NCBI RefSeq assembly: GCF_000003815.2
Contig: NC_049996.1
Span: 15,165,637 to 15,229,636 of the forward strand
From: Branchiostoma floridae
Taxonomy: Eukaryota; Chordata; Leptocardii; Amphioxiformes; Branchiostomatidae
DNA: 64,000 nt
Reading direction: 5' to 3'
In this document: piece after piece, positions 1-64,000 of the stretch
Position numbering within the stretch: the stretch's first letter is position 1
How the letters are laid out: each line of letters starts with the position of its first letter
The notes under the pieces: generated by a model
What the model saw: the letters and a program-made list of their open reading frames with translations, nothing else
Told to the model about the DNA's origin: nothing
Database searches by the model: none
Program-made: the position numbers and the translations under genes

Positions 1-899
1 AAAGGGGAGGGACTTTTGTCATTTAGATGGCTCAACAATGCCATTCTTTTACTACTTCATAAAACATTCTTCACAAAACACACAAGCCTTCATTTTAATC
101 TTTATCTCAAATAGGACTAATTTTTGTACTGTTAACTGAAGCATAAGACCACACACTATAAATGATCACAATTCTTAATGCCTTCCTCCAAGTCATTATA
201 TGTTACACTGAAATGTCTGAAAACAAGTACTAGCTTCTGTTATAATGGTTACTTAACTAACTCACACAGATCATCTTTAAAATCTCCAGCTATTATCATA
301 ACGTAATTTTGAACCAAATCACCATTAAGACAGAAAGCAATTCATTACAAGGAAAGAGCATTAAAAGCTGTAAAGAACTACTCTAAGATAAAGTCAAGCT
401 CATGAAAGTATACTAAAAAGTTAGTAATCAAGTAGGACTTTTCCCAAAAGTTTTCAATTCTCATACATCTTGTCATTTCTTGACAGTTTTCTTGTCATTT
501 CTCGAACCAGTGCGAAGACACCGTTCGTTTCACGTGAGAGTGTACTCTGTCAAAATTGCCTGGGCAAGCCAGTTGGAGATTTTACACCTGACCTAGATTG
601 TGTCGCTAAACAAAGACCATCGACAAACATGTATCCAAGACCTGTGCCGCTCAAGCGCTCTGGAAAAATGCTACTCAACGGTGGTGTGATGCAGATGCTA
701 CTATGCAAAATGTTATACCTTCCTGCATCTTTTCATACCATAATGTTGAAACAAATGCTTTATAAATGGTTTACTATCATTTTGGCAAAAAATATCTGAC
801 TGTCTGAAGAGAACAAATTTTGTTTATAATCCATCCAGAGTTTGTAAGCTATACAGTACTCTCCTCAAATATCTGAGAATACAAACATGCTCTCCTGAA
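1..899. other. AT-rich stretch, no gene recognised
   Basis: The sequence is AT-rich with no convincing splice-bounded open frame. One open frame on the plus strand near 470-799 has no recognisable domain and poor codon character. I see no repeat shared with the rest of the window here. Confidence 0.4.
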
Positions 900-1179
900 A
901 ATTTGGAATTCTGAAATGCTATTTCCTTATTTTCAGTGGCAAATTTTGCTGGTAGACTAAGCTTGGTTCAATTAATATCTTTACATGCCAATTTTTGTCC
1001 ATCACAGAGGACGGAATGGGAAAATTTTTTTCCGTCCCAAGCAGCAAAATTTTTTCAAAGGACGAAAGGACAGACGCTGGCTAGAACCCTGCACTGCAGC
1101 TATGTGAGGAAAGCATTTAGGAAAGTAAAGTGATCTCGATCCAGTTTTAGCTCACTGAAGAGCTAGTCTTCCACTGGTC

Positions 1180-1415
1180 GTGACAAAGAGGACAGACGCT
1201 ACAGGTATGTACAGTATTTACAAGTTTATTGTATAGGGGACATTCCCCTAGCTCTTTACAACAAGCACAATGAACAGTGGGCCACAGCTTAATATAACGT
1301 CTTATCCTAAGGACTGTATGCAACCCTTTCCGGTAGCGTGCATGTCGGGTGAGCGACACAGCCGGAATCGAACTCACGACTTCCAGTTCCAGAGGCAGGG
1401 CTGCTAACCACTTAA
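1180..1415 (-). repeat. tRNA-like SINE fragment
   Basis: Read on the minus strand, the right end has an A-box-like run (TGGTTAGCAGCCCTGCC) followed by a B-box-like run (GAGTTCGATTCCGG). This is the order and spacing of a tRNA-derived Pol III promoter. The body resembles the segments at 52503-52620 and 52805-52990, which also carry the phrase on recurring initial-sequence remnants ending in a B box. I infer a tRNA-derived SINE family; no coding content. Confidence 0.5.
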
Positions 1416-1435
1416 GTTAAAAAGTTAAAGTTGCC

Positions 1436-1735
1436 CGTACATCTGTGCAGAATCTGATGCTTAAGGGTTGTGCCCATCTCTATTTCGAGTTGCCCTTGGG
1501 CCACACATGTGCAAGCCACTACAGCAGGGGGCTGGTCCGCTGGTAGTGATGTGTGTTGAACTTCCATACTCTTTCCCATTAGTGCTGAGTGCTAAGCAGA
1601 GAAAGCAGCATGTACCATTTTTAAAGTCTTTGGTATGACTCGGCCGGGGATCTAATTCACGACCTACCGAATGCAAGACGAACACTCTACCCACACGGCT
1701 ATTGCACCGGTACTGCTAACCACTGGACTACATAT
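1436..1735 (-). repeat. Second tRNA-like SINE family, copy 1
   Basis: This segment is closely similar to 11385-11630 and to a truncated copy at 37800-37985. All three share a 'GTGCCCATCTCT' start, a 'GGGCCACACA' block and a minus-strand end with degenerate tRNA boxes (around 1640-1720). Its end contains an anticodon-arm-like region in place of a gene. The family assignment is by comparison within the window only. Confidence 0.5.
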
Positions 1736-1739
1736 GTAC

Positions 1740-2660
1740 CCAACTCTGCAAGGTATGCAGGGATGGACGCTACCTAAACAGCTACTTATCCCGGCATGGC
1801 AGATATGAACCGGGCCCTGTCATAACAACAACTCACAGATCTGGGTCACTGGGCACTGCCAGATCTTATCCTTATGTTTGGTGACAAGGAAAGGCATTTA
1901 CCTGAAGGTGCCCCACCCTACACACCTCTGGCACAGGTAACACACCTGTGCTGTGCGTGCAGTCACACCTGTGGGGGGCTCAAAATGCTTTTTTTTAGTC
2001 ACATGCATAATTGCATATTGCCAACCATTTCACAATGCATTTCGATACGTCTATTAGTATGTGCAAAAAAACTCTTAAACAGTAACAGTAATAGCATATA
2101 CATGCATGTTTACAAATTTGGACATCTAACATTACATACGAAGACATACTTAAAAGCTAACAAAAAAAGATCCAAGGATTTTGAAGCCATAAGCCTAGTG
2201 GAAGCAAGATTGCAGGTTCTTAGGAACTGTTCACAACCTTTATCCAGTTGCCTGTTTCAAATACAGGGTTAAACTGTCAGTTTTGATGAATTACTTTTAA
2301 TCTTATCTTTGACATTATGTTTTCTCTGGTTATAGATTTTTTGTTAAGCCTTTAATAAGGTACAATATATTACAATTAAAGTCAACCATTGTTGGGATGT
2401 ATACTATGTGACAAGTTATTTTATCATATAAACTAAGCCATAAATCATTGTAGTACATGTATAAGCTATTGTTATGGAAAGATATGCGTATTACTATTAG
2501 TGGTGTTTTCTGGCTTCATGTTTACAAAATATGAAAGCCCATATTGTTGCAGGACGTAAGATGTTTACGACGGTTTGTAGCTTGTCCTGTAATACTAAGC
2601 AAAAGTTTCATCAGATAAATGTACGTGTCTAAATGGGCCCGTTTATCACTCAGAACTCTG
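1740..2660. other. Intergenic, nothing recognised
   Basis: AT-rich sequence with several microsatellite-poor open frames and no splice-bounded exon I can defend. A plus-strand open frame at 1874-2272 lacks any domain signature. Confidence 0.4.
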
Positions 2661-2665
2661 GAGTG

Positions 2666-2886
2666 TAACGCTAGTTCACCTTTATCCGCGGGGTAACCTA
2701 TATCTGTCGAATCTGAATACAAGGATATAAACGCATATAACTTGGCTTCAGATTGCATTTTCTTCAAAATATTCTAGTTTAAAACCACCGTTTGTCGGCT
2801 TAATGTCTCTAAATACCTAGTATACCTACTAAATACCTTAATATACAACAGATATAGGTTACCCAACAAATAAAGGTGAACCTAGC
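2666..2886. repeat. Palindromic MITE, family A
   Basis: The left end reads AACGCTAGTTCACCTTTATC and the right end reads as its reverse complement (GATATAGGTTACCC then AAAGGTGAACCTAGC). The whole element is an imperfect palindrome of about 220 bp. Further copies lie at 3039-3257, 4996-5203, 19257-19471, 29480-29661, 35296-35422 (half) and 61889-62105. This is a non-autonomous DNA-transposon pattern with no coding capacity. Confidence 0.75.
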
Positions 2887-3038
2887 CCCCAGCTGCTAAC
2901 AATTATCTGCTAATTTCTTCAGTTTAAAGTAGTTTTTCCTTGACATTTGAATCAGTTTGCTTGGCTGAAAAGTTACTTCTGAGTCTCTAATAATCACCCA
3001 TCTAGCAAGCCTATAATTATTTGGTTGGAGTCGCTAGA

Positions 3039-3257
3039 CCTAACGCTAGTTTACCTTTATCCGCTGGGTGCCCTATATCCGTTGTATTTAAAGATAGGAT
3101 ATTTTGGGATTTTAAGCCGACGGACGACGGTTTCAAATTGCAATTTTTCATAAATACTGCAGTTTGAAACTACCGTGCGTCGACTTGATCCCTAAATACC
3201 CCGCTTTTAAACACTACGGATAAAGGTCACTTCGCGGATAAAGGTGAACTAAAGTTA
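3039..3257. repeat. Palindromic MITE, family A
   Basis: Second copy, only about 150 bp from the first, with the same TTCACC/TTTATCC end (here diverged to TTTACC) and the reverse-complement right end AAAGGTGAAC. The two adjacent copies differ in their central parts, so they look like separate insertions and not a recent duplication. Confidence 0.7.
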
Positions 3258-3259
3258 CA

Positions 3260-4282
3260 TGTATTTAGTTTAAGGATTTCCACTGTGAGAAAAATGAGAC
3301 CTTAGACACATTAGCCAGGTGTCAATCATGTTTATGTCAGGTATCAATCATTCAGTCGTAAACAAGTCAAAGGCGAGACAATCTATCACTTGTGGCCCTG
3401 AAGGCTATTTGAAATACATGTTTCACTGTAGTCCAACAATTTGGAGGACAGCGAAGCAAATATGGTTAAAACAGGTAGGGGGAGCTTTTACACAAGGTCG
3501 TATCTTACATGTATGTTTAAACGTTTGCAGTCACAGTGGTTTAAATTTACTCTCCAGCTTTATTTCTTCAACCTCTTTACTATAAATTTATGACACTTGT
3601 GAATATATTTTCCAATGTATAACTACCGTACTACTAAGTAACTTAGTTTCAATCAAATTTAAACAGAGAGAAAACTTCCCATTCCCTTATACCACAAAAC
3701 AAATCAATAAAGAAAACAAAAATAACTTAGAGCATATCCCAGCAGCTATCACAAACAGAAGCACCTGATCGCTCATTCTTTGACAAAGACTGGAGTTCAA
3801 CTGTCAGAAAATTTGGTTAAGTCCAATTTCTGTGTTGGAAATTACAGTTAAAGTTTGATCTAGAATATCTCTTCAGATTACATTGTAATGGGCACTACAG
3901 ATATTGAGGCAAGATTAATGTTGCTTCATACAAAAACCTAATATTGATGATACCAATTCTTACAATACCACTGATCATAGACTAAACTGAATCTGACCTC
4001 CCCTCCCCCCCCCAAAAAAACAAAGACTGATAAAAATTCATAACTTTTCTTTAACCCATGACCCAAATTTACAAGGCATCACAGAAAACAGTGTTGTACA
4101 GTAATGTACAATAATACAGTCTACCTTCTGTACTCCTTAACAGTTCTAAAGCATATCTAGGCCACAAGAAATTAACACGTGTCTACAATACACTCTCTAC
4201 TCACAAACAATAATCGTAAGACAATTTGCTTCACTCTTAATTAAAAATTTTACATAACATGTCCTAACGAACAGACACTTAC
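3260..4282. other. Intergenic, nothing recognised
   Basis: AT-rich DNA with a short C/A run near 4000. No repeat shared elsewhere and no exon I can support. Confidence 0.4.
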
Positions 4283-4350
4283 CTGAAGCTACAGCCCAGG
4301 GGTTCCACTTCCATAAAATTGTGTCTCTTATAAACGTTTACAAAGATCTA
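4283..4350 (-). other. Candidate non-coding first exon with consensus donor
   Basis: On the minus strand the sequence runs from a TATA-like run to a perfect splice donor, CAG|GTAAGTG, with GT at 4281-4282. No good in-frame ATG lies between them, so if real this is a 5' untranslated first exon of a minus-strand gene left of the window. The start near 4350 is inferred from the TATA spacing. The donor could also be chance in 64 kb; no partner exon is visible. Confidence 0.35.
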
Positions 4351-4370
4351 TGACTGTCGTCAAACGTGTG

Positions 4371-4384
4371 CTATATAATATAAA
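4371..4384 (-). promoter_or_regulatory. TATA-like box upstream of candidate exon
   Basis: Minus-strand reading is TTTATATTATATAGC, about 30 nt upstream of the inferred start of the candidate exon at 4283-4350. The pairing of TATA box and perfect donor about 90 nt downstream is the reason for listing it. Confidence 0.3.
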
Positions 4385-4995
4385 CCCACCCCACCAGTCT
4401 GACGGATACTACACCCTTATCCACCCCCAGCCACGTACTGTGCCTAAAGCCTGACCAACAATCGTTTCTTTATCTCTTACTTTGCTCGCAGCTATTACGT
4501 GATGAAGAACTCATTATGACCGAACAACGTACTCATCAAAGGTCACCGTAGGGCAAAAGGCGACCAATGGTCTTGCAGAAACGTCCCCTGTCTTCCGTCA
4601 TTTCTGTCAGGTAGAAATCCTACAGTGACGGCTGGATATTATCTACCATGGGTTAGGAATGAAAGGGTGGAATTTACGGCTTCGGAAACAAGTCAACGTA
4701 AATCATGGGAAACTTCCGTGACAAAACGTAAACAAGACACCTAACGATAACACATAAAACTATGTCGTAACTTATCTGTGTAGTGAAATTATGACTTAAA
4801 AGCTTCTAGGAAACAATGATTATAATGGTACATCCCAAATCAACACTACAAAGATACATGTGACTCATTCTATCACTTAAAACATTCATCAAATCCTGTT
4901 CCGCTTGACAAAGTGTTAACAAGTATGGCTACATGTACACCTAAACTTTAACAGATGACACTATACTGTAAAAACAACATAGATAAATGTATCGA

Positions 4996-5203
4996 AAGTT
5001 CACCTTTATCCACGCTGTGATCTATATCCACTGTTTTTAAACACGGGGTATTTAGGGAAACCAAGTTGGGGGACGGTAGTTGTAAACTGCAAATTTTGAA
5101 ACTATCTCAGTTTGGTACAACCCCGGACCCCAATATTTGAAAATGTTGCAGTTTGATGTAACCACGGATATAGGTTACCCCACGGATAAAGGTGAACTAT
5201 CGT
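4996..5203. repeat. Palindromic MITE, family A
   Basis: Both ends carry the family A signature (GTTCACCTTTATCC at left, GGATAAAGGTGAAC at right). The interior is also self-complementary around GGTTACCCC/GTGATCTATATCC. Confidence 0.75.
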
Positions 5204-5744
5204 CATATTTCTTTGAAAAGATAAAGGTATAACCATAATCCACAAAGTTAGGAGAACAGTTCATGTGATTCATTAAAATATCACTCGAACGAAACAATCA
5301 TCAAATCATTTTCCAGCTGACCCAAGCCACAGCCTTGTGTCAGGGATGATGTCATCGCTATTATATATAGAGGTACATGTTTCTTCAACTGGAAATTATG
5401 GCCATGGCACAAAGGGGAAATGCCTTTGAAACACACCTTAAAATAAAGGTAAAGTTTAAGTTAAAGTTAAATACGCCTTCTCAATGCAACTGACTGTCAC
5501 CGACCAAAAGATCTTCAATGTAGAATTTGAGCGGCAAAATTGAAAATACAAATTAAGCATTAAAGTACCAATGGAAACTTTACCTCCAAAATACAACACG
5601 CTTCCCAACACTTCGACATTTTTGGACTTAATATATTGACAGTGTTTATCTATTGACAGAGGCGGCGGCAGCAAATTTCGCATGGGGGGGGCGGGCGAAC
5701 TTTACTGACAGAACTTTGCAGCACATTTAGCGCCAAAGGCCAAA

Positions 5745-6050
5745 TCTTGACCCTCTAAAACGCCATTTCCTTTGTTTTGACGGGCAAATTTTGCTGCCAG
5801 ACTAAGCTAAATTTGATGGCAATTCTGTAAGAAAGACACATGGTTTTTAATAGCGAGGGCGATGCCCCAAAAATATTTTCATGATTTCGAATACCGAAAG
5901 TGCAAGCTGTCGCAAGGTTGGTCTGGGGAAATTTCGAAATCTGCACCCTCTGAAATGCCATTTTCTGTATTTTCTTGCCATTTTCTGTATTTCTTGCATT
6001 TTTGGGGGTAAATTTTGCCGTTAGACCCCCCCCCCCGGTGCCACCGCCAC
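5745..6050. repeat. Interspersed repeat with GGCAAATTTTGCTG motif
   Basis: The motif GCAAATTTTGCTGCCAGACT near 5787 recurs diverged near 940-960 (GCAAATTTTGCTGGTAGACT) and again near 6007-6030, where it runs into a C tract. This suggests an old dispersed repeat. A G-rich tract sits near 5683-5692. No coding evidence. Confidence 0.4.
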
Positions 6051-6059
6051 TGATTGAAT

Positions 6060-7100
6060 TTAATTTATCATAATGCCTTGTGCCCGTACTGATCACCCAG
6101 CAAGAAAGGAACCAAACCTTTATATCGTCTGTCCTACAAAAAGCACCAATGATTTATCACCATAATCTACTTCAACACCTGGTAGATGAATCAACACAAT
6201 AGGATGGATTTAGACATTCAAACACCTAATTTGTTTCTCTATTGTTATCTTTAATGGGATCTATATCTAGACAATTATAAAATTTCCTGTGGTACTTTCC
6301 ATCAAACCTGTCACAAAACAATAGCACCTTTTTAGTTACAATAGTGCATTGTTACATCTTCAACACCTGAATCAAGTACTTGATGACCAGGTACAGATGA
6401 AAACATTCATTCATTTTCTATTAACTCTCACCTATCATGGAAGTTGATTAGTTAACACAGTCCTGGGCCTGACAATAACACTGATGACACTGTAAGTTCT
6501 GTAACAGTTCATTTGATTGGCATGTTGTCTGTCTAGAAGCTAATAAGCTGGTGATTTTAAATAACTAGAAAGTTTGAGTCTAAATCACTTGCTTTCTGTT
6601 TATAACAACGTTCCTGTTGTTATCTTACAACAAGCATTAAAAGATACGTGTAGCATCATTAATCATGAATTCTAAGTTACTTTTCACCACACTTTTTACC
6701 AAAGGCACTCACAGACTTGGAATTCTCACGGTACATTTGACTTGGATTATTCTGACCTTGCTCAATAGTAACAAAGATTACAGTACCTATTTACTTAGTC
6801 CATCACTTAGCACTTAGCACAACATAACTGTCATAGGCGTACAAAACCATTCAGACAAGGATGTACCCTCTTAGCCTATCAGGAATGAAACGCGTGATGT
6901 TTTTCGTCCTTGGGCTTCGTCTTCAAGCTCAACATCCGAGCTACTCCATCCGAAAATTGCCAGCTAAATCCCTCCCCCAGGCCCTTGTAGTCCCTCTATT
7001 GTTACGTGCCTTAACGTTGCCTATAGCCCACACAATGGATAAACTGTACCATCTATAATACATCTTTGCTGTTGTGACGGGAAACATGTTAAAAGATATA
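6060..7100. other. Intergenic, nothing recognised
   Basis: No repeat shared with the rest of the window and no exon with both good splice sites and protein-like sequence. A 65-codon plus-strand frame at 6861-7058 has no recognisable motif. Confidence 0.4.
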
Positions 7101-7108
7101 TCAAGTCA

Positions 7109-7430
7109 GGGATAAACAAGTCCACTAGCCCTATTGTCCAGGGCAAGTGAAAGTGCTGTTCGGGCAAGTGCATGTCCTACCCCACTTGTGCGATCGGGCA
7201 AGTAAGATTTTTCCATTGATTTTAGTGCAATTTTGATATACTTGTTACTTTTTACAGTCATGACATCAAGCAATTGTCTACAGAGAATTCCATTGCTGGA
7301 AGTGAAAATGCATATACTAGTAACAGTGACATTTGAATTTTGGGCAAGTGAAAAATTGGTTCGGGCAAGTACATTTTTTATGTGCTTGCCCGATAGGACA
7401 AGTGGATTTTAGAAAACTTGTTCAACCCTG
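7109..7430 (-). repeat. Dispersed 'GGGCAAGTG' repeat, family H, inverted copy
   Basis: About 325 bp that match, in reverse complement and nearly base for base, the element at 17191-17518; a third more diverged copy lies at 29755-30096. The element is rich in CACTTGCCC/GGGCAAGTG words. Ends are 'CAGGGTTGAACAAG' and 'TGTTTATCCCTG', giving a short terminal similarity. No open frame of note. Confidence 0.75.
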
Positions 7431-7434
7431 CAAG

Positions 7435-8455
7435 TACAAACATGTATTTTAACACAGACTCTACATTTGTAAATACAGTCATGGCTAAATGTCTCTCACA
7501 GGTACACATGTCAGAGATTGAGTGATAAAGAATCATGGTTCATACCAACTGGGAGTCATCAAATGTAGAGTTAGAGTTACATGATAATTAATTTTGTAAT
7601 TTTGTATTATGTAAGTTGTAATGTAAGTTGTTTGCACCTCTCGTAAAAAAAATCATTTCTGGATCTGTCATTCCAGATCTGTCCTACATTCCTCAACAAA
7701 TTTTCTCTGCAGTTAAAAAAAGCCTGTAGGGTGCCAGAATCTACATGTCATCTCTACCTAATAATTGCCACCCATAGTACTTCAGGTCATCAGGAAGGAC
7801 CTTTAGGAGACATGCGTACAATGGCGGACATGATTACCCTTACTAACAACTGAAGGTCACCGTAACAGCAAAAGGTCACCAACCACAAAGTGAACGTATT
7901 TTCCAACATCAGTCATAGCAACCAACACCTGTGAACAGTCTGAAGTAGAAATGCAACCAAAAGTCCTTTTTTCTGATAGAAATGCTACAAATCCTAGTTT
8001 TGAAAGTAAATGATGTAACATCTATTATCATAATACCGGTACGTTTACGACGATTTCTCTAGCCATACTGATTTGACAAATTGTCAACGAATCATTTTCT
8101 CCAGTTACATGTTGCTGTTATAGGTTACCCTTGCCACTTCTTCTGTGTAAATTTTTCTGCCACTCTTGTCCTGCTAAAAGCGTAATATTGTAATTGTAAC
8201 ACGCCGCGGAATTACACGGCGAACGGGCGCGTGGTTGGGAGGGGGTACAAAATACCGGTAGGAAGAAACACGGCACAATTAACTGCCGCTATGTACATTT
8301 ATACATCCTCTGATGTTCCTTCCTTTTCTGTCAGTAAATGCATAAAACATAAACCTGCATGAGCATACAAAATGTCATGAGAAAACGGACGTATACTGTC
8401 AAGAATTTTCATTTAACTTCTGTCCGTCACAACCGCTATGACGTAACACTTCACT
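7435..8455. other. Intergenic, nothing firm
   Basis: A phrase near 7853-7880 (AAGGTCACCGTAACAGCAAAA) is similar to one near 4540-4565 (AAGGTCACCGTAGGGCAAAA), so the two flanking stretches may descend from one duplication. GC rises near 8200-8240. No exon supported. Confidence 0.35.
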
Positions 8456-8700
8456 GCTAGCGTAGATATAAAAATGGCGGGAAAATGGCGGCGTACATTC
8501 AATTTTGCCCATTCAGTCGTAGATCCGGGCTATTATGCAACGGTTCTTCACACTTTTACATGAGTTGTAGGTCACCAACAGAAATTCAAGATTGTTGTTG
8601 AATCATGTTCGTCTTGTGCCGTGAGCATGTGTAATTATGATCTATATAAATTTGGCAATGAATGTGACAGTGTGTTCGTCCCACGACGAGCTGCCTACCC
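8456..8700 (+). other. Region with TATA-like run and short ATG frames
   Basis: A 'GATATAAAAATGGCGG' run near 8465 is followed by a 29-codon ATG frame (8474-8563) and a 45-codon frame starting near 8658. Neither resembles a known family and neither is joined to an exon I can identify. It could be a promoter-proximal region but the evidence is thin. Confidence 0.15.
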
Positions 8701-9660
8701 CGAAATTTAAAAAAAAGTATACTGAAAACTTTTGGCCTTGTTGTCTTCGAATGCATTGTTATCGATGCTTTGTAAATGGTGTAGTGGACACCTAGATGTC
8801 TGAAGTGTGCACAGCTCAGAAATAACTATTGTTGCATGTGTAGATCTCTTTAAGTTCCAGTATTTTTAATCTACCGGTATAAGTCTTACTACCGGTATTA
8901 TGCCAATGCATGTTACCAATTGCAAGATTTTTCCAAGAAAACTTTCCTATACATATCAATAGTATATGGAAATCTCATATACACTGTAGGTATTTACTCA
9001 CACACTGAGACTATATTAAGTTTATCATCTTGCAGTTACATGTCAGGTTCTAATGAATGATTGCCAGAACTTTCTACAGTGTAGTTTAGGAAAACCATAA
9101 ATAATTCGATTTTTAAGACCTGTAACTTCGGAACTTATCCTAGTTTTCAGAGCGTCAATGAAGGTAAGCAAGGTAACAGTTACTCAAGCAACTGATAAGC
9201 ATAAGATAAGCAAGGTAACAGTTACTCAAGCAACTGGATAAAATTTGGAAACGGTCAGACATTTCAGACAGCATACGCTGTCTTTCGTGTGTTTTTTACT
9301 TTGAACTTTGCTAGACCTCGGACCTCCCTGCTTGCTGCCTCTTTTGTACAGACCAGACAAAACTCTGACAAAGACTGCGATATTATCTCTTACACGATTA
9401 GCATCTTTTCTCATGTAGTGCTTTCACAGGATTTTCCTGTCCGATGATGTATTCCTCCTTTAGACATAGTGTTGTTGTCTTGAAGTCTGGAGGTGACCAA
9501 GGTTAAGAACAGGTGTTCTAAACAAACAAAGGTCTGGACCGTTCTTTTGTGAGGATGTTTTTGTGCGATGTATTATTGTTAGTCTGCAGTGTCATAGGCT
9601 TTCTGACTTGTCAGTCAAGGGCCTGCTGTTGTCAATGTGTAAAATACCTAAATACATCTG
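8700..9660. other. Intergenic, nothing recognised
   Basis: The phrase GTTACTCAAGCAACTGGATA occurs near 9220-9240 and again near 25460-25480, so a small dispersed repeat is present. A tandem of 'GCAAGGTAACAGTTACTCAA' words lies at 9170-9235. No exon supported. Confidence 0.35.
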
Positions 9661-9676
9661 TCTCCATAGCCTATAA

Positions 9677-9699
9677 TGGGGGGGGGGGGGGGGGGGGGG
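9677..9699. repeat. Poly-G tract
   Basis: An uninterrupted run of about 23 G residues. It is a likely site of length error in sequencing and can form four-stranded structures. Open frames across it are artefacts of the run. Confidence 0.85.
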
Positions 9700-9959
9700 C
9701 ACGACAAGGACAACAACAAAGTGAAGGTCATTGTAAGCGTTCTAATTTGTTCCAATTTGAAAGATACAACAAACCAAATATGATGAATTTCAAAGCAATA
9801 CCTATGTGGCAGGCCCTGTAAATCAATTATGGCGTAACATTTGTACTGAAGTGTACGACCTACAATATCCAGACAGATGTATTTCACACACTCATACCAG
9901 TATGAACTCAAACTATAAGACAAGTGGTTCTTTTATGTGCTTGAGGTGAGTGAATTACC

Positions 9960-10050
9960 TTTTCCAATTGGACAACGAACATGCAAGTGACTTGAACCCA
10001 GGACCTCTGTACTTTGAGCCGAACACCCTACCTTGCAGCCCTGCAAGGTA
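9960..10050 (-). repeat. tRNA-like SINE end
   Basis: The minus strand contains a B-box-like GGTCCTGGGTTCAAGTC, matching the arrangement at 12500-12570 and 13515-13590. It is a short remnant of the tRNA-derived SINE family. Confidence 0.45.
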
Positions 10051-10059
10051 CTATAGTTT

Positions 10060-11240
10060 ATCTCAAAGAAATGTTGTGTAGAGCAAAATCTTGTTTCAAA
10101 GGTTACGTCATTTATTTACAACGACCCACAGCATGAGTGGACAATACGGAGCCTCTCCGATCATTTGTGCTTCATTAAATACATCAAGTCATTCTGGTTC
10201 AACGATTCCCCCACAATATGGGAAAATTCAAGTCTTGTCATTGCAAATTTCACATTTCACATCCTTTACAAGATGAGATCCTTGAGTGATATACTTAAGT
10301 TGCTCCATACTCATGTTTGTACTGACTTTAGCTTTAAAATGTCAGTCAAGTTTCTATACATGATTTAGTTGTAACTGATACGACTTCATTGCCTCAAGCA
10401 ATACATACAGTCTTTTTCAATAAGAAAAACCTTTCCTCGTAAAAATCCCTCTCGTAAACGGGCAAGAAATTACAAATTGGCTGGGTGTTGTATTGCGCTG
10501 ACGACAGATAACGAGTTCTTAAAAGGTTGTTAGGTAGTCAGACAGAGAGATAAGATCAGGTATACAAGTGAGCTTGTGTAACGTCAACCCACTGAACTTG
10601 TTTGTAGACTTCTATAATACACGCAACTGTTAAGGAAACGTTGTATATCCTGACGTATGTCCAACCTAAATGAAGGAAAAATGGATAATTGTAATACCAG
10701 CTTGGTAAACAACATCATTTTGGAGAATCTACCTTATCATACGACTTGAACAATACCTTTACGATCACAACATCGCTACCTGTGTTCTATAGTATCTGTT
10801 ACAGTCACACAACAGGACCATAGCAGTTCTTTACACTAAAGGGGACATGAAACCGTCAGCATATTCACCTAACTGACCTAACAATTTTCCTTTCACTACT
10901 CTGACATGAAAGCTGCACACTCACTGTAAATCAGAAGTCCTTCGAAGACACCATGACGCAATACGGAACGCAAAATCCCAACAGTCTCATCCAGCGATTG
11001 CAAGTTCCCGAGACACGGCTCCGAATACCAAATGTCAGGTTACTATTATGAGCTCTCCACGTCTGCAATTTGGCTGTTGTTAGGTAAATGCAAATTCGAT
11101 GGCTCACCTTTCAGTTGATGAGACATGCCCCCGGGGGAATGTGTAACATCAGGCCGAGGTGACACAACTGTTAACCTTTGCCTGATGTCATGACGCATGT
11201 GGGAACAAGTCTTACATAAACGCAGTCTTTAACATAATCA
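10060..11240. other. Intergenic, nothing recognised
   Basis: No repeat or exon that I can support. Short plus-strand frames near 10091-10368 have no recognisable sequence. Confidence 0.4.
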
Positions 11241-11384
11241 CAACAGTAAAGATGGTGCATAGGGTAGTGCCCAACTCCGTTCTGTAGCCCTAGGGCCACA
11301 CAACTGTTAACCTCTGCCTGTTGTCATGACTACACGTGGGAACCAGTCTCGTACATATACACGACAGTAAAGGTCTAGTCTTTC

Positions 11385-11630
11385 CTGCACCAGATGGTGC
11401 ATAGGGCAGTGCCCATCTCTGTTCTGAACCCCTGGGCCACACAACTTCTATGCAATCACCACAGCACGGGGCTAGTCCCCACACTTCTTCCCAATTGCTG
11501 AGTGTAAAGCAGAGAAAGAAGCATGTACTACCATTTCTAAAGTCTTTGCTATGATTAGGCTGGGGATTAAACTCACGACCTACCGAATGCAAGGTGAACA
11601 CGCTACCCACTTGGCCATTGTACTAGAATT
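11385..11630 (-). repeat. Second tRNA-like SINE family, copy 2
   Basis: Closely similar to 1436-1735, including the GAGTGTAAAGCAGAGAAAGA region and the tRNA-like end (ACTCACGACCTACCGAATGC on the plus strand). A partial extra copy of its head, with the phrase 'GATGGTGCATAGGG', lies just upstream at 11250-11290. Confidence 0.55.
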
Positions 11631-11634
11631 CCTA

Positions 11635-12285
11635 TACATACACATGACAGTATCAAACAAGCACAAGTGTGTTTCCACCACATTTATTCTTTGTTGGTTT
11701 GACATTCAATTCGTATCCGTCCATATAGAGACTTTCATTTTCATAGGCTGTGACGGTTTTCAGTTTTATGCATGGTATAACGACACAAACACCAAACAAG
11801 TTGTCTTCTAGAAAGGAGTTGTTCAGCTTTGTCAAATTACTAACTATAGAAAATGATGTTGGAGAATTTTCATAGATTTAATCTGAAATGATATTTATAA
11901 ACCAGTGATAGATAAAGTTCAAAAGTACATGTTTTTACATTGGTCAAAGCAAGAGTTGTTTCACCCCTAATTAATGTTCAGCCCAAGCATGAAAGAGCCT
12001 TATTGGTTTTTCATAATACAAAAAGATGAATGTAAACAGTTTACATTGACCCTGCTGATGACCCATTACAGAGGAGTAGACACACTAAACAAACAGCATA
12101 CTTCTGAAATAACACGGAGTCTCTCTGTCCTTATTAGTAATGACCTCAGCTCACAAAGAACCATACTTGTGATGATGATATTTCTCATACATGTATTGAT
12201 TCAGCTTTATGAGATGAAAAAATGCTCATTTCTTTTAAGCCAGATTACATCACATTATAGGTTTATAAGAGCAAATTGAGAGCAT
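11635..12285. other. Intergenic, nothing recognised
   Basis: AT-rich sequence with weak open frames on both strands near 11551-11835 and 11974-12279. No domain, no convincing splice borders. Confidence 0.35.
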
Positions 12286-12289
12286 TCTT

Positions 12290-12600
12290 GTTACATCTCT
12301 GGATATATCCCACAACATTCACCTATATAGGGATACAAACAGCCTTTTTCAGGCAGTGGGTTGTTATCCACTGTGGCCAAGGTACAATATTGGAAGGTGG
12401 AGACAATTCCATTGCCTTTTACCTCCCCAACTGAAGTCAGGTACTCATTTCTACACCTGGGTATAGTGAGGAAAGTCATGTTAAGTGCCTTTCCCAAATT
12501 TGGTGGTGTGTCAAGGGATTCAAACCCAGGACCTCTGGGTCCTGAACCAAACACCCATACCTTTAAGCCAACATGATGACACAATTGCCCCTTTAGAATG
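12290..12600 (-). repeat. tRNA-like SINE, full copy
   Basis: The minus strand shows a tRNA-like head (B box CCTGGGTTTGAATCCC near 12505-12520) and a tail shared with copies at 13310-13590 and 47160-47320 (AAAGTCATGTTAAGTGCC versus AAGTCGTGTAAAGTGCA). The open frames that cross it on both strands are by-products of the repeat. Confidence 0.5.
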
Positions 12601-12855
12601 GTTAAGAGACACAAAACGTCTTGTAAACAGGTGTTTTGTAAACAGGTGTCATCACCACAGACCTGTACTGCTGCCATGCACTACTGATCACGTGACAGCC
12701 CTGTATGGCTGGACCCTATCAGACCATGTTTCCTGTCAAGACTGTCCAACAATACTCTCAGGAAATGTTTTGTGGCCAGGTAGGGAATCACCAAGATCTT
12801 TTTTTTTTATCTGTGCAAAGTTATGTAAGGGGGTAAAAGCATCTAAGGCATCCTC

Positions 12856-13101
12856 GACTGGTAGTAGCCTCCATAGCAGGCTCTGGGATCCTGCTAGAGT
12901 CGCATGCAGGCTGAAGCTGACTCGCGTTCTGCCGCCGCCCTGGCATGCTTTNNNNNNNNNNNNNNNNNNNNNNNNNNNNNNNNNNNNNNNNNNNNNNNNN
13001 NNNNNNNNNNNNNNNNNNNNNNNNNNNNNNNNNNNNNNNNNNNNNNNNNNNTGAGCCAAAAAAAGGCCCGAGAGAGCCTGCTATGGCGGCTAGACTGGTA
13101 G
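12856..13101. mobile_element. MITE with 9 bp target-site duplication (contains gap)
   Basis: The element spans 12865-13092 and is bounded by the 9 bp direct repeat GACTGGTAG at 12856-12864 and 13093-13101. Its ends are inverted repeats: TAGCCTCCATAGCAGGCTCT at left and, read in reverse complement, TAGCCGCCATAGCAGGCTCT at right. A 9 bp duplication is the hallmark of Mutator-like elements, so this is a probable non-autonomous MULE. Its centre is hidden by the gap. Confidence 0.7.
12952..13051. other. Assembly gap (100 N)
   Basis: Exactly 100 N, the conventional size for a gap of unknown length. It lies inside the terminal-inverted-repeat element 12865-13092, so the interior may be larger than shown. 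Frames across it are meaningless. Confidence 0.99.
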
Positions 13102-13309
13102 TACAATGGGGCTTCACTACGCCTTGTGTTTTGAGTCAAGGACACCAGGTTCACATGCAAAAGGTCATCCCTCTCTTCTTCATGAGTGTGTTAGGTTGTT
13201 TTAGATTCAGAAGTTTGATGCTTGAGGTAGTGGGTAGCACCTTCATACACCAAGACCATTTGTGGCATGACATCCTGTGGCGGTAATGCGTTTGAAACTG
13301 ATGATTTGT

Positions 13310-13595
13310 GCCGATCTTGTGCCCCTGGAAAAGGCACTTTACACGACTTTCCTTACTTCACTCAGGTGAAAATGATTACCTAGCTTCAGTGACGTAGGGA
13401 CATCCCTCAGATAGGTCATTATTAATGGTAGTAGTCCTGTGTTTGGAGAGAGCCACACCTCTTTAAAGAACCTGCCACACCTTTTGGAAAAGAATAGAGG
13501 CATGCCCCGGTGTGCGGTGACAAGGCAGGATTCGAACCCGGGACCTGTAGGTCCTAAGCCAAACACGCTGCCGATTATGCCACGTGATGACTCCT
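13310..13595 (-). repeat. tRNA-like SINE with good A and B boxes
   Basis: On the minus strand, CGTGGCATAATCGGCAGCGT (A-box region) is followed by GGTCCCGGGTTCGAATCCTG (B box), ending near 13510. This is the best-preserved tRNA-like head in the window. The body continues left with the 'AAGTCGTGTAAAGTGCC' tail. I would not call it a functional tRNA because the fold between the boxes is incomplete. Confidence 0.6.
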
Positions 13596-14229
13596 GTACC
13601 TTATTTACTATGCCTTTACTTGTGAACCAAGGACCTTTGTTGTTACAAGCATGCTAGAAAAGATTTCCGGTGGGTTGGGCCGAACCATGTCTACCGGAAG
13701 GAGGGTATGACAGACTGACCACAGAAATCCTTTTTATGTCCAAGAGATACAATGGGAAACATTCCAGAAATTCATACGTTCATTCAAACTTCACCAACAT
13801 TCACTAACTTGTATTTTACAAATTGAAGACAGCAAAACCCCAAGCTTGAGAACTCTCCCACCATCCACTTATAATTTACAGTATTGTAAAAAGGCAACAA
13901 ACTCACATAATCTTTTAAAAAAACATACATTTTTTAAAGAGTTTATAATCCACAGCCCAGTTACTTCTGCATATACGGAGGTCCTGTGTTTGGGAGAGCC
14001 ACATCTCAAGCATGTTAAAGAACTGGCCACACTTATCGAAAGGTGTAGGGGTCCTTTCCGATGTGAGTGGATCAAACCTTACAGTCTGGTCTCCGGGTTG
14101 ACATCTTGAAAAGGCGACAGTCCTACCACAAACGTGGTAAATCTCGATAAATAAATAAATATGCGAACTGTGTGATTTTGAAATAGGGGAGCCGTTTTAC
14201 AGCACGTTGTTATACTACAAGGTCTAAGC

Positions 14230-14539
14230 NNNNNNNNNNNNNNNNNNNNNNNNNNNNNNNNNNNNNNNNNNNNNNNNNNNNNNNNNNNNNNNNNNNNNNN
14301 NNNNNNNNNNNNNNNNNNNNNNNNNNNNNNNNNNNNNNNNNNNNNNNNNNNNNNNNNNNNNNNNNNNNNNNNNNNNNNNNNNNNNNNNNNNNNNNNNNNN
14401 NNNNNNNNNNNNNNNNNNNNNNNNNNNNNNNNNNNNNNNNNNNNNNNNNNNNNNNNNNNNNNNNNNNNNNNNNNNNNNNNNNNNNNNNNNNNNNNNNNNN
14501 NNNNNNNNNNNNNNNNNNNNNNNNNNNNNNNNNNNNNNN
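14230..14539. other. Assembly gap (310 N)
   Basis: A run of 310 N, probably a size-estimated gap. Content unknown. Confidence 0.99.
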
Positions 14540-14848
14540 GGGACATGTTTAAAAGGGGTGAGATCTTCTGATTTTTTTCATCAAGGTTTTGAAATTATTG
14601 TAAAAGCGAACCTTAACAGTTATAAACAATAAAAGACTTGGAAACTATAGTAGCAAGCAAGTATTACTCTTTCCCATAAACTTGACTTATTTTGGCAAAT
14701 GACCTCCTTTAGTGGCATTCAGAAATATCAGATACAAACACTAGATCATAATCATGATAATCTATGTATCAGTCAAATATCTTAGTCTATGTCAAAACAG
14801 AAGACATTCATGAATCCAAGAAACAGTTAAGAAGAAAGCATTTCTTAC

Positions 14849-14953
14849 CTTATAGCTGCTCCTCCATTCTTTTAAACCCTGGTCTAAACTTGGCAGATGA
14901 AAACAACGTTCGGATTGCTTAAGAATCCTTTTGTCTATCCAATGACATTCTAA
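14849..14953 (-). CDS. Candidate internal exon, unrecognised protein
   Basis: The minus strand is open for 35 codons and ends at a strong donor, AAG|GTAAGAA (GT at 14847-14848). The reading contains HLPSLDQGLKEWRSSYK and, before it, ECHWIDKRILKQSERCF, which looks protein-like. The left border (acceptor GTGAG) is weak, and I chose it because it keeps phase 0, matching the neighbouring exon candidate at 15267-15443. I recognise no family. If both are real they belong to one minus-strand gene reading toward the left edge. Confidence 0.35.
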
Positions 14954-15266
14954 CTCACAAAACTATTGCTGATACTCCCTTACACTAAAGTGTGCACTGA
15001 AGAATTAGATTCTAAGGGTTGTGCCATTCTACAAAAGGGGGCCATCGATTCTCAACAAAATCTGACATTTTTTCCATCCCCCTTTGGAATCTGAACACTT
15101 GTTACCTATGTCAAGTAAAATTGACTTTTCCAACAATTCAAACAGTTTTCAAACGCTGTGTAATTTGATGTTAAATACATATGTTAAATACACATAAAAT
15201 CATGGATGCTACCATTGTAGAACCACTGTCAAGGACAGCTCAAATACGAGACCAGTATCTTCTTAC

Positions 15267-15443
15267 AAACAATACTGTGTCGACTTCTCGCACCAGCGGA
15301 GCAGAAAACAGCTTCCCTTTTTGGTCCAGTTCCGACTTGCACTTTACATAGGTGCGATCAAAGGCCTGGCCACACTGCTGAAGTCTGGGGGAGCCATCAG
15401 TGTGTTTATGTTCATGTCCATCAAGTAACCAAACTACCCTCCA
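15267..15443 (-). CDS. Candidate internal exon, unrecognised protein
   Basis: Fifty-nine codons, phase 0 at both ends. It is preceded by a pyrimidine-rich tract and GACAG acceptor (15444-15448) and followed by donor TTT|GTAAGA (GT at 15265-15266). The reading includes TDGSPRLQQCGQAFDRTYVK and KGKLFSAPLVREVDTVLF. The plus strand is also open across part of it, ending at a stop near 15428, which weakens the case, but only the minus strand has good splice sites. No family recognised. Confidence 0.4.
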
Positions 15444-16069
15444 CTGTCAACAGACATGGCAGGAGAGGAAGTAGCTACTGGGTAACCTGTGAGATCTGTA
15501 AATTATCACTGCAAGGTACCCTTAGTTCCCTGGACACTGTGGCTCTTAGGTTAAGGTTCAAGTGCTTGATATTCAACATTCACTATTGTCTTAACTAAAA
15601 AGCCAAGATAGAGGAAACACATTATGGAATGTCATTGTTTCCCAAGTGGTCTCTTGTTGTAACAGTTCTTGTTTCTGTCTTTCTTTCAATCATCTAAAAT
15701 GTTTCCCATATTTTCACTCACATTTTATTGTCTCATTCCATTGTTAGGATTTTTGTTAATGTAAAATTTGTCAAAAAAGAGAGGAAATACTAGAATAATT
15801 ACAAAGGTATGCTACTTTCTAACTGTGGTAAGGACACAGAAATCAATTTGTTCGTTCTTGGACTTAATAAAAATGAAAATATGTAAAATATGTTTTATAA
15901 CTGGAAAAACATAGTAAAAACAAAGCCCGACTACCAGGTTTAAGCCATGGTGCGCTCAGTTTTTTTAAGTGAATACTGTCTTATTCAAGTTTTCCTCAGA
16001 GTCTATGCCCGTTGCTTTTATGATGTCCACTTGTTATATTTTCACTTTAAAAAATTCAAGAACCTACAA

Positions 16070-16095
16070 ATTAAATTGGTGTGGCCTAAGGTAAA
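16070..16095. repeat. Family B MITE terminal remnant
   Basis: AATTAAATTGGTGTGGCCTAA matches the right end of the family B elements at 18206-18940, 20322-20760 and 27987-28353. Only the end remains. Confidence 0.6.
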
Positions 16096-16160
16096 AGGCG
16101 TTGCCCAAATAAAATTGAGACAATAAAAAAGTAAACTTTTTGGATCAATTTCAAAAGAAA

Positions 16161-16319
16161 ATGTCAACTCCTTTTAGACAATTGAAGGATAGGCCCGACG
16201 TGACAAAAGAGTTCGTTGACCCCAACAAACCTACCCCAGGAGCAGTCCAAATATTTATTCCAGGAGAGAAGACTGTCAACAAGCAAACGATACAGGCCAC
16301 TGGGCTCCGGATCCCTTAA
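16161..16319 (+). CDS. Unrecognised 52-residue open frame
   Basis: An ATG frame of 52 codons ending in TAA, with the protein-like run KEFVDPNKPTPGAVQIF near its middle. The same DNA is open on the minus strand too (run SGLYRLLVDSLLSWNKYL), there with an acceptor near 16347 and a GTAGGT donor near 16217. I cannot decide between a small plus-strand frame, a minus-strand exon, or a decayed repeat. No function is suggested. Confidence 0.15.
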   Translation: MSTPFRQLKDRPDVTKEFVDPNKPTPGAVQIFIPGEKTVNKQTIQATGLRIP

Positions 16320-16399
16320 TTCATGAGAACAACAGTCCTACTCTTCAACCTGGTTTACAGGGAGATTAGCTGAACCCAGAGTGAACTCCAGGAGTCACT

Positions 16400-17190
16400 G
16401 ATTCATTGGTTGTAATGAGTAGTGCTTTTGTTACCCAGATCTTATTCCAAATCATTAAAAATGCAGTCAGAGATACGTTACTAATCTACAAATTTGTGTT
16501 GGATTGGTCCGAAACTCTTCAACGCAGCATTACGTTTACTGGTTTGTAGTCCTATCTCATGTACTAATGCACAGAAATATACACGATTCAGTAAAGAAAG
16601 CTTCATTTTTATACAATGCGGAACAATCCTTGTCTTACAGAAGTCCTATACTATATGTTGCAGTTCTTGCCAAGTTTGATAGAAGGCGCACCAGCATATG
16701 CAGCTAAACAGTGCCCTCTAGTGGCTGACTTTATCACTGCACTTTCATTAAAAACATTGGTCAATCTGAAACCCCACAAATTCCTGAAGGGTTGTTTCTG
16801 TTAAACATGATAATCTAAGGATGTCTCGTACGGAAATGCTAAAATAAAGTACTTCTATCTTTTTTTTTACATGTAAATGCCTTCTAGTACTAGATATCAT
16901 TTTGGAGGTACAGGGCTGGTTACCTGGGCTGTCTACCTGGGCTGGCTAACACGTCAGGCTACTCAAATACCCCCATTCATAGCCCCAATTCTTTTTTCCA
17001 CTCTCACACACTACTTTGGGGCGAGACTAATGGTATTAAAGTATTGTATACAAGTAGCTTCAAACAAGGCTGGAGGGACAACATTCTGCATTTTTACAAA
17101 AATGTTGCCTTTTTAGTTCTACTTAATTCCAAACCTTTGAGTACCAAGATCCAATATAATCAATTATTACAGCTTAACATTACCCCATCT
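16400..17190. other. Intergenic, nothing recognised
   Basis: Three overlapping plus-strand frames between 16494 and 16804 and one at 16877-17116 have no recognisable content. No shared repeat found until the family H element at 17191. Confidence 0.35.
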
Positions 17191-17518
17191 CAGGGTTGAA
17201 CAAGTTTTCTAAAATCCACTTGTCCTATCGGGCAAGCACATAAAAAATGTACTTGCCCGAACCAATTTTTCACTTGCCCAAAATTCAAATGTCACTGTTA
17301 CTAGCATATGCATTTTCACTTCCAGCAATGGAATTCTCTTCTGTAGACAATTGCTTGATGTCATGACTGTAAAAATTAACAAGTATATCAAAATTGCACT
17401 AAAATCAATGGAAAAATCTTACTTGCCCGATCGGACAAGTGGGGTTGGACATGCACTTGCCCGAACAGCACTTTCACTTGCCCTGGACAATAGGGCTAGT
17501 GGGCTTGTTTATCCCTGC
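17191..17518 (+). repeat. Dispersed 'GGGCAAGTG' repeat, family H, reference copy
   Basis: Begins CAGGGTTGAACAAG and ends TGTTTATCCCTG. It is the inverted counterpart of 7109-7430 at a distance of about 10 kb, with very few differences by eye, and matches 29755-30096 less well. Such a pair could fold back in a long transcript. Confidence 0.75.
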
Positions 17519-17789
17519 CCCATCTTCTCCACACCTGTGCCTATCCAGTAATATTTCTCCCACCCCTGTTCTTGATTACACAGAGGAAGTAGATAGTTCT
17601 GGCACTATTCCTTCCTACTGACCCACTACAAGGTCAGTGCACAAGAAACCTGCTCAAACAAACACGTGAGAATTCTCCTTTGTTTCGCCACAGTGAGGTT
17701 CCTTGTGTAGGTGGGAAGTTGATCTCTTGCAGGCCGAGCTTCCCACACTTGGAGAACCTAGGATCATGTTTCTGTGCCACCGTGAACTT

Positions 17790-18115
17790 CAGGGCTAGAA
17801 ATTCCACCAGGTCCTGCATATGCAGGTTTAAGTGCAGGTAAAATTGGAGCTGTGCAGGTATTTCTGGTGTCTACCTGCACCTAACTTGCACTCAGGGCTC
17901 GAAATACCACCTGCATATGCAGGTTGGTGCAGGTGAAATTGGAGCTGTGCAGGTATTTCTGGTGTCTACCTGCACCTAACCTGCACCTAACCTACACCAG
18001 GGATCAAATTTTCAAAATACCACCTGCATATGCAGGTTAGTGCAGGTACAATCAGAGCTGTGCAGGTATTTCTGGTGTCTACCTGCAGTCCTGCACCTAA
18101 CCTGCACTGGTCCAT
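17790..18115 (+). repeat. Tandem repeat rich in TACCTGCACC
   Basis: Three successive units of about 110-130 bp, each with a CTGCATATGCAGGTT core, a GGAGCTGTGCAGGTATTTCT block and TACCTGCACCTAACC. A related remnant lies at 19009-19095, on the other side of the two family B elements, so the array appears split by their insertion. Confidence 0.65.
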
Positions 18116-18205
18116 GTACTGCGTTTTATACATATTAAATGTCATATGATGTAAGTGTATATGGATTTTTATTAGCAGCATTGGCTGTTACCACCTATTA
18201 AATGT

Positions 18206-18566
18206 AAGGCCACACCAATTTAATTTCTTGGTTCACGGATTTTTTCATAAAAAATATGGAGCAAGAGGGCGAAATAAAAATAAAAATAAAAATTGTAGAA
18301 TGGTTGGGGTAAAGGTAAGGGCTAATCCAAAACATAAAGAATAAAAAGTTTTCAGATTGAAAAAAGTACAAAAACACTATTACTGTACAGTAACAGCACC
18401 TGTTCATTGAAAATTACGAAAGTAGTGTCAGTTTTTATGTTTGCTACACCAGAAAGTTGGTGAATGGTTTCATTAATGGTGAAAATTTGCTGAGTGGTAA
18501 TTTTTATTTTTATTTTTTTTTCCCCAAAAATAGGAGCGAGCAAATCCGTGAACCAAGAAATTAAAT
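18206..18566. mobile_element. Family B MITE, copy 1 (Harbinger-like)
   Basis: The ends are inverted repeats, GGCCACACCAATTTAATTTC and its complement, continuing inward to CTTGGTTCACGGATT. In the clean copy at 27987-28353 the flanks are TAA on both sides, the 3 bp target duplication typical of PIF/Harbinger elements. Interior rich in AAATAAAAATAAAAAT runs. It abuts copy 2 directly. Confidence 0.7.
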
Positions 18567-18567
18567 C

Positions 18568-18940
18568 CTAAGGCCACACCGATTTAATTTCTTGGTTCAC
18601 GGATTCGCTCGCTCCTATTTTTTGGGAAAAAAAATAAAAATAAAAATTACCACTCAGCAAATTTTCACCATTAATGAAACCATTCATCAACTTTCTGGTG
18701 TAGCAAATTGGCCTTTATATTATAGGCTCCTTAAAGCGTGGGTACAGGTGCTGTTACTGTACAAAAATAGTGTTTTTGTACTTTTTTCAAGCTGAAAACT
18801 TTTTTTCTTTATGTTTTGGATTAGCCGTTACCTTTATCCCAACCATTTTACGATTTTTATTTTTATTTTTATTTCTCCCTCTCGCTCCATATTTTTTATG
18901 AAAAAATCCGTGAACCAAGAAATTAAATTGGTGTGGCCTA
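18568..18940. mobile_element. Family B MITE, copy 2
   Basis: Lies end to end with copy 1 but in the opposite internal orientation (the GCTCGCTCCTATTTTTTGGG end comes first here and last there). The two together make a long inverted pair. The interiors differ by a substituted block near 18700-18750, so they are not a recent duplication of each other. Confidence 0.7.
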
Positions 18941-19008
18941 AGTATAAAAGAAAAAATAGCAATGGCTCCTGAACAATTTTGTATGATCCAAACTTTCTCA
19001 GAGTGGTG

Positions 19009-19095
19009 CAGGTAAAGTTTGTCTGGTGCAGGTAATTTTCAATGTTACCTGCACCAGTGCAGGTATGCAGAAAAAAAGTATTTGGAGCCCTGAAC
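19009..19095. repeat. Remnant of the TACCTGCACC repeat
   Basis: Contains GGTGCAGGTAA twice and TACCTGCACCAGTGCAGGTA, then a terminal 'GTATTTGGAGCCCTGA' that mirrors 'GGGCTCGAAATAC' at 17890-17910. This marks the far end of the older element that the family B MITEs entered. Confidence 0.5.
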
Positions 19096-19256
19096 ATCCA
19101 TGAAACCCTCTAACTTGCGGCATGATCAAAGCTTAGGAAATATGGTAACCACATTTGGCCTTTCCCTTTGAAGACCTCTCACACCCATAAAATGACTCAT
19201 ATGTAGAAACATTCATGCCACTCAAGTCCCAAACGTCTGCCTTTTGTAGTACTTAA

Positions 19257-19471
19257 CGCTAGTTCACCTTTATCCGTTGGGTAACTTATATCCGTTGCTT
19301 TTAAAAACGTGGTATTAGGGGATATCACGTCGACGGACGTTGGCTTAAAATTGCAATATTTTCAGTACATTACAGCTTAAAACTACCACCCGTTGACTTG
19401 ATGTGCCTAAATGCACTGTTTTGAAAAACAACGGATATGGATTACCCCGCGGATAAAGGTGAACTAGCGTT
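19257..19471. repeat. Palindromic MITE, family A
   Basis: A well-kept copy with perfect outer ends, AACGCTAGTTCACCTTTATC at left and GATAAAGGTGAACTAGCGTT at right, and self-complementary interior GTCGACGGACG/CGTTGACTTGATG. Confidence 0.8.
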
Positions 19472-19913
19472 ACATGTACAAGCATGACAAAATACAGCAT
19501 TTTGTTATCAGAAAAAAATTCAAAATATTTACAAACACTTATGATCTATAACCTTGAAAATACCATCCTAATAGGACTTCTCAATGCTAGTATTGACCTA
19601 ATATAACCAGGTTAGCCAAGAGTTGTAACTCATACAAATTTTGACCTTGACCCCCTTGACCTTGAGATACAATAACAATGATTCATCTACAGTCACTGGA
19701 AGTTATTTCTGTACTAGGAGCATAGTTGACAAACAAACTAATGGATACTAAATTTGAGCACTTAAGGAAGCAATACTGAGAGTCTTTTTATCGAAGAGTG
19801 AATACAAGCGAAGATGGTGTATCTTTTGCAAATGACTAGTGCTGTGACAGTAAAGGGCTCCGAGACTGATCTTTGGCACTAAGTGGGTTAATGTTTCTTC
19901 AATCAATGTGCAA

Positions 19914-20324
19914 TAGGGGTGGGTACCGGTACAGAAAATACAGGTCTAGGTCCGGTTCAGGCCCAGAGGATCAGGTCCAGGTCCGGACCTGAACCTGGAC
20001 CTGGTTCTGTATGCGACAACTTGTGAATGGACGATACTCAAAACAATGGTCCATTTTGCTACAAAGAAATCTGTTTTGTATAGTATTCGACTCCCACTGG
20101 CGTTTGAAAATCATACAAGGCTAACTGCCTCTGTTCGATTAACTGTAAAAGTTGGTAAAAACGACTATGGACTCTACTCTGCTTCGTTCTTGTTATTTGC
20201 CTAGACCGGTAACCCCGAAAACGTGTTAATGCCTGATCATATAATCAGTTCATTTTCCAATTGATCCATCGTCCGGTCCATAGAATTTTTTCTGGACCGG
20301 TCCAATGAGAAAAACCCACCCCTA
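19914..20324. mobile_element. MITE with TAGGGGTGGGTACCGGTACA ends, family F
   Basis: Left end TAGGGGTGGGTACCGGTACA, right end ACCCACCCCTA, with repeated GGTCCGG/CCGGACC words inside. A second copy in the inverse orientation spans 54781-55199. The right end touches the family B copy at 20322. Confidence 0.65.
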
Positions 20325-20760
20325 AGGCCACACCAATTTAATTTCTTGGTTCACAGATTCGCTCGCTCCTATTTTTTGGAAAAAAAAAATAAAAATAAAA
20401 ATTACCACTCAGCAAATTTTCACCATTAATGAAACCATTCACCAACTTTCTGGTGTAGCAAATGGGCCTTTATATTGTAATGTGGGTATTATTATTATAT
20501 TGCAGTTATATTTTTCATTCATGAAGAATGGGACAAACATAAAAACTGACACTACTTTTGTAATTTTCAACAAACAGGTGCTGTTACTGTACAGTAAAAG
20601 TGTTTTAAAAGTTTGTACCCTTTTCAAGCTACAATCTTTTTATTCTTTATGTTTCGGATTAGCCTTTACCTTTTCCCCAACCATATTTTTATTCGCCCTC
20701 TCGCTCCATATTTTTAATGAAAAAATCCGAGAACCAAGAAATTAAATTGGTGTGGCCTAA
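20322..20760. mobile_element. Family B MITE, copy 3
   Basis: Same terminal inverted repeats as copies 1 and 2. It carries an additional segment around 20490-20580. Inserted immediately beside, or into, the end of the family F element. Confidence 0.7.
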
Positions 20761-20822
20761 TGTGCAATGTGACAGCCAATATACCATAGGACAGTTTAGG
20801 GGGTTGCATTTATCACAGTGAC

Positions 20823-20842
20823 TGATGATGATGATGATGATT
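20823..20842. repeat. (GAT)n microsatellite
   Basis: Six to seven GAT units followed by TTTATCC. Beyond this tract sits a family C element end, a pairing also seen at 32590 (GATGATGATGAC after a family C copy). Confidence 0.7.
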
Positions 20843-20956
20843 TATCCTTTTGGATACATTTATAAAGCTGGCAGCCACACGTATGAGGGACATAGCTTCA
20901 GGAGCTAGCCACAGGCTCTACACGCAAAAGAACCGAACACTCTTTAAGTCTTTGCT

Positions 20957-21132
20957 CTCCAGGCAGATTTACCAGTGGCATCAGATAGTATCAAAGCTGA
21001 CTAAGGAGTACAGCTGGCCAAAGGGAGTCATCAGCCACCCATAGCCAAACACATTCCTTGACCGGCTTCACTCCTCTTGCAGCTTTTGATACCGTACTAT
21101 CTTATGCTACCATAGGATCTGCTTGGAGATTA
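20957..21132. repeat. Family C palindromic element, diverged copy
   Basis: Left end CTCCAGGCAGATTTACCAGT and right end CCATAGGATCTGCTTGGAGA belong to the same inverted-repeat family as 32268-32448, 36618-37030, 39308-39480 and 49034-49212. Inner arms read ATAGTATCAAAGCTG and CAGCTTTTGATAC. Confidence 0.65.
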
Positions 21133-21174
21133 AGACTCTTGTCAAGAAGAGCTGGGGTGACTTGGTGTGTTAAG

Positions 21175-23025
21175 GGCTGACGTCAGAGTTGCGTTGCGCG
21201 GTAGAGGGCAAAAAATGGGAAGACGATTTGGGTGTGACTTAAAATCCTTGAAAATCCTTCTTTTCCTTGAAAATTTTTGCCCAATCTGGAGACTTTTTGA
21301 GTTAGAAGAGACAGGTAGGGTCTAAGCTTTCCTGTTTGGGTCAAAATTTGTTCAGTTCAGCAGTTCAGCTGGTGTAAGGACAGGTTTTAGTTATAGGGTG
21401 CTACTGGTTGTATCAGGAGGGAAAATGGGTCAAAGGTGAGGTTTCTTTCATAGAGCGAGCTTTTCTCCGAGAATGAGCCAAACAACCCTCTGTTTTCTTT
21501 GAATGCTTATAAACTAGACCCAAGTGACTTTCTGGTGGAGAAGAATTTTAAAGATTGAACTATGGGTTAGTACTTTTTTGAAGCCTTCATTCAGTGTATT
21601 TCAACATGCTTGTCAATGGGCAGCCCTAACTTCGATGTCTGACCTGTACTGCCCCCCACCCCCATTTTGCATTTGAGGCCTTTTGAACCATAAAGCTGTC
21701 TCAGATTTGCTGAAACCATGTTGCAATATCGTATACAAGAGATTTTGTCAAGTGTGGACCCAGTTTTGTGCATGAATTTCCCAAAAATGTAGCAAAAATG
21801 TGATATTTTGTGATTTTTTGCAGCATAAAGTATGTGCATGCATGTATTGGAAGCTGTCAGGAATAACTCAGATAGCATAGATTACTACAAAAGTGGTATG
21901 AATTCAATGAAAATGATGGACTTAATGATGATTTAGTCCCATGTAATTGTATGCCTTACCAATTAGGACCTGTCAATCATAATGTGCCCTACTGGTGTTC
22001 ACCCCCCCCCCCCCAGCAACACTGAATTGGATACTTTTTGATCCTATGAGACCCTAAAAAGAGGAGCTATTGCAAATAATACTCCTGAATGTAGTACAGG
22101 GCAATACTTGCTGTCCATTAAACAGGATTTTGCTGTATGTAGGGACATTTCAGCTGTGTAATGTTGTGTTTTGTGTGTACAGTTTGCCAGTTTCATTGAA
22201 ACAGCATTGTATGAAAACTAGTAAAAAAAGTTGTAAAAAAAGAAAACCCTCTATTGAAAAGTTGCAATTTTACATCAGAGATGTAGAACTGACTATGGTT
22301 AGTAGTTATTAAGACTTGCTAAGAGATAAACACCTATGGATTTTGGAAAAGTCACATGACTTTTGGTACACTACCCCACTGCTTTACATGCCTTATTGCA
22401 TGGGGTAAGCTGTGGTGCACTGGGTATAGATTTGGCTCTAAATTCCCAAGGGAGCAATCAATACAGTTCATCTTTGGGAAACGCTATCGCATCCCCTCCC
22501 TGTATCAGCTGGGATGATAATTTTTCCTCAACTCCCTTATTCGGGTACCCAGTAGGGCTGACGTCAGAGTTGCGTTGCGCGGTAGAGGGCAAAAAATGGG
22601 AAGACGATTTGGGTGTGACTTAAAATCCTTGAAAATCCTTCTTTTCCTTGAAAATTTTTGCCCAATCTGGAGACTTTTTGAGTTAGAAGAGACAGGTAGG
22701 GTCTAAGCTTTCCTGTTTGGGTCAAAATTTGTTCAGTTCAGCAGTTCAGCTGGTGTAAGGACAGGTTTTAGTTATAGGGTGCTACTGGTTGTATCAGGAG
22801 GGAAAATGGGTCAAAGGTGAGGTTTCTTTCATAGAGCGAGCTTTTCTCCGAGAATGAGCCAAACAACCCTCTGTTTTCTTTGAATGCTTATAAACTAGAC
22901 CCAAGTGACTTTCTGGTGGAGAAGAATTTTAAAGATTGAACTATGGGTTAGTACTTTTTTGAAGCCTTCATTCAGTGTATTTCAACATGCTTGTCAATGG
23001 GCAGCCCTAACTTCGATGTCTGACC
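21175..23025. mobile_element. Element with identical 470 bp direct terminal repeats
   Basis: Positions 21175-21644 and 22556-23025 are identical as far as I can compare them. The whole is flanked by the 5 bp direct repeat TTAAG (21170-21174 and 23026-23030). This is the layout of an LTR retrotransposon or a terminal-repeat miniature, and the identity implies recent insertion. Against it: the repeats begin GGCTGACG and end CTGACC instead of TG...CA, and I see no primer-binding site, polypurine tract or protein in the 911 bp interior. Confidence 0.6.
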
Positions 23026-23105
23026 TTAAGCTGAAAAACGTGAGCTTTGGCTAGGCCACATTATGCTGATACAGGTAGCTATCAAATCAAAGCCGTACAA
23101 TTCAC

Positions 23106-23437
23106 CTAAGGCCCAATCTATACACAGTTTTTGCCGATATCTGCGGAGATGTCGGGAGGGATCTGGAACGTTGGCCGCGGGACACCAGTGGCACTTGCAC
23201 ATGAACAGCTATAGAGCCTAATGAGCCCACATTATATGCTAATGAGCCCTCCCGAAGTCGGGACACATCTACACGCGCGCGGAAGCTGTCGGGGACCCCT
23301 AACCTTTCGGGAGAAATTTTCCCGATATCTTTATATGGCGATATTGCAGCTCCATCTAGATGCTGAAAAAAAACTGTCAGCGAGAGGTTGTCGGCTCGCC
23401 GATATCGGGAAAAAAACGTGTCTAGATCGTGCCTTAG
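23106..23437. mobile_element. MITE with CTAAGGC inverted ends
   Basis: The left end AAGGCCCAATCTATACACAG corresponds, with a few mismatches, to the reverse complement of the right end (AAGGCACGATCTAGACACG), and both continue into a GCCGATATC block. GC-rich interior. The 121-codon minus-strand frame here is a by-product of the repeat. Confidence 0.65.
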
Positions 23438-23681
23438 ATCAGCTGCTTTATCCTTAGCCTTCCACAATACTCTGTATTTTCGTCCATTAACTCAGCGCTT
23501 TTAAGAAGTTTGGTGGGCTCTCAAGGAGTAGCTCTCCTTTAACATGGAACAATTACTTAATCAACAACAAACACACAAAACCATTTAACCAGACGTATAA
23601 GTCTCCTAGCAGGACATTCACATCGGTCGCAACTTTTCAAAGAAACATACATCCTACAAGCCTTATATTAGCAATACTTAC

Positions 23682-23810
23682 ATTCCACCATAGAAAAAAG
23701 GTCCGTTCCGTTAGCACAAGTAACAAAACTGCTTCTCTTGGTTACAGGCAAAACTGTCGCAAGAAAATTTCACAAAACACTAGTCTTGACTCTAATACGA
23801 ACACAGTCAG
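23682..23810 (-). other. Candidate first exon with strong donor
   Basis: The minus strand has a TATA box at 23838-23850, then about 125 nt of unique sequence, then the donor AAT|GTAAGTA (GT at 23680-23681). An ATG lies only nine bases before the donor (ATGGTGGAAT), so it would be mostly untranslated. It is one of several separate minus-strand starts in the left 43 kb. Exon start inferred from TATA spacing. Confidence 0.35.
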
Positions 23811-23837
23811 ACTCCCAAAGGTAGCAGTACACAGGTA

Positions 23838-23850
23838 GGGATATATACCC
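23838..23850 (-). promoter_or_regulatory. TATA box
   Basis: Minus-strand reading GGGTATATATCCC, itself a palindrome-like core, about 30 nt upstream of the candidate exon start. Confidence 0.4.
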
Positions 23851-23854
23851 TGGG

Positions 23855-24545
23855 GTAACCCAAGAACCGCTGTATTCATCTTCATAAAAATAGCCAGGAT
23901 TTCATGTCAATTGTGAGGATCTGCGCCGTGCAGGGCAGGTGCTTTGATGTGAACGGGCGTGCAGTTGTCCCGTAAACTCATGTTTTGTGCGCGGTGCCCA
24001 CGATCTCACTCAGCGCGTAGGAGGCACCATGTCCTGTATTATTTTATACACAAAGCTTGGACAAACACTACCCATGCAATTCTATCTGCCAGTCACATTA
24101 TCGCCTGGTTCTGACTAGTCCTTTATGCTCTACGCAATGACGCACAGAGGGTTTCCATTTTGTTTAACAACAAGAAGGTGAAACTCAGTTCCAAAAGGAA
24201 TAATGCCATGACGTCGTCAATCATTTCATTGTCAACTTTAAGAAAGGGTTGTTAAGCCATGTTTTGGTACTCGAGATTTGCTGTCGAAAATTCCGGCTAT
24301 CCAAAAATAGAATCGTTGAAACCGAGAAGACCTGAAATGTGGACATAGATCCAATCTTTGGATCTCTCGTCACCTGTTGAAAGAGTGCTTGACAACAACG
24401 GCTCTAAACAAACAACTTGTAAGTAGGTCGTTTGCAAGTACTAAGAGGGTCTGTCATCAACAGTGAGCTCATAGTGATGAAATTTCTTTTCTATCTCTCT
24501 AAAATCATCAGCCCGCTCGTTTCTCTGTATAACAGGCTTTAGGGT
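23855..24545. other. Intergenic, nothing recognised
   Basis: Moderate GC near 23920-24010. No repeat shared elsewhere, no exon supported. Confidence 0.35.
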
Positions 24546-24550
24546 TGTGG

Positions 24551-24745
24551 TAATACCCCCCTCACATTAGGCGCGATTCGATCGGATGACGAGTCTGCGA
24601 GCTCTAATTTACGGGGAGGCATGACCCTGCTGCCGATGAAGAAATGGCAGAGTTCCCCCCTTCCCGTCAGAGCCATGCCTCCTCGGAATTTAGAGCTCGC
24701 AGACTCGTCATCCGATCGAATCGCGCCTGATGTGAGGGGGTATTA
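24551..24745. mobile_element. Near-perfect hairpin MITE
   Basis: Two arms of roughly 75 bp face each other: left TAATACCCCCCTCACATTAG then GATCGGATGACGAGTCTGCG, right the complements. Only a short loop around 24630-24660 is unpaired. Such a sequence would form a very stable hairpin if transcribed. No other copy in the window. Confidence 0.75.
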
Positions 24746-24749
24746 GGAC

Positions 24750-25755
24750 TGTGGCCTGAAACCTTGGCAGGTCCCCCGCTTATGCATAACTTGCATGGAA
24801 CAGGAGATAATCAAAACTGGATGTTTTGCTGCAGTGCCAGTGCACGGCTGCTAGGGGGCCAAAAACCTAACCATTGAGGTCCCATCAACACTTACCCATA
24901 TATTTAGTATCAAGACAATCTACTCAGGCTTTCTACAGTTAACATATTCACAGACACACACATATGAACACTGCCAAAAACATGACCTTCCATACCAAGG
25001 TAACTACACCAAGTTTTTGATGATTTTGAGTTCAAACAGTGCATTCTAAGGTATTCCAAGAGGCAAAAATACTGTTACAGATGTCACAGTAGAAGACTGT
25101 GACCACAGATGACCTAGTAGTATCCCTGGTCAATCAGAATTTCATGCTTGTCAGAGGATTTTCTTCCCAGTATAGGGCGTCCAGGGGCATCAAATTTCTT
25201 GTTATTCTAAGAAAAGTGCGTCCAGATGACGCGTTGACGCATGCCTGGCTAAAAGCCTGCCTTCCATACCAAGGTAGCTACACCAATCTCATCTCACTGG
25301 ATATTGATTCATGTTAAACTACTCCCAGGGAGACAGGCAAGAAGATTAGTTTGCACAATTTCTTTCCAAATTTCTCAGGCTCCATTTCTTGGTACAACTA
25401 TGAAATTTAATACTATTATCGATGAAGATTATACCCCAGGTAATAAGATACTCCAGTAATAGTTACTCAAGCAACTGGATATGATTTTATTCATGGAAAT
25501 TTGGCATATAAATGCTATTATTACAATAACTGGAAATTTGATATTCCATCTTTAATACAAACTTCCCGGTTATAAAAGAATTGATAGAAATAGGACCTAA
25601 TTTTCTTTAATCATATTGTAAAATTGCTTACTTTTTCATAAATAACATGTACATTTGTTCAATGACACAAAATCAAATTTACCTTAGGATTGTGTTGATG
25701 TTTGGCTGGAAAAATCAGACTGTTGCAAGTCAGAAATTCCTTTGGAACAATTTAG
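24750..25755. other. Intergenic, nothing recognised
   Basis: The phrase 'CCATACCAAGGTA(A/G)CTACACCAA' occurs twice (24990 and 25262), suggesting a local duplication of about 270 bp that has diverged. No exon supported. Confidence 0.35.
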
Positions 25756-25759
25756 ATTA

Positions 25760-27391
25760 CAGTGAAACCTGTCTATAGGGGTCACTCAAGGGACTGACCA
25801 AATTTGGCCCCTATGGGCAGGTGGCCCCTATAGGCAGTATAGCCAAAAAGGTACATTTCACCACAAGCAATAAGTGACAAGGCATTCAGCTTCCACTGAG
25901 ATACTGAGTATTTATTGACATATTATTAAGGTTATACATTTAAACTAAATATGAGTTTAAAACAAACAGTTTAATCAAATAGATTTGTATTAACTACTAC
26001 TGCTCCCTTATTTCTGTATACTATTAGTCAAAATGTCATTAGCTATTAACAGAGAAGACAGTGTACTATTATTAGACATTAACACTAATCTGAGTCCGAC
26101 CGACACCTGCTCCGAAATCAGCCGCTAGTTGACGGGGGGACTTGCCGTTCTCGGAACGCCGAATGCATGACCAACGTCAATGCGTGTCCCTCGGGAGTCG
26201 AAGCCTTTGACATCGTATTTCTGAGTCAAAACTGACAGACATTTGCTTGGTTCTCTTGTCTTTTATACAGTTAGAATTGTCTGAACACGAAGTCAGCGCC
26301 GCCATTTTCCTTTGTTCCTCGATCTGACTTTTCTGGGTAGCTTGGGTCACAGCGCGGGTCACAGCGCGCGTCTTCGGCAACTTTGCCAATCGAATAGACA
26401 AATCGTGTAAATTCCGCTAGTTGCCGGCAAAAATTAGACGTTCAATCACTGCTGATCACAAGTTCATAATCATTTCTAAACATCAAAACGCCACAAAAAC
26501 TTTCACTTGTTCACGAAGGCTCGGCTTGACTTGTCTGCATGCGCCATTATGCCAAGGTGGTCACGTCGAAATAAAACTGTCTCTACGTAGGCTTATTTCT
26601 TTGACAAAAATCCAACTTCGTCTAGTTCTTACATAAATAACGTTGATTTAATTGATTCTTATCGTTTTTATACCATAATCACCGTATTTTGTGCTATAAA
26701 TCAGAATTCTTGTTGCCACATTTTACCTTGGCAAAAATGGAGTCGTCCACTGACCCCAATTGACCTTGTTTATCTGCTGAGGCGGCGCCATCTTGGAAAA
26801 TTTACGCAAATACAATTCCGATATTTTTGGCCCGCGGAATACGAAAATTAGACCAGCGTACATGGATTTCAAGAGCCTATAACATCAGATACATGAACGG
26901 ACGGTCTACTTGTAAAATCTGTCCATATATTCTTTCAGTCTGCACAGAAATGACGATGTAGAGAAGGGTAGAGTGCAAAGACTGAAAGAGTCTGTGACGA
27001 GAAAAACGCCAACAACACGTTGGTGGAAAAACTTCGCATAAAATCACATAATTTTGTAAAATGTTTCTTTATTCAATGTTTCCTTCGTAAATCGTCCAAG
27101 TTGAGCCTACATTTTGCTGATGTAGTGCAAAAATTGAAAAAAAAGTGAACCCCGCGTGGGTTTTAGCGCGGCGTAATGCGGCCGGCCAGTCGCGCCGGTG
27201 ACCGCTATCGGCAGTGTTGGCATAGCGGCCGGACTGAAAATCGGCTGGCCGCGACCGCATTCGACAGGTGACCGCTATAGACTATTTCTTAATGCTTAGG
27301 TCAATGGGAAAAATCCAAGGGACCGGCAAAAAGTGACCGCAATGGCCAGGTGGCCCCTATACTCAGGTGACCCCTAAGGCAGGTTTCACTG
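25760..27391. mobile_element. 1.6 kb element with pogo-like ends
   Basis: Left end CAGTGAAACCTGTCTATAGG, right end GGCAGGTTTCACTG, each flanked by TA. The ends and the TA duplication are of the Tc1/mariner-pogo type. Much shorter relatives with CAGTCAAACCTGT ends lie at 56424-56747 and 62397-62564. The interior has a GC-rich part (26090-26410 and 27150-27260) with short open frames but no transposase that I can read, so this copy looks non-autonomous or decayed. Confidence 0.65.
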
Positions 27392-27764
27392 TATTTTCAG
27401 AACAATTTATACCTGTCGTTCTGGTGACGCTTAAAGAGAAGAGTGATTGATGTCACTTGAAACTTCCGGAAGTAAATCTCCATTTTTCCCCTGCTGTAGG
27501 GATTGAATTGTACTTGGATATTGTTTACCTGGATGTCTAACCTTCACAAACGTATACCTGTCCAAGTACTATACACTATGATTGCCGTTAAAAATGGAGT
27601 AACAAACTGGATATGCAGCTATCTTACAGCATGGAATAGAATATAAGATAAAGGGAAATGCTGGACAAGTGTACATGAAAAGAGACTGCTGTCAATCAAT
27701 TCTCACTAGCCAATCAAACTCGAATTTCAGTGATTAAATTACCCTACATAATGTCATCACTTAC

Positions 27765-27827
27765 CTCTTCATTCTGTGATGACCTCCCCACACACAGACA
27801 TTTCAAAATATACTTAAACATCTCCAT
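27765..27827 (-). CDS. Candidate first coding exon (alternative start)
   Basis: The minus strand starts with ATGGAGATG and is open for 21 codons to a consensus donor GAG|GTAAGTG (GT at 27763-27764), ending in phase 0. The predicted N-terminus, MEMFKYILKCLCVGRSSQ, has two cysteines in a short hydrophobic run, as in some lipid-anchored proteins (inference). It would join the same kind of phase-0 exon as the starts at 42522-42671. No downstream partner is proved. Family unknown. Confidence 0.4.
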
Positions 27828-27986
27828 CTTAGCTGCGTCTGCGTTACACCGTTCCTAACAGAAGATATCTTACCTACGACTGATAAAATAACAGGAAACG
27901 GAGCTGAGACAATCTATCCTGGGAGAAATCATGTCAGACTTTAATCATTGCATGACGCCGGCGCAATCTAGTTGTGGGATGCAGCA

Positions 27987-28353
27987 TAAGGCCACACCAA
28001 TTTAATTTCTTGGTTCACGGATTTTTTCATAAAAAATATGGAGCAAGAGGGCGAGATAAAAATAAAAATTGTAAAATGGTTGGGGTAAAGGTAACGGCTA
28101 ATCCAAAACATTGAAAAAAAAAAGTTTTCAGCTTGAAAAAAGTACAAAAACACTATTATTGTACAGTTACAGCACCTGTACCCACACTTTAGGAGCTTAT
28201 AATATAAAAGCCAATTTGCTACACCAGAAAGTTGGTGAATGGTTTCATTAATGGTGAAAATTTGCTGAGTGGTAATTTTTATTTTTATTTTTTTTTCCAA
28301 AAAATAGGAGCGAGCGAATCCGTGAACCAAGAAATTAAATTGGTGTGGCCTAA
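27987..28353. mobile_element. Family B MITE, copy 4 (best preserved)
   Basis: Full terminal inverted repeats of about 35 bp and TAA at both flanks, which supports a Harbinger-type 3 bp target duplication. Internal orientation as in copy 1. A 120-codon minus-strand frame through it is non-genic. Confidence 0.75.
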
Positions 28354-28649
28354 GACGTAATTTTCCTCAATACTATTTCACTTTCACTTTATTTCTTTTA
28401 CCAGCAATGTACAACTCAGGTCAGACTAGACCTGCTTTAAAAACAACACAATAAGTGAATAACAATAATGGCATATTTCGATAACAACATAGCTGTAAAA
28501 ATAGTATTACTAAGCAGTATCATAAGTCAGTTGGTATTTAACTGCCCTGAGCTTCGTAAGACTATAAAAATTTAAGCATGTATAAAGCAAAAAGGCAGAG
28601 TTTATACAGCGAAGGATTTTGCGTATGATGAAAAACTGATGAAATACAT

Positions 28650-28857
28650 TACTGTAAAATTAAGTTCGCGGGGATTTAATTTCGCGGTAGCGGGAAAATG
28701 GACTTTTCGCGGTGGTTTTAATTTCGCGGTAGCACCATGCACTGTATGCTCTTACTGTTATGGAAAAATGTTTGCGGTGGTTTTAAATTCGCGGTGAAGC
28801 GGCCACCGCGAAATCCGCGAACATTAATCCACCGCGAACATTTCTGCATTTACAGTA
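28650..28857. repeat. MITE with TACTGTAAA ends, family G
   Basis: Ends TACTGTAAAATTAAGTTCGC and, reverse complemented, TACTGTAAATGCAGAAATG. The interior is made of repeated TTTAATTTCGCGGTAGC words in both orientations. A second copy spans 54301-54463. Confidence 0.65.
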
Positions 28858-28859
28858 TT

Positions 28860-29478
28860 CTTTATCCAATAATAACATGTTGATATAGAAAACATCAAAT
28901 GTATTGATTGACAATAACAGCATCCATCTCATAAAGGCGCCTTTCTGACAATATACATGTACTATATAGAGCTACGGTGACACCTTTGACTCTTGATTCA
29001 ATCTATGTTGTTTTTGTAAATCCCTTGACGCGCAAATGATCCTGGCATGTCATAAATTTCAACTTACATGCACTTAACAACCTTTTCTAGCTAGTGCTAG
29101 ATATGTGATGAATAAGAAATAAATGATATTATACATTTACAGGAATTTTGAAAGAATGGTACATTGAACATTTAAACTGTTTGAAACAGTTTGGGTTTCA
29201 TAATGTTCAAATAGATTTTTTATCACAATCTATGCAAGCCTTGCCTAGCCAGTATAGAAGAGGGTCTGCATGGGGGTTCTCGCTTTATGCTGAATTCTGT
29301 AGAACCTCCTAAGTATTAAGCTTAAGTAAAGGAGGCAGTTATGAGATAGATAAACAAATTACATGAATAAGACAGCTTTCCCTGGGAATAACGGGAATTT
29401 CAAATCAAATTATGACACTCCACCTTGGGGAAAAGGCACAGGTGTACAGTAGATGTTAACCTTGTTCCTTTCTTGTTA
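28860..29478. other. Intergenic, nothing recognised
   Basis: AT-rich. No exon or shared repeat supported. Confidence 0.35.
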
Positions 29479-29479
29479 T

Positions 29480-29661
29480 AACGCTAGTTCACCTTTATCC
29501 GCAGGGTAACCTATATCCGTTGCTTTAAAAAAACTGGTACTTAAGGATATCAAGTTGACGGATGGTAGTTTCAAACCACCGTCCGTCGACTTAATACCGT
29601 GTGGGTAAACACAATGAATAAAGGTTACCCTGTGGATAAAGGTGAACTACATGTAGCGTTA
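29480..29661. repeat. Palindromic MITE, family A
   Basis: Left end AACGCTAGTTCACCTTTATC, right end GATAAAGGTGAACTACATGT. The interior is shorter than in other copies by about 35 bp, a deletion at the centre of the palindrome. Confidence 0.75.
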
Positions 29662-29754
29662 TGCATTTTGGATGAGTGACAATGATTCGAACTTCCAACC
29701 CGAGGTCTAGAGGAGGGTTCCTTAACTGGACCATACAGAAGCGCAGCTATAATG

Positions 29755-30096
29755 CAGGGTGACAAGTTTTCTAAAATTCACTTGTCCTATCGGGCAAGAA
29801 CATAAAAGATGTACTTGCATGAACAAACTGTTTACTTGCCCAAAATTTAAATGACATTTTTCTGTGTCTTTTCACTTCCAGTAATGGACTCATTCTTTAC
29901 TATTGGCTCTATTTGCCTGTGTTAACCATTGCTTGATGCAATGACTGTGAACTAGTAACAAGTATATCAAAATCACACTCATGGAAAATTCTTACTTGCC
30001 AGATCGGGCTAGGACATGCACTTGCTCGATCAGCACTTTCACTTGCCCTTTCACTTGCCCGGGACAATCGGACTAGTGGACATGTCCAACCCTGCA
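29755..30096 (+). repeat. Family H repeat, diverged copy
   Basis: Same order of CACTTGTCC, ACTTGCCC and TTGATGCAATGACTGTGA blocks as 17191-17518 but with many substitutions, so it is older than the 7109/17191 pair. Confidence 0.65.
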
Positions 30097-30099
30097 GAT

Positions 30100-31215
30100 G
30101 GTCGCTAACATGCAGAAATAAATGATTCGGGCCATGATTTCATCCTGCTGAGGCTTCTGCCCAGGAAGTCCTCTGACAGAGCTGGAGTGCTGTCCAAAAA
30201 AATTTTCTGGTTTTCCCCAAAGATAACTTTTTCATGGATGGCCCTGAAGTTGAATTGTCAACTCCCTTGACACTTTTTTTGGCACAAAGTAAATTAAAGG
30301 CTGTCACCAGCTTTAAATTTTTTTGTCCCAGTCATTGTATGTTCAATGGGAGCCCATGTTGGTAATTTTCGTTGTTGAATATGTCATTTTAAGCTTATGA
30401 AAATAATCATTTTTTTTTGTCATGTCAGACAAGCAAATTTAGCTCCGGATATGTCATAGACACAGTCCTGGCCTGAACTGCTCTTAAAGTACTAGTAGTT
30501 TCAAGGCCAACAAGCCTAGCTTTCTGTCCCACTCATTGTTTGGGAGCAGATGTAGTTGATTTTCCTTGTTAAAACTGTCATTTTAAGTTTAACATGCAAA
30601 ATACATTTTTCATCAGTTTCGGGCTTATATCAACTTCCAAGTTTTTTGACAGTGAGGGTGAAATTGTTGTCCAACCCTACAAGAAAATTTCCATCCAAGG
30701 ACAGAGGGCCCTGGGTACCATCTTTACACAGGTGTGGTTACCGTTGTCATGGTTACAAGCCATAAAAGCCCAGGGATTGTCCTGTTTGAAAGGACACCAG
30801 GACTGAGACCAGGCAAATGTTTACCTGTTTTGTCCATGTCCTATTGGGACTGTGGGAATGGCCTGAATTCTCTATGGTGACATTTAAAGACTTAAAACCC
30901 AGTAAACTCATGCAAAGCTTTTGTGGTCTGGAGACTGAAATACTGTAGGGTATCTATGGATCAGCTTCAGACAGAATAGTTACTGTGGGATAAACAGTAG
31001 GAGTGATATTGAGATGGATGAGCACACAAAATGGAACACAGACGTTTTACGGATGGACAAATGAATGGATGCTTATAGCCATTTAAATAAACTGTGGGTA
31101 AAGTGTGGGTAGATGGGTAGAAGTGTCTCCAGCTTTATTTGTTTCTTTCAGAAGCCTACTCGAGCACAGGACCCCCGTTTTACGTCCCACCCGTAAGGCG
31201 ATTTTGTGGAATGCT
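30100..31215. other. Intergenic with an internal duplication
   Basis: Two stretches, around 30290-30450 and 30480-30620, share order and wording (GTCCCA(G/C)TCATTG, CCTTGTT/GTTGTTGAA, TTTTAAG), suggesting an old local duplication. No exon supported. Confidence 0.35.
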
Positions 31216-31219
31216 TCAT

Positions 31220-31327
31220 GAGGCTACAGCATTCGGACGTCCTTGGTTGGTCTCCCATCCAAGAACTGACCGGACTACGCGTTCTGAGTTCCGAGATCGA
31301 GGGATCGGGCGTTCCCAACGCGCCACC
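31220..31327 (-). pseudogene. 5S rRNA-like sequence
   Basis: The minus strand carries CGCCCGATC, GATCTCGGAA, then GTTCTTGGATGGGAGACC and ends GCTGTAG, in the order and spacing of eukaryotic 5S rRNA including the box C internal promoter region. Substitutions in the middle and an insertion near the start make it unlikely to be a working 5S gene. On the same strand it directly follows the end of a family D element (31328-31348), so it may be a 5S-derived SINE or a captured copy. Confidence 0.6.
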
Positions 31328-31348
31328 TGTGGAGCCTGGTAGAGGCTA
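31328..31348 (-). repeat. Family D element end beside 5S-like sequence
   Basis: On the minus strand reads TAGCCTCTACCAGGCTCCAC, identical to the family D ends at 48793, 49219 and 56245. It runs without a break into the 5S-like sequence. Confidence 0.6.
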
Positions 31349-31349
31349 G

Positions 31350-32265
31350 AAAAACGAAGAATCGCTCAAACAGCCCTTTCACAATGACACACTCTTTTCA
31401 TTTCCAAGTGTATAATTTGTCCTGCTGTGCTCAACCCATGTCATGGTGCAGGCTCATCCGCCACCCAATGGGCCATGACAATTCTCACCAGGGGGGTGAC
31501 AGGACACATTTATCTCCACTGTAGCCATGCTTGCTACAGCAGCCCTTCTCATTACACTGTTTAGTCACACAGTAGGACCCCAGAGTTAGCACAGAGTCCC
31601 ATGTCACTCCAGGCATAGACCTACTATTCACACTTGCAATATGAGCTTACTCAGTTACTGCTGGAGTAAAATTTCCCATTCTACTAGAAATTTGAGGATT
31701 ATACTGAAGGTGAAAAAGTTTCAGAAAACAGTCTGAAATTTGTGCATGTTGTCAGAGAAGATAACAGCCCCAAATTTGTGCAGGTTGTATTGGAAACTAC
31801 CAGCTCACCCAGAAAAGATTGTCAGAGTTGAAGATATTCAGAATATTTTGTGGTGAACGCGGACTGAAAACTTATCAACATCCAACTACAACTAGAACCA
31901 CTGACTCTTGATTTTCACCCAGCATAATATTCAAGTGCTGCAAATCTATACAAGTTTACGGAAGATCTTTTTCTTTCTCTATGTCTTGCCCCGCTCTATT
32001 AATTCAACTCCTAATGAATACATTCATACATTCATGAAGTATTTGATGACCAATTTCATTCAACTTCTTCACATCGAAACCATGATGACTATGTAAGCTG
32101 CAGTTATATGGATCACTCCAATCCATAAAACCTTAAATCCTACTTGGGACAAGCACATTGCCATGGTAACTCCCTTCAGCGCAGCAGGGTCATAACCAAC
32201 AAATCTCCCAGCCTGAAAAGTGCTGACAGCTCTGATGACCAGAGCAGGAGCAGGAACAGCAGGAG
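31350..32265. other. Intergenic, nothing recognised
   Basis: Moderate GC at 31430-31620 but no exon with both splice sites. No shared repeat found. Confidence 0.35.
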
Positions 32266-32267
32266 CT

Positions 32268-32448
32268 TAATCTCCAGGCAGATTTACCAGTGGCATAAGA
32301 TAGTATCAAAGCTGGCTAAGGAGTACAGCCGGCCAAAGGGAGTCATCAGCCACTGGTAGCCAAACATACTCCTATGCCGGCTTATTACTAACTCCTCTGG
32401 CAGCTTTTGGTACTATCTTATGCTACCGTAGGATCTGCTTGGAGATTA
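32268..32448. repeat. Family C palindromic element
   Basis: Left end TAATCTCCAGGCAGATTTAC, right end GTAGGATCTGCTTGGAGATTA. Arms contain GATAGTATCAAAGCTGG and its complement. The copy resembles 20957-21132 more than the others. Confidence 0.7.
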
Positions 32449-32705
32449 GCAGGAGTTAATCCTATACTACTATTAGTACTTTGTGAAGATACTGACTGCT
32501 CAGCTGAAGAACTGCCCAAGGCTATGGAGGATAGGGAAGGATGGAGGAAGAGAGTCATGGCCGGCCGTGCAACCAGCACGCCCGGATGATGATGATGACT
32601 ATTAGTAATATAGCATTAAATTTAAGGTATCCACAAGCAGACACAAGATCAACAATGAACAGGGCAATCAGTGATGGCAGACTTCACCATTTCATGAATG
32701 ACTGA

Positions 32706-32807
32706 GTGAATGAAAATGAATGAATGAATGAATGAATGGACTGAATGAATGAATGAATGAATGAATGAATGAATGAATGAATGAATGAATGAATGAATGA
32801 ATGAATG
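32706..32807. repeat. (GAAT)n microsatellite
   Basis: About 22 tandem GAAT/AATG units with one interruption (GGACTGAATG near 32738). Confidence 0.9.
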
Positions 32808-32809
32808 CA

Positions 32810-34118
32810 CCAGCTATTAATCAATATCTTTAGTGACTGCCTCATAACAATACCCTTTAATAATGGTATGTTGAATGTCTACCCTTCATGACCAGTGGTA
32901 CAGTGCATCCTATGCCTTGCTTTCATGAATGTCACATACAGAGAGATACAAATAACACAGGTGTAGTATATAATTTTCCAAAAACAATGTGGTTCTACAA
33001 TGAAGGCTTTTGTTCTTAACGTCCTGGGAACTTCACACAAAAGCAATCCCAAGCCTAATGTTTCATAATAAACACTGGAGAGGAAAGTCATGGAAAATGA
33101 CAACAAATTAACTGGAACTCCTGTATATCTGACACCTTGGCTGGTATATGATATGTCTTGACCTTGGGACAGCGGAAGACAATATTTATCCACAACCCGC
33201 ATGACCTATGTGAATAAAGTACCTTAATTCACTTTGTCTGTTTCACGGTCTGAGAAAACTTATAAACTAAATTTTCACGGTCGGTGAACGAATTATTTGT
33301 TATTCGTCACCAAGATGAATTATTTGTTATTGGTAATGATAACTTCACGTTACAAAAATACATTCTTATCCCCAAGCTAATTGAACTTTAGTTGCACATG
33401 TATGTTGTTTAAATCTTTGTCAAAAGCATTCTCATCAAGTTTATGCCATGAAAAGTCGAATTTCTCTTCCATCCCAACAAGCAAATGTCTATCCCAGAAT
33501 GGAAGGTCCTGAAGACAGTCCTGTATACCTGTAAGTTAACGCCAGGTGTGTTTCCAACATTCCGGACCTGAAGGGAAACCACCATTACCGTTCCTGCCAT
33601 ACCTGAACCAACTCCTACTTAACTTGGGTGTATGTACACCTCAGTGCACCTGAAATTGGAGATGTGTACCTGATTTTTGACTGTGGGTGCACCTAGAGAT
33701 TTGTGTAGGCTACAGGGGAAAGTCTGCTTTTTGTACACTGGAAGATAGAATATCATTGAAAAATCGAGTATCAGAAAAAGCATAAAAGCTTTTGTACTTT
33801 TACTTTAATTTCACATATGTAGAAGTTTACAGTTAACTTTAGAATTACAGAATGATTCAAGTTCTGAAGAGAGGCAACAGGGCTTCCAATTATTTTTGCT
33901 GACAGTCTATTTTATTCTATGTTGAGCAGCCAAAAGACTTTCTTCTTCTTCTGTCATACTCATCAGTCATCAAGTCCGAGTACTGACAAAGTTCTGCTTC
34001 CAGTATTCTCTGTTGAGCATCACCTCAGTTAGTTCTTTTACAGATAGACCAGTTTCAGATTCAATAAATTTCTTTCTGTGCATCTAAATTTCTAGGTTAG
34101 ATCAAGGAGCTTTAATCA
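32810..34118. other. Intergenic, one weak repeat
   Basis: A block near 33630-33720 (GTACACCTCAGTGCACCTG then GGTGCACCTAGAG) resembles the TACCTGCACC family at 17790. Otherwise nothing supported. Confidence 0.35.
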
Positions 34119-34119
34119 A

Positions 34120-34587
34120 CAGGTGTTGGTAGTTCCCAAAACTGAATTTCGTGCCCTTCACACAAGGCCATGTTGATTTGATTATATGGATGACATATCC
34201 GGGAACTCCAAAACTGATGCGAGCGAGCAAATAAAAAAAAAAAGTTTGGCCAAAAAAAAAGTTGCCTTCATTATGAAATCAAAGAGGCCAGGAAGGTTGA
34301 ACAAAGGACTGAACACACATAGTATGGTATACCATGATCCTCTGAACCTGAATTTTCTGTACTGGTACCTCTCCCAACCAACAATAGATTATATTTCTTT
34401 CCGTCCTTTCACATCTTATTCATTGACTTTAGATTCATTTTGGCATTCTATATATGGCATTAGTTATCTGTTTTCTGATACTTTTTTTTCAATCTACGGA
34501 GCGAGCGCGGATGTCATCCATATAATCAAATCAATATGGCCTTGTGTGAAGGGCACGAAATTCAGTTTTGGGAACTACCAACACCTG
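34120..34587. mobile_element. MITE with ~78 bp terminal inverted repeats
   Basis: Left end CAGGTGTTGGTAGTTCCCAA; the right end is its reverse complement for about 78 bp with about one mismatch, up to TATGGATGACAT. The interior has A and T runs. The longest open frame of the left half of the window (34186-34773, 195 codons) starts in the left arm and runs through the right arm, so it is not a gene. Single copy here. Confidence 0.75.
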
Positions 34588-34589
34588 GG

Positions 34590-35290
34590 CTTGAAATACC
34601 CACTTGCCCACTTGAAAATGCAACCACATTTTGCTTTGCGCAACTTAATTTTAAACCCAGGTTGCACATTGAGCAACCTGAAATTTTGCATTAATTTGGA
34701 ACACTGCTTTTTCCCCACCTACATGCATAAGCTTTTATATTTATTTTTTGATAACATAAAACATATTTCATAGTTATACATAACTGGAAGAAAAGATTAT
34801 GGATAAGTAGCTGATTTGAAGAAAGTAACAATTTGAAAGTGGGGCGACCTGAAATGTTGATGGCACAACCTGGATTTTGGCTCAGGTTGCCACTTGGACA
34901 ACCTGGCTGAAAAAAGTATTTCGGGCCATGCCTTCACATAAACTGATTTTCAGCCCTTCACGTGACACTTCACTCCACTCCACAAGCAGTCTCCACATGC
35001 CAGGGCTCACCACTGTATACACAGGTTAGCTCACCCTGACTTGGGAGGTCTGGGGCCAGACTGTAGGAACCTTTCACAACATTCCACAACTTCCAAACAC
35101 TAGACTGGAGCCCAATCCTATGTACACCACTTACTCTCTATCCGAAGAGCTATCTACCGCTCAAAAATCACATCCTTAGCATGTCCAGAACACATAATGC
35201 TACTTCACGACACAAACGAGACCGACCCACCGTGGTCAGTTCTGGAGCGTGAGCCAACGTGTTCAGACCTCTTTGCGTCCTCTCCGTAAA
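34590..35290. other. Repeat-like then unique intergenic DNA
   Basis: 34590-34925 begins GGGCTTGAAATACCCACTTG and ends with the inverted phrase AAGTATTTCGGGCC, with AACCTG words inside; it looks like another short inverted element. 34930-35290 shows nothing. Confidence 0.4.
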
Positions 35291-35295
35291 TACCT

Positions 35296-35422
35296 AACAC
35301 TACAATAGTTTGAACATCTTACAACTTGAAACCACTGTCCGTCGACTTGATATCCCCAAATACCGTTTGGGTAAACACAACGAATATAGGTTACCCCCCC
35401 GATAAAGGTGAACTAGTGTTAT
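35296..35422. repeat. Family A MITE, right half only
   Basis: Contains the interior CCGTCCGTCGACTTGATATC and the right end GATAAAGGTGAACTAGTGTT but lacks the left arm. A truncated copy. Confidence 0.65.
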
Positions 35423-35516
35423 ACCAAATCGGAAAGTTCTACTGTAGTACCATAGGAAGCAGCTAGGTGGCTTTGAATGTTAAATTTTGAGAAGATATAC
35501 AAAAGTTTTGACCAAC

Positions 35517-35576
35517 CTGTATAGCAACTGCGAACTGCTTATTTGGTTGGACGGCTACTAAAACGTCCTCTTCGGC
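35517..35576 (-). CDS. Candidate small exon, unrecognised protein
   Basis: Twenty codons, phase 0 at both ends, between a T-rich tract ending TATCGAG and a donor CAG|GTTGGT (GT at 35515-35516). The reading AEEDVLVAVQPNKQFAVAIQ is protein-like with balanced composition. The open frame in fact extends further upstream, so the left border is uncertain. It lies between the candidate starts at 42.6 and 27.8 kb. Family not recognised. Confidence 0.3.
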
Positions 35577-35599
35577 CTCGATACAAAAAAACTTAAGGG

Positions 35600-36615
35600 A
35601 TTGAATGCTTCTGAATATGCTAATACCTAGAATGCCAGATCATAAACAATCACTATCAGAGTTAGAGGCTTATGATGTACAAAAAACAATCATCCTACCA
35701 AACAACCCAACACAAATCATCATTGTCTAAAAGTAACCACAAAATGATCCCTAACCATAGAAACAAATCCATAGTTCTCTCCTGTGATATCATCCAACAA
35801 TAGATCAAGCAACATTTCTGAGAAACAGCTTCCGCTCTATTCTTTCTCTAGAAACTATTATAGCTGTTCCAAGAATTGAGCCAAACCCATTGTATGCTTA
35901 AGCTCTGTTTAAAACAGAAATAATACCTTAATTGTACCTTCTTTAGCTGATCTAAAAGCTGCTAAGTTGTCGAAATCTTCATGGACAAAGCATCTCTAGA
36001 ATGACCTTTAACCTAACTGTTTAAGTGATAATTTACTCAACCTCTATTAGCCTAATAGCTGCAATAGAATTTTCACATGTTGAGTCATCTAGTAATTAGG
36101 TAAATAAGTGTTTGTTATACTGGTTAAAAGCTCATCAGATTCCTTCAAAAAGGAGTGTCGCCTTAAATGTCCTTGATTATAGGCTATTAGCTCTCCCGCC
36201 TCTGCTTCCATAGCCTGGAGGCGAAACACTTTAAAACATCAAATCAAGATTTACCGTGACCAGTCTATCTCTTCTGTTTCAGTCAATTGAAGTCGGTTTG
36301 TCGTTTATACAGCATGTTGAAATATGATTTGGTTTTGGAAATTTTTACATGCGTTGTTGCTGGAAAATACTATTATAGTTCACACATGTGGCTTGGACAA
36401 AATTGTTCAATGAATGGAAAGGTAAAAGGGTGTTACACCATCATGATTCACTCAACTGAACAACCTTTCCATAGTAGTCTTACAAGTTCTGCAACGTTAC
36501 CTACTGCCGTCTAATCTATTCAAACTAAAATAGCATATATAATAAGCTTCATAGTATGAAACTACCAATGCTTGTCTTCTTTTTTATTGATAATATTTGT
36601 CCTGGAGAGAAATAT
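35600..36615. other. Intergenic, nothing firm
   Basis: A strong plus-strand acceptor (CTATCTCTTCTGTTTCAG) ends at 36283 but the following frame stops after 14 codons without a donor. Nothing else supported. Confidence 0.35.
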
Positions 36616-36617
36616 AT

Positions 36618-37030
36618 AATCTCCAAGCAGATCCGACGGTAGCATAAGACAGTATCAAAAGCTGCCAGAGGACTGAAGCCGGCTTAGGAGTGTATTTTGC
36701 TACCGGGGATCTGCCTCCACTGAAACAGGGAGGAGCATTTCTATTCAGCAATGGTGTTGCTGCCCCACCCTGTTGCCATGTGCTAATTATTTTACAAGCG
36801 AATAACACTGGGACAAAGTCATTGACCAGCACATGTCTCAGTTGGAAGTTAACACCAAACAGGAAGGAGGGCAAGCACAGTTTGAATGGGAAACAATTGG
36901 ATGTTAATAGCCTTTGTTCTAGCCGACTGGAGGCAGATCCCTGGTAGCAAAATACACTCCTAAGCCAGCTTCACTCATCTGGCAGCTTTTGATACTGTCT
37001 TATGCTACCGTAGGATCTGCTTGGAGATTA
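36618..37030. mobile_element. Family C element carrying a private insert
   Basis: The outer arms (TAATCTCCAAGCAGATCCGA at left, GTAGGATCTGCTTGGAGATTA at right) are those of the 175 bp family C palindromes, but here they flank about 230 bp of other sequence (36705-36935) which itself has inverted ends, GCTACCGGGGATCTGCCTCC and GGAGGCAGATCCCTGGTAGC. It is thus an element within an element. Confidence 0.65.
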
Positions 37031-37034
37031 AGAA

Positions 37035-37795
37035 ATATACTGGTCTTGAATCTTTCGGTCTGTACGAATATAGGTCAACTTAAAGAGTGAAAATGTTTTG
37101 ATAATTGTTTCGCATACTTGCCTAAATTGCTAGTAAAACATGCCTTTGTAGAAAACAAAGCAGCGACAAATTGTTAGGATAACCTAAAGCTATGGACAAG
37201 CCAGTACTGTACAAGTAAGGACTGGTCCTTAGTCAATTAATAAGAATGAACAATTGAAGTTTGTTCACAATTTTCAATGTTGGCTGAGTTCTCTCCTTTC
37301 CATAGCAATCTACCTTCCTCCACAAACTCACTTTCCCAGCATAAGAGAATCCAGCCAATGTTAAAAATCGAGAACCAGCATACCCCTCTCACTCCATCCC
37401 CATAAAAGTCAGCCCCTTTTGAAGTCTACAACAGAGGCTACCATACAGTGACCTCTGGTAACCCCGGCACACTCACATGTAGGATAGCTACCACCCCAGG
37501 AGGCACAGTATATGGCCTATTGTTCCTCTCCCGTCACCCCACTTGACCTACAAGTTACTGATTGCCAATCTGCCATTGCTGAGGAAGTCCACCTGGCACT
37601 GACTTACTGTAGATACCTTTAAAAAAGTTCACAGTCCTTTCCACACCATTTTTATTTATCTATTCAGATTCTTAAAACAGGTGGGTGGCCCCTGTAAGTT
37701 ACAGTGTAACTTTTGAAAGTTGATTTCCAAGGGAGCCCACCATACATGTAAAGCAAGACAAAACATGTTACATTTACACTCAGTTATTATCTCTG
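37035..37795. other. Intergenic, nothing recognised
   Basis: No exon or shared repeat supported. Confidence 0.35.
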
Positions 37796-37799
37796 TTTC

Positions 37800-37985
37800 A
37801 ACAACCCTTGGGCCACACAATTTTGCGCAGTTACTACAGCAGGGAGCTAGTCCACTGGTAGTGGTGTGTGTTCAATGTTCCATACTCTTTCCCGAATGCT
37901 GAGTGCTAAGCATTTGGGAAGCAGCATGCATGCACCATCTTAATTTTTAAGGTCTATGGTATGACCGGGGATTAACTTCATTTTG
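37800..37985 (-). repeat. Second tRNA-like SINE family, truncated copy
   Basis: Shares CTTGGGCCACACA, CTACAGCAGGGAGCTAGTCC and GCTGAGTGCTAAGCA with 1436-1735 but stops before the tRNA-like end. Confidence 0.55.
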
Positions 37986-37989
37986 GGGA

Positions 37990-39300
37990 TACTTCAATTT
38001 TGTGCCATGATGAAAACGAAGAATTAGCAGCTTTTTCAATTCACAAATTGAAACAACTGTAGTGATTCCATAGCTGGAGGTCGCAGTGAAAACTTGGGAA
38101 CATAAAACTATCGCAGACACTTTGTAATTTACAGTAAAAGAAAAGTCAGTGACTCGCCGGTTTCTTCTATTGAACTCGCACTACAGTCATGATTTTCAGT
38201 GCTGTTTGCAATGTACACATATTTGACCTATGAAAATAGCACGCCGTCCCAACCCCCTTCTCCATTAATTAAACTATGATGTCATGCTAAAAGACTGCGG
38301 TCTCCGAGTTTGCACGCTATATATAGAAGATAACCGCTTGCCTTTTTTTTCTCTTTTACAACTAGGTCAACAGTCAATCACAAGTAACACTTGAATAGAA
38401 TATGCAACCACACCCACTGAATGATATTTTCGTAGGTTTACGTATATGCAAAGATATAAAAGTATACTAGTATACACCATATCTTAGTGTTGGAAAGAAA
38501 GATAACAAAATGTCTGTCAAAGTACTTGTTTAGGAATTTGAAGTTGGAAATTTGGATTCATGCAAATTTCCAACTTCAAATTCCAGGTTTTTCTGACATT
38601 CTACTTTTATCTTATATGGTGCACCCAAAATGTTTGGTCCACCCAATTCTTTAGGTTGGGTGCACCAGGGTACCTAATCCCAAAAATGCATTTCGAACCC
38701 TGCAAACTTAAAGTGTTACAAGGACGTTGACCCCGTGAGTTCATGACCCCATCACCACAAAAGGCCTAATTTATTCCAAAGAAAAGATACGAAAAATTTG
38801 TCTGCCTATCTACTCAAACAAGAGTATTTCAGAATTCATACGCCGTTAAACAATGTGGTAGAATCCACATCTCCTACACTATATCCAACTCCCAAGTCTA
38901 TTCAAAACAGGACCCAGGTACTTTGTAAGGGCGCGCTCAATAATCTTTTCACGAACAACAGGCTTTTTTATTTACTTAGGGATTAAGCTTACAAAGAGGG
39001 CGAAAACACGCAAGGCAGTGACGTAATTCCTGCATTCCAAAATCGTTGTTTTCGCATCCTCAAAGGAGGTAGGCAAACAACTCAAACTCTTTCACAAATT
39101 CTTTCCCCATATGGCCATCATTATGTGTGGGCTTTTTTCTTTTTCAAAATTACGCCCAACGCAAACGAAAACCGGTGTAGCTACTTTTTCAGCATGAGTG
39201 ACTTTTATGCTGTTGTTCAATAGTCTGATTGATCCCAGGAAAAATATTGACTCACGGGAAAACATCCTGCATATACTGGTTACAGATGTATATGGTCAAT
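37990..39300. other. Intergenic, nothing recognised
   Basis: A short inverted repeat lies at 38538-38585 (GAAGTTGGAAATTTGGATTC with its complement), a probable small hairpin. No exon supported. Confidence 0.35.
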
Positions 39301-39307
39301 AGGCTGT

Positions 39308-39480
39308 AATCTCCAAGCAGATCCTACAGTAGCATAAGATAGTATCAAAAGCTGGTAGAGGAGTGAAGCCGGCCTAGGAGTGTGTTTGGCTACAAGGCAA
39401 ATGCACACCTCTTGGCTGACTACACTCCTTGGCCAGTTTGGTAATATGTTATGCCATTGTAGGATCTGCTTGGAGATTAA
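39308..39480. repeat. Family C palindromic element
   Basis: Typical short form: TAATCTCCAAGCAGATCCTA at left and TAGGATCTGCTTGGAGATTA at right, with AGTATCAAAAGCTGG inside. Close to 49034-49212. Confidence 0.75.
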
Positions 39481-39484
39481 ATAG

Positions 39485-41290
39485 GCCGCGCAATAAAAGA
39501 CAATGACTCGAAATATAGATAGTCTGAAAATAGAGACCAGCTCACAAAGACACCTGTTGCAAAAATGTCTTAGAAAAAGTTTTCTGGTATATAGATTATC
39601 TGCTCAGTATGCTTTCAGCAAGGCCTTGATAATATGGATCTTTAACAATACTGTAAAAGAACAGTATCTAATGTAATGGGTTGAAATCTTCGTATAGATT
39701 TTCACGGCTACATGAATGAGTTCCCCTAAAAACACACATACTTTTCCGTCAAGATTATTGATCGATATTGATTATGGCATTGTGAACAGATAGAAGCGGA
39801 AGACAGGTGACTCCACGTCGGAAGTGCATGGTTTTCAGATTTGCACAGTATTGATTCAAGGGAGAGCAAATAACACCTAATCCGACTGTTTGCTACCGAA
39901 CCTTTCTGTGTGAGGGAATCGTTAATGGCAGCTGTAGGGACAGTTTAGGGTCCTACTTAATGCTTACACAATAGATGTAAAAGGAAGGTACATGTAGTCT
40001 CACAACTTTTTTTCAGGCTATACATGTAGCTATATATAGGAGCAGGGGAATTTTATCCACTGTCTCTGGGACACCTTGTGCACCCTGAGTTTAGAAGTAA
40101 GTTGCACCAAGCAAAAAGCAGTTGCAATGTGCAAGTGTGCAAGTGGGTATTTTGCACGCTGTTATCAAGTGATACCAAGGAGCATTAATATTGTAGATGA
40201 GATAGCAATAAGAGGGCACGTTGTATTCCCTATCCTGGAGTCATTTTGATGTCCTAGAACTACATAGTCATTGTCCTAGATATATAGCTATATCAGTCTC
40301 ATCTGATCAGAGTCATCTAATACTTACATGTAGTAAGGCCTCGGAAAAAAAATTGTGTTTCCTGTTTCAGTCCAGAAAACATTAGGGTCAGTAGGTAGGG
40401 ATTGTCTTTTTTTCTTGTAATTTTTTTAGGCTGGCCAAAACTCTTGTGATACATATTTCAATCCAGGTGAACAAAGTGAACTGAAATGCATGAGGACACC
40501 TGTCTTTTGATGTCAAACTTTAATTTTGTGCATAATGAAACAGGAAACACAACAGTTTTTTTCTTAGGCCTAACTGACACACCTGTTACCTGTATCCGAT
40601 GTCTACAATAGCAGGTGAGAGGGTAGGAAAATATTGGCTTAAAGCTGGGAACAATCCTCCTCCAAAAATAATAGGGATTTGCCATTTCGCTGCAGTGTTA
40701 TTCTAGTAAACAGAGTTAACTGGCCTCTTGCAGAAACCGTGGTTTCCTAGTCACTGAACTTACATTTCTTATTTTGGGAGATTCTATTGAAAAATTTGCG
40801 TGACGTACAGGAAAGTTTCTGAACCCAATTATGTCATTTCCTTTTTAAACACTGACAATAATCTTGTTGTTTTGAGTACTGTAGCCATTTTGTTTGTGAT
40901 GCTTACAAACCTTACAAGAGTTTTATAAAGCCTTACTCGTCATTCCGACGTTTTCAGTGCCAGTTAACCGTCATTTGAGTAGCATTCCTGCAGTACCCCC
41001 TACACCGAACAAGTGGAATGACCCTTAACCAGAATACCACAAGTTCAAACAAACTGTAACCACACTCTAACTACACTTACACAATATCATATAATATAGC
41101 TACTTAAACCCAAAGAATTCACAGCAAGAAAACACAACTCTCAATGTCAGTCAAAGTTCCAATCCGAGGTAGAATACATGAATTAACCACCACGTTTTAG
41201 ACTTAAAAGTACCAAATGTGATTCTTTGAAAGGCTAAAATCTCAAGTCTTCCATTTATTGCCATGTACTGACTTTATCACCTTTTGTCCT
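39485..41290. other. Intergenic, nothing firm
   Basis: The phrase 'AACAGGAAACACAAC' with 'TTTTCTTAGGCC' near 40540-40570 and 'GTGTTTCCTGTTTCAGTC' near 40360 form a loose inverted pair that recurs near 59780-59820 and 60150-60185, so a dispersed element of about 200 bp is likely. No exon supported. Confidence 0.35.
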
Positions 41291-41303
41291 ATGTTTGACC
41301 CAG

Positions 41304-41771
41304 ACTTAGAAGCTTGGCTCCAGCACGACCGAAAAGAATCCGATCCGGATTCAAAAGTTTACAAGTAGGAGGAATACGGCAACCGCACGGCCGCGCACAT
41401 GGGCAGCATATGTATACCATGGACACGACACAAGTCACGTTCACACCATACGGCAGGCTATTGTCCGACGCTGACATTGGAATGATTGAAATGTAGGTAG
41501 TGGCCGACAGGGCAAACATTTCAGTGGCCCTGTGCCAAAGTGTGGCCGAGAACAATGGGGGTAGTAGAATTAACACACAACAACAGTGCTGAAGATTTCT
41601 CTATCTTGCTTTAGATCACGTAGCCACTGTCAGCGTAAGAATCTCGACTTTCAGGTAGAACAATACAGCCAAAAATGTTTACAAGAAGAAAAGAAACTCT
41701 CCAGATTCGATGAACTGTCCAGCGCACAGTCACACACCTCCATTTCAGCAGCCTGTAACACCCCCTGGTGA
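41304..41771 (+). CDS. Candidate two-exon 3' end of an unknown gene
   Basis: Exon one starts after an excellent acceptor (CTATGTTTGACCCAG, ending 41303); exon two starts at 41615 after another (TCTCTATCTTGCTTTAG) and runs to TGA at 41769-41771. Exon two encodes KNLDFQVEQYSQKCLQEEKK followed by a serine-rich tail, probably helical. Two donors fit exon one in the right phase: after 41492 (reading LSDADIGMIE) or after 41364 (reading LEAWLQHDRKESDPDSKVY). Both join exon two with its frame kept. I do not recognise the protein, and no upstream exon was found. Confidence 0.4.
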
Positions 41772-41900
41772 CCCCCTTAACCTTGTGACCCCCCACACCA
41801 TGACCCCCCCCCCCCCCTGGGATATACCCCCTGTAACTACCCTACCCCAATTACTCCCCCTCCTAACAACTGAAATCCTATACCCCCCACGCCTCTACTA
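41760..41900. repeat. C-rich tract
   Basis: Runs of up to 15 C with CCCC blocks throughout; the minus strand is correspondingly G-rich and could form four-stranded structures. It overlaps the stop codon and downstream part of the candidate gene at 41304-41771. Confidence 0.7.
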
Positions 41901-42294
41901 TTCTTTAAAACTGATCCTTCTATCCCTTTGAAAGCTCTCCACCTTACCTGCCCGTGACACCTGTTGATCCTCCACAACAGTGTCAATTTCAATGTCACAC
42001 TAATTACCCTTCTACTTGACCGCGTGGGAAACCCCTGCACAGAGCCGCTACAAAACCGTAAACAACAGATCCATGTCACATAACATCATGGATCGTGTTG
42101 ACGCAGAAACTCACCTAGAAACTATTTTGATGACATTTATACTGAAGCCAAAATTTGCAACGCCCACACACACAGTCACGCATTTGCGTGATCGTTGATT
42201 TCAACAACACAAACTTCAACATTCAGCGCTTGTATTGTAAGGATCTGACAACTTCATCCACGTTTACTACATCCTGTAGCTAATGGTTATAAAC

Positions 42295-42370
42295 TCAATC
42301 TAGAAGGAATGTGGTGGGATTAGAACTCGCGACCTTCAGGTTCCCACGTTGCAAAGTGGGTGTGTGAATG
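42295..42370 (-). repeat. tRNA-like remnant
   Basis: The minus strand shows GGTCGCGAGTTCTAATCCCA, a B-box-like run, with an adjoining GGGAACCTGAA. Remnant of a tRNA-derived repeat; no complete tRNA. Confidence 0.4.
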
Positions 42371-42521
42371 TGTGTCATGCAAGCCGGTCAAATGCAACAT
42401 TCAGCTTGCACACAATATGTCCTCCCATAAGGGCACGAGCACACGTTTAACAGTTGACACCTTTGCTACTGTAATTCTATGCAATCATACTCATCACATA
42501 AGGAGGTAAATAATGGCTTAC

Positions 42522-42671
42522 CGTGGGCAGTCCTTCGTCTGAATCGGCATCGTCGTCGGGCAGCTTGCAGTGGAACTGTATCCAGTGGTGCTGTAGTTGG
42601 GTATGGTTCGGGAGGGTCAGCATGCAGGACGGGCACACCGAGCCGAGCAGCGCGGTCCCACTCGGCTCCAT
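42522..42671 (-). CDS. First coding exon with EEA1/rabenosyn-type C2H2 finger
   Basis: Fifty codons from ATG (42669-42671) to donor ACG|GTAAGC (GT at 42520-42521), ending in phase 0. Residues 13-34 form C-x2-C-x12-H-x4-H within VCPSCMLTLPNHTQLQHHW, the same spacing as the N-terminal zinc finger of early endosome antigen 1 and rabenosyn-5, and it likewise sits a few residues from the N-terminus. In those proteins the finger binds Rab5-type GTPases. An acidic run DDDADSDEG follows. The open frame extends upstream of this ATG but without another ATG. No downstream FYVE exon is visible, so the exact gene is unresolved. Confidence 0.55.
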
Positions 42672-42679
42672 GTCGCTGT

Positions 42680-43905
42680 CAGGCCCGCCGGAATCTACCA
42701 ACCGTTCGACAAGAGCTGCTCTGCAGTCCTGTAGGGTCACGATCCCTCGTGTCTCCTGTTTTACCAGCTCGGGACGCGCGGAAAGTTCCCAAACTCTGCC
42801 CCTATCGAGCCAAAATGGCGACTGTGTCAACACGCACCTTCGGTTGTTTGTTGTTGTTGTTTGTTTGTTTGTTTACCTGGTGCCGCGTGGCGGGAAAAGC
42901 GTGTCAACAAGGAAAGTAGAACTCGGTTATGAGGGCAGAGGAGGGGCAGAATTGAAGATTGACACGCCGAAACCCGGATGGAGGGACCCGGGATGACACT
43001 CCACCGTTTGTTGACGTTTCTTCTCTTTTGTCCTGATTTCTAAAGTCCACTTTTGTCGTCACGTGAGCAACGGACTGTACCATTGGTCCACTGCCCCTCT
43101 CCAAGCAGAGGTTAGGCTCCGGCTGTTTTTGTCGTTCCTTTAGGACCTTAAACTTTAAAGGGTTTTTACTCCCAGGGCTGTCTATTTTGTGCCGTTTTAG
43201 ACATAAAGAAAATGATTAAAAAAAACATATAGTGTAACTTTTCTACTATCTAGTTAACAGTTAACTGTTAACGTTACATATCACAAAATTCGCCATTTCT
43301 TTTCAAACTTCTGACAGATCATTCAAATCAAGTTTAGAAAAGTTTATAAACTCAATTTTTCTATCGTTTGTCCTTCATGATAATTGGCAGCTTCTGTCGG
43401 CTTTCAAATAAACAAAATGCAGACAAACGTTCATCTCCATAGGGTCATTTCCGCTGTATTTAACGTTACCAGTGTATCAGCAATTCGGCGTAACACACCA
43501 GCTTCATATGCTCAACTGTTTTCGTTCACACTCTAATCCAATCATCACTACAAGTAGATATTGGAGCAGTAGATGGTAACATTTTCTGATTACCTAACAT
43601 AACAATCATGAGTTTTTCCACGCACACACACAAGAGTCACACAAACACATAATCTCCGACAGCATGGGAATTTTATTACAGTGACACAGCTGTAGTCACC
43701 TCCATGCCACAAAACAAGAGGAGCCTGTGGTCTGATGACGACCAAGGATGTACCCCAGACATCCTTGAGATGACGATCATTGTGTGCTTCGTTTTCTAGA
43801 CAAAACAATATCTCACAACAGCAACACCGTCATTGTGTGCTAAAGTAACTGAATAGATACAACGTGAGCAATTATCAATTTACTCCTTTTAAAACCCACG
43901 TTTTT
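42680..43905. other. Intergenic between finger exon and TSP gene
   Basis: GC-rich near 42600-43000, as expected around a promoter for the minus-strand finger exon; a (GTTT)n run lies at 42847-42872. Nothing coding is supported on the right half. Confidence 0.45.
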
Positions 43906-43912
43906 ACATCTA

Positions 43913-43918
43913 TTTATT
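43913..43918 (-). terminator. Poly(A) signal of the TSP1-repeat gene
   Basis: AATAAA on the minus strand, 257 nt downstream of the stop codon at 44176-44178 and the nearest such signal. Confidence 0.5.
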
Positions 43919-44175
43919 CAATAAATAGTAGCTATTACGTGTAGCGTGTACACGGCAGCATGTACCTTATACTAGGTACCTGTCAAATCTTCAAGTAGAT
44001 GTAAAGTTTCGCTGAATGTTTTACGCATGTTTTGATGTTTTTTTATGCATCTTCCAAGAGGTCCACCTTTTTATCACTTCCTCTTCTAAGAAGGTATTTA
44101 AAAAAAGTCTCAAAAACACACGTCAAGCATTGGGATGGACCCTACATCGGATTGGAGAATAACATTTGTTCGCAG

Positions 44176-44375
44176 TTAACCAAAGATGTGCGGCTTCTTG
44201 CCGCAGTGCTTGTCTTCGCTCCCACACAGGACGCACTGGTTCTTCTGCCGTCCTTCCCCGCAGGGGCAGCCGCCATTTTGGCAGCATGCGCACTGCCGAC
44301 CCTCCCCTCCTGGGCATGCGCAGCCCGTCATGGTCTTGGTCCAGCCGTCGACGCCGTCTTCTGGGGCGTACATAT
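44176..44375 (-). CDS. Last exon: ten-cysteine module B and stop
   Basis: Sixty-five codons plus TAA. After a linker (YAPEDGVDGWTKTM) come ten cysteines in the pattern C-x-C-x7-C-A-C-C-x4-C-x-C-x8-C-x2-C-x6-C, with QCACCQNGGCPCG at the core and QCVLCG near the end. It aligns residue for residue with module A in the preceding exon. CxC, CC and CxxC clusters recall metallothioneins and knottins, but the secretory context favours disulfides. No known domain name comes to mind. Confidence 0.75.
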
Positions 44376-44651
44376 CTGTGACCAAAAAGGAAAACACATT
44401 TTTTTAATGTCGGAACATCGGAGTAGCAGATGCTGGTATTTAGTTGTTGATGCTGTACCGGGATGGGGGCAGATACCGACTTCCCAGCACCTTTGACCCC
44501 ATCCTGAAGTCACAGGTGCCTAGACCCCTCCAAAACAGTATGGAAGTGATTGTGAAATAAACAAGTCCAAACGTCCCCTCTTTTTTGAAAATAGACGAAT
44601 CGTGTGGAAAATAGTCTCTACATACTATACTCTTAATTTGCCGCGCATACT

Positions 44652-44714
<63 letters not shown>

Positions 44715-47700
44715 TGTCTGCGGTGCGTGTGTGTGTGTGTGTGTTTGTGTATCAACACAATAATTCAGCCGTACAGTTATATGTTATGCAGCCTTGGCTA
44801 CTACATGCAAGTATCTATCTGCCTAGATCTAACAGAGACAAAGAATCTACGTACGCCTGCCGCAGTCGGCCCCGTAGCCACAGCGCACACACTGGTGCGG
44901 GCTGTCGTGGGTACACTGGCACCCGCCGTCCTCGCAACACGCGCAGTCCCGCCGACGGTGGTCCCAGTAACACTGGCACCCGGTGGGGCTACGGGTCCAC
45001 AGGTCGCGCCGGGCCGACTTGTCATGGCGGGCTGAAAACATATGCAGTAAGTCTACAATAAAGTTTTCCTATATGTGGAAAGAGTTCTACTTTATGTGGA
45101 AGGTGTTCAGCACCTGGAACAGGTACTAGGTCGATTCTCTCTAACAGGGAAAGCGTTCAGCACCAGGAACAGGTCGGTTCTCTCTCACATAGAAACTTGG
45201 AAAGCGTTCAGTACCAGGGACAGGTCGAATCTACTGATGTTAAGTATATGTAAAAACCGTTCAGTACCAGGTACTTGGTGGTTCTACTTTTCTACTTATG
45301 TGGAAGGTGTTCAAAGCAAGGAATAATTCGATTTTACCATATTTGGAAGGCGTTCAGCACCAGGGACAGTTCTGTTTGCCATGTTTGGAAAGCGTAAAGC
45401 ACAAGGGACAGGTCGGTTTTCACATATTTGGAAAGTGTTCAGCACTAGCGACAGTTCGGTTTTCACATATTTGGAAATTGTTCGGCAACATGGTCAGGGA
45501 CAGTTCTAATTTCCCACATTGGGAAAGCGTTCAGCACCAGAGACGATTTGGTTTTCTCATATCTGGTGAGAGAACCGACCTGTCCCTAGTGCTGAACGCT
45601 TTCCAGTTAAGAGAAAACCGCCCCTTTTCCCACATTTGGAAACCGTTAATTCCAAGGACAGTTCGGTTTTCCCATATTTGGAAAGTGCTTAGCACCAGGG
45701 ACGATCGGTTTTCCCATATTTGGAAGTCTTCAGCACCAAGGACAGTTCCATTTTCCCCTATGTGGAAAGCGTTCAGTACCAGGGACAGGTCGGTTCTCTC
45801 ACATGGAAAGCGTTCAGTACCAGGGACAGGTCGGTTCTCTCACATGGAAAGCATTCAGCACCAGGGACAGGTTGAATCTGATATAAGTGAAAGGCGTTCA
45901 GTACCGGGAAAAGGACGGTTCTATTCTATGTGGAAGGTGTTCAGTACCAGCATCAGGTCGGTCCTATGTTTCTACTCTATGTGAAAGATGTTTATCTAGT
46001 CGATTCTACTTCTTTATTTTATATGGAAGGTGTTCAGTACCAAGGACAGGTCGGTTCTACATTTCTTTAACTTAATGTATAGAAGGTGTTCAGTACCAAG
46101 GACAGGTCGGTTTAAGATACGTGGATACTATGTTCGGTACCAAGCACAGCCTGATACTCCTATGCTGAAAGTCCAAGGGAAAACGTACATATGTGTACGG
46201 CATACTAATAACTTGAACCTTAATTTTTCTACTCACATGGACAATCATGTGTATTGCAGGATTGAGTGTCCAGCCGGTTGCCCGTGCAGCCGGCACCACC
46301 GTGCTGAGGAGGCTCACACTCTCGGGCGCGCTGCCGCCTGCCCCCGTCGCACGTGGCCGAGCACTCCGTCCACTCCGACCACTCTTTCCAGCTCCCGTCG
46401 ACTGGAAAAGAAAGGCTCATGTAAAAAAGACGTTTACACATTAAAATCTTATTATCACCATGAGGTTATACTTTCACCAGCGTCTGTGTGTCTGTCTGTG
46501 AACAAGATAACTCCTGGATGGATTGCTTTCATACTTGGCGTATTGGTGGAGTGTGACAAAAACTGAAAATGATTAGATATTTGGCCTCCTACCGGTATCG
46601 CTTTGTACTGCAGCGAAACTGCTGGATTTGATATATTGTGTTCTGGTTTCTAATGGGTCTCTTTTCATAATCGCAAACATTTTGAAATAAAAAATATTCT
46701 ATGATCAGCATCTTATTTGCCTTATGCACAGGCCTCATTAGAAAAAAGACCTAACGGTCTAAGTCTGAAATACCTCGTTTGAGTATAAGGCAATTTCTGG
46801 GCTTGTTTCTCTTTGTACACAAGAAGTAACATCTTGGGCAAGAAGTCACAATCTTGATAGTATTTCCTTTAAGAAATGAAATTTTTGACTTTCTCCCAGA
46901 ATGACCTTACCTGGGCATGGACCGTTGCTACACGGTCGCAGTTGGATGTTCTCTCCTTTGCACTCCCGCCCTCCGTGGGAGGGTCCGCGGCAGTTCCGCA
47001 GACGGGACTGCACCCCGCCGCCACAGCTCTCCGTGCACTGCTCCCACTCGCCCCATTCTTCCCACACGCCGTCAACTGGCCAGCAAAAACACAGGTTTGG
47101 TTATCTATCTATTGAGTTTTACCATATTTGTGGAAGGATTGATATAACAGGTGACCTCCACTTCTTAACGTCCTATCACAGGGACGATCCTAGCCAAAGC
47201 TAGGTACTCAATTGCACTGAGTGAAGTGAGGCAAGTCGTGTAAAGTGCATTTCCCAAGGGCATACAAACGGATTCGAACAACGTGTCAGACACCCTGTCT
47301 TTACGCTACACGACCCCACAAGGTTAAAGAATTCACAAGGGTCGTAGAGTGGAAACAAAAATTTCCGGAACAATACTTCCTATTTGTTGTTTTCAATTTG
47401 AGTTGTTCGACTGACACACTATCCTGATTAAATCGCGCTTATAGCGGCCCGCCCAACATTATCCGCCACCTCTCTGGAGCAGCTTACAAGCCGATTTCCA
47501 TGGTAACGGGGGTCCGACTAAAATCTTGGTGCTACGTGCTACTTCTTTCTTGAACGGATCCCTCTGGCTTATGGAGACAGGCAAACAAACTTTGCAGTGA
47601 GGGGCCAGTTACAGCACCAGCACAATGCTGACAGCAAAGTTCACATTACACAGACTACTGGCAAACCAGCTTAAGTTATATCTAGCTTCTTGTTGTTCTT

Positions 47701-50700
47701 GTTGTTTTCGTGGCAAGTCCGTGAATAGTATAGAAGTAGAACACACACCGTTACCAGTAGACTAACCCCTTGTTGTAGTTCTCGCACTACTGCGTGGCCC
47801 AAGGGCTACAGAAACGGAGATGGGCACCGCCCTATACATCACATGATATGTGGGATGAACAGATGGTCAAAGAAGATAGGAGACGTTATACCGGGACAAG
47901 GTTTCTTGACACATCGCCTGGTCTCCTCCTTGTCGCCATGACAGTCCTTCCCGCCGTTAGTCGGTCCCACACATTCATGGGTCCGCCTCTCCACGCCTGC
48001 TCCACACGTTACTGAGCATGCGCCCCAGTCAGACCACGGGCCCCACACGCCATCCGCTGTAGAATAGACAGACGATGATTCGTACAAGAAGAGCAAATCT
48101 ACCTTATCTTTAAACAAATAGAATCGTATGGAATTGTGCTCATTTTTCACCTTTTTCACTTTTCAATTTTGTACAAGGCGTGGCCAGGGCCTGCTTAGGC
48201 CTACGTCACATTTCCAAACCGGTGCCCGGTCGGGCAGCTTTCGGGAACGAAAAGTATGATATAAAAGACACCAAACTACACAAGACAGAAAGAGAATAGT
48301 CGTAGGCATTATTTGTGTATAATCTTTACGTAAACATTTCTATTTTTCGTTTCCACAAACAGCCCGGCCGGGTCCCGGTACGGACATGTGGAGCATGGGA
48401 ACGTTGAAGCTATGAACCTACTAGGGCAGTCGTCGGCGTTGCAGGTTCGGGTTTCCTCGGAGTCCCCCTCGCACGCCGCACGCCGGCATTGTTTGTGTAT
48501 ATTTTTACGTATTTTTATTTTTCGTTTCCAGGGCCCCGGTTTGGAAATGTGACTGTAGCTATGAACCTACTGGGGCAGTCGTCGGCGTTGCAGGTTCGGG
48601 TCTCCTCGGAGCCCCCCTCGCACCCCGCCGCACCGTCCGCCCAGCCCTGGCACTTCCTGCTCCGCCGCTGCTGCCCCCCTCCGCATGACTTGGTACATCC
48701 GCCCCAGGTAGACCACTTCGACCACTGGAAGTCATCTGGTGAAAAGGTAAAGATAATGAATGAAGGGTAAAGATAATCATGAGCAGTCATCTAGCCTCTA
48801 CCAGGCTCCACAGGTCGCTGGGAAATAGTACAGCCGCCCCAGGGCGACCGCTTCGACCACTGGAAGTCATCTGGTATGAAAGGTAAAGATTGTCATATAT
48901 AAGCAGTCATCTAGCCTCTACCAGGCTCCACAGGGCGCTAGGAAATAGTACAGCCGATCCAGGACGACCGCTTAGACCACTGGAAGTCATGTGGTGTAAA
49001 AGTGAAAGATTATCATCGCAAACAGTCATCTAGTAATCTCCAAGCAGATCCTGCGGTAGCACAAGATAGCTAGTATCAAAAGCTGGCAGAGGAGTGAAGC
49101 CGGCTTAGGAGTGTGCTCGCTACCGCTACAAGGCAAATGGACACCTTTTGGCTGACTACACTCCTTGGCCAGTTTGGTACTATCTTATGCCATCGTAGGA
49201 TCTGCTTGGAGATGATCAACTAGCCTCTACCAGGCTCCACAGGTCGCTGGAAAATAGTACAGCCGCCCCAAGTAGACCACTTCGACCACTGGAAGTCATC
49301 AGGCATAAAAGGCGATAATCATCGCAAACAGTCATCTAGTAATCTCCAAGCAGATCCTTCGGTAGCATAAGATAGTATCAAAAGCTTTTACAAAATAAAA
49401 TCATCCATTCATTCAAAGCTAGCAACTAGCTTCCACCAGGCTCCACAGGTCGCTGGGAAATAGCAGAAATTGGTCGAATAGACTGATGGCACGCCAGAGG
49501 AGTTAGTTGGCCGAGGGATACCTCTAACAAACTCTACTCCTCGATGGAGCCTAGTAGAGGCTAGTACATGTAGCTGCCTGCAGTACGACAATGCGTCTTC
49601 GCTCCTACTGAGCTTGCACACTGGAACACCCGAACGCCTTTGGGTAAGTGTGCTGGGTTCTTTTACTGGTTTCTTTAACCTCTACGTCACACCGTGGGAC
49701 GGCCTGTGCTGTGGCTACCGGGCTATATTTGGACCAGGCCGGGGCCCGGACGTCTTAAAATCCCCGATTGGCACCCACGCAACTGTGACCAAAAACAAAA
49801 CACGGAGGCTGCCGGTTTTACGTCCCCAACTGAACAGACGAACAGCCCCTGGTTCTAATACACATTCATGACATTTGTAACACGTACTTTCCAAAATGGA
49901 CTATAAAACAATCATTCAAAAAGTGCATTCCAAAGGGTATAGACTGCAGTGACTAAATGTCAATGTGCAGTGTACACAGATACGTGTACGTACAACGTCG
50001 TGTGATCCACCTCTGACATTGGTCAAGTACATTTGTAATTGCATTGTTGATTGCCAGACATGTGCTCTACTGTCAAGAAATAAATCAGTAGGCTAGGAAC
50101 AATTGCTGATTTCCTATCTCTTTATAGCTTCCGTTACCATTTACTAGCATCTCACCCGGACATGGCTTCTCGTTGCAGGCCTGTGTCTCGTGGGTTCCGC
50201 CGTCGCAGCCCTTCCCGCCGTGTGCCGGGGCGGGGTCCGTACACTCCCGGGAGCGGGCCTGCTGTCCCCCGCCGCACGTCTCCGTGCACTCGCCCCACGC
50301 CGTCCACGGGCTCCAGTTCCCGTCAACTTTGTGAGAGAAAAAAATATTTTAAAAAAAGTGTCACTTTTTTCTCGTCCATTTTGTGTCATTGGCTGGTAGT
50401 ACATGTACAATGGTTTTAAAAGCTATGAAGCACGACTTAAAATTTTTGGCCCCGTCCATAATAAAAAAATTAAACGGTTCTATCCGTTTGGCCTCTGTGC
50501 ACTCGCCCCATGCCGTCCACGGGCTCCAGTTCCCGACAAATTTGTGTATGAAGAAAAAATGCGTCGCTTTTTTCTCGTTCATGTTGCGTTATTGGCTATG
50601 TATGTCAAGTGACAGTGTAAATACCAGCGAAATATCTGTTTGGACATAGAACGGCGTGTGTTGTGTATTTTCAGAAGGTTCTGTTTTTATATCTTCCCAT

Positions 50701-51479
50701 TTGATGGCAATCTTTTATTACTAGTACTGAACAAGTCAGAAAAAATCTAGATCTATCTCTGTTTTAGCCGCAAACGCAATGATGGATTCGCTTGTGGTTG
50801 TCACCTAAATCCATTTTCTATGTTCCTAGAATTCATCCATTCATATAAATGATTTCTGATGAACCTTCCTTGCAGACGCAGATGTAGCACCCGTTCTCGT
50901 CCTTCTTGTATCCGCCCATACACGACAGCATACACAGGTCGTACGAACATCGCGGGGCGGCCGCAGCTGAACACAACATCATAGGCCACGGTTACAAAAC
51001 GTACAATGCTACAATGATAGTCTAGGTGGAGAGACCCCTTACAGTGTACAAATCGGTAAATATATCAAAGAATGTTTAGCTCATAAAACTTTATCCTAAA
51101 GTTTACTTTGAGTACCTTTAAAACAGTGTGATACTAGATTTTGACATTGTTCTAACTTTATATCTTAAAAGTACCATATTAGACATTGTTTTAACTTTAT
51201 ATTTCAAAAATAACCTTCAAAATGGATAATACTAAAGTAGGCATTGTTGAAACTTGAGTACCTTTTAAAATAGTGGGACACTAGATAAGGCACTGTTATA
51301 ACTTTAAGTTGAGTACCTTAAAACAGTGTGACACTAAATCAGGCATTGTTTTAAGTAACATTGAGTACCTTAAACAGAGTGATACGTAGTCTAATTGTAC
51401 CTCTTGACTTTCCCGGCACGGCAAGAGTCGTCTGCAGTGCGGTCGTGACTACCAGGACAACCAACGCTGCTGTCTCCAT
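44176..51479 (-). CDS. Secreted antistasin/TSP1-repeat protein with new Cys-rich tail
   Basis: Nine exons: 51401-51479, 50865-50966, 50156-50326, 48571-48735, 47892-48056, 46911-47075, 46237-46401, 44855-45031 and 44176-44375. All have GT/AG borders, all junctions are phase 1, and together they encode about 462 residues. Order: signal peptide, one antistasin-like domain, five thrombospondin type 1 repeats, two tandem ten-cysteine modules, stop. TSP1 repeats in general mediate matrix, receptor and glycosaminoglycan contacts and carry C-mannose and O-fucose; antistasin domains in leeches and cnidarians inhibit serine proteases. So a secreted matrix-bound regulator is likely, but the actual partner is unknown. 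I know no vertebrate protein with this order, hence no symbol. Confidence 0.85.
44651..44750. repeat. (GT)n microsatellite
   Basis: About 45 TG units with a few interruptions, in the last intron of the TSP1-repeat gene. Open frames here translate as alternating Cys-Val and are artefacts. Confidence 0.95.
44855..45031 (-). CDS. Exon 8: ten-cysteine module A
   Basis: Fifty-eight codons between a TTTTCAG acceptor and a C|GTACGT donor. A basic linker (RHDKSARRDLWTR) leads into GCQCYW, then DCACCEDGGCQC, then QCVRCGYGADCG. The ten cysteines match module B with loop lengths differing by one. The basic linker could be a proprotein cleavage or heparin-binding site (inference). Confidence 0.75.
45063..46125 (+). 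repeat. Minisatellite in intron 7, with inverted segment
   Basis: About 25 units of 36-50 bp containing GGAAAGCGTTCAGCACCAGG and GGACAGGTCGGTTCTCTCAC in varying states of decay. One stretch at 45566-45610 has the same words in the opposite orientation (GACCTGTCCCTAGTGCTGAA), so part of the array has been inverted. The 228-codon frame across it is not a gene. Confidence 0.85.
46237..46401 (-). CDS. Exon 7: TSP1 repeat 5
   Basis: Fifty-five codons. GSWKEWSEWTECSATCDGGR gives the WxxWxxW ladder and the first cysteine pair. Six cysteines in TSP1 order. The usual O-fucosylation sequon CxxS/TCG is altered here to CSATCD, so this repeat may lack O-fucose. Confidence 0.85.
46911..47075 (-). CDS. Exon 6: TSP1 repeat 4
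   Basis: Fifty-five codons. VWEEWGEWEQCTESCGGG begins the repeat; the six cysteines are all present and the CTESCG sequon is intact. Confidence 0.88.
47160..47320 (-). repeat. tRNA-like SINE in intron 5
   Basis: Shares the AAGTCGTGTAAAGTGCATTTC tail region and a GGATTCGAACAACG B-box-like run with the SINE copies at 12290 and 13310. Located in the intron between TSP1 exons 3 and 4. Confidence 0.5.
47892..48056 (-). CDS. Exon 5: TSP1 repeat 3
   Basis: Fifty-five codons. GVWGPWSDWGACSVTCGAGV is the closest to the textbook TSP1 start (WSxW and CSVTCG). All six cysteines present. The CSVTCG motif is the one linked in vertebrate thrombospondin-1 to CD36 binding; whether that holds here is unknown. 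Confidence 0.9.
48195..48553. mobile_element. MITE with TTAGGCCTACGTCACATTTC ends, family Z
   Basis: The left end TTAGGCCTACGTCACATTTC pairs with the right end GGTTTGGAAATGTGAC. Similar elements lie at 52090-52278 and 52612-52797. The right end stops only 16 bp from the donor of the TSP1 exon at 48571, and the element contains a copied piece of that exon (48407-48484). Confidence 0.65.
48407..48484 (-). pseudogene. Truncated copy of TSP1 exon 4 (3' end)
   Basis: Nearly identical to the last 70 or so bases of the exon at 48571-48735, including the donor-flanking CCTACTRGGGCAGTCGTCGG and the CNADDC coding run, but with no 5' half. The duplicated unit (48309-48484 versus 48487-48634) also includes part of the family Z element, so element and exon were copied together. 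Confidence 0.7.
48571..48735 (-). CDS. Exon 4: TSP1 repeat 2
   Basis: Fifty-five codons. DFQWSKWSTWGGCTKSCGGG begins it, and the six cysteines are complete. Sequon CTKSCG intact. This exon has been the source of at least four partial copies in its own introns. Confidence 0.88.
48831..48870 (-). pseudogene. Truncated copy 1 of TSP1 exon 4 (5' end)
   Basis: Matches the first 40 bases of the exon at 48571-48735 (coding DFQWSKRS...WGG) and still has an intact CAG acceptor, but runs straight into a family D element end (TAGCCTCTACCAGGCTCCAC, minus complement). Not usable as a full TSP1 repeat. Confidence 0.65.
48951..48990 (-). pseudogene. Truncated copy 2 of TSP1 exon 4 (5' end)
   Basis: Same 40 base piece as copy 1 with several substitutions and an acceptor changed from CAG to CAC. 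Unit length between copies 1 and 2 is 120 bp. Confidence 0.65.
49034..49212. repeat. Family C palindromic element
   Basis: Full short form inserted between copies 2 and 3 of the duplicated exon fragment. Near-identical to 39308-39480. A broken left arm of the same family lies at 49342-49386. Confidence 0.75.
49260..49299 (-). pseudogene. Truncated copy 3 of TSP1 exon 4 (5' end)
   Basis: Same fragment again, closer to the parent exon in one part (AAGTAGACCACTTCGACCAC), with the acceptor AG changed to TG. Preceded and followed by family D and C element parts. Confidence 0.65.
49428..49563. repeat. Family D element
   Basis: Left end TAGCTTCCACCAGGCTCCAC, right end GGAGCCTAGTAGAGGCTA in reverse. 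Contains GTCGCTGGGAAATAGCAGAA and a central CCAGAGGAGTTAGTTGG shared with 56245-56418. Confidence 0.6.
49570..50150. other. Intron sequence, partial repeat
   Basis: Within intron 3 of the TSP1-repeat gene. 49660-49850 has GC-rich DNA including GCCGGTTTTACGTCCCCAAC, which is similar to CCGTTTTACGTCCCACCCG at 31178-31196, so a dispersed element is likely. Nothing else. Confidence 0.4.
50156..50326 (-). CDS. Exon 3: TSP1 repeat 1
   Basis: Fifty-seven codons, two more than the other TSP1 exons. GNWSPWTAWGECTETCGGGQ begins it; six cysteines; CTETCG sequon intact. The acceptor is AAG, less usual than CAG. Confidence 0.88.
50495..50543 (-). pseudogene. Truncated copy of TSP1 exon 3 (5' end)
   Basis: Repeats the first 45 or so bases of exon 3 (coding GNWSPWTAWGECTE) and the upstream flank, then diverges into unrelated sequence. 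The flanks up to 50610 match 50330-50400, so a block of about 120 bp was copied in tandem. Cannot encode a repeat. Confidence 0.7.
50865..50966 (-). CDS. Exon 2: antistasin-like domain
   Basis: Thirty-four codons. RCSYDLCMLSCMGGYKKD then ENGCYICVC gives C-x4-C-x3-C-x2-GY-x2-D-x2-GC-x2-C-x-C, the antistasin family pattern with all six cysteines. Preceded by an alanine-rich run. Antistasin domains elsewhere inhibit serine proteases such as factor Xa; the reactive-site residue cannot be assigned safely here. Confidence 0.8.
51105..51395. repeat. Tandem repeat in intron 1
   Basis: About five diverged units of 55-70 bp with AAAACAGTGTGACACTA, GGCATTGTT and TTGAGTACCTTAAAA words. Confidence 0.7.
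51401..51479 (-). CDS. Exon 1: signal peptide
   Basis: Starts at the first ATG (51477-51479), which opens METAALVVLVVTTALQTTLA followed by VPGKSR. A charged start, a hydrophobic core of about 15 residues and small residues before a cleavage site near residue 20 form a classic signal peptide. Donor GAG|GTACAA in phase 1. Confidence 0.8.
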
Positions 51480-51570
51480 CCTTCAATACGGCGGTCTCTC
51501 ACAATGAAAAACTACAGGAATACTGTACTCAAGACCGTTACCAGTCGCACGTATTAGCACCAGGGCCGTA

Positions 51571-51580
51571 TGGTATTATA
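51571..51580 (-). promoter_or_regulatory. TATA-like box of the TSP1-repeat gene
   Basis: TATAATACCA on the minus strand, about 95 nt upstream of the start codon. Position is right for a start of transcription about 65 nt before the ATG. No other support. Confidence 0.3.
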
Positions 51581-51599
51581 GAACGGGTGAAACTGAGCA

Positions 51600-52085
51600 A
51601 AATAGTATATCATTTCTCTTAGGCGGTCACTGAGACACAATCTAGAAACTAAGGAACATGTTTCTTTGCCACCATTGGTCCAGATTCCGTGAAAATATGA
51701 ACAGCTTGAGAAGATTAGGTCCTTCTGTTGCAGATTTACAGGAGATTATCCTCTTTCAATGAGAAAGTTCTTAATCCGAAAGTCTGACGTCTCTACAACG
51801 TATTTAATTCCATCTGTAAATTTGCTGTACAAAGGGAACAATATCATGTACGCTGAAATGTAACTGTATTGAATTGTTTCTGCTAGTTCATTCTAGTGAC
51901 ACTGCAGACGAATGATGGATGTCACTCGAAACGTCCGGAAGCAAATCTCCGTTTTTAACCAGTTGTAGAGATTGAATTGTATCTAGTTTGAATATTGTGT
52001 AATCTGGTATATATGTCTCCTTTTGTTCGGAAGAAGACAACGCCGTCACCAATATGATTTAACCTAAAAAGGTTAAAGTAATGCA
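51600..52085. other. Intergenic upstream of TSP1-repeat gene
   Basis: The phrases 'TGTCACTCGAAACGTCCGGA' near 51920 and 'AGTTGTAGAGATTGAATTGT' near 51960 also occur, diverged, at 27450-27515 and 60505-60600, so an old dispersed repeat lies here. Confidence 0.4.
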
Positions 52086-52089
52086 AGGG

Positions 52090-52278
52090 TCGCATGTCCA
52101 AGCCGGGGCCCGGCTGGGCTGAAACGAAAAATAAAACGGTATACCTAGAAATAAGCACAAAGCATGCCCACGACTCTCCTTTTTACGTCTTGTAAAGTCT
52201 GGTCTCTTTTATATCATACTTGTCGTTCCCGAAAGCTGACCGACCGGGCACCGGTTTGGAAATGTGACGTAGGCCTAA
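52090..52278. mobile_element. Family Z MITE
   Basis: Right end GGTTTGGAAATGTGACGTAG GCCTAA as in 48195-48553, in the opposite orientation; the left end (GTCCAAGCCGGGGCCCGG) is diverged. Both share TTTTATATCATACTT and CGTTCCCGAAAGCTG blocks. Confidence 0.6.
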
Positions 52279-52502
52279 GTTAGAGTTTGTGGTGTAGCCA
52301 TAAGGGCGGTTCCCATCTCTGGATTATTACCAGCTGTGGAATACTAAATTCCCCCAAATAAAATTTCGTTTGAACAGTTGTTGTTCTAGCCGATCAGCCA
52401 GTGTGCCAGCTGAGTAGACATTGGGGTGTTGTGTTAAGACAATGAAGTAAGGGGAGTATCTCTGTATGGAGACAAAACTTCAACTTAGGTAGCGTTTTAA
52501 GT

Positions 52503-52600
52503 ACTAGTAGTCCAGTGGTTGGCGGCCCTGCCTCTAGATACAGAATGAAGGAGTTCCATTGCGCCTATGTCGCCCATCCGACATGCACGCTACTGTGAAG
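52503..52600 (+). repeat. tRNA-like SINE head
   Basis: Plus-strand GTCCAGTGGTTGGCGGCCCT (A-box region) followed by GGAGTTCCATTGCGCC (decayed B box). Same family as 1180-1415 in reverse. Confidence 0.5.
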
Positions 52601-52611
52601 GGTTGCATTCC

Positions 52612-52797
52612 TTAGGCCTACGTCACGTCACGTTTCCAGACCGTGACCCGGCCGGGCAGCCTTGGGGAACGAAAAGTATGGTATAAAAGACATCAAAATA
52701 CACAAGACGTCGTGGGCATTATTTGTGCATATTTGTGCATACTTCTCTATATTTCGTTTCCACAAACATCCCGGTCCCGCTTTGGAAATGTGACGTT
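52612..52797. mobile_element. Family Z MITE
   Basis: Left end TTAGGCCTACGTCACG, right end CTTTGGAAATGTGACG. It sits inside the SINE above and below it, splitting the two parts (52503-52611 and 52798-52990). Confidence 0.6.
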
Positions 52798-52804
52798 AGT
52801 CTTA

Positions 52805-52990
52805 TGTAGCGTTTGATGTCCAGTGGCTAGGAGTCCTGCCTCTAGCTAAGAGTTCGATTCCGGCTGTGTCGTTCACCAGATAAAAGGCACCAAACTACTC
52901 AAGACATACAGCTACCGGAAAGGGTTGCAGTCCTTAGGACGGGACGTTATGCCGTAGCCCAGTGTTCATTGTACTTATCGAAAAGAGTTT
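52805..52990 (+). repeat. tRNA-like SINE
   Basis: GATGTCCAGTGGCTAGGAGT (A-box region) and AAGAGTTCGATTCCGGCTGT (good B box), then a tail with GGGTTGCAGTCCTTAGGACG shared with 1290-1330 (minus). Confidence 0.55.
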
Positions 52991-53150
52991 TTCCAGTTTT
53001 TACAAAGAAACTGTACGGTCGGTCTTCTCTATCACGACCAGTGGACTTCACTAGACCAAACTGGATCAAGATCATTTTCAGTTTCTAATTGAGATTTCGG
53101 TAGTCATGCGCTACCTTCCTCTGGGTATTACTGACTGGTTATACCTCCGG

Positions 53151-53370
53151 TCGCTTGGTGGCGCTACAGTAAGAGGGAGGCCGTCCCAACCGTGACTAAG
53201 CTTGTATCCCCCCTCGTCAATGTTTAAACCTGTTGAACATTGAATTATCAACCTGATGAAACTATGCACGGTTGGTGAGTACTGACGTACGGTGTGGATA
53301 CACTAGGTGGCGCAGCAGTGGGAAGTCACAAACGTGACTAAGTTTGTATCCCCCCTCATCAAGGTTTTAT
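53151..53370 (+). repeat. Two-unit tandem duplication
   Basis: The blocks at 53155-53235 and 53308-53372 share GGTGGCGC, CGTGACTAAG and TTTGTATCCCCCCTC in order. About 155 bp apart. No coding content. Confidence 0.6.
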
Positions 53371-53374
53371 TCAA

Positions 53375-54140
53375 TGCCAATTTAAAGTACCTTGAAAGTA
53401 GCAACAATGCCACAGGAATGTATAGTCATGCATTTGATTAGAAATTAGATTTTCAGAAGAAGGGGGATAAATTCAAGGATCAAGTTTAAGATATATATTA
53501 CTGTTGTATAATCTAAGGCTACTTTCTGGCTAACAAATTAAGCAACCAAATCTAAAGTCTGATCCGAAACCTGAAAAGTCTGGACTGTCTCTTGTCCCCA
53601 TTTAGATTATCCATCACTAACGACCTTCCATCTATTCCACCATTACACTGTAAGTATGCTCATTAATTCCTACATGTGTATATGTAAATTAACTTTGTGT
53701 GTTTGTCTGTATCTTTGTGGGTCAGCCGTCACCAGCGCAAGCTGCCTAGGCAGTGTAATGATTTTGTTGTCATTTCCAATAAATACAAATACAAGGCTCA
53801 TGAACATCCACTTCAACAAACTGTTCTATTGTAACAGCTTTTATTTCCACAGTTGAGATCAAATAGTACCTTCCATCTCTTTAAAATAGACTCTGTTGTG
53901 AGAGCTTATATTCAGTGTTGCTAGCACTATACATTGATAAATTACTATTATCGTGTTGTACATATTACAAATCAGTAAAAGTTCTGTGGAATTAATACTA
54001 AATTGCCATACAAGTACATGTTCTACACATGTAAAAGCTTAATCTAAAACTGTTGCCACTTAACAACATCATCATTATCATCATCATCAACATCAACAAC
54101 TACATCAATGACTATAGAGGGAAATATTTGTCTGGAAGAC
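53375..54140. other. Intergenic, nothing recognised
   Basis: AT-rich, with a (CAT)n-like run at 54067-54090. No exon or repeat supported. Confidence 0.35.
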
Positions 54141-54144
54141 CCCA

Positions 54145-54293
54145 TAAGAAATGGCTTGCATCATAAGGGAAGATCTTCATCTCCCCAACCTTCACAGTGT
54201 CAACCCTAAAGACAGGGGCTGCAAGCGGGCTGCCATCAAGCCTCCATATCTACTGCAAGTGTCTAACCCTCCCCTGATGGGGAACAGCAGATG
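54145..54293 (+). pseudogene. Possible LINE reverse-transcriptase tail
   Basis: Open for about 45 codons (54149-54293) reading REDLHLPNLHSVNPKDRGCK, then KRAAIKPPYLL and a stop. The style and the isolated position suggest the C-terminal end of a retrotransposon polyprotein, but I cannot name the family and the match is only by impression. Confidence 0.2.
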
Positions 54294-54300
54294 ATAAATT

Positions 54301-54463
54301 ACTGTAAATGCAAAAATGTTCACGGTGGATTAATTTTCGCAGTTTTTGCAGTGACCACTCACCGCAAACTTAAAACCACCGTGAAGACTTTTCTATTGTG
54401 GTATTAGTCATTTTTCCCGCTACCGCGAAATTAAATCCCTGCAAACTTAAATGCATCTACAGT
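54301..54463. repeat. Family G MITE, second copy
   Basis: Ends ACTGTAAATGCAAAAATGTT and GCATCTACAGTA; interior with ACCGCGAAATTAAATCCC and CTTAAAACCACCGTGAA words as in 28650-28857, in the opposite orientation. Confidence 0.6.
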
Positions 54464-54780
54464 ATATAGTGAGTGAATGTGAGTGAGTTTCCATGTACAG
54501 CATGTATGACAGTACAGTATTAAGTATTACATTGTCAGACGTTCGCTAAGAAATGGCAGTGTCCATTTATGCAGACAAACATTAACCTCCTCACTACTGA
54601 GGTTGCTTTTTGGCACCAAATCTGTACTAGCTACAGGGTTAGTTTTTAAGGAGCGGGTTAAGACCAAATAACATCAGTACAATGTGGAAAAATGTCTGTT
54701 TCAATAACTATAATTTTACATCCTTTAACTTGTAATGCTGAGAAGACTCACTTGATGATTGTCACATTATACATGTATAT

Positions 54781-55199
54781 TAGGGGTGGGTATCGGCACA
54801 GCGTACCGGTACAAAACCGTTTTTTCTTATTGGACCGGTCCGGTCCAGAAAAACCGGACCTGAAAAATTAGGTGGACCGGATGTTGGACCGATAGGAAAA
54901 TTAACAGATTATTTTATCAGGCATTCACACGTTTTGGCGCTTGCAGGTGGAAGAAAATAACGAGAGTGAAGTAGAGTAGAGTTTATAGTAATTTCTACCA
55001 AGTATTACAGCCAATCGTACAGGTGCAGTTAGTGTTGTATGATTTTAAAATGCCAGTGTAAGTCTAATACTCCATCAAACAGATTTCTTTGTAGTGAATT
55101 TGACCATTGGTATGAGTCATACTTCATCAGGTCCAGGTCCGGACCTGATCCTTTGGACCTGAACTGGACCTGAATTTTCTGTACCGGTACCCAGCCCTA
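54781..55199. mobile_element. Family F MITE, second copy
   Basis: Left end TAGGGGTGGGTATCGGCACA, right end GTACCGGTACCCAGCCCTAA. Interior order is that of 19914-20324 reversed. Confidence 0.65.
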
Positions 55200-55204
55200 A
55201 TGTA

Positions 55205-56240
55205 TATCAAATCTAAGTATGTATTACTCGAATCATACCTTTTGGGCTGATGACTCAATGCAACATAGAACACAATATACTTCACATCAAAAGATTGCAA
55301 TCACAATCGGTAAAATGCCTTTTTCTAAACATAAATTAATGTACTAGTACTTAATTTAAAAAAAATGACATATAAAAGTGGCAAGAAAACTTTATGACAA
55401 AGTTATGACAAATATGTGTGCTAAATTTGGATAAAAGGAATTGTGTAAAATTGTCTACACATTACACAATTAATTCTTTTATTTACTACCTCTATTTTGA
55501 GCATAGGCAACCAAAGCTCACAAAGTTTATTGATTCAAGCAACCTGTTGCTTGTATGTTTAGTGTAAATGTTACGTTAAGTATGACTTACATAAAGTTAA
55601 ATTGAACTATTTTTAGTTAAAGTTAACACCGTTGGCAAATACAGCTGTTACTTATCATGGCCTAATCTTTTGCCAAGATTTGTAAGATAAAGATAGACAA
55701 AACATTATCGCGACATTCTTACAATGTTAGTTAGATATGTGTATATTCGATTTACATGTACTATAATGTAATAGACTTTCCATTGTAGTTAAGAGCATAG
55801 GTGTCTGTGTTGGTCCCAATGACTGCCTGTTTAAAAGAATTTGTCATGATTCTAAGGCACTTGGCTCACAGGCCACCTGCTTTTGCTGAACGTATTACAG
55901 ATGACAATTGCACTTTTGTTAAAAACAGATCTTCAAAATTGGCAGACTGAATCCTTTACAGAAGATCAGTGCCACCTGATTGGAGGTTATCTTTGCCATG
56001 ATTACAACAATAGCCAATCACACACTGGCTTACAACTGCGGTCCTACCATTTTTGGAGTGCTACTGGAAAAACATGTTATGGTAGTTCACCATCTCTCGT
56101 CTGATTGGAGCAAATTCCTCTAAGACATTGGTAAGTACACTCCTCCTCCAATCACAGTGTAGCTCTGTGAAACAGTAGCAAGCTTTAAGGTGGGTTCACA
56201 CCTGCATATATATTCAAGTCCGTATAAGGTCCGTACGAAA
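55205..56240. other. Intergenic, nothing recognised
   Basis: AT-rich with one 73-codon plus-strand frame at 55883-56104 that has no recognisable content. Confidence 0.35.
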
Positions 56241-56244
56241 GTCG

Positions 56245-56418
56245 TAGCCTCTACCAGGCTCCACAGGTTGCTGGAAAAATAAAAGAACATTACCAGATAA
56301 CATGCCAGCGGGGTTAGCTGGTCCCATACCATACTCCTTGGACTGCTAACTCCTCTGGTGTGGTATGTGTTTATATTTCTCCAATTTCTCCTATTCTTCA
56401 AGCGACCTGTTGGGCCTG
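56245..56418. repeat. Family D element
   Basis: Left end TAGCCTCTACCAGGCTCCAC and a decayed right end; the interior has CCAGCGGGGTTAGCTGG and TAACTCCTCTGG. Confidence 0.6.
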
Positions 56419-56423
56419 ATATA

Positions 56424-56747
56424 CAGTCAAACCTGTATTAGTGGCCACCTTTGCATAGCAGCCACCTGTCCATAGTGGCCACTTTTACGAGGATTTGGAG
56501 TTCCTGACAGGGTCATTTTGGCGGTATCAGAAGGTATGCATGCCTTGAGCATTAAAGTGCAAGTCTTTGTCGGTGAATTTACCGATCGAGACAATGTAAC
56601 TTGGTGAGAAAGATTAGTGGGAGCTGAAATCATGTGTAGCTTGGTCATGGTCAATTGATCAACTGATTGTCAATGGTCAATTGATTTTCTCTATAGTGGC
56701 CATATTTCTCCAGTCCCTTGAGTGGCTGCTATAGACAGGTTTGACTG
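56424..56747. mobile_element. Short pogo-like element, family E
   Basis: Ends CAGTCAAACCTGTATTAGTG and TAGACAGGTTTGACTG with TA on each side. Interior GTGGCCAC words. Lies 80 bp past the NPL stop codon, probably in or near its 3' untranslated region. Confidence 0.7.
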
Positions 56748-56827
56748 TATGCTAAGAATTCCATATGGACCTCGTACGAACTTGAATAAATAAACACACA
56801 CATGTGAACCCAGCCGAAGAGAGCACT

Positions 56828-56982
56828 CTACTTCACGGCTTCAAAGAAACCGCAGGCCTGCAGCTTGGCCTTGATCTTGGCCAGTTCCTCCTCAGAACGG
56901 CGCTGCATGGGGGGGCGGGGCGGCCCAAAGTCAATGCCGGACGTCATGGTCATGAGGTACTTGTTCAGTCCTATGTCCATCC
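56828..56982 (-). CDS. NPL: NPL last exon
   Basis: Fifty codons plus TAG. Begins in phase 1 so that the incoming base completes a glycine. Reads MDIGLNKYLMTMTSGIDFGP and ends KIKAKLQACGFFEAVK, the helical tail of the lyase. Acceptor CCCCAG. Confidence 0.9.
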
Positions 56983-59900
56983 CTGGGGTAAAGCATTGAA
57001 GAAAAAAACATAAACAACCACAACCATTGATTGAAGTTTTGTAGCCTCTACCAGGCACCCAGGTCGCTGGAAAAATAGTAGAAATTGGCCATTAGGTCAC
57101 AAACTGTTCTCCTCGGCCACCCAACTCCTCTGATGTGTTTTCTGTCTATTTGGCCAATTTCTACTATTTTTCCAGTGACCTGGGGAGCTTGGTAGAGGCT
57201 ATGATGCTTGGACTATACTATACAATTTCAACAGATTAACAGAAATTTTTAAGATTTACAAACATACTGTTCATTATTAATAATAGTGAACTTTTTAAAA
57301 ACTATCGTGATTAATTACTTCAATGGGTGCCATTGCCTTTAAATTTGATATGAAGAAATTTTTATCAACTCTCAACGATTTTCAACAATTTCATTTCTAA
57401 ATATGGTAATGTTAAAAGAAGTCAAAGTTACTCTAAAGTAAGATATCTAAAATTACAATTTTAGTGAAAATTGACTGTTCAAGCTGACAACATTAGCGAT
57501 CAAACAATAAAACCATCAACTCCCAAAGAATAAAATTGGAGCTTATAACAGAGATAAAGTAATCAAGTAAAAAAATCAAGTTTAGATGATAATTAGATGA
57601 AAAATAATCTAAAGAATTTGCAGATTAAAAAAAAACGTTTTCAAGAGTCATCCTTACTTGCTTATGTCAAATGAAGATCTTTACTATCTTGGAAATTACT
57701 TTTATTAATTTAGAAATTAACATTTGTAAAACTCTTACTTTTCATGTATTTCCATCTTTTAACCTCATTAAAAGACATTGATTTGAACGATATGTTGACA
57801 AATCTATTAAAGAATCCATTTTTGTAAATGAGTTTATATTTCCAGGATCTTACCAGGTCCATTTGTTAGCACCCTTGCACGTTTCAGGGCCTGAGACATG
57901 GACTGTCAATAATCCACAAACAACAGTCAGAAAATACCCTGTCTCCAGTTATCATTTCATACTTCATTTGTGAGTCATTGCTTTCATTGGCATGATTAGA
58001 GGAATAAAGAAAATGGACAGCTATTTCAGTCAGCTGGATAAAATATATACAGGTGTGACATGCCAGAATCTACCCATGGTAAGGTATATTCTGGCCAGAG
58101 GTGTATTTCAGCATGCTGCACCCATAGCTAAATTTGACTTGACCCAGTGAAAAGAATTGTGTTGTACCTTTAACTTCTTGGTTTCTTCGCTGTCGTTTAC
58201 ATACGGAAATGAGTATCTTCCAATTTAAGAGAACTGTCGAAAATACTTTTCTTTGTTGTTGGGCCCTTCTTGTTCTTTCTGAAATACGGACACCTTTGTG
58301 TAAGGACTGTAGGTCACTCAGAACCCCTACCAGAGCCCAGAATGATTCTAGACATTTCTACAAAGGCAAAGCCTGGTTTTCTTTCATTGTGTCCACTGTT
58401 TGTGCAAAATGACAAAGAACAATGTCCTTGCCCCCCTCCCCCTGTAGTGCATGTAGTATGCAAACTGTTCCTTACCAGGTCCATGGTCACAAAGGATTTT
58501 CAAGAACAGTTGGGAGAGTAGCTGTTTGACAAGAGAACACATCAAACATCAGAACCTTGGTCAAATCTTTCATCAAACATTAACAAAATATAATTGTGTG
58601 TTAGTTCAAATTTGCTTATTCAGCTTTGATTTGGCGTAGAATCTAATGATAATTCGCATTTGGAGCTTGCTGAGCATTGTGGTGATGCGCACACATAGGT
58701 GGTTCCCTGTGGAACTGATCTGATTTGAAATCCTGATAAAATGCATTTCTGGCAGCTGAGGTTGTGATCAAGTTGGTTCCAATTTGCAGTGCGGCAGCAA
58801 ATAGACCTTTATGAACAGGTGTTTTGCGCAGGCTTAAAAAAGGCAAGCGGAAAATGTAGTTTTTATTGACCAATCCTGGTAAAACCCTTTTGTCAAAAAG
58901 TACATTTTTGTATCAAAAACTAGACCAGTCTTTTGACTTTGTGGGAAAGTGTATTGTTCTGAAGTTATTGTTAGAAATACTGTTTTTTTGTTCATTGTCT
59001 GTATCACTGTAGAATACTACAGAAACCATGATTCTCTGTATCATGTTTGTATCTCTCTGCTAATGGATGAAATAAAGCCTCTAATTTAGTCTAATGCCTC
59101 TGTCCAACTTGTCCATCTGTCATGTCTATCATTGTCGTGAACGAGGTAAAAGTTACTGAGAAAAAAGGTGAAATTATGTTAATAGAAATAGGAAGTCTTT
59201 GGTGATTATATAGGTATCAAAGGCTATTTATAGCTGACATAGGATCATTTAGTGACTGTTTAGGGCTAACAAAAGAACCTTTAAAACTTTTGGTTTTGAA
59301 AACTGTATAATGGAGTCAGGTTTACACATTTGTATAATGTAAAAAAGCTAAGAGAAGGTACTGATTTCCAGGTGAAGATGGGAGACTTTAAAATGAGACT
59401 TTTAAGCAGATACGTTGTATACTGTACCTCAATATAATGGTACTAGGGAAAAAAAGTAGAAATGGTCATTTGACTTCTGCATTACTAAAATGACTTGGAG
59501 CTGTAACAATTTTGGCACTAGCAAGAAAACATCTACAATCCAGAGCTCTTGCATCCCCTTGCACATCCTTGTGCACATATATGTTCCATGATATCCACTC
59601 ACCATGATTACTAAGTATCCTTAGGAAATGTTGAGACATATGCTGCAGAAAAGCAAGGGCAGAAATCACACAGAAATCAGCTGAAATCAGTAAGAAGCTG
59701 GAGGTTGAAAAATATGCCGCTCGCCATATTCAGCAAGAACAACATAGATCTATCATTTGCAGTTGTCAGGCCTAGGGAAAAATGTGTTTCCTGTTTCCCG
59801 AACTACCCCAGAAAAAACTGCCGACCCTAGACGTTTTTGGGTGGGCACTGCTGGGCAGTGGAGTCACATAGCTTCCAGGTAGAATTTTTATTCAACCTGT

Positions 59901-62900
59901 TTCCTATTCAAGTAAAAAGAAAATAGTACTGGTTTTCTTATCTAAAGAAGGTTAAATGTATTCACAGATTTGTAACCATTATGCACAAAATTCAAGTTTG
60001 AATTGAAAATATAAGTGTTATCATGCATTTCAGTTTTCCTTTGTTAAACTGTATTGTATCACTAGAGTCTTGGCCAAAGTATAAAAAAATAGAATAAGAT
60101 AGATAAAAAGGATAATTCCTACCTACAGACCCTAATTTTTCAAGACTGAAACAGGAAACACAACTGTTACATTTTTTCCCTAGGCCTTAAACATATGATA
60201 CCAGAAGGATAAGAGCAGAAATCACACTGAAATCAGATGCAAACATCAACTTGGTAGAAGCTAAAACACAGCAGTTGTAGAAGTCAGCATCTGAAGTCAC
60301 ACTAAAATCATGAGCTGAAATCAAAAAGATCAGTTAGAAGTAGAAATCAGTTGACCATAACGTAAAAACTGAAATTAAAGAGAAGTAACTGTTACTGTTC
60401 TTTAACAACAGTCAAAGAGAGAGTAAATGGGAAAATTAATCCATATATCTTTGAGGGTCCCACGCTTTTTAAACGATAATCAGATGTCTCAAACATACAT
60501 TTAGTATTTTAAATCTCTACAACTGGATAAAATTCTGAGATTTGCTTCTGGAAGTTTCTAGTGAACTCACTCAAATTAATATTGTCGAAATGTCCGGACG
60601 TAAAACTCAGACTCAAACAGAGATTGAAGACTGTTAACTTGGCTTTCTAACTTTTATAAAGATACATGTACATTAAAAAAAAATTGGGACCAGCCAATTG
60701 CAAAAGCGGTTGTTATAGGCCAATGGTCGTTTTAAGGATGTGGTTGCTTATACAAGTTTCACTGTACATAATTCAGAGGCTGGTCCAATTTGAATGGCAA
60801 TCAAGCATAATATGGACAGTTGCTCTGGAATAAAACTTTGGTACCCCATGCAGACCCTCATGAAATTCAAGGATATTCAGTGATTTCAGTAGATGGTATT
60901 GCCTTCCACAAATGTCTATAAAACTCATTGTCAGTGTCTGTCTGTCAAACTGTCAATTGTACAGGCTCACAAAAAAACTCTGGGTAAAACATGTTGTCAC
61001 ATATTTTGTTGCGAAAAGATTTTCTCTGTGAAATTGTCATGCAATACACTTTTTTTTTTCAAAATAAGATAATAGAGATAACAAACAAACAAAGTTTTTC
61101 AAGTTTAAGTCTTCAAAAGTTACACCATAGAAGAAAGTATTTTCATAGATAGGAATTTATGTTCAAATTATGTTCGAAAAATCACTTGAATCGTGAAATA
61201 AGCTAAAGAGAAATTATTATTGATAAGCATAATAATGAAAAGCTAAAATCTGATGTACCTGTATTATGAACAGGAAATACAATCAAACAACAATATCACA
61301 GAATAAAACCAATCATTGAATCAATCAATTTAATCAAGTTAAACACACACTTCAAACAAATGTAGTATTTGAACATGATGTAGTCAATGCTTTCCTTTTT
61401 GCAGAGGTCGCTATTGTATGTTTTCTGTTTGCTTTCATCTAGGACCTAAATACCCATTAAAGAATGGTTGATTTTTCTTTAAATAACTGCAAACATCTGA
61501 TGAACTTGAACAGCAGAAGTTTTTACTATGATTTCCAAGCAGAGTGGTAACTACATGTAACATCTGAACAACAAACATCCTGAGTTACACTGCAAACAAT
61601 ATTAAAAGCACAATTTACAAAATGGCAATGCGCACAGCTTTAAGTTAATTCTGATTTCACATGTATGCAGAATCTACTATGGAAAACAACATTGTCAACA
61701 TCTAACTGTATGGAAAATTCTACATTACCTGTTCTTTACGTGCTGCTTCAAGGTCCCCATTATCATACGCTGTCCGCATACGGTTATAAATTTTACCTAA
61801 AAAAGAAGAATACATTTTACCTACAAAAAAAGAATGCAAACAACAACGTTTCACATTAATTTTGCAAAACCAGTGACAGCAAGTATAATGCTTGTTCACC
61901 TTTATCTGAGGGGTAACCTAAATTCGTTGGTTTAGAAAACTGTGTCATGACCTAGGGATTTCAGGTCAACGGACATTTGTTTCGAATTGAAATATCTTCA
62001 AGATATTGCAGTGTGAAACTACCGTCTTTCTTGATGATCCAAAAATACCCTATTTTCAAATACAATGGAAATAGGTTACCCCACGGACAAAGGTGACCTA
62101 ACGTTACCTGTTGATGTACATGTATGGGATATTTCCACTCACTTTCTATTTCCAATTTACATCTACTTTTCAGTACAGTAACTATTTAGAGTCATGTTAG
62201 AAAGTTTACCAGCATAGTTGAAGGTACTCCCCACGAATGACGTAGCTCCCATCACCAAAGCACACAGACCTTGCTGCAGAGTGGACCAAATACAACAATA
62301 TTAGGGCTGCATATATAATGTTATATAGTATATATACATAAATGTAACATCACGTACAGGTGCAGGCAGTAATTGTTTTTAAGGTACAGTCAAACCTGTA
62401 TTAGGGGCCACCTCTACAGAGGGGCCACCTGTCCAAAGTGGCCACTTTTTGTCGGTCCCTTGGGTATTTTAACTACAAGTTGCCACTTCTATACAGAGGC
62501 CACCTGTCTATAGTGGCCAAATTTGTCCGGTCCCTTGAGTGGGCGCTATAGACAGGTTTGACTGTACAGGCAAATGACCAATTTGATCAGAGTTTTTCTA
62601 TTTGCCTTTCAGCCCCACAGACTTGTCGGAGACTTGCCTGAAATTGGCGGTGCATATTTTAAGTGATAAGACTTTGATCAAGAAAGAAAGGTAAATATTT
62701 TTGCAAAAAGGCAGAATGTTTTTCTTATAGCCTTTTGTCAAGCTACCCGCACACTATAGTATACCTGTAGCATTGTGTGCGAGTAAAAAAAAGTACATCT
62801 ACTTGGTTTTTGGACCAGGGCATTAACATAGTACTGTAACAGTTATATTATACCATTAGACTCACCCTATAGTATTGTGTGCGAGTCAAGAAAAACTGTT

Positions 62901-63463
62901 AATATTTTACAATACTGTATACAGCTAACAAGCTAACGCAGCTCTAAACTTTCATTGGATCCTGACACAAGGAATAAAAAAAAAACAGCAAAAAAATGTT
63001 TTTTCATAATATCAGCAAAAAAAAAGATAGTTCAGCTAGATCTTGTTGTGCTTCTCAGCTCTTTAGATGGATCAAATCATAGACACTCAGCTGTTGCTAT
63101 AACGTCTATTCTGGTGTAGTGTTAGTAAGGTACAGAGAGTCGGCGGTGGCACGTAGGCTCAGTGCTCGGGTCGTGGTGCAAAGAGGAAGTCAAAGTTCGG
63201 TGCCTCTTACTTGAGGTCTGGAGCTACTTAATATTTAGATGTTGGGCTGTGTACATTGGAGTAGAGGGGTGTTTTTCTATACTATTTTTATACTGATATC
63301 ACAACAGATCTCACCTCATCCCTGCCGTACATCATGATATACTTCCCGTTGCTGTGCACCAGGCACCGCCCGTAGTCCAGCATGTTGTAGTCTGTGTACT
63401 TGCAGCCTCGGAACGTCGGAACTTTCACCGTCTCTAGGGCATCTAGGAGGTCCTCTACCATGA
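56828..63463 (-). CDS. NPL: N-acetylneuraminate lyase, C-terminal half
   Basis: Exons: 63315-63463, 62210-62273, 61729-61796, then either 58476-58521 or 57854-57902, then 56828-56982. The family cleaves N-acetylneuraminate to N-acetylmannosamine and pyruvate through a Schiff base in the cytosol. The reading VPTFRGCKYTDYNMLDYGRC has the Schiff-base lysine (K of GCKYTD), YGRDE matches the conserved YxxDE, GATSFVGSTFN matches the E. coli GADGGIGSTYN loop, and TSGIDFGPPRPPMQ matches the vertebrate VSGIPMGPPRLPLQ. The N-terminal part, with the GxxGE motif, must lie to the right of the window. Intron phases agree at each junction. Confidence 0.92.
57042..57201. mobile_element. Family D element, clean palindrome
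   Basis: Left arm TAGCCTCTACCAGGCACCCA, right arm reading back TAGCCTCTACCAAGCTCCCC; about 48 bp of arm extend to GAAATTGGCC. In the last intron of NPL, 60 bp from the last exon. Confidence 0.75.
57205..57850. other. NPL intron, AT-rich, nothing recognised
   Basis: Very AT-rich intron sequence. No exon or repeat supported. Confidence 0.5.
57854..57902 (-). CDS. NPL: NPL alternative exon, downstream version
   Basis: Sixteen codons plus one base between a TTGACAG acceptor and the donor CTG|GTAAGA. Encodes SMSQALKRARVLTNGPG, ending with the glycine shared with the last exon. Phase 0 in, phase 1 out, the same as the version at 58476-58521. It shares 13 identical bases at the donor (TGGACCTG|GTAAG) with that version. 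It is more basic and less hydrophobic than expected for this helix. Confidence 0.6.
58476..58521 (-). CDS. NPL: NPL alternative exon, upstream version
   Basis: Fifteen codons plus one base between a TCAAACAG acceptor and the donor CTG|GTAAGG. Encodes LLSQLFLKILCDHGPG. Its hydrophobic helix resembles the human RFINFVVKLGFG stretch better than the other version does. Same phases as 57854-57902, so splicing both together would shift the frame: only one can be used per transcript. Confidence 0.6.
58525..61725. other. NPL intron, repeat remnants only
   Basis: Contains remnants of the element with AAAATGTGTTTCCTGTTTC (59775-60190) also seen at 40330-40570, and a family E-like piece at 60680-60770 (GGTTGTTATAGGCC, TTTCACTGTACA). 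No further exon found in the 3.2 kb. Confidence 0.45.
61729..61796 (-). CDS. NPL: NPL exon
   Basis: Begins phase 1, ends phase 0. Encodes KIYNRMRTAYDNGDLEAARK then EQ. Donor CAG|GTAATG. The GDLEAARKEQ stretch matches the helix before the alternative exons in the family. Confidence 0.85.
61889..62105. repeat. Palindromic MITE, family A, in NPL intron
   Basis: Left end TTGTTCACCTTTATCTG (diverged), right end GGACAAAGGTGACCTAACGTT. The only family A copy inside a recognised gene. Confidence 0.7.
62210..62273 (-). CDS. NPL: NPL exon
   Basis: Phase 0 in, phase 1 out. Encodes QGLCALVMGATSFVGSTFNY then A. GxTSFVGSTFN aligns with the conserved loop that binds the substrate's carboxylate in this family. 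Acceptor TCTGCAG. Confidence 0.9.
62397..62564. mobile_element. Short pogo-like element, family E, in NPL intron
   Basis: Ends CAGTCAAACCTGTATTAGGG and TAGACAGGTTTGACTG, flanked by TA. Half the length of the copy at 56424-56747. Confidence 0.7.
62570..63312. other. NPL intron with a small repeat
   Basis: Two copies of TATAGTATNNNNTGTNGCNTTGTGTGCGAGT-like wording at 62755-62785 and 62868-62890 suggest a duplication. No exon supported. Confidence 0.4.
63315..63463 (-). CDS. NPL: NPL exon with the catalytic lysine
   Basis: Begins phase 1 after TCTCCCAG, ends phase 0 at GAG|GTGAGA. Reads MVEDLLDALETVKVPTFRGC then KYTDYNMLDYGRC and YIMMYGRDE. The lysine of GCKYTD aligns with the Schiff-base lysine (E. 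coli LKQTSGD, human LKFSDTD). Confidence 0.92.
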
Positions 63464-63469
63464 CTGGGA

Positions 63470-64000
63470 GAAATATCCAACAGCAAGTTAAAGTTAAGGC
63501 AACACCTTGCTCTATTAGGCAGCTAACAGAGATTTGATAAAACCTCACACTATAGCATCTCATCCTAAATAAAGCCAGTCATTCTTACAAGTACAAGTAC
63601 CTGTAAAACACAAATTGGGAGCGAGACAACAGCAAAGAGGCCAAATAACTGAAACACTGCACTACATGTATGCACACAAATTTACCACATCTGTGCAGGG
63701 TTCTCACCAGGTTTTCACAGCATAGGGGGCATTTTAGCACAGCAAAGCCATGTGGCAAGTGGCGCAGGCGTGAGCATTGAAGGGGGTGCGTGGTGGTTCT
63801 GGTTTAGAATTCGTAACTTTCAGAAATATTATTTTCTGCATTTTTAGGACCAAATTTAATGCAATACAGCCAACAACTTTTTTTACATTTGTTACAAAAC
63901 AAAAGAATATCCCCCTATACTGGTTGAAACACATTGTATTTACAGGGGCTAAATAATGGCGTAGGGGATACAAAATCATAGCATAGTGCATCCTTATGGT
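63470..64000. other. NPL intron, right edge of window
   Basis: No further NPL exon is visible, so the rest of the gene is beyond the window. 63690-63990 has wording (CAGGTTTTCACAGCATAGGG) typical of a repeat but no partner in the window. Confidence 0.45.

Follow-up and report, generated by a model that had tools for sequence, protein, structure and literature searches.

Homologous mutually exclusive exons, as in Dscam, muscle myosin heavy chain and dynein, lie adjacent to each other, are similar in length, share their phases and encode the same place in the protein. A device that enforces the choice, such as docking/selector pairing or a too-short intron, is not required of every mutually exclusive array. 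The criteria used for predicting such exons are neighbouring position, similar length, same phases and homologous peptides, with a length difference of up to 20 residues tolerated and a default minimum of 15 residues (PMC3228551). Given that 90 of 16,180 exons not spliced mutually exclusively had the same features, as counted in that account (PMC3228551), the criteria are informative but not proof. In human, tandem-duplicated exon substitutions have been described as a class (PMC9741552). The N-acetylneuraminate lyase (NPL) gene of the lancelet Branchiostoma floridae carries three short exons, C, B and A in transcript order, that stand in tandem, agree in phase, are similar in length, possess splice sites and, in the case of B and C, encode homologous peptides. 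Unlike the described systems, they belong to a cytosolic catabolic enzyme, fall at its substrate pocket, consist of 13 (C), 15 (B) and 16 (A) codons and are predicted from sequence; exon C is under the predictor's default minimum of 15 residues. We regard the array as a candidate case within the known class, in which use of the exons would be exclusive.

Among lyases, the closest described systems are NPL/NanA within the DHDPS superfamily, to which the lancelet gene is linked by the PF00701 family, by human NPL (6arh) as best PDB match and by conserved catalytic residues. However, each of 83 aligned relatives has one version of the segment in question, whereas the lancelet gene offers three. 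Literature searches, with subscription journals outside their scope, found nothing on N-acetylneuraminate lyase together with amphioxus and, within titles and abstract openings, no exon choice at this place for lyase with splicing or exons and nothing on NPL for lancelets with exclusive or duplicated exons.

The genome searched comprises 513,431,437 bases in 431 contigs, and the window, meaning the whole 64-kb stretch of DNA that was analysed, corresponds to C18:15165637-15229636. NPL is encoded on the minus strand, and the gene extends beyond the window edge; the model was built from the first Met with the upstream part outside the window added, and consists of nine constant exons, the array and the last exon. 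Constant exon 7 (63315-63463, 149 nt) carries the Schiff-base lysine in GCKYTD, aligned to E. coli Lys165, and is followed by exon 8 (62210-62273, 64 nt) and exon 9 (61729-61796, 68 nt), which ends in phase 0 directly before the array. The coding part of the last exon with its stop (56828-56982, 155 nt) takes one base from an array exon, and the array-bearing intron is 4,746 nt in length. Equivalents of E. coli Lys165, Asp191, Glu192, Ser208 and Thr209 are kept in the alignment, and the gene has the family profile together with the catalytic and pocket residues of an N-acetylneuraminate lyase. Its predicted role, by family membership, would be the cleavage of sialic acid to ManNAc and pyruvate. 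Two neighbouring stretches were noted on the same strand: several open frames at about 47839-50588 contain WSxWxxWGxCxxxCGGG and CNxxxCP words, which we take to resemble thrombospondin type 1 repeats, and a gene resembling a rhodopsin-type GPCR by eye is found upstream of NPL, at about 9400-7430 of the upstream sequence. Downstream of NPL, about 54787-55200 appears by eye to be rich in CCGGTCCGGTCC / GGACCTGAA words and is perhaps a dispersed repeat.

General family models scored the lyase similarly with exon A or B. For the isoform with exon B the match to human NPL 6arh had E 9.9e-80 (chain score 271.3), and for the one with exon A it had E 1.5e-77 (264.1); PF00701 scored 131.5 bits with B and 133.8 bits with A, and the bacterial NCBIfam nanA model scored 89.7 with B and 90.4 with A, under its cut-off of 382. 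Because none of these scores separated the two isoforms, they were rejected as a discriminator and a dedicated relatives' profile was built from the best 80 of at least 533 bacterial relatives and three PDB chains (83 sequences). Viral contigs searched for NPL relatives gave 18 pattern matches with no relative among them.

The first-pass annotation of this DNA had proposed exons A and B as a mutually exclusive pair, and both exist, on the minus strand. Exon A (57854-57902, 49 nt, SMSQALKRARVLTNGP/G) has the borders gacag/TCC and CTG/gtaaga, and exon B (58476-58521, 46 nt, LLSQLFLKILCDHGP/G) has the borders aaacag/CTA and CTG/gtaagg. As had been claimed, both enter in phase 0 and leave in phase 1, exon 9 ending in phase 0 (61729) and the last exon, from 56982, lacking one base, and both share a GPG ending. 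The common donor stretch is also present, its length being 14 identical bases rather than 13 (ATGGACCTG/gtaag, 9 in the exon and 5 in the intron). The either/or logic of the proposal agrees with the frame, but the cluster has three members, and the one that had been missed, exon C (59603-59642 on the minus strand, 40 nt, 13 codons plus one base, phase 0 to 1, HMSQHFLRILSNH/G), was recovered in a splice and frame scan. On the weight tables used, the splice scores are 12.5 (acceptor) and 10.2 (donor) for C, the best of the three copies, 6.0 and 10.0 for B, and 1.1 and 8.8 for A, whose poor acceptor is the lowest among the internal exons. GT and AG are present on all three.

All three exons sit between the same two constant exons and have a length of 3n+1 nucleotides, and the frame is kept solely with exactly one of them, giving proteins of 309 (C), 311 (B) or 312 (A) residues. 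The claim that A or B alone keeps the frame and that the two together break it is thus correct, and skipping both likewise leads to an early stop. Stops follow after 269 residues with C and B joined, 291 with C and A, 293 with B and A, 269 with all three and 248 with none. In the mechanism that we propose, inclusion of exactly one array exon would yield a full-length lyase, with two, three or none resulting in frameshift and truncation. Size does not enforce exclusivity, the array introns being 1081 and 573 nt in length with ordinary GT/AG splice sites. Docking/selector RNA pairing was not found beyond shuffles, with energies of −20.2 and −22.3 kcal/mol compared with −18.3 to −22.1 and −18.8 to −24.3 kcal/mol for 8 shuffles each.

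The three exons were then compared as peptides. The B–C alignment score was attained by 0 of 5000 shuffles, and C and B (LLSQLFLKILCDH) have S, Q, F, L, I, L and H in common in register. For A–C the count was likewise 0 of 5000, and holding the GPG of A fixed raised it to 2 of 5000; for A–B it was 1 of 5000, rising to 266 of 5000 with GPG held fixed. In tblastn, B recovered C (E 0.004) and C recovered B (E 0.003), and exon A recovered neither. An ungapped comparison gave B–C a BLOSUM score of 33 over 13 residues, the control maximum in 115,636 windows being 29 over 14 residues. In this ungapped scan for further array members C and B alone exceeded the control maximum, the next best score being 20. 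Similarity is thin at the DNA level: blastn of the intron against itself returned seven pairs with E values up to 5, the 14-mer at the A/B donors having E 0.23 and no B–C or A–C exon pair being among them. Local DNA alignment scores were 34 (C–B), 30 (C–A) and 28 (B–A), compared with maxima of 33 (B), 31 (A) and 61 (C) from 300 random intron pieces each, where the value of 61 is the score of a flank copy of C that lies inside the random pool itself. The peptide comparisons therefore identify B and C as clear protein homologues, and exon A is probably a homologue of both that has strongly diverged.

With the splice scores of exon A itself as thresholds, a search of the 4,746-nt intron for exons that are open, run from phase 0 to phase 1 and measure 31-79 nt gave four candidates: the three array exons and, nested within A, a shorter start. 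When both strands of the window were scanned as a control with A-like or better splice scores, 14 candidates emerged; this intron strand holds the same 4, and the remaining 10 predict by arithmetic about 0.4 per such intron strand. When all 14 were spliced into NPL and scored with the 83-relative profile, C (358.9), B (353.6) and A (348.2) ranked 1, 2 and 3, A standing 0.1 bit above the best decoy (348.1). Among narrower decoys (14 of 43-52 nt, 12 without A and B) none reached A, the maximum being 347.8. Shuffles attained the exon's own profile score in 1 of 2000 cases for C, 5 of 2000 for B and 372 of 2000 for A. By splice, profile and alignment scores, it is C and B that form the convincing pair, and A, one half of the pair first proposed, is the weakest member. 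No duplicates of other NPL exons were found at E 1 with tblastn-fast; a more sensitive search with exon 8 returned matches at chance level (best E 0.035).

On balance we favour the explanation that lancelet NPL contains three homologous alternative exons arrayed in tandem, of which one would enter each full-length lyase and reshape its substrate pocket, with C as the default, B maintained and A possibly decaying. In this explanation C and B would both be used, their use would be exclusive and the pocket would be affected, and the use of exon A at all is its least certain element.

The strongest alternative, possible though unlikely in our estimation, is that only C works, B and A being remnants of tandem duplication that are unspliced or spliced at noise level and decaying. 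It is in line with the leading position of C in both splice scores and profile fit, with a profile score of A near the decoy level, and with the flank copy that has lost its acceptor, which indicates that decay of copies does occur in this region. By contrast, B retains its frame, both splice sites, a strong donor and the residues of the family, and its pN against C is low beside a saturated pS. Fifteen of 39 sites differ between B and C, 7.5 of 8.0 synonymous and 7.5 of 31.0 nonsynonymous (pS 0.94, pN 0.24; Fisher p 0.003 or 0.0001 depending on rounding). The corresponding comparison of A with C, over 11 chosen codons with gapped codons dropped, gave 6.0 of 7.2 synonymous and 8.0 of 25.8 nonsynonymous (p 0.026).

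Neutral drift starting from C was simulated in 6000 runs each at 0.3, 0.5, 0.75 and 1.0 changes per site. The frame stayed open, with AG/GT intact and a likeness to C at the level of B, in 855, 94, 5 and 0 runs, respectively; with the profile score of B as yardstick the counts were 851, 203, 36 and 8, and with that of A 1530, 567, 232 and 75. With the number of changes fixed at the observed 15, frame, sites and the score of B survived in 45 of 4000 runs if all changes were placed on B and in 777 of 4000 if half were, indicating that neutral decay is possible at the observed distance and that the evidence against it there is not strong. Because the silent sites are saturated, we give more weight to the longer drift distances, and at 0.75 changes per site the 5 runs with B-level similarity and the 36 runs with its profile score argue against a decaying B. 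Exon B is thus probably maintained, and exon A, which is indistinguishable from a fading remnant in these comparisons, is possibly decaying.

A three-way switch, in which up to three sialic acid lyases would differ only in the segment facing the sugar tail, goes further than the array explanation and appears doubtful to us. Less probable still is an off-switch, in which joined or skipped array exons would truncate the lyase and reduce its amount with no alternative enzyme intended. Every combination of two, three or no array exons does run into one of the stops listed above, but these stops fall within the array exons or the last exon, and junction-dependent decay is not expected for stops in such late positions; in addition, the amino acids of B look conserved, which an off-switch would not need. 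That A and B alone form the pair is hardly credible: they do share phase, GPG ending and 14 donor bases, but their intron also holds exon C, which surpasses them in splice sites and family fit.

Returning to the array of three alternative exons, each would supply one and the same helix together with the beginning of the loop after it. The segment had earlier been suggested to form the helix just ahead of the final part of the lyase, which agrees with the alignment. There it also spans substrate-pocket residues: it aligns with E. coli lyase residues 237-250, including the pocket residues Ile243, Leu246 and Ile247, and abuts Val251 and Phe252. In the E. coli E192N enzyme with pyruvate and a substrate analogue, as described in PMC3014015, Ile243, Leu246, Val251 and Thr209 make up a deep pocket, Ile247 belongs to a neighbouring surface and Val251 with Phe252 to a further one; in the wild-type enzyme, Glu192 is positioned such that it can hold the tail of the sugar at O8 and O9 (PMC3014015). 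At the position of Ile247 the lancelet exons encode Ser (C), Cys (B) and Thr (A), and at that of Ile243 they encode Leu (C), Leu (B) and Ala (A). The loop after the helix is longer in B and A than in C in the alignment, exon A has a 2-residue insertion within the helix, and the equivalents of Val251 and Phe252 are ambiguous by gap placement in the lancelet isoforms. Since the segment covers pocket residues, the choice of exon should alter the pocket, and so substrate preference or activity; substrate tuning would be its likeliest effect.

The history of the array can be approached from a second, intronless NPL copy at C4:20673247-20674164 on the minus strand, which has an open frame of 305 residues from the first Met. 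It shares 54.4% identity with the C isoform, 38.4% with human NPL and no more than 38.2% with the bacterial set, and it keeps the equivalents of the catalytic Lys, Asp, Glu, Ser and Thr. This copy is probably an old retrocopy, perhaps one that still functions as an enzyme. Counted from the Gln that precedes the array to the conserved Lys that follows it, the C isoform, human NPL and the intronless copy are equal in length, and therefore the form of C is probably ancestral. The donor follows CATG in C and lies 6 nt further downstream in B (CATGGACCTG/gtaag), by which we infer that the Gly-Pro common to B and A probably arose by a downstream donor shift. Aligning exon A requires a 6-nt gain and a 3-nt loss, each a multiple of three, which hints that A was formerly translated.

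The best pair in the blastn comparison of the intron with itself (78% identity over 55 nt, E 3e-6) matches 59636-59689 to flank copy D (60191-60245, minus strand), which copies the upstream flank of C, its acceptor region and the first 7 exon bases, with the AG lost. Flank copy D is possibly a dead fourth exon copy; an extension of it into the exon beyond an intervening repeat was not significant, 103 of 1000 random segments scoring equally. That repeat, at 59768-60187 between flank copy D and exon C, is a MITE-like element of about 420 bp with inverted ends and is outside the exon switch; it has at least 41 matches genome-wide, itself included (40 of 1357 first-look candidates scored). Within 60191-60346, a repeated TGATTTCAG/TGTGATTTC motif resembles the tract just upstream of exon C, and 60293-60346 against 59662-59710 is the second-best pair of the intron with itself (E 0.019). 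These repeats may be old copies of the exon flank or a local minisatellite. Within the intron that separates A from the last exon, 57058-57184 contains a 34-nt inverted repeat, 97% complementary with 59 nt between its arms, that could fold the pre-mRNA into a hairpin.

Human NPL and bacterial NanA handle KDN and KDO differently, as described in PMC13220900, and if the isoforms are made, the lancelet forms could show which pocket residues count for this handling. One gene would then provide natural lyase variants at the substrate pocket, and hence a direct test of splicing-tuned specificity in a metabolic enzyme. Such isoforms would also mean that predictors with a length limit, such as the one with a 15-residue default minimum (PMC3228551), miss very short exon copies. 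Were the three-way switch true, tissues or stages could select which sialic acids or related sugars get destroyed.
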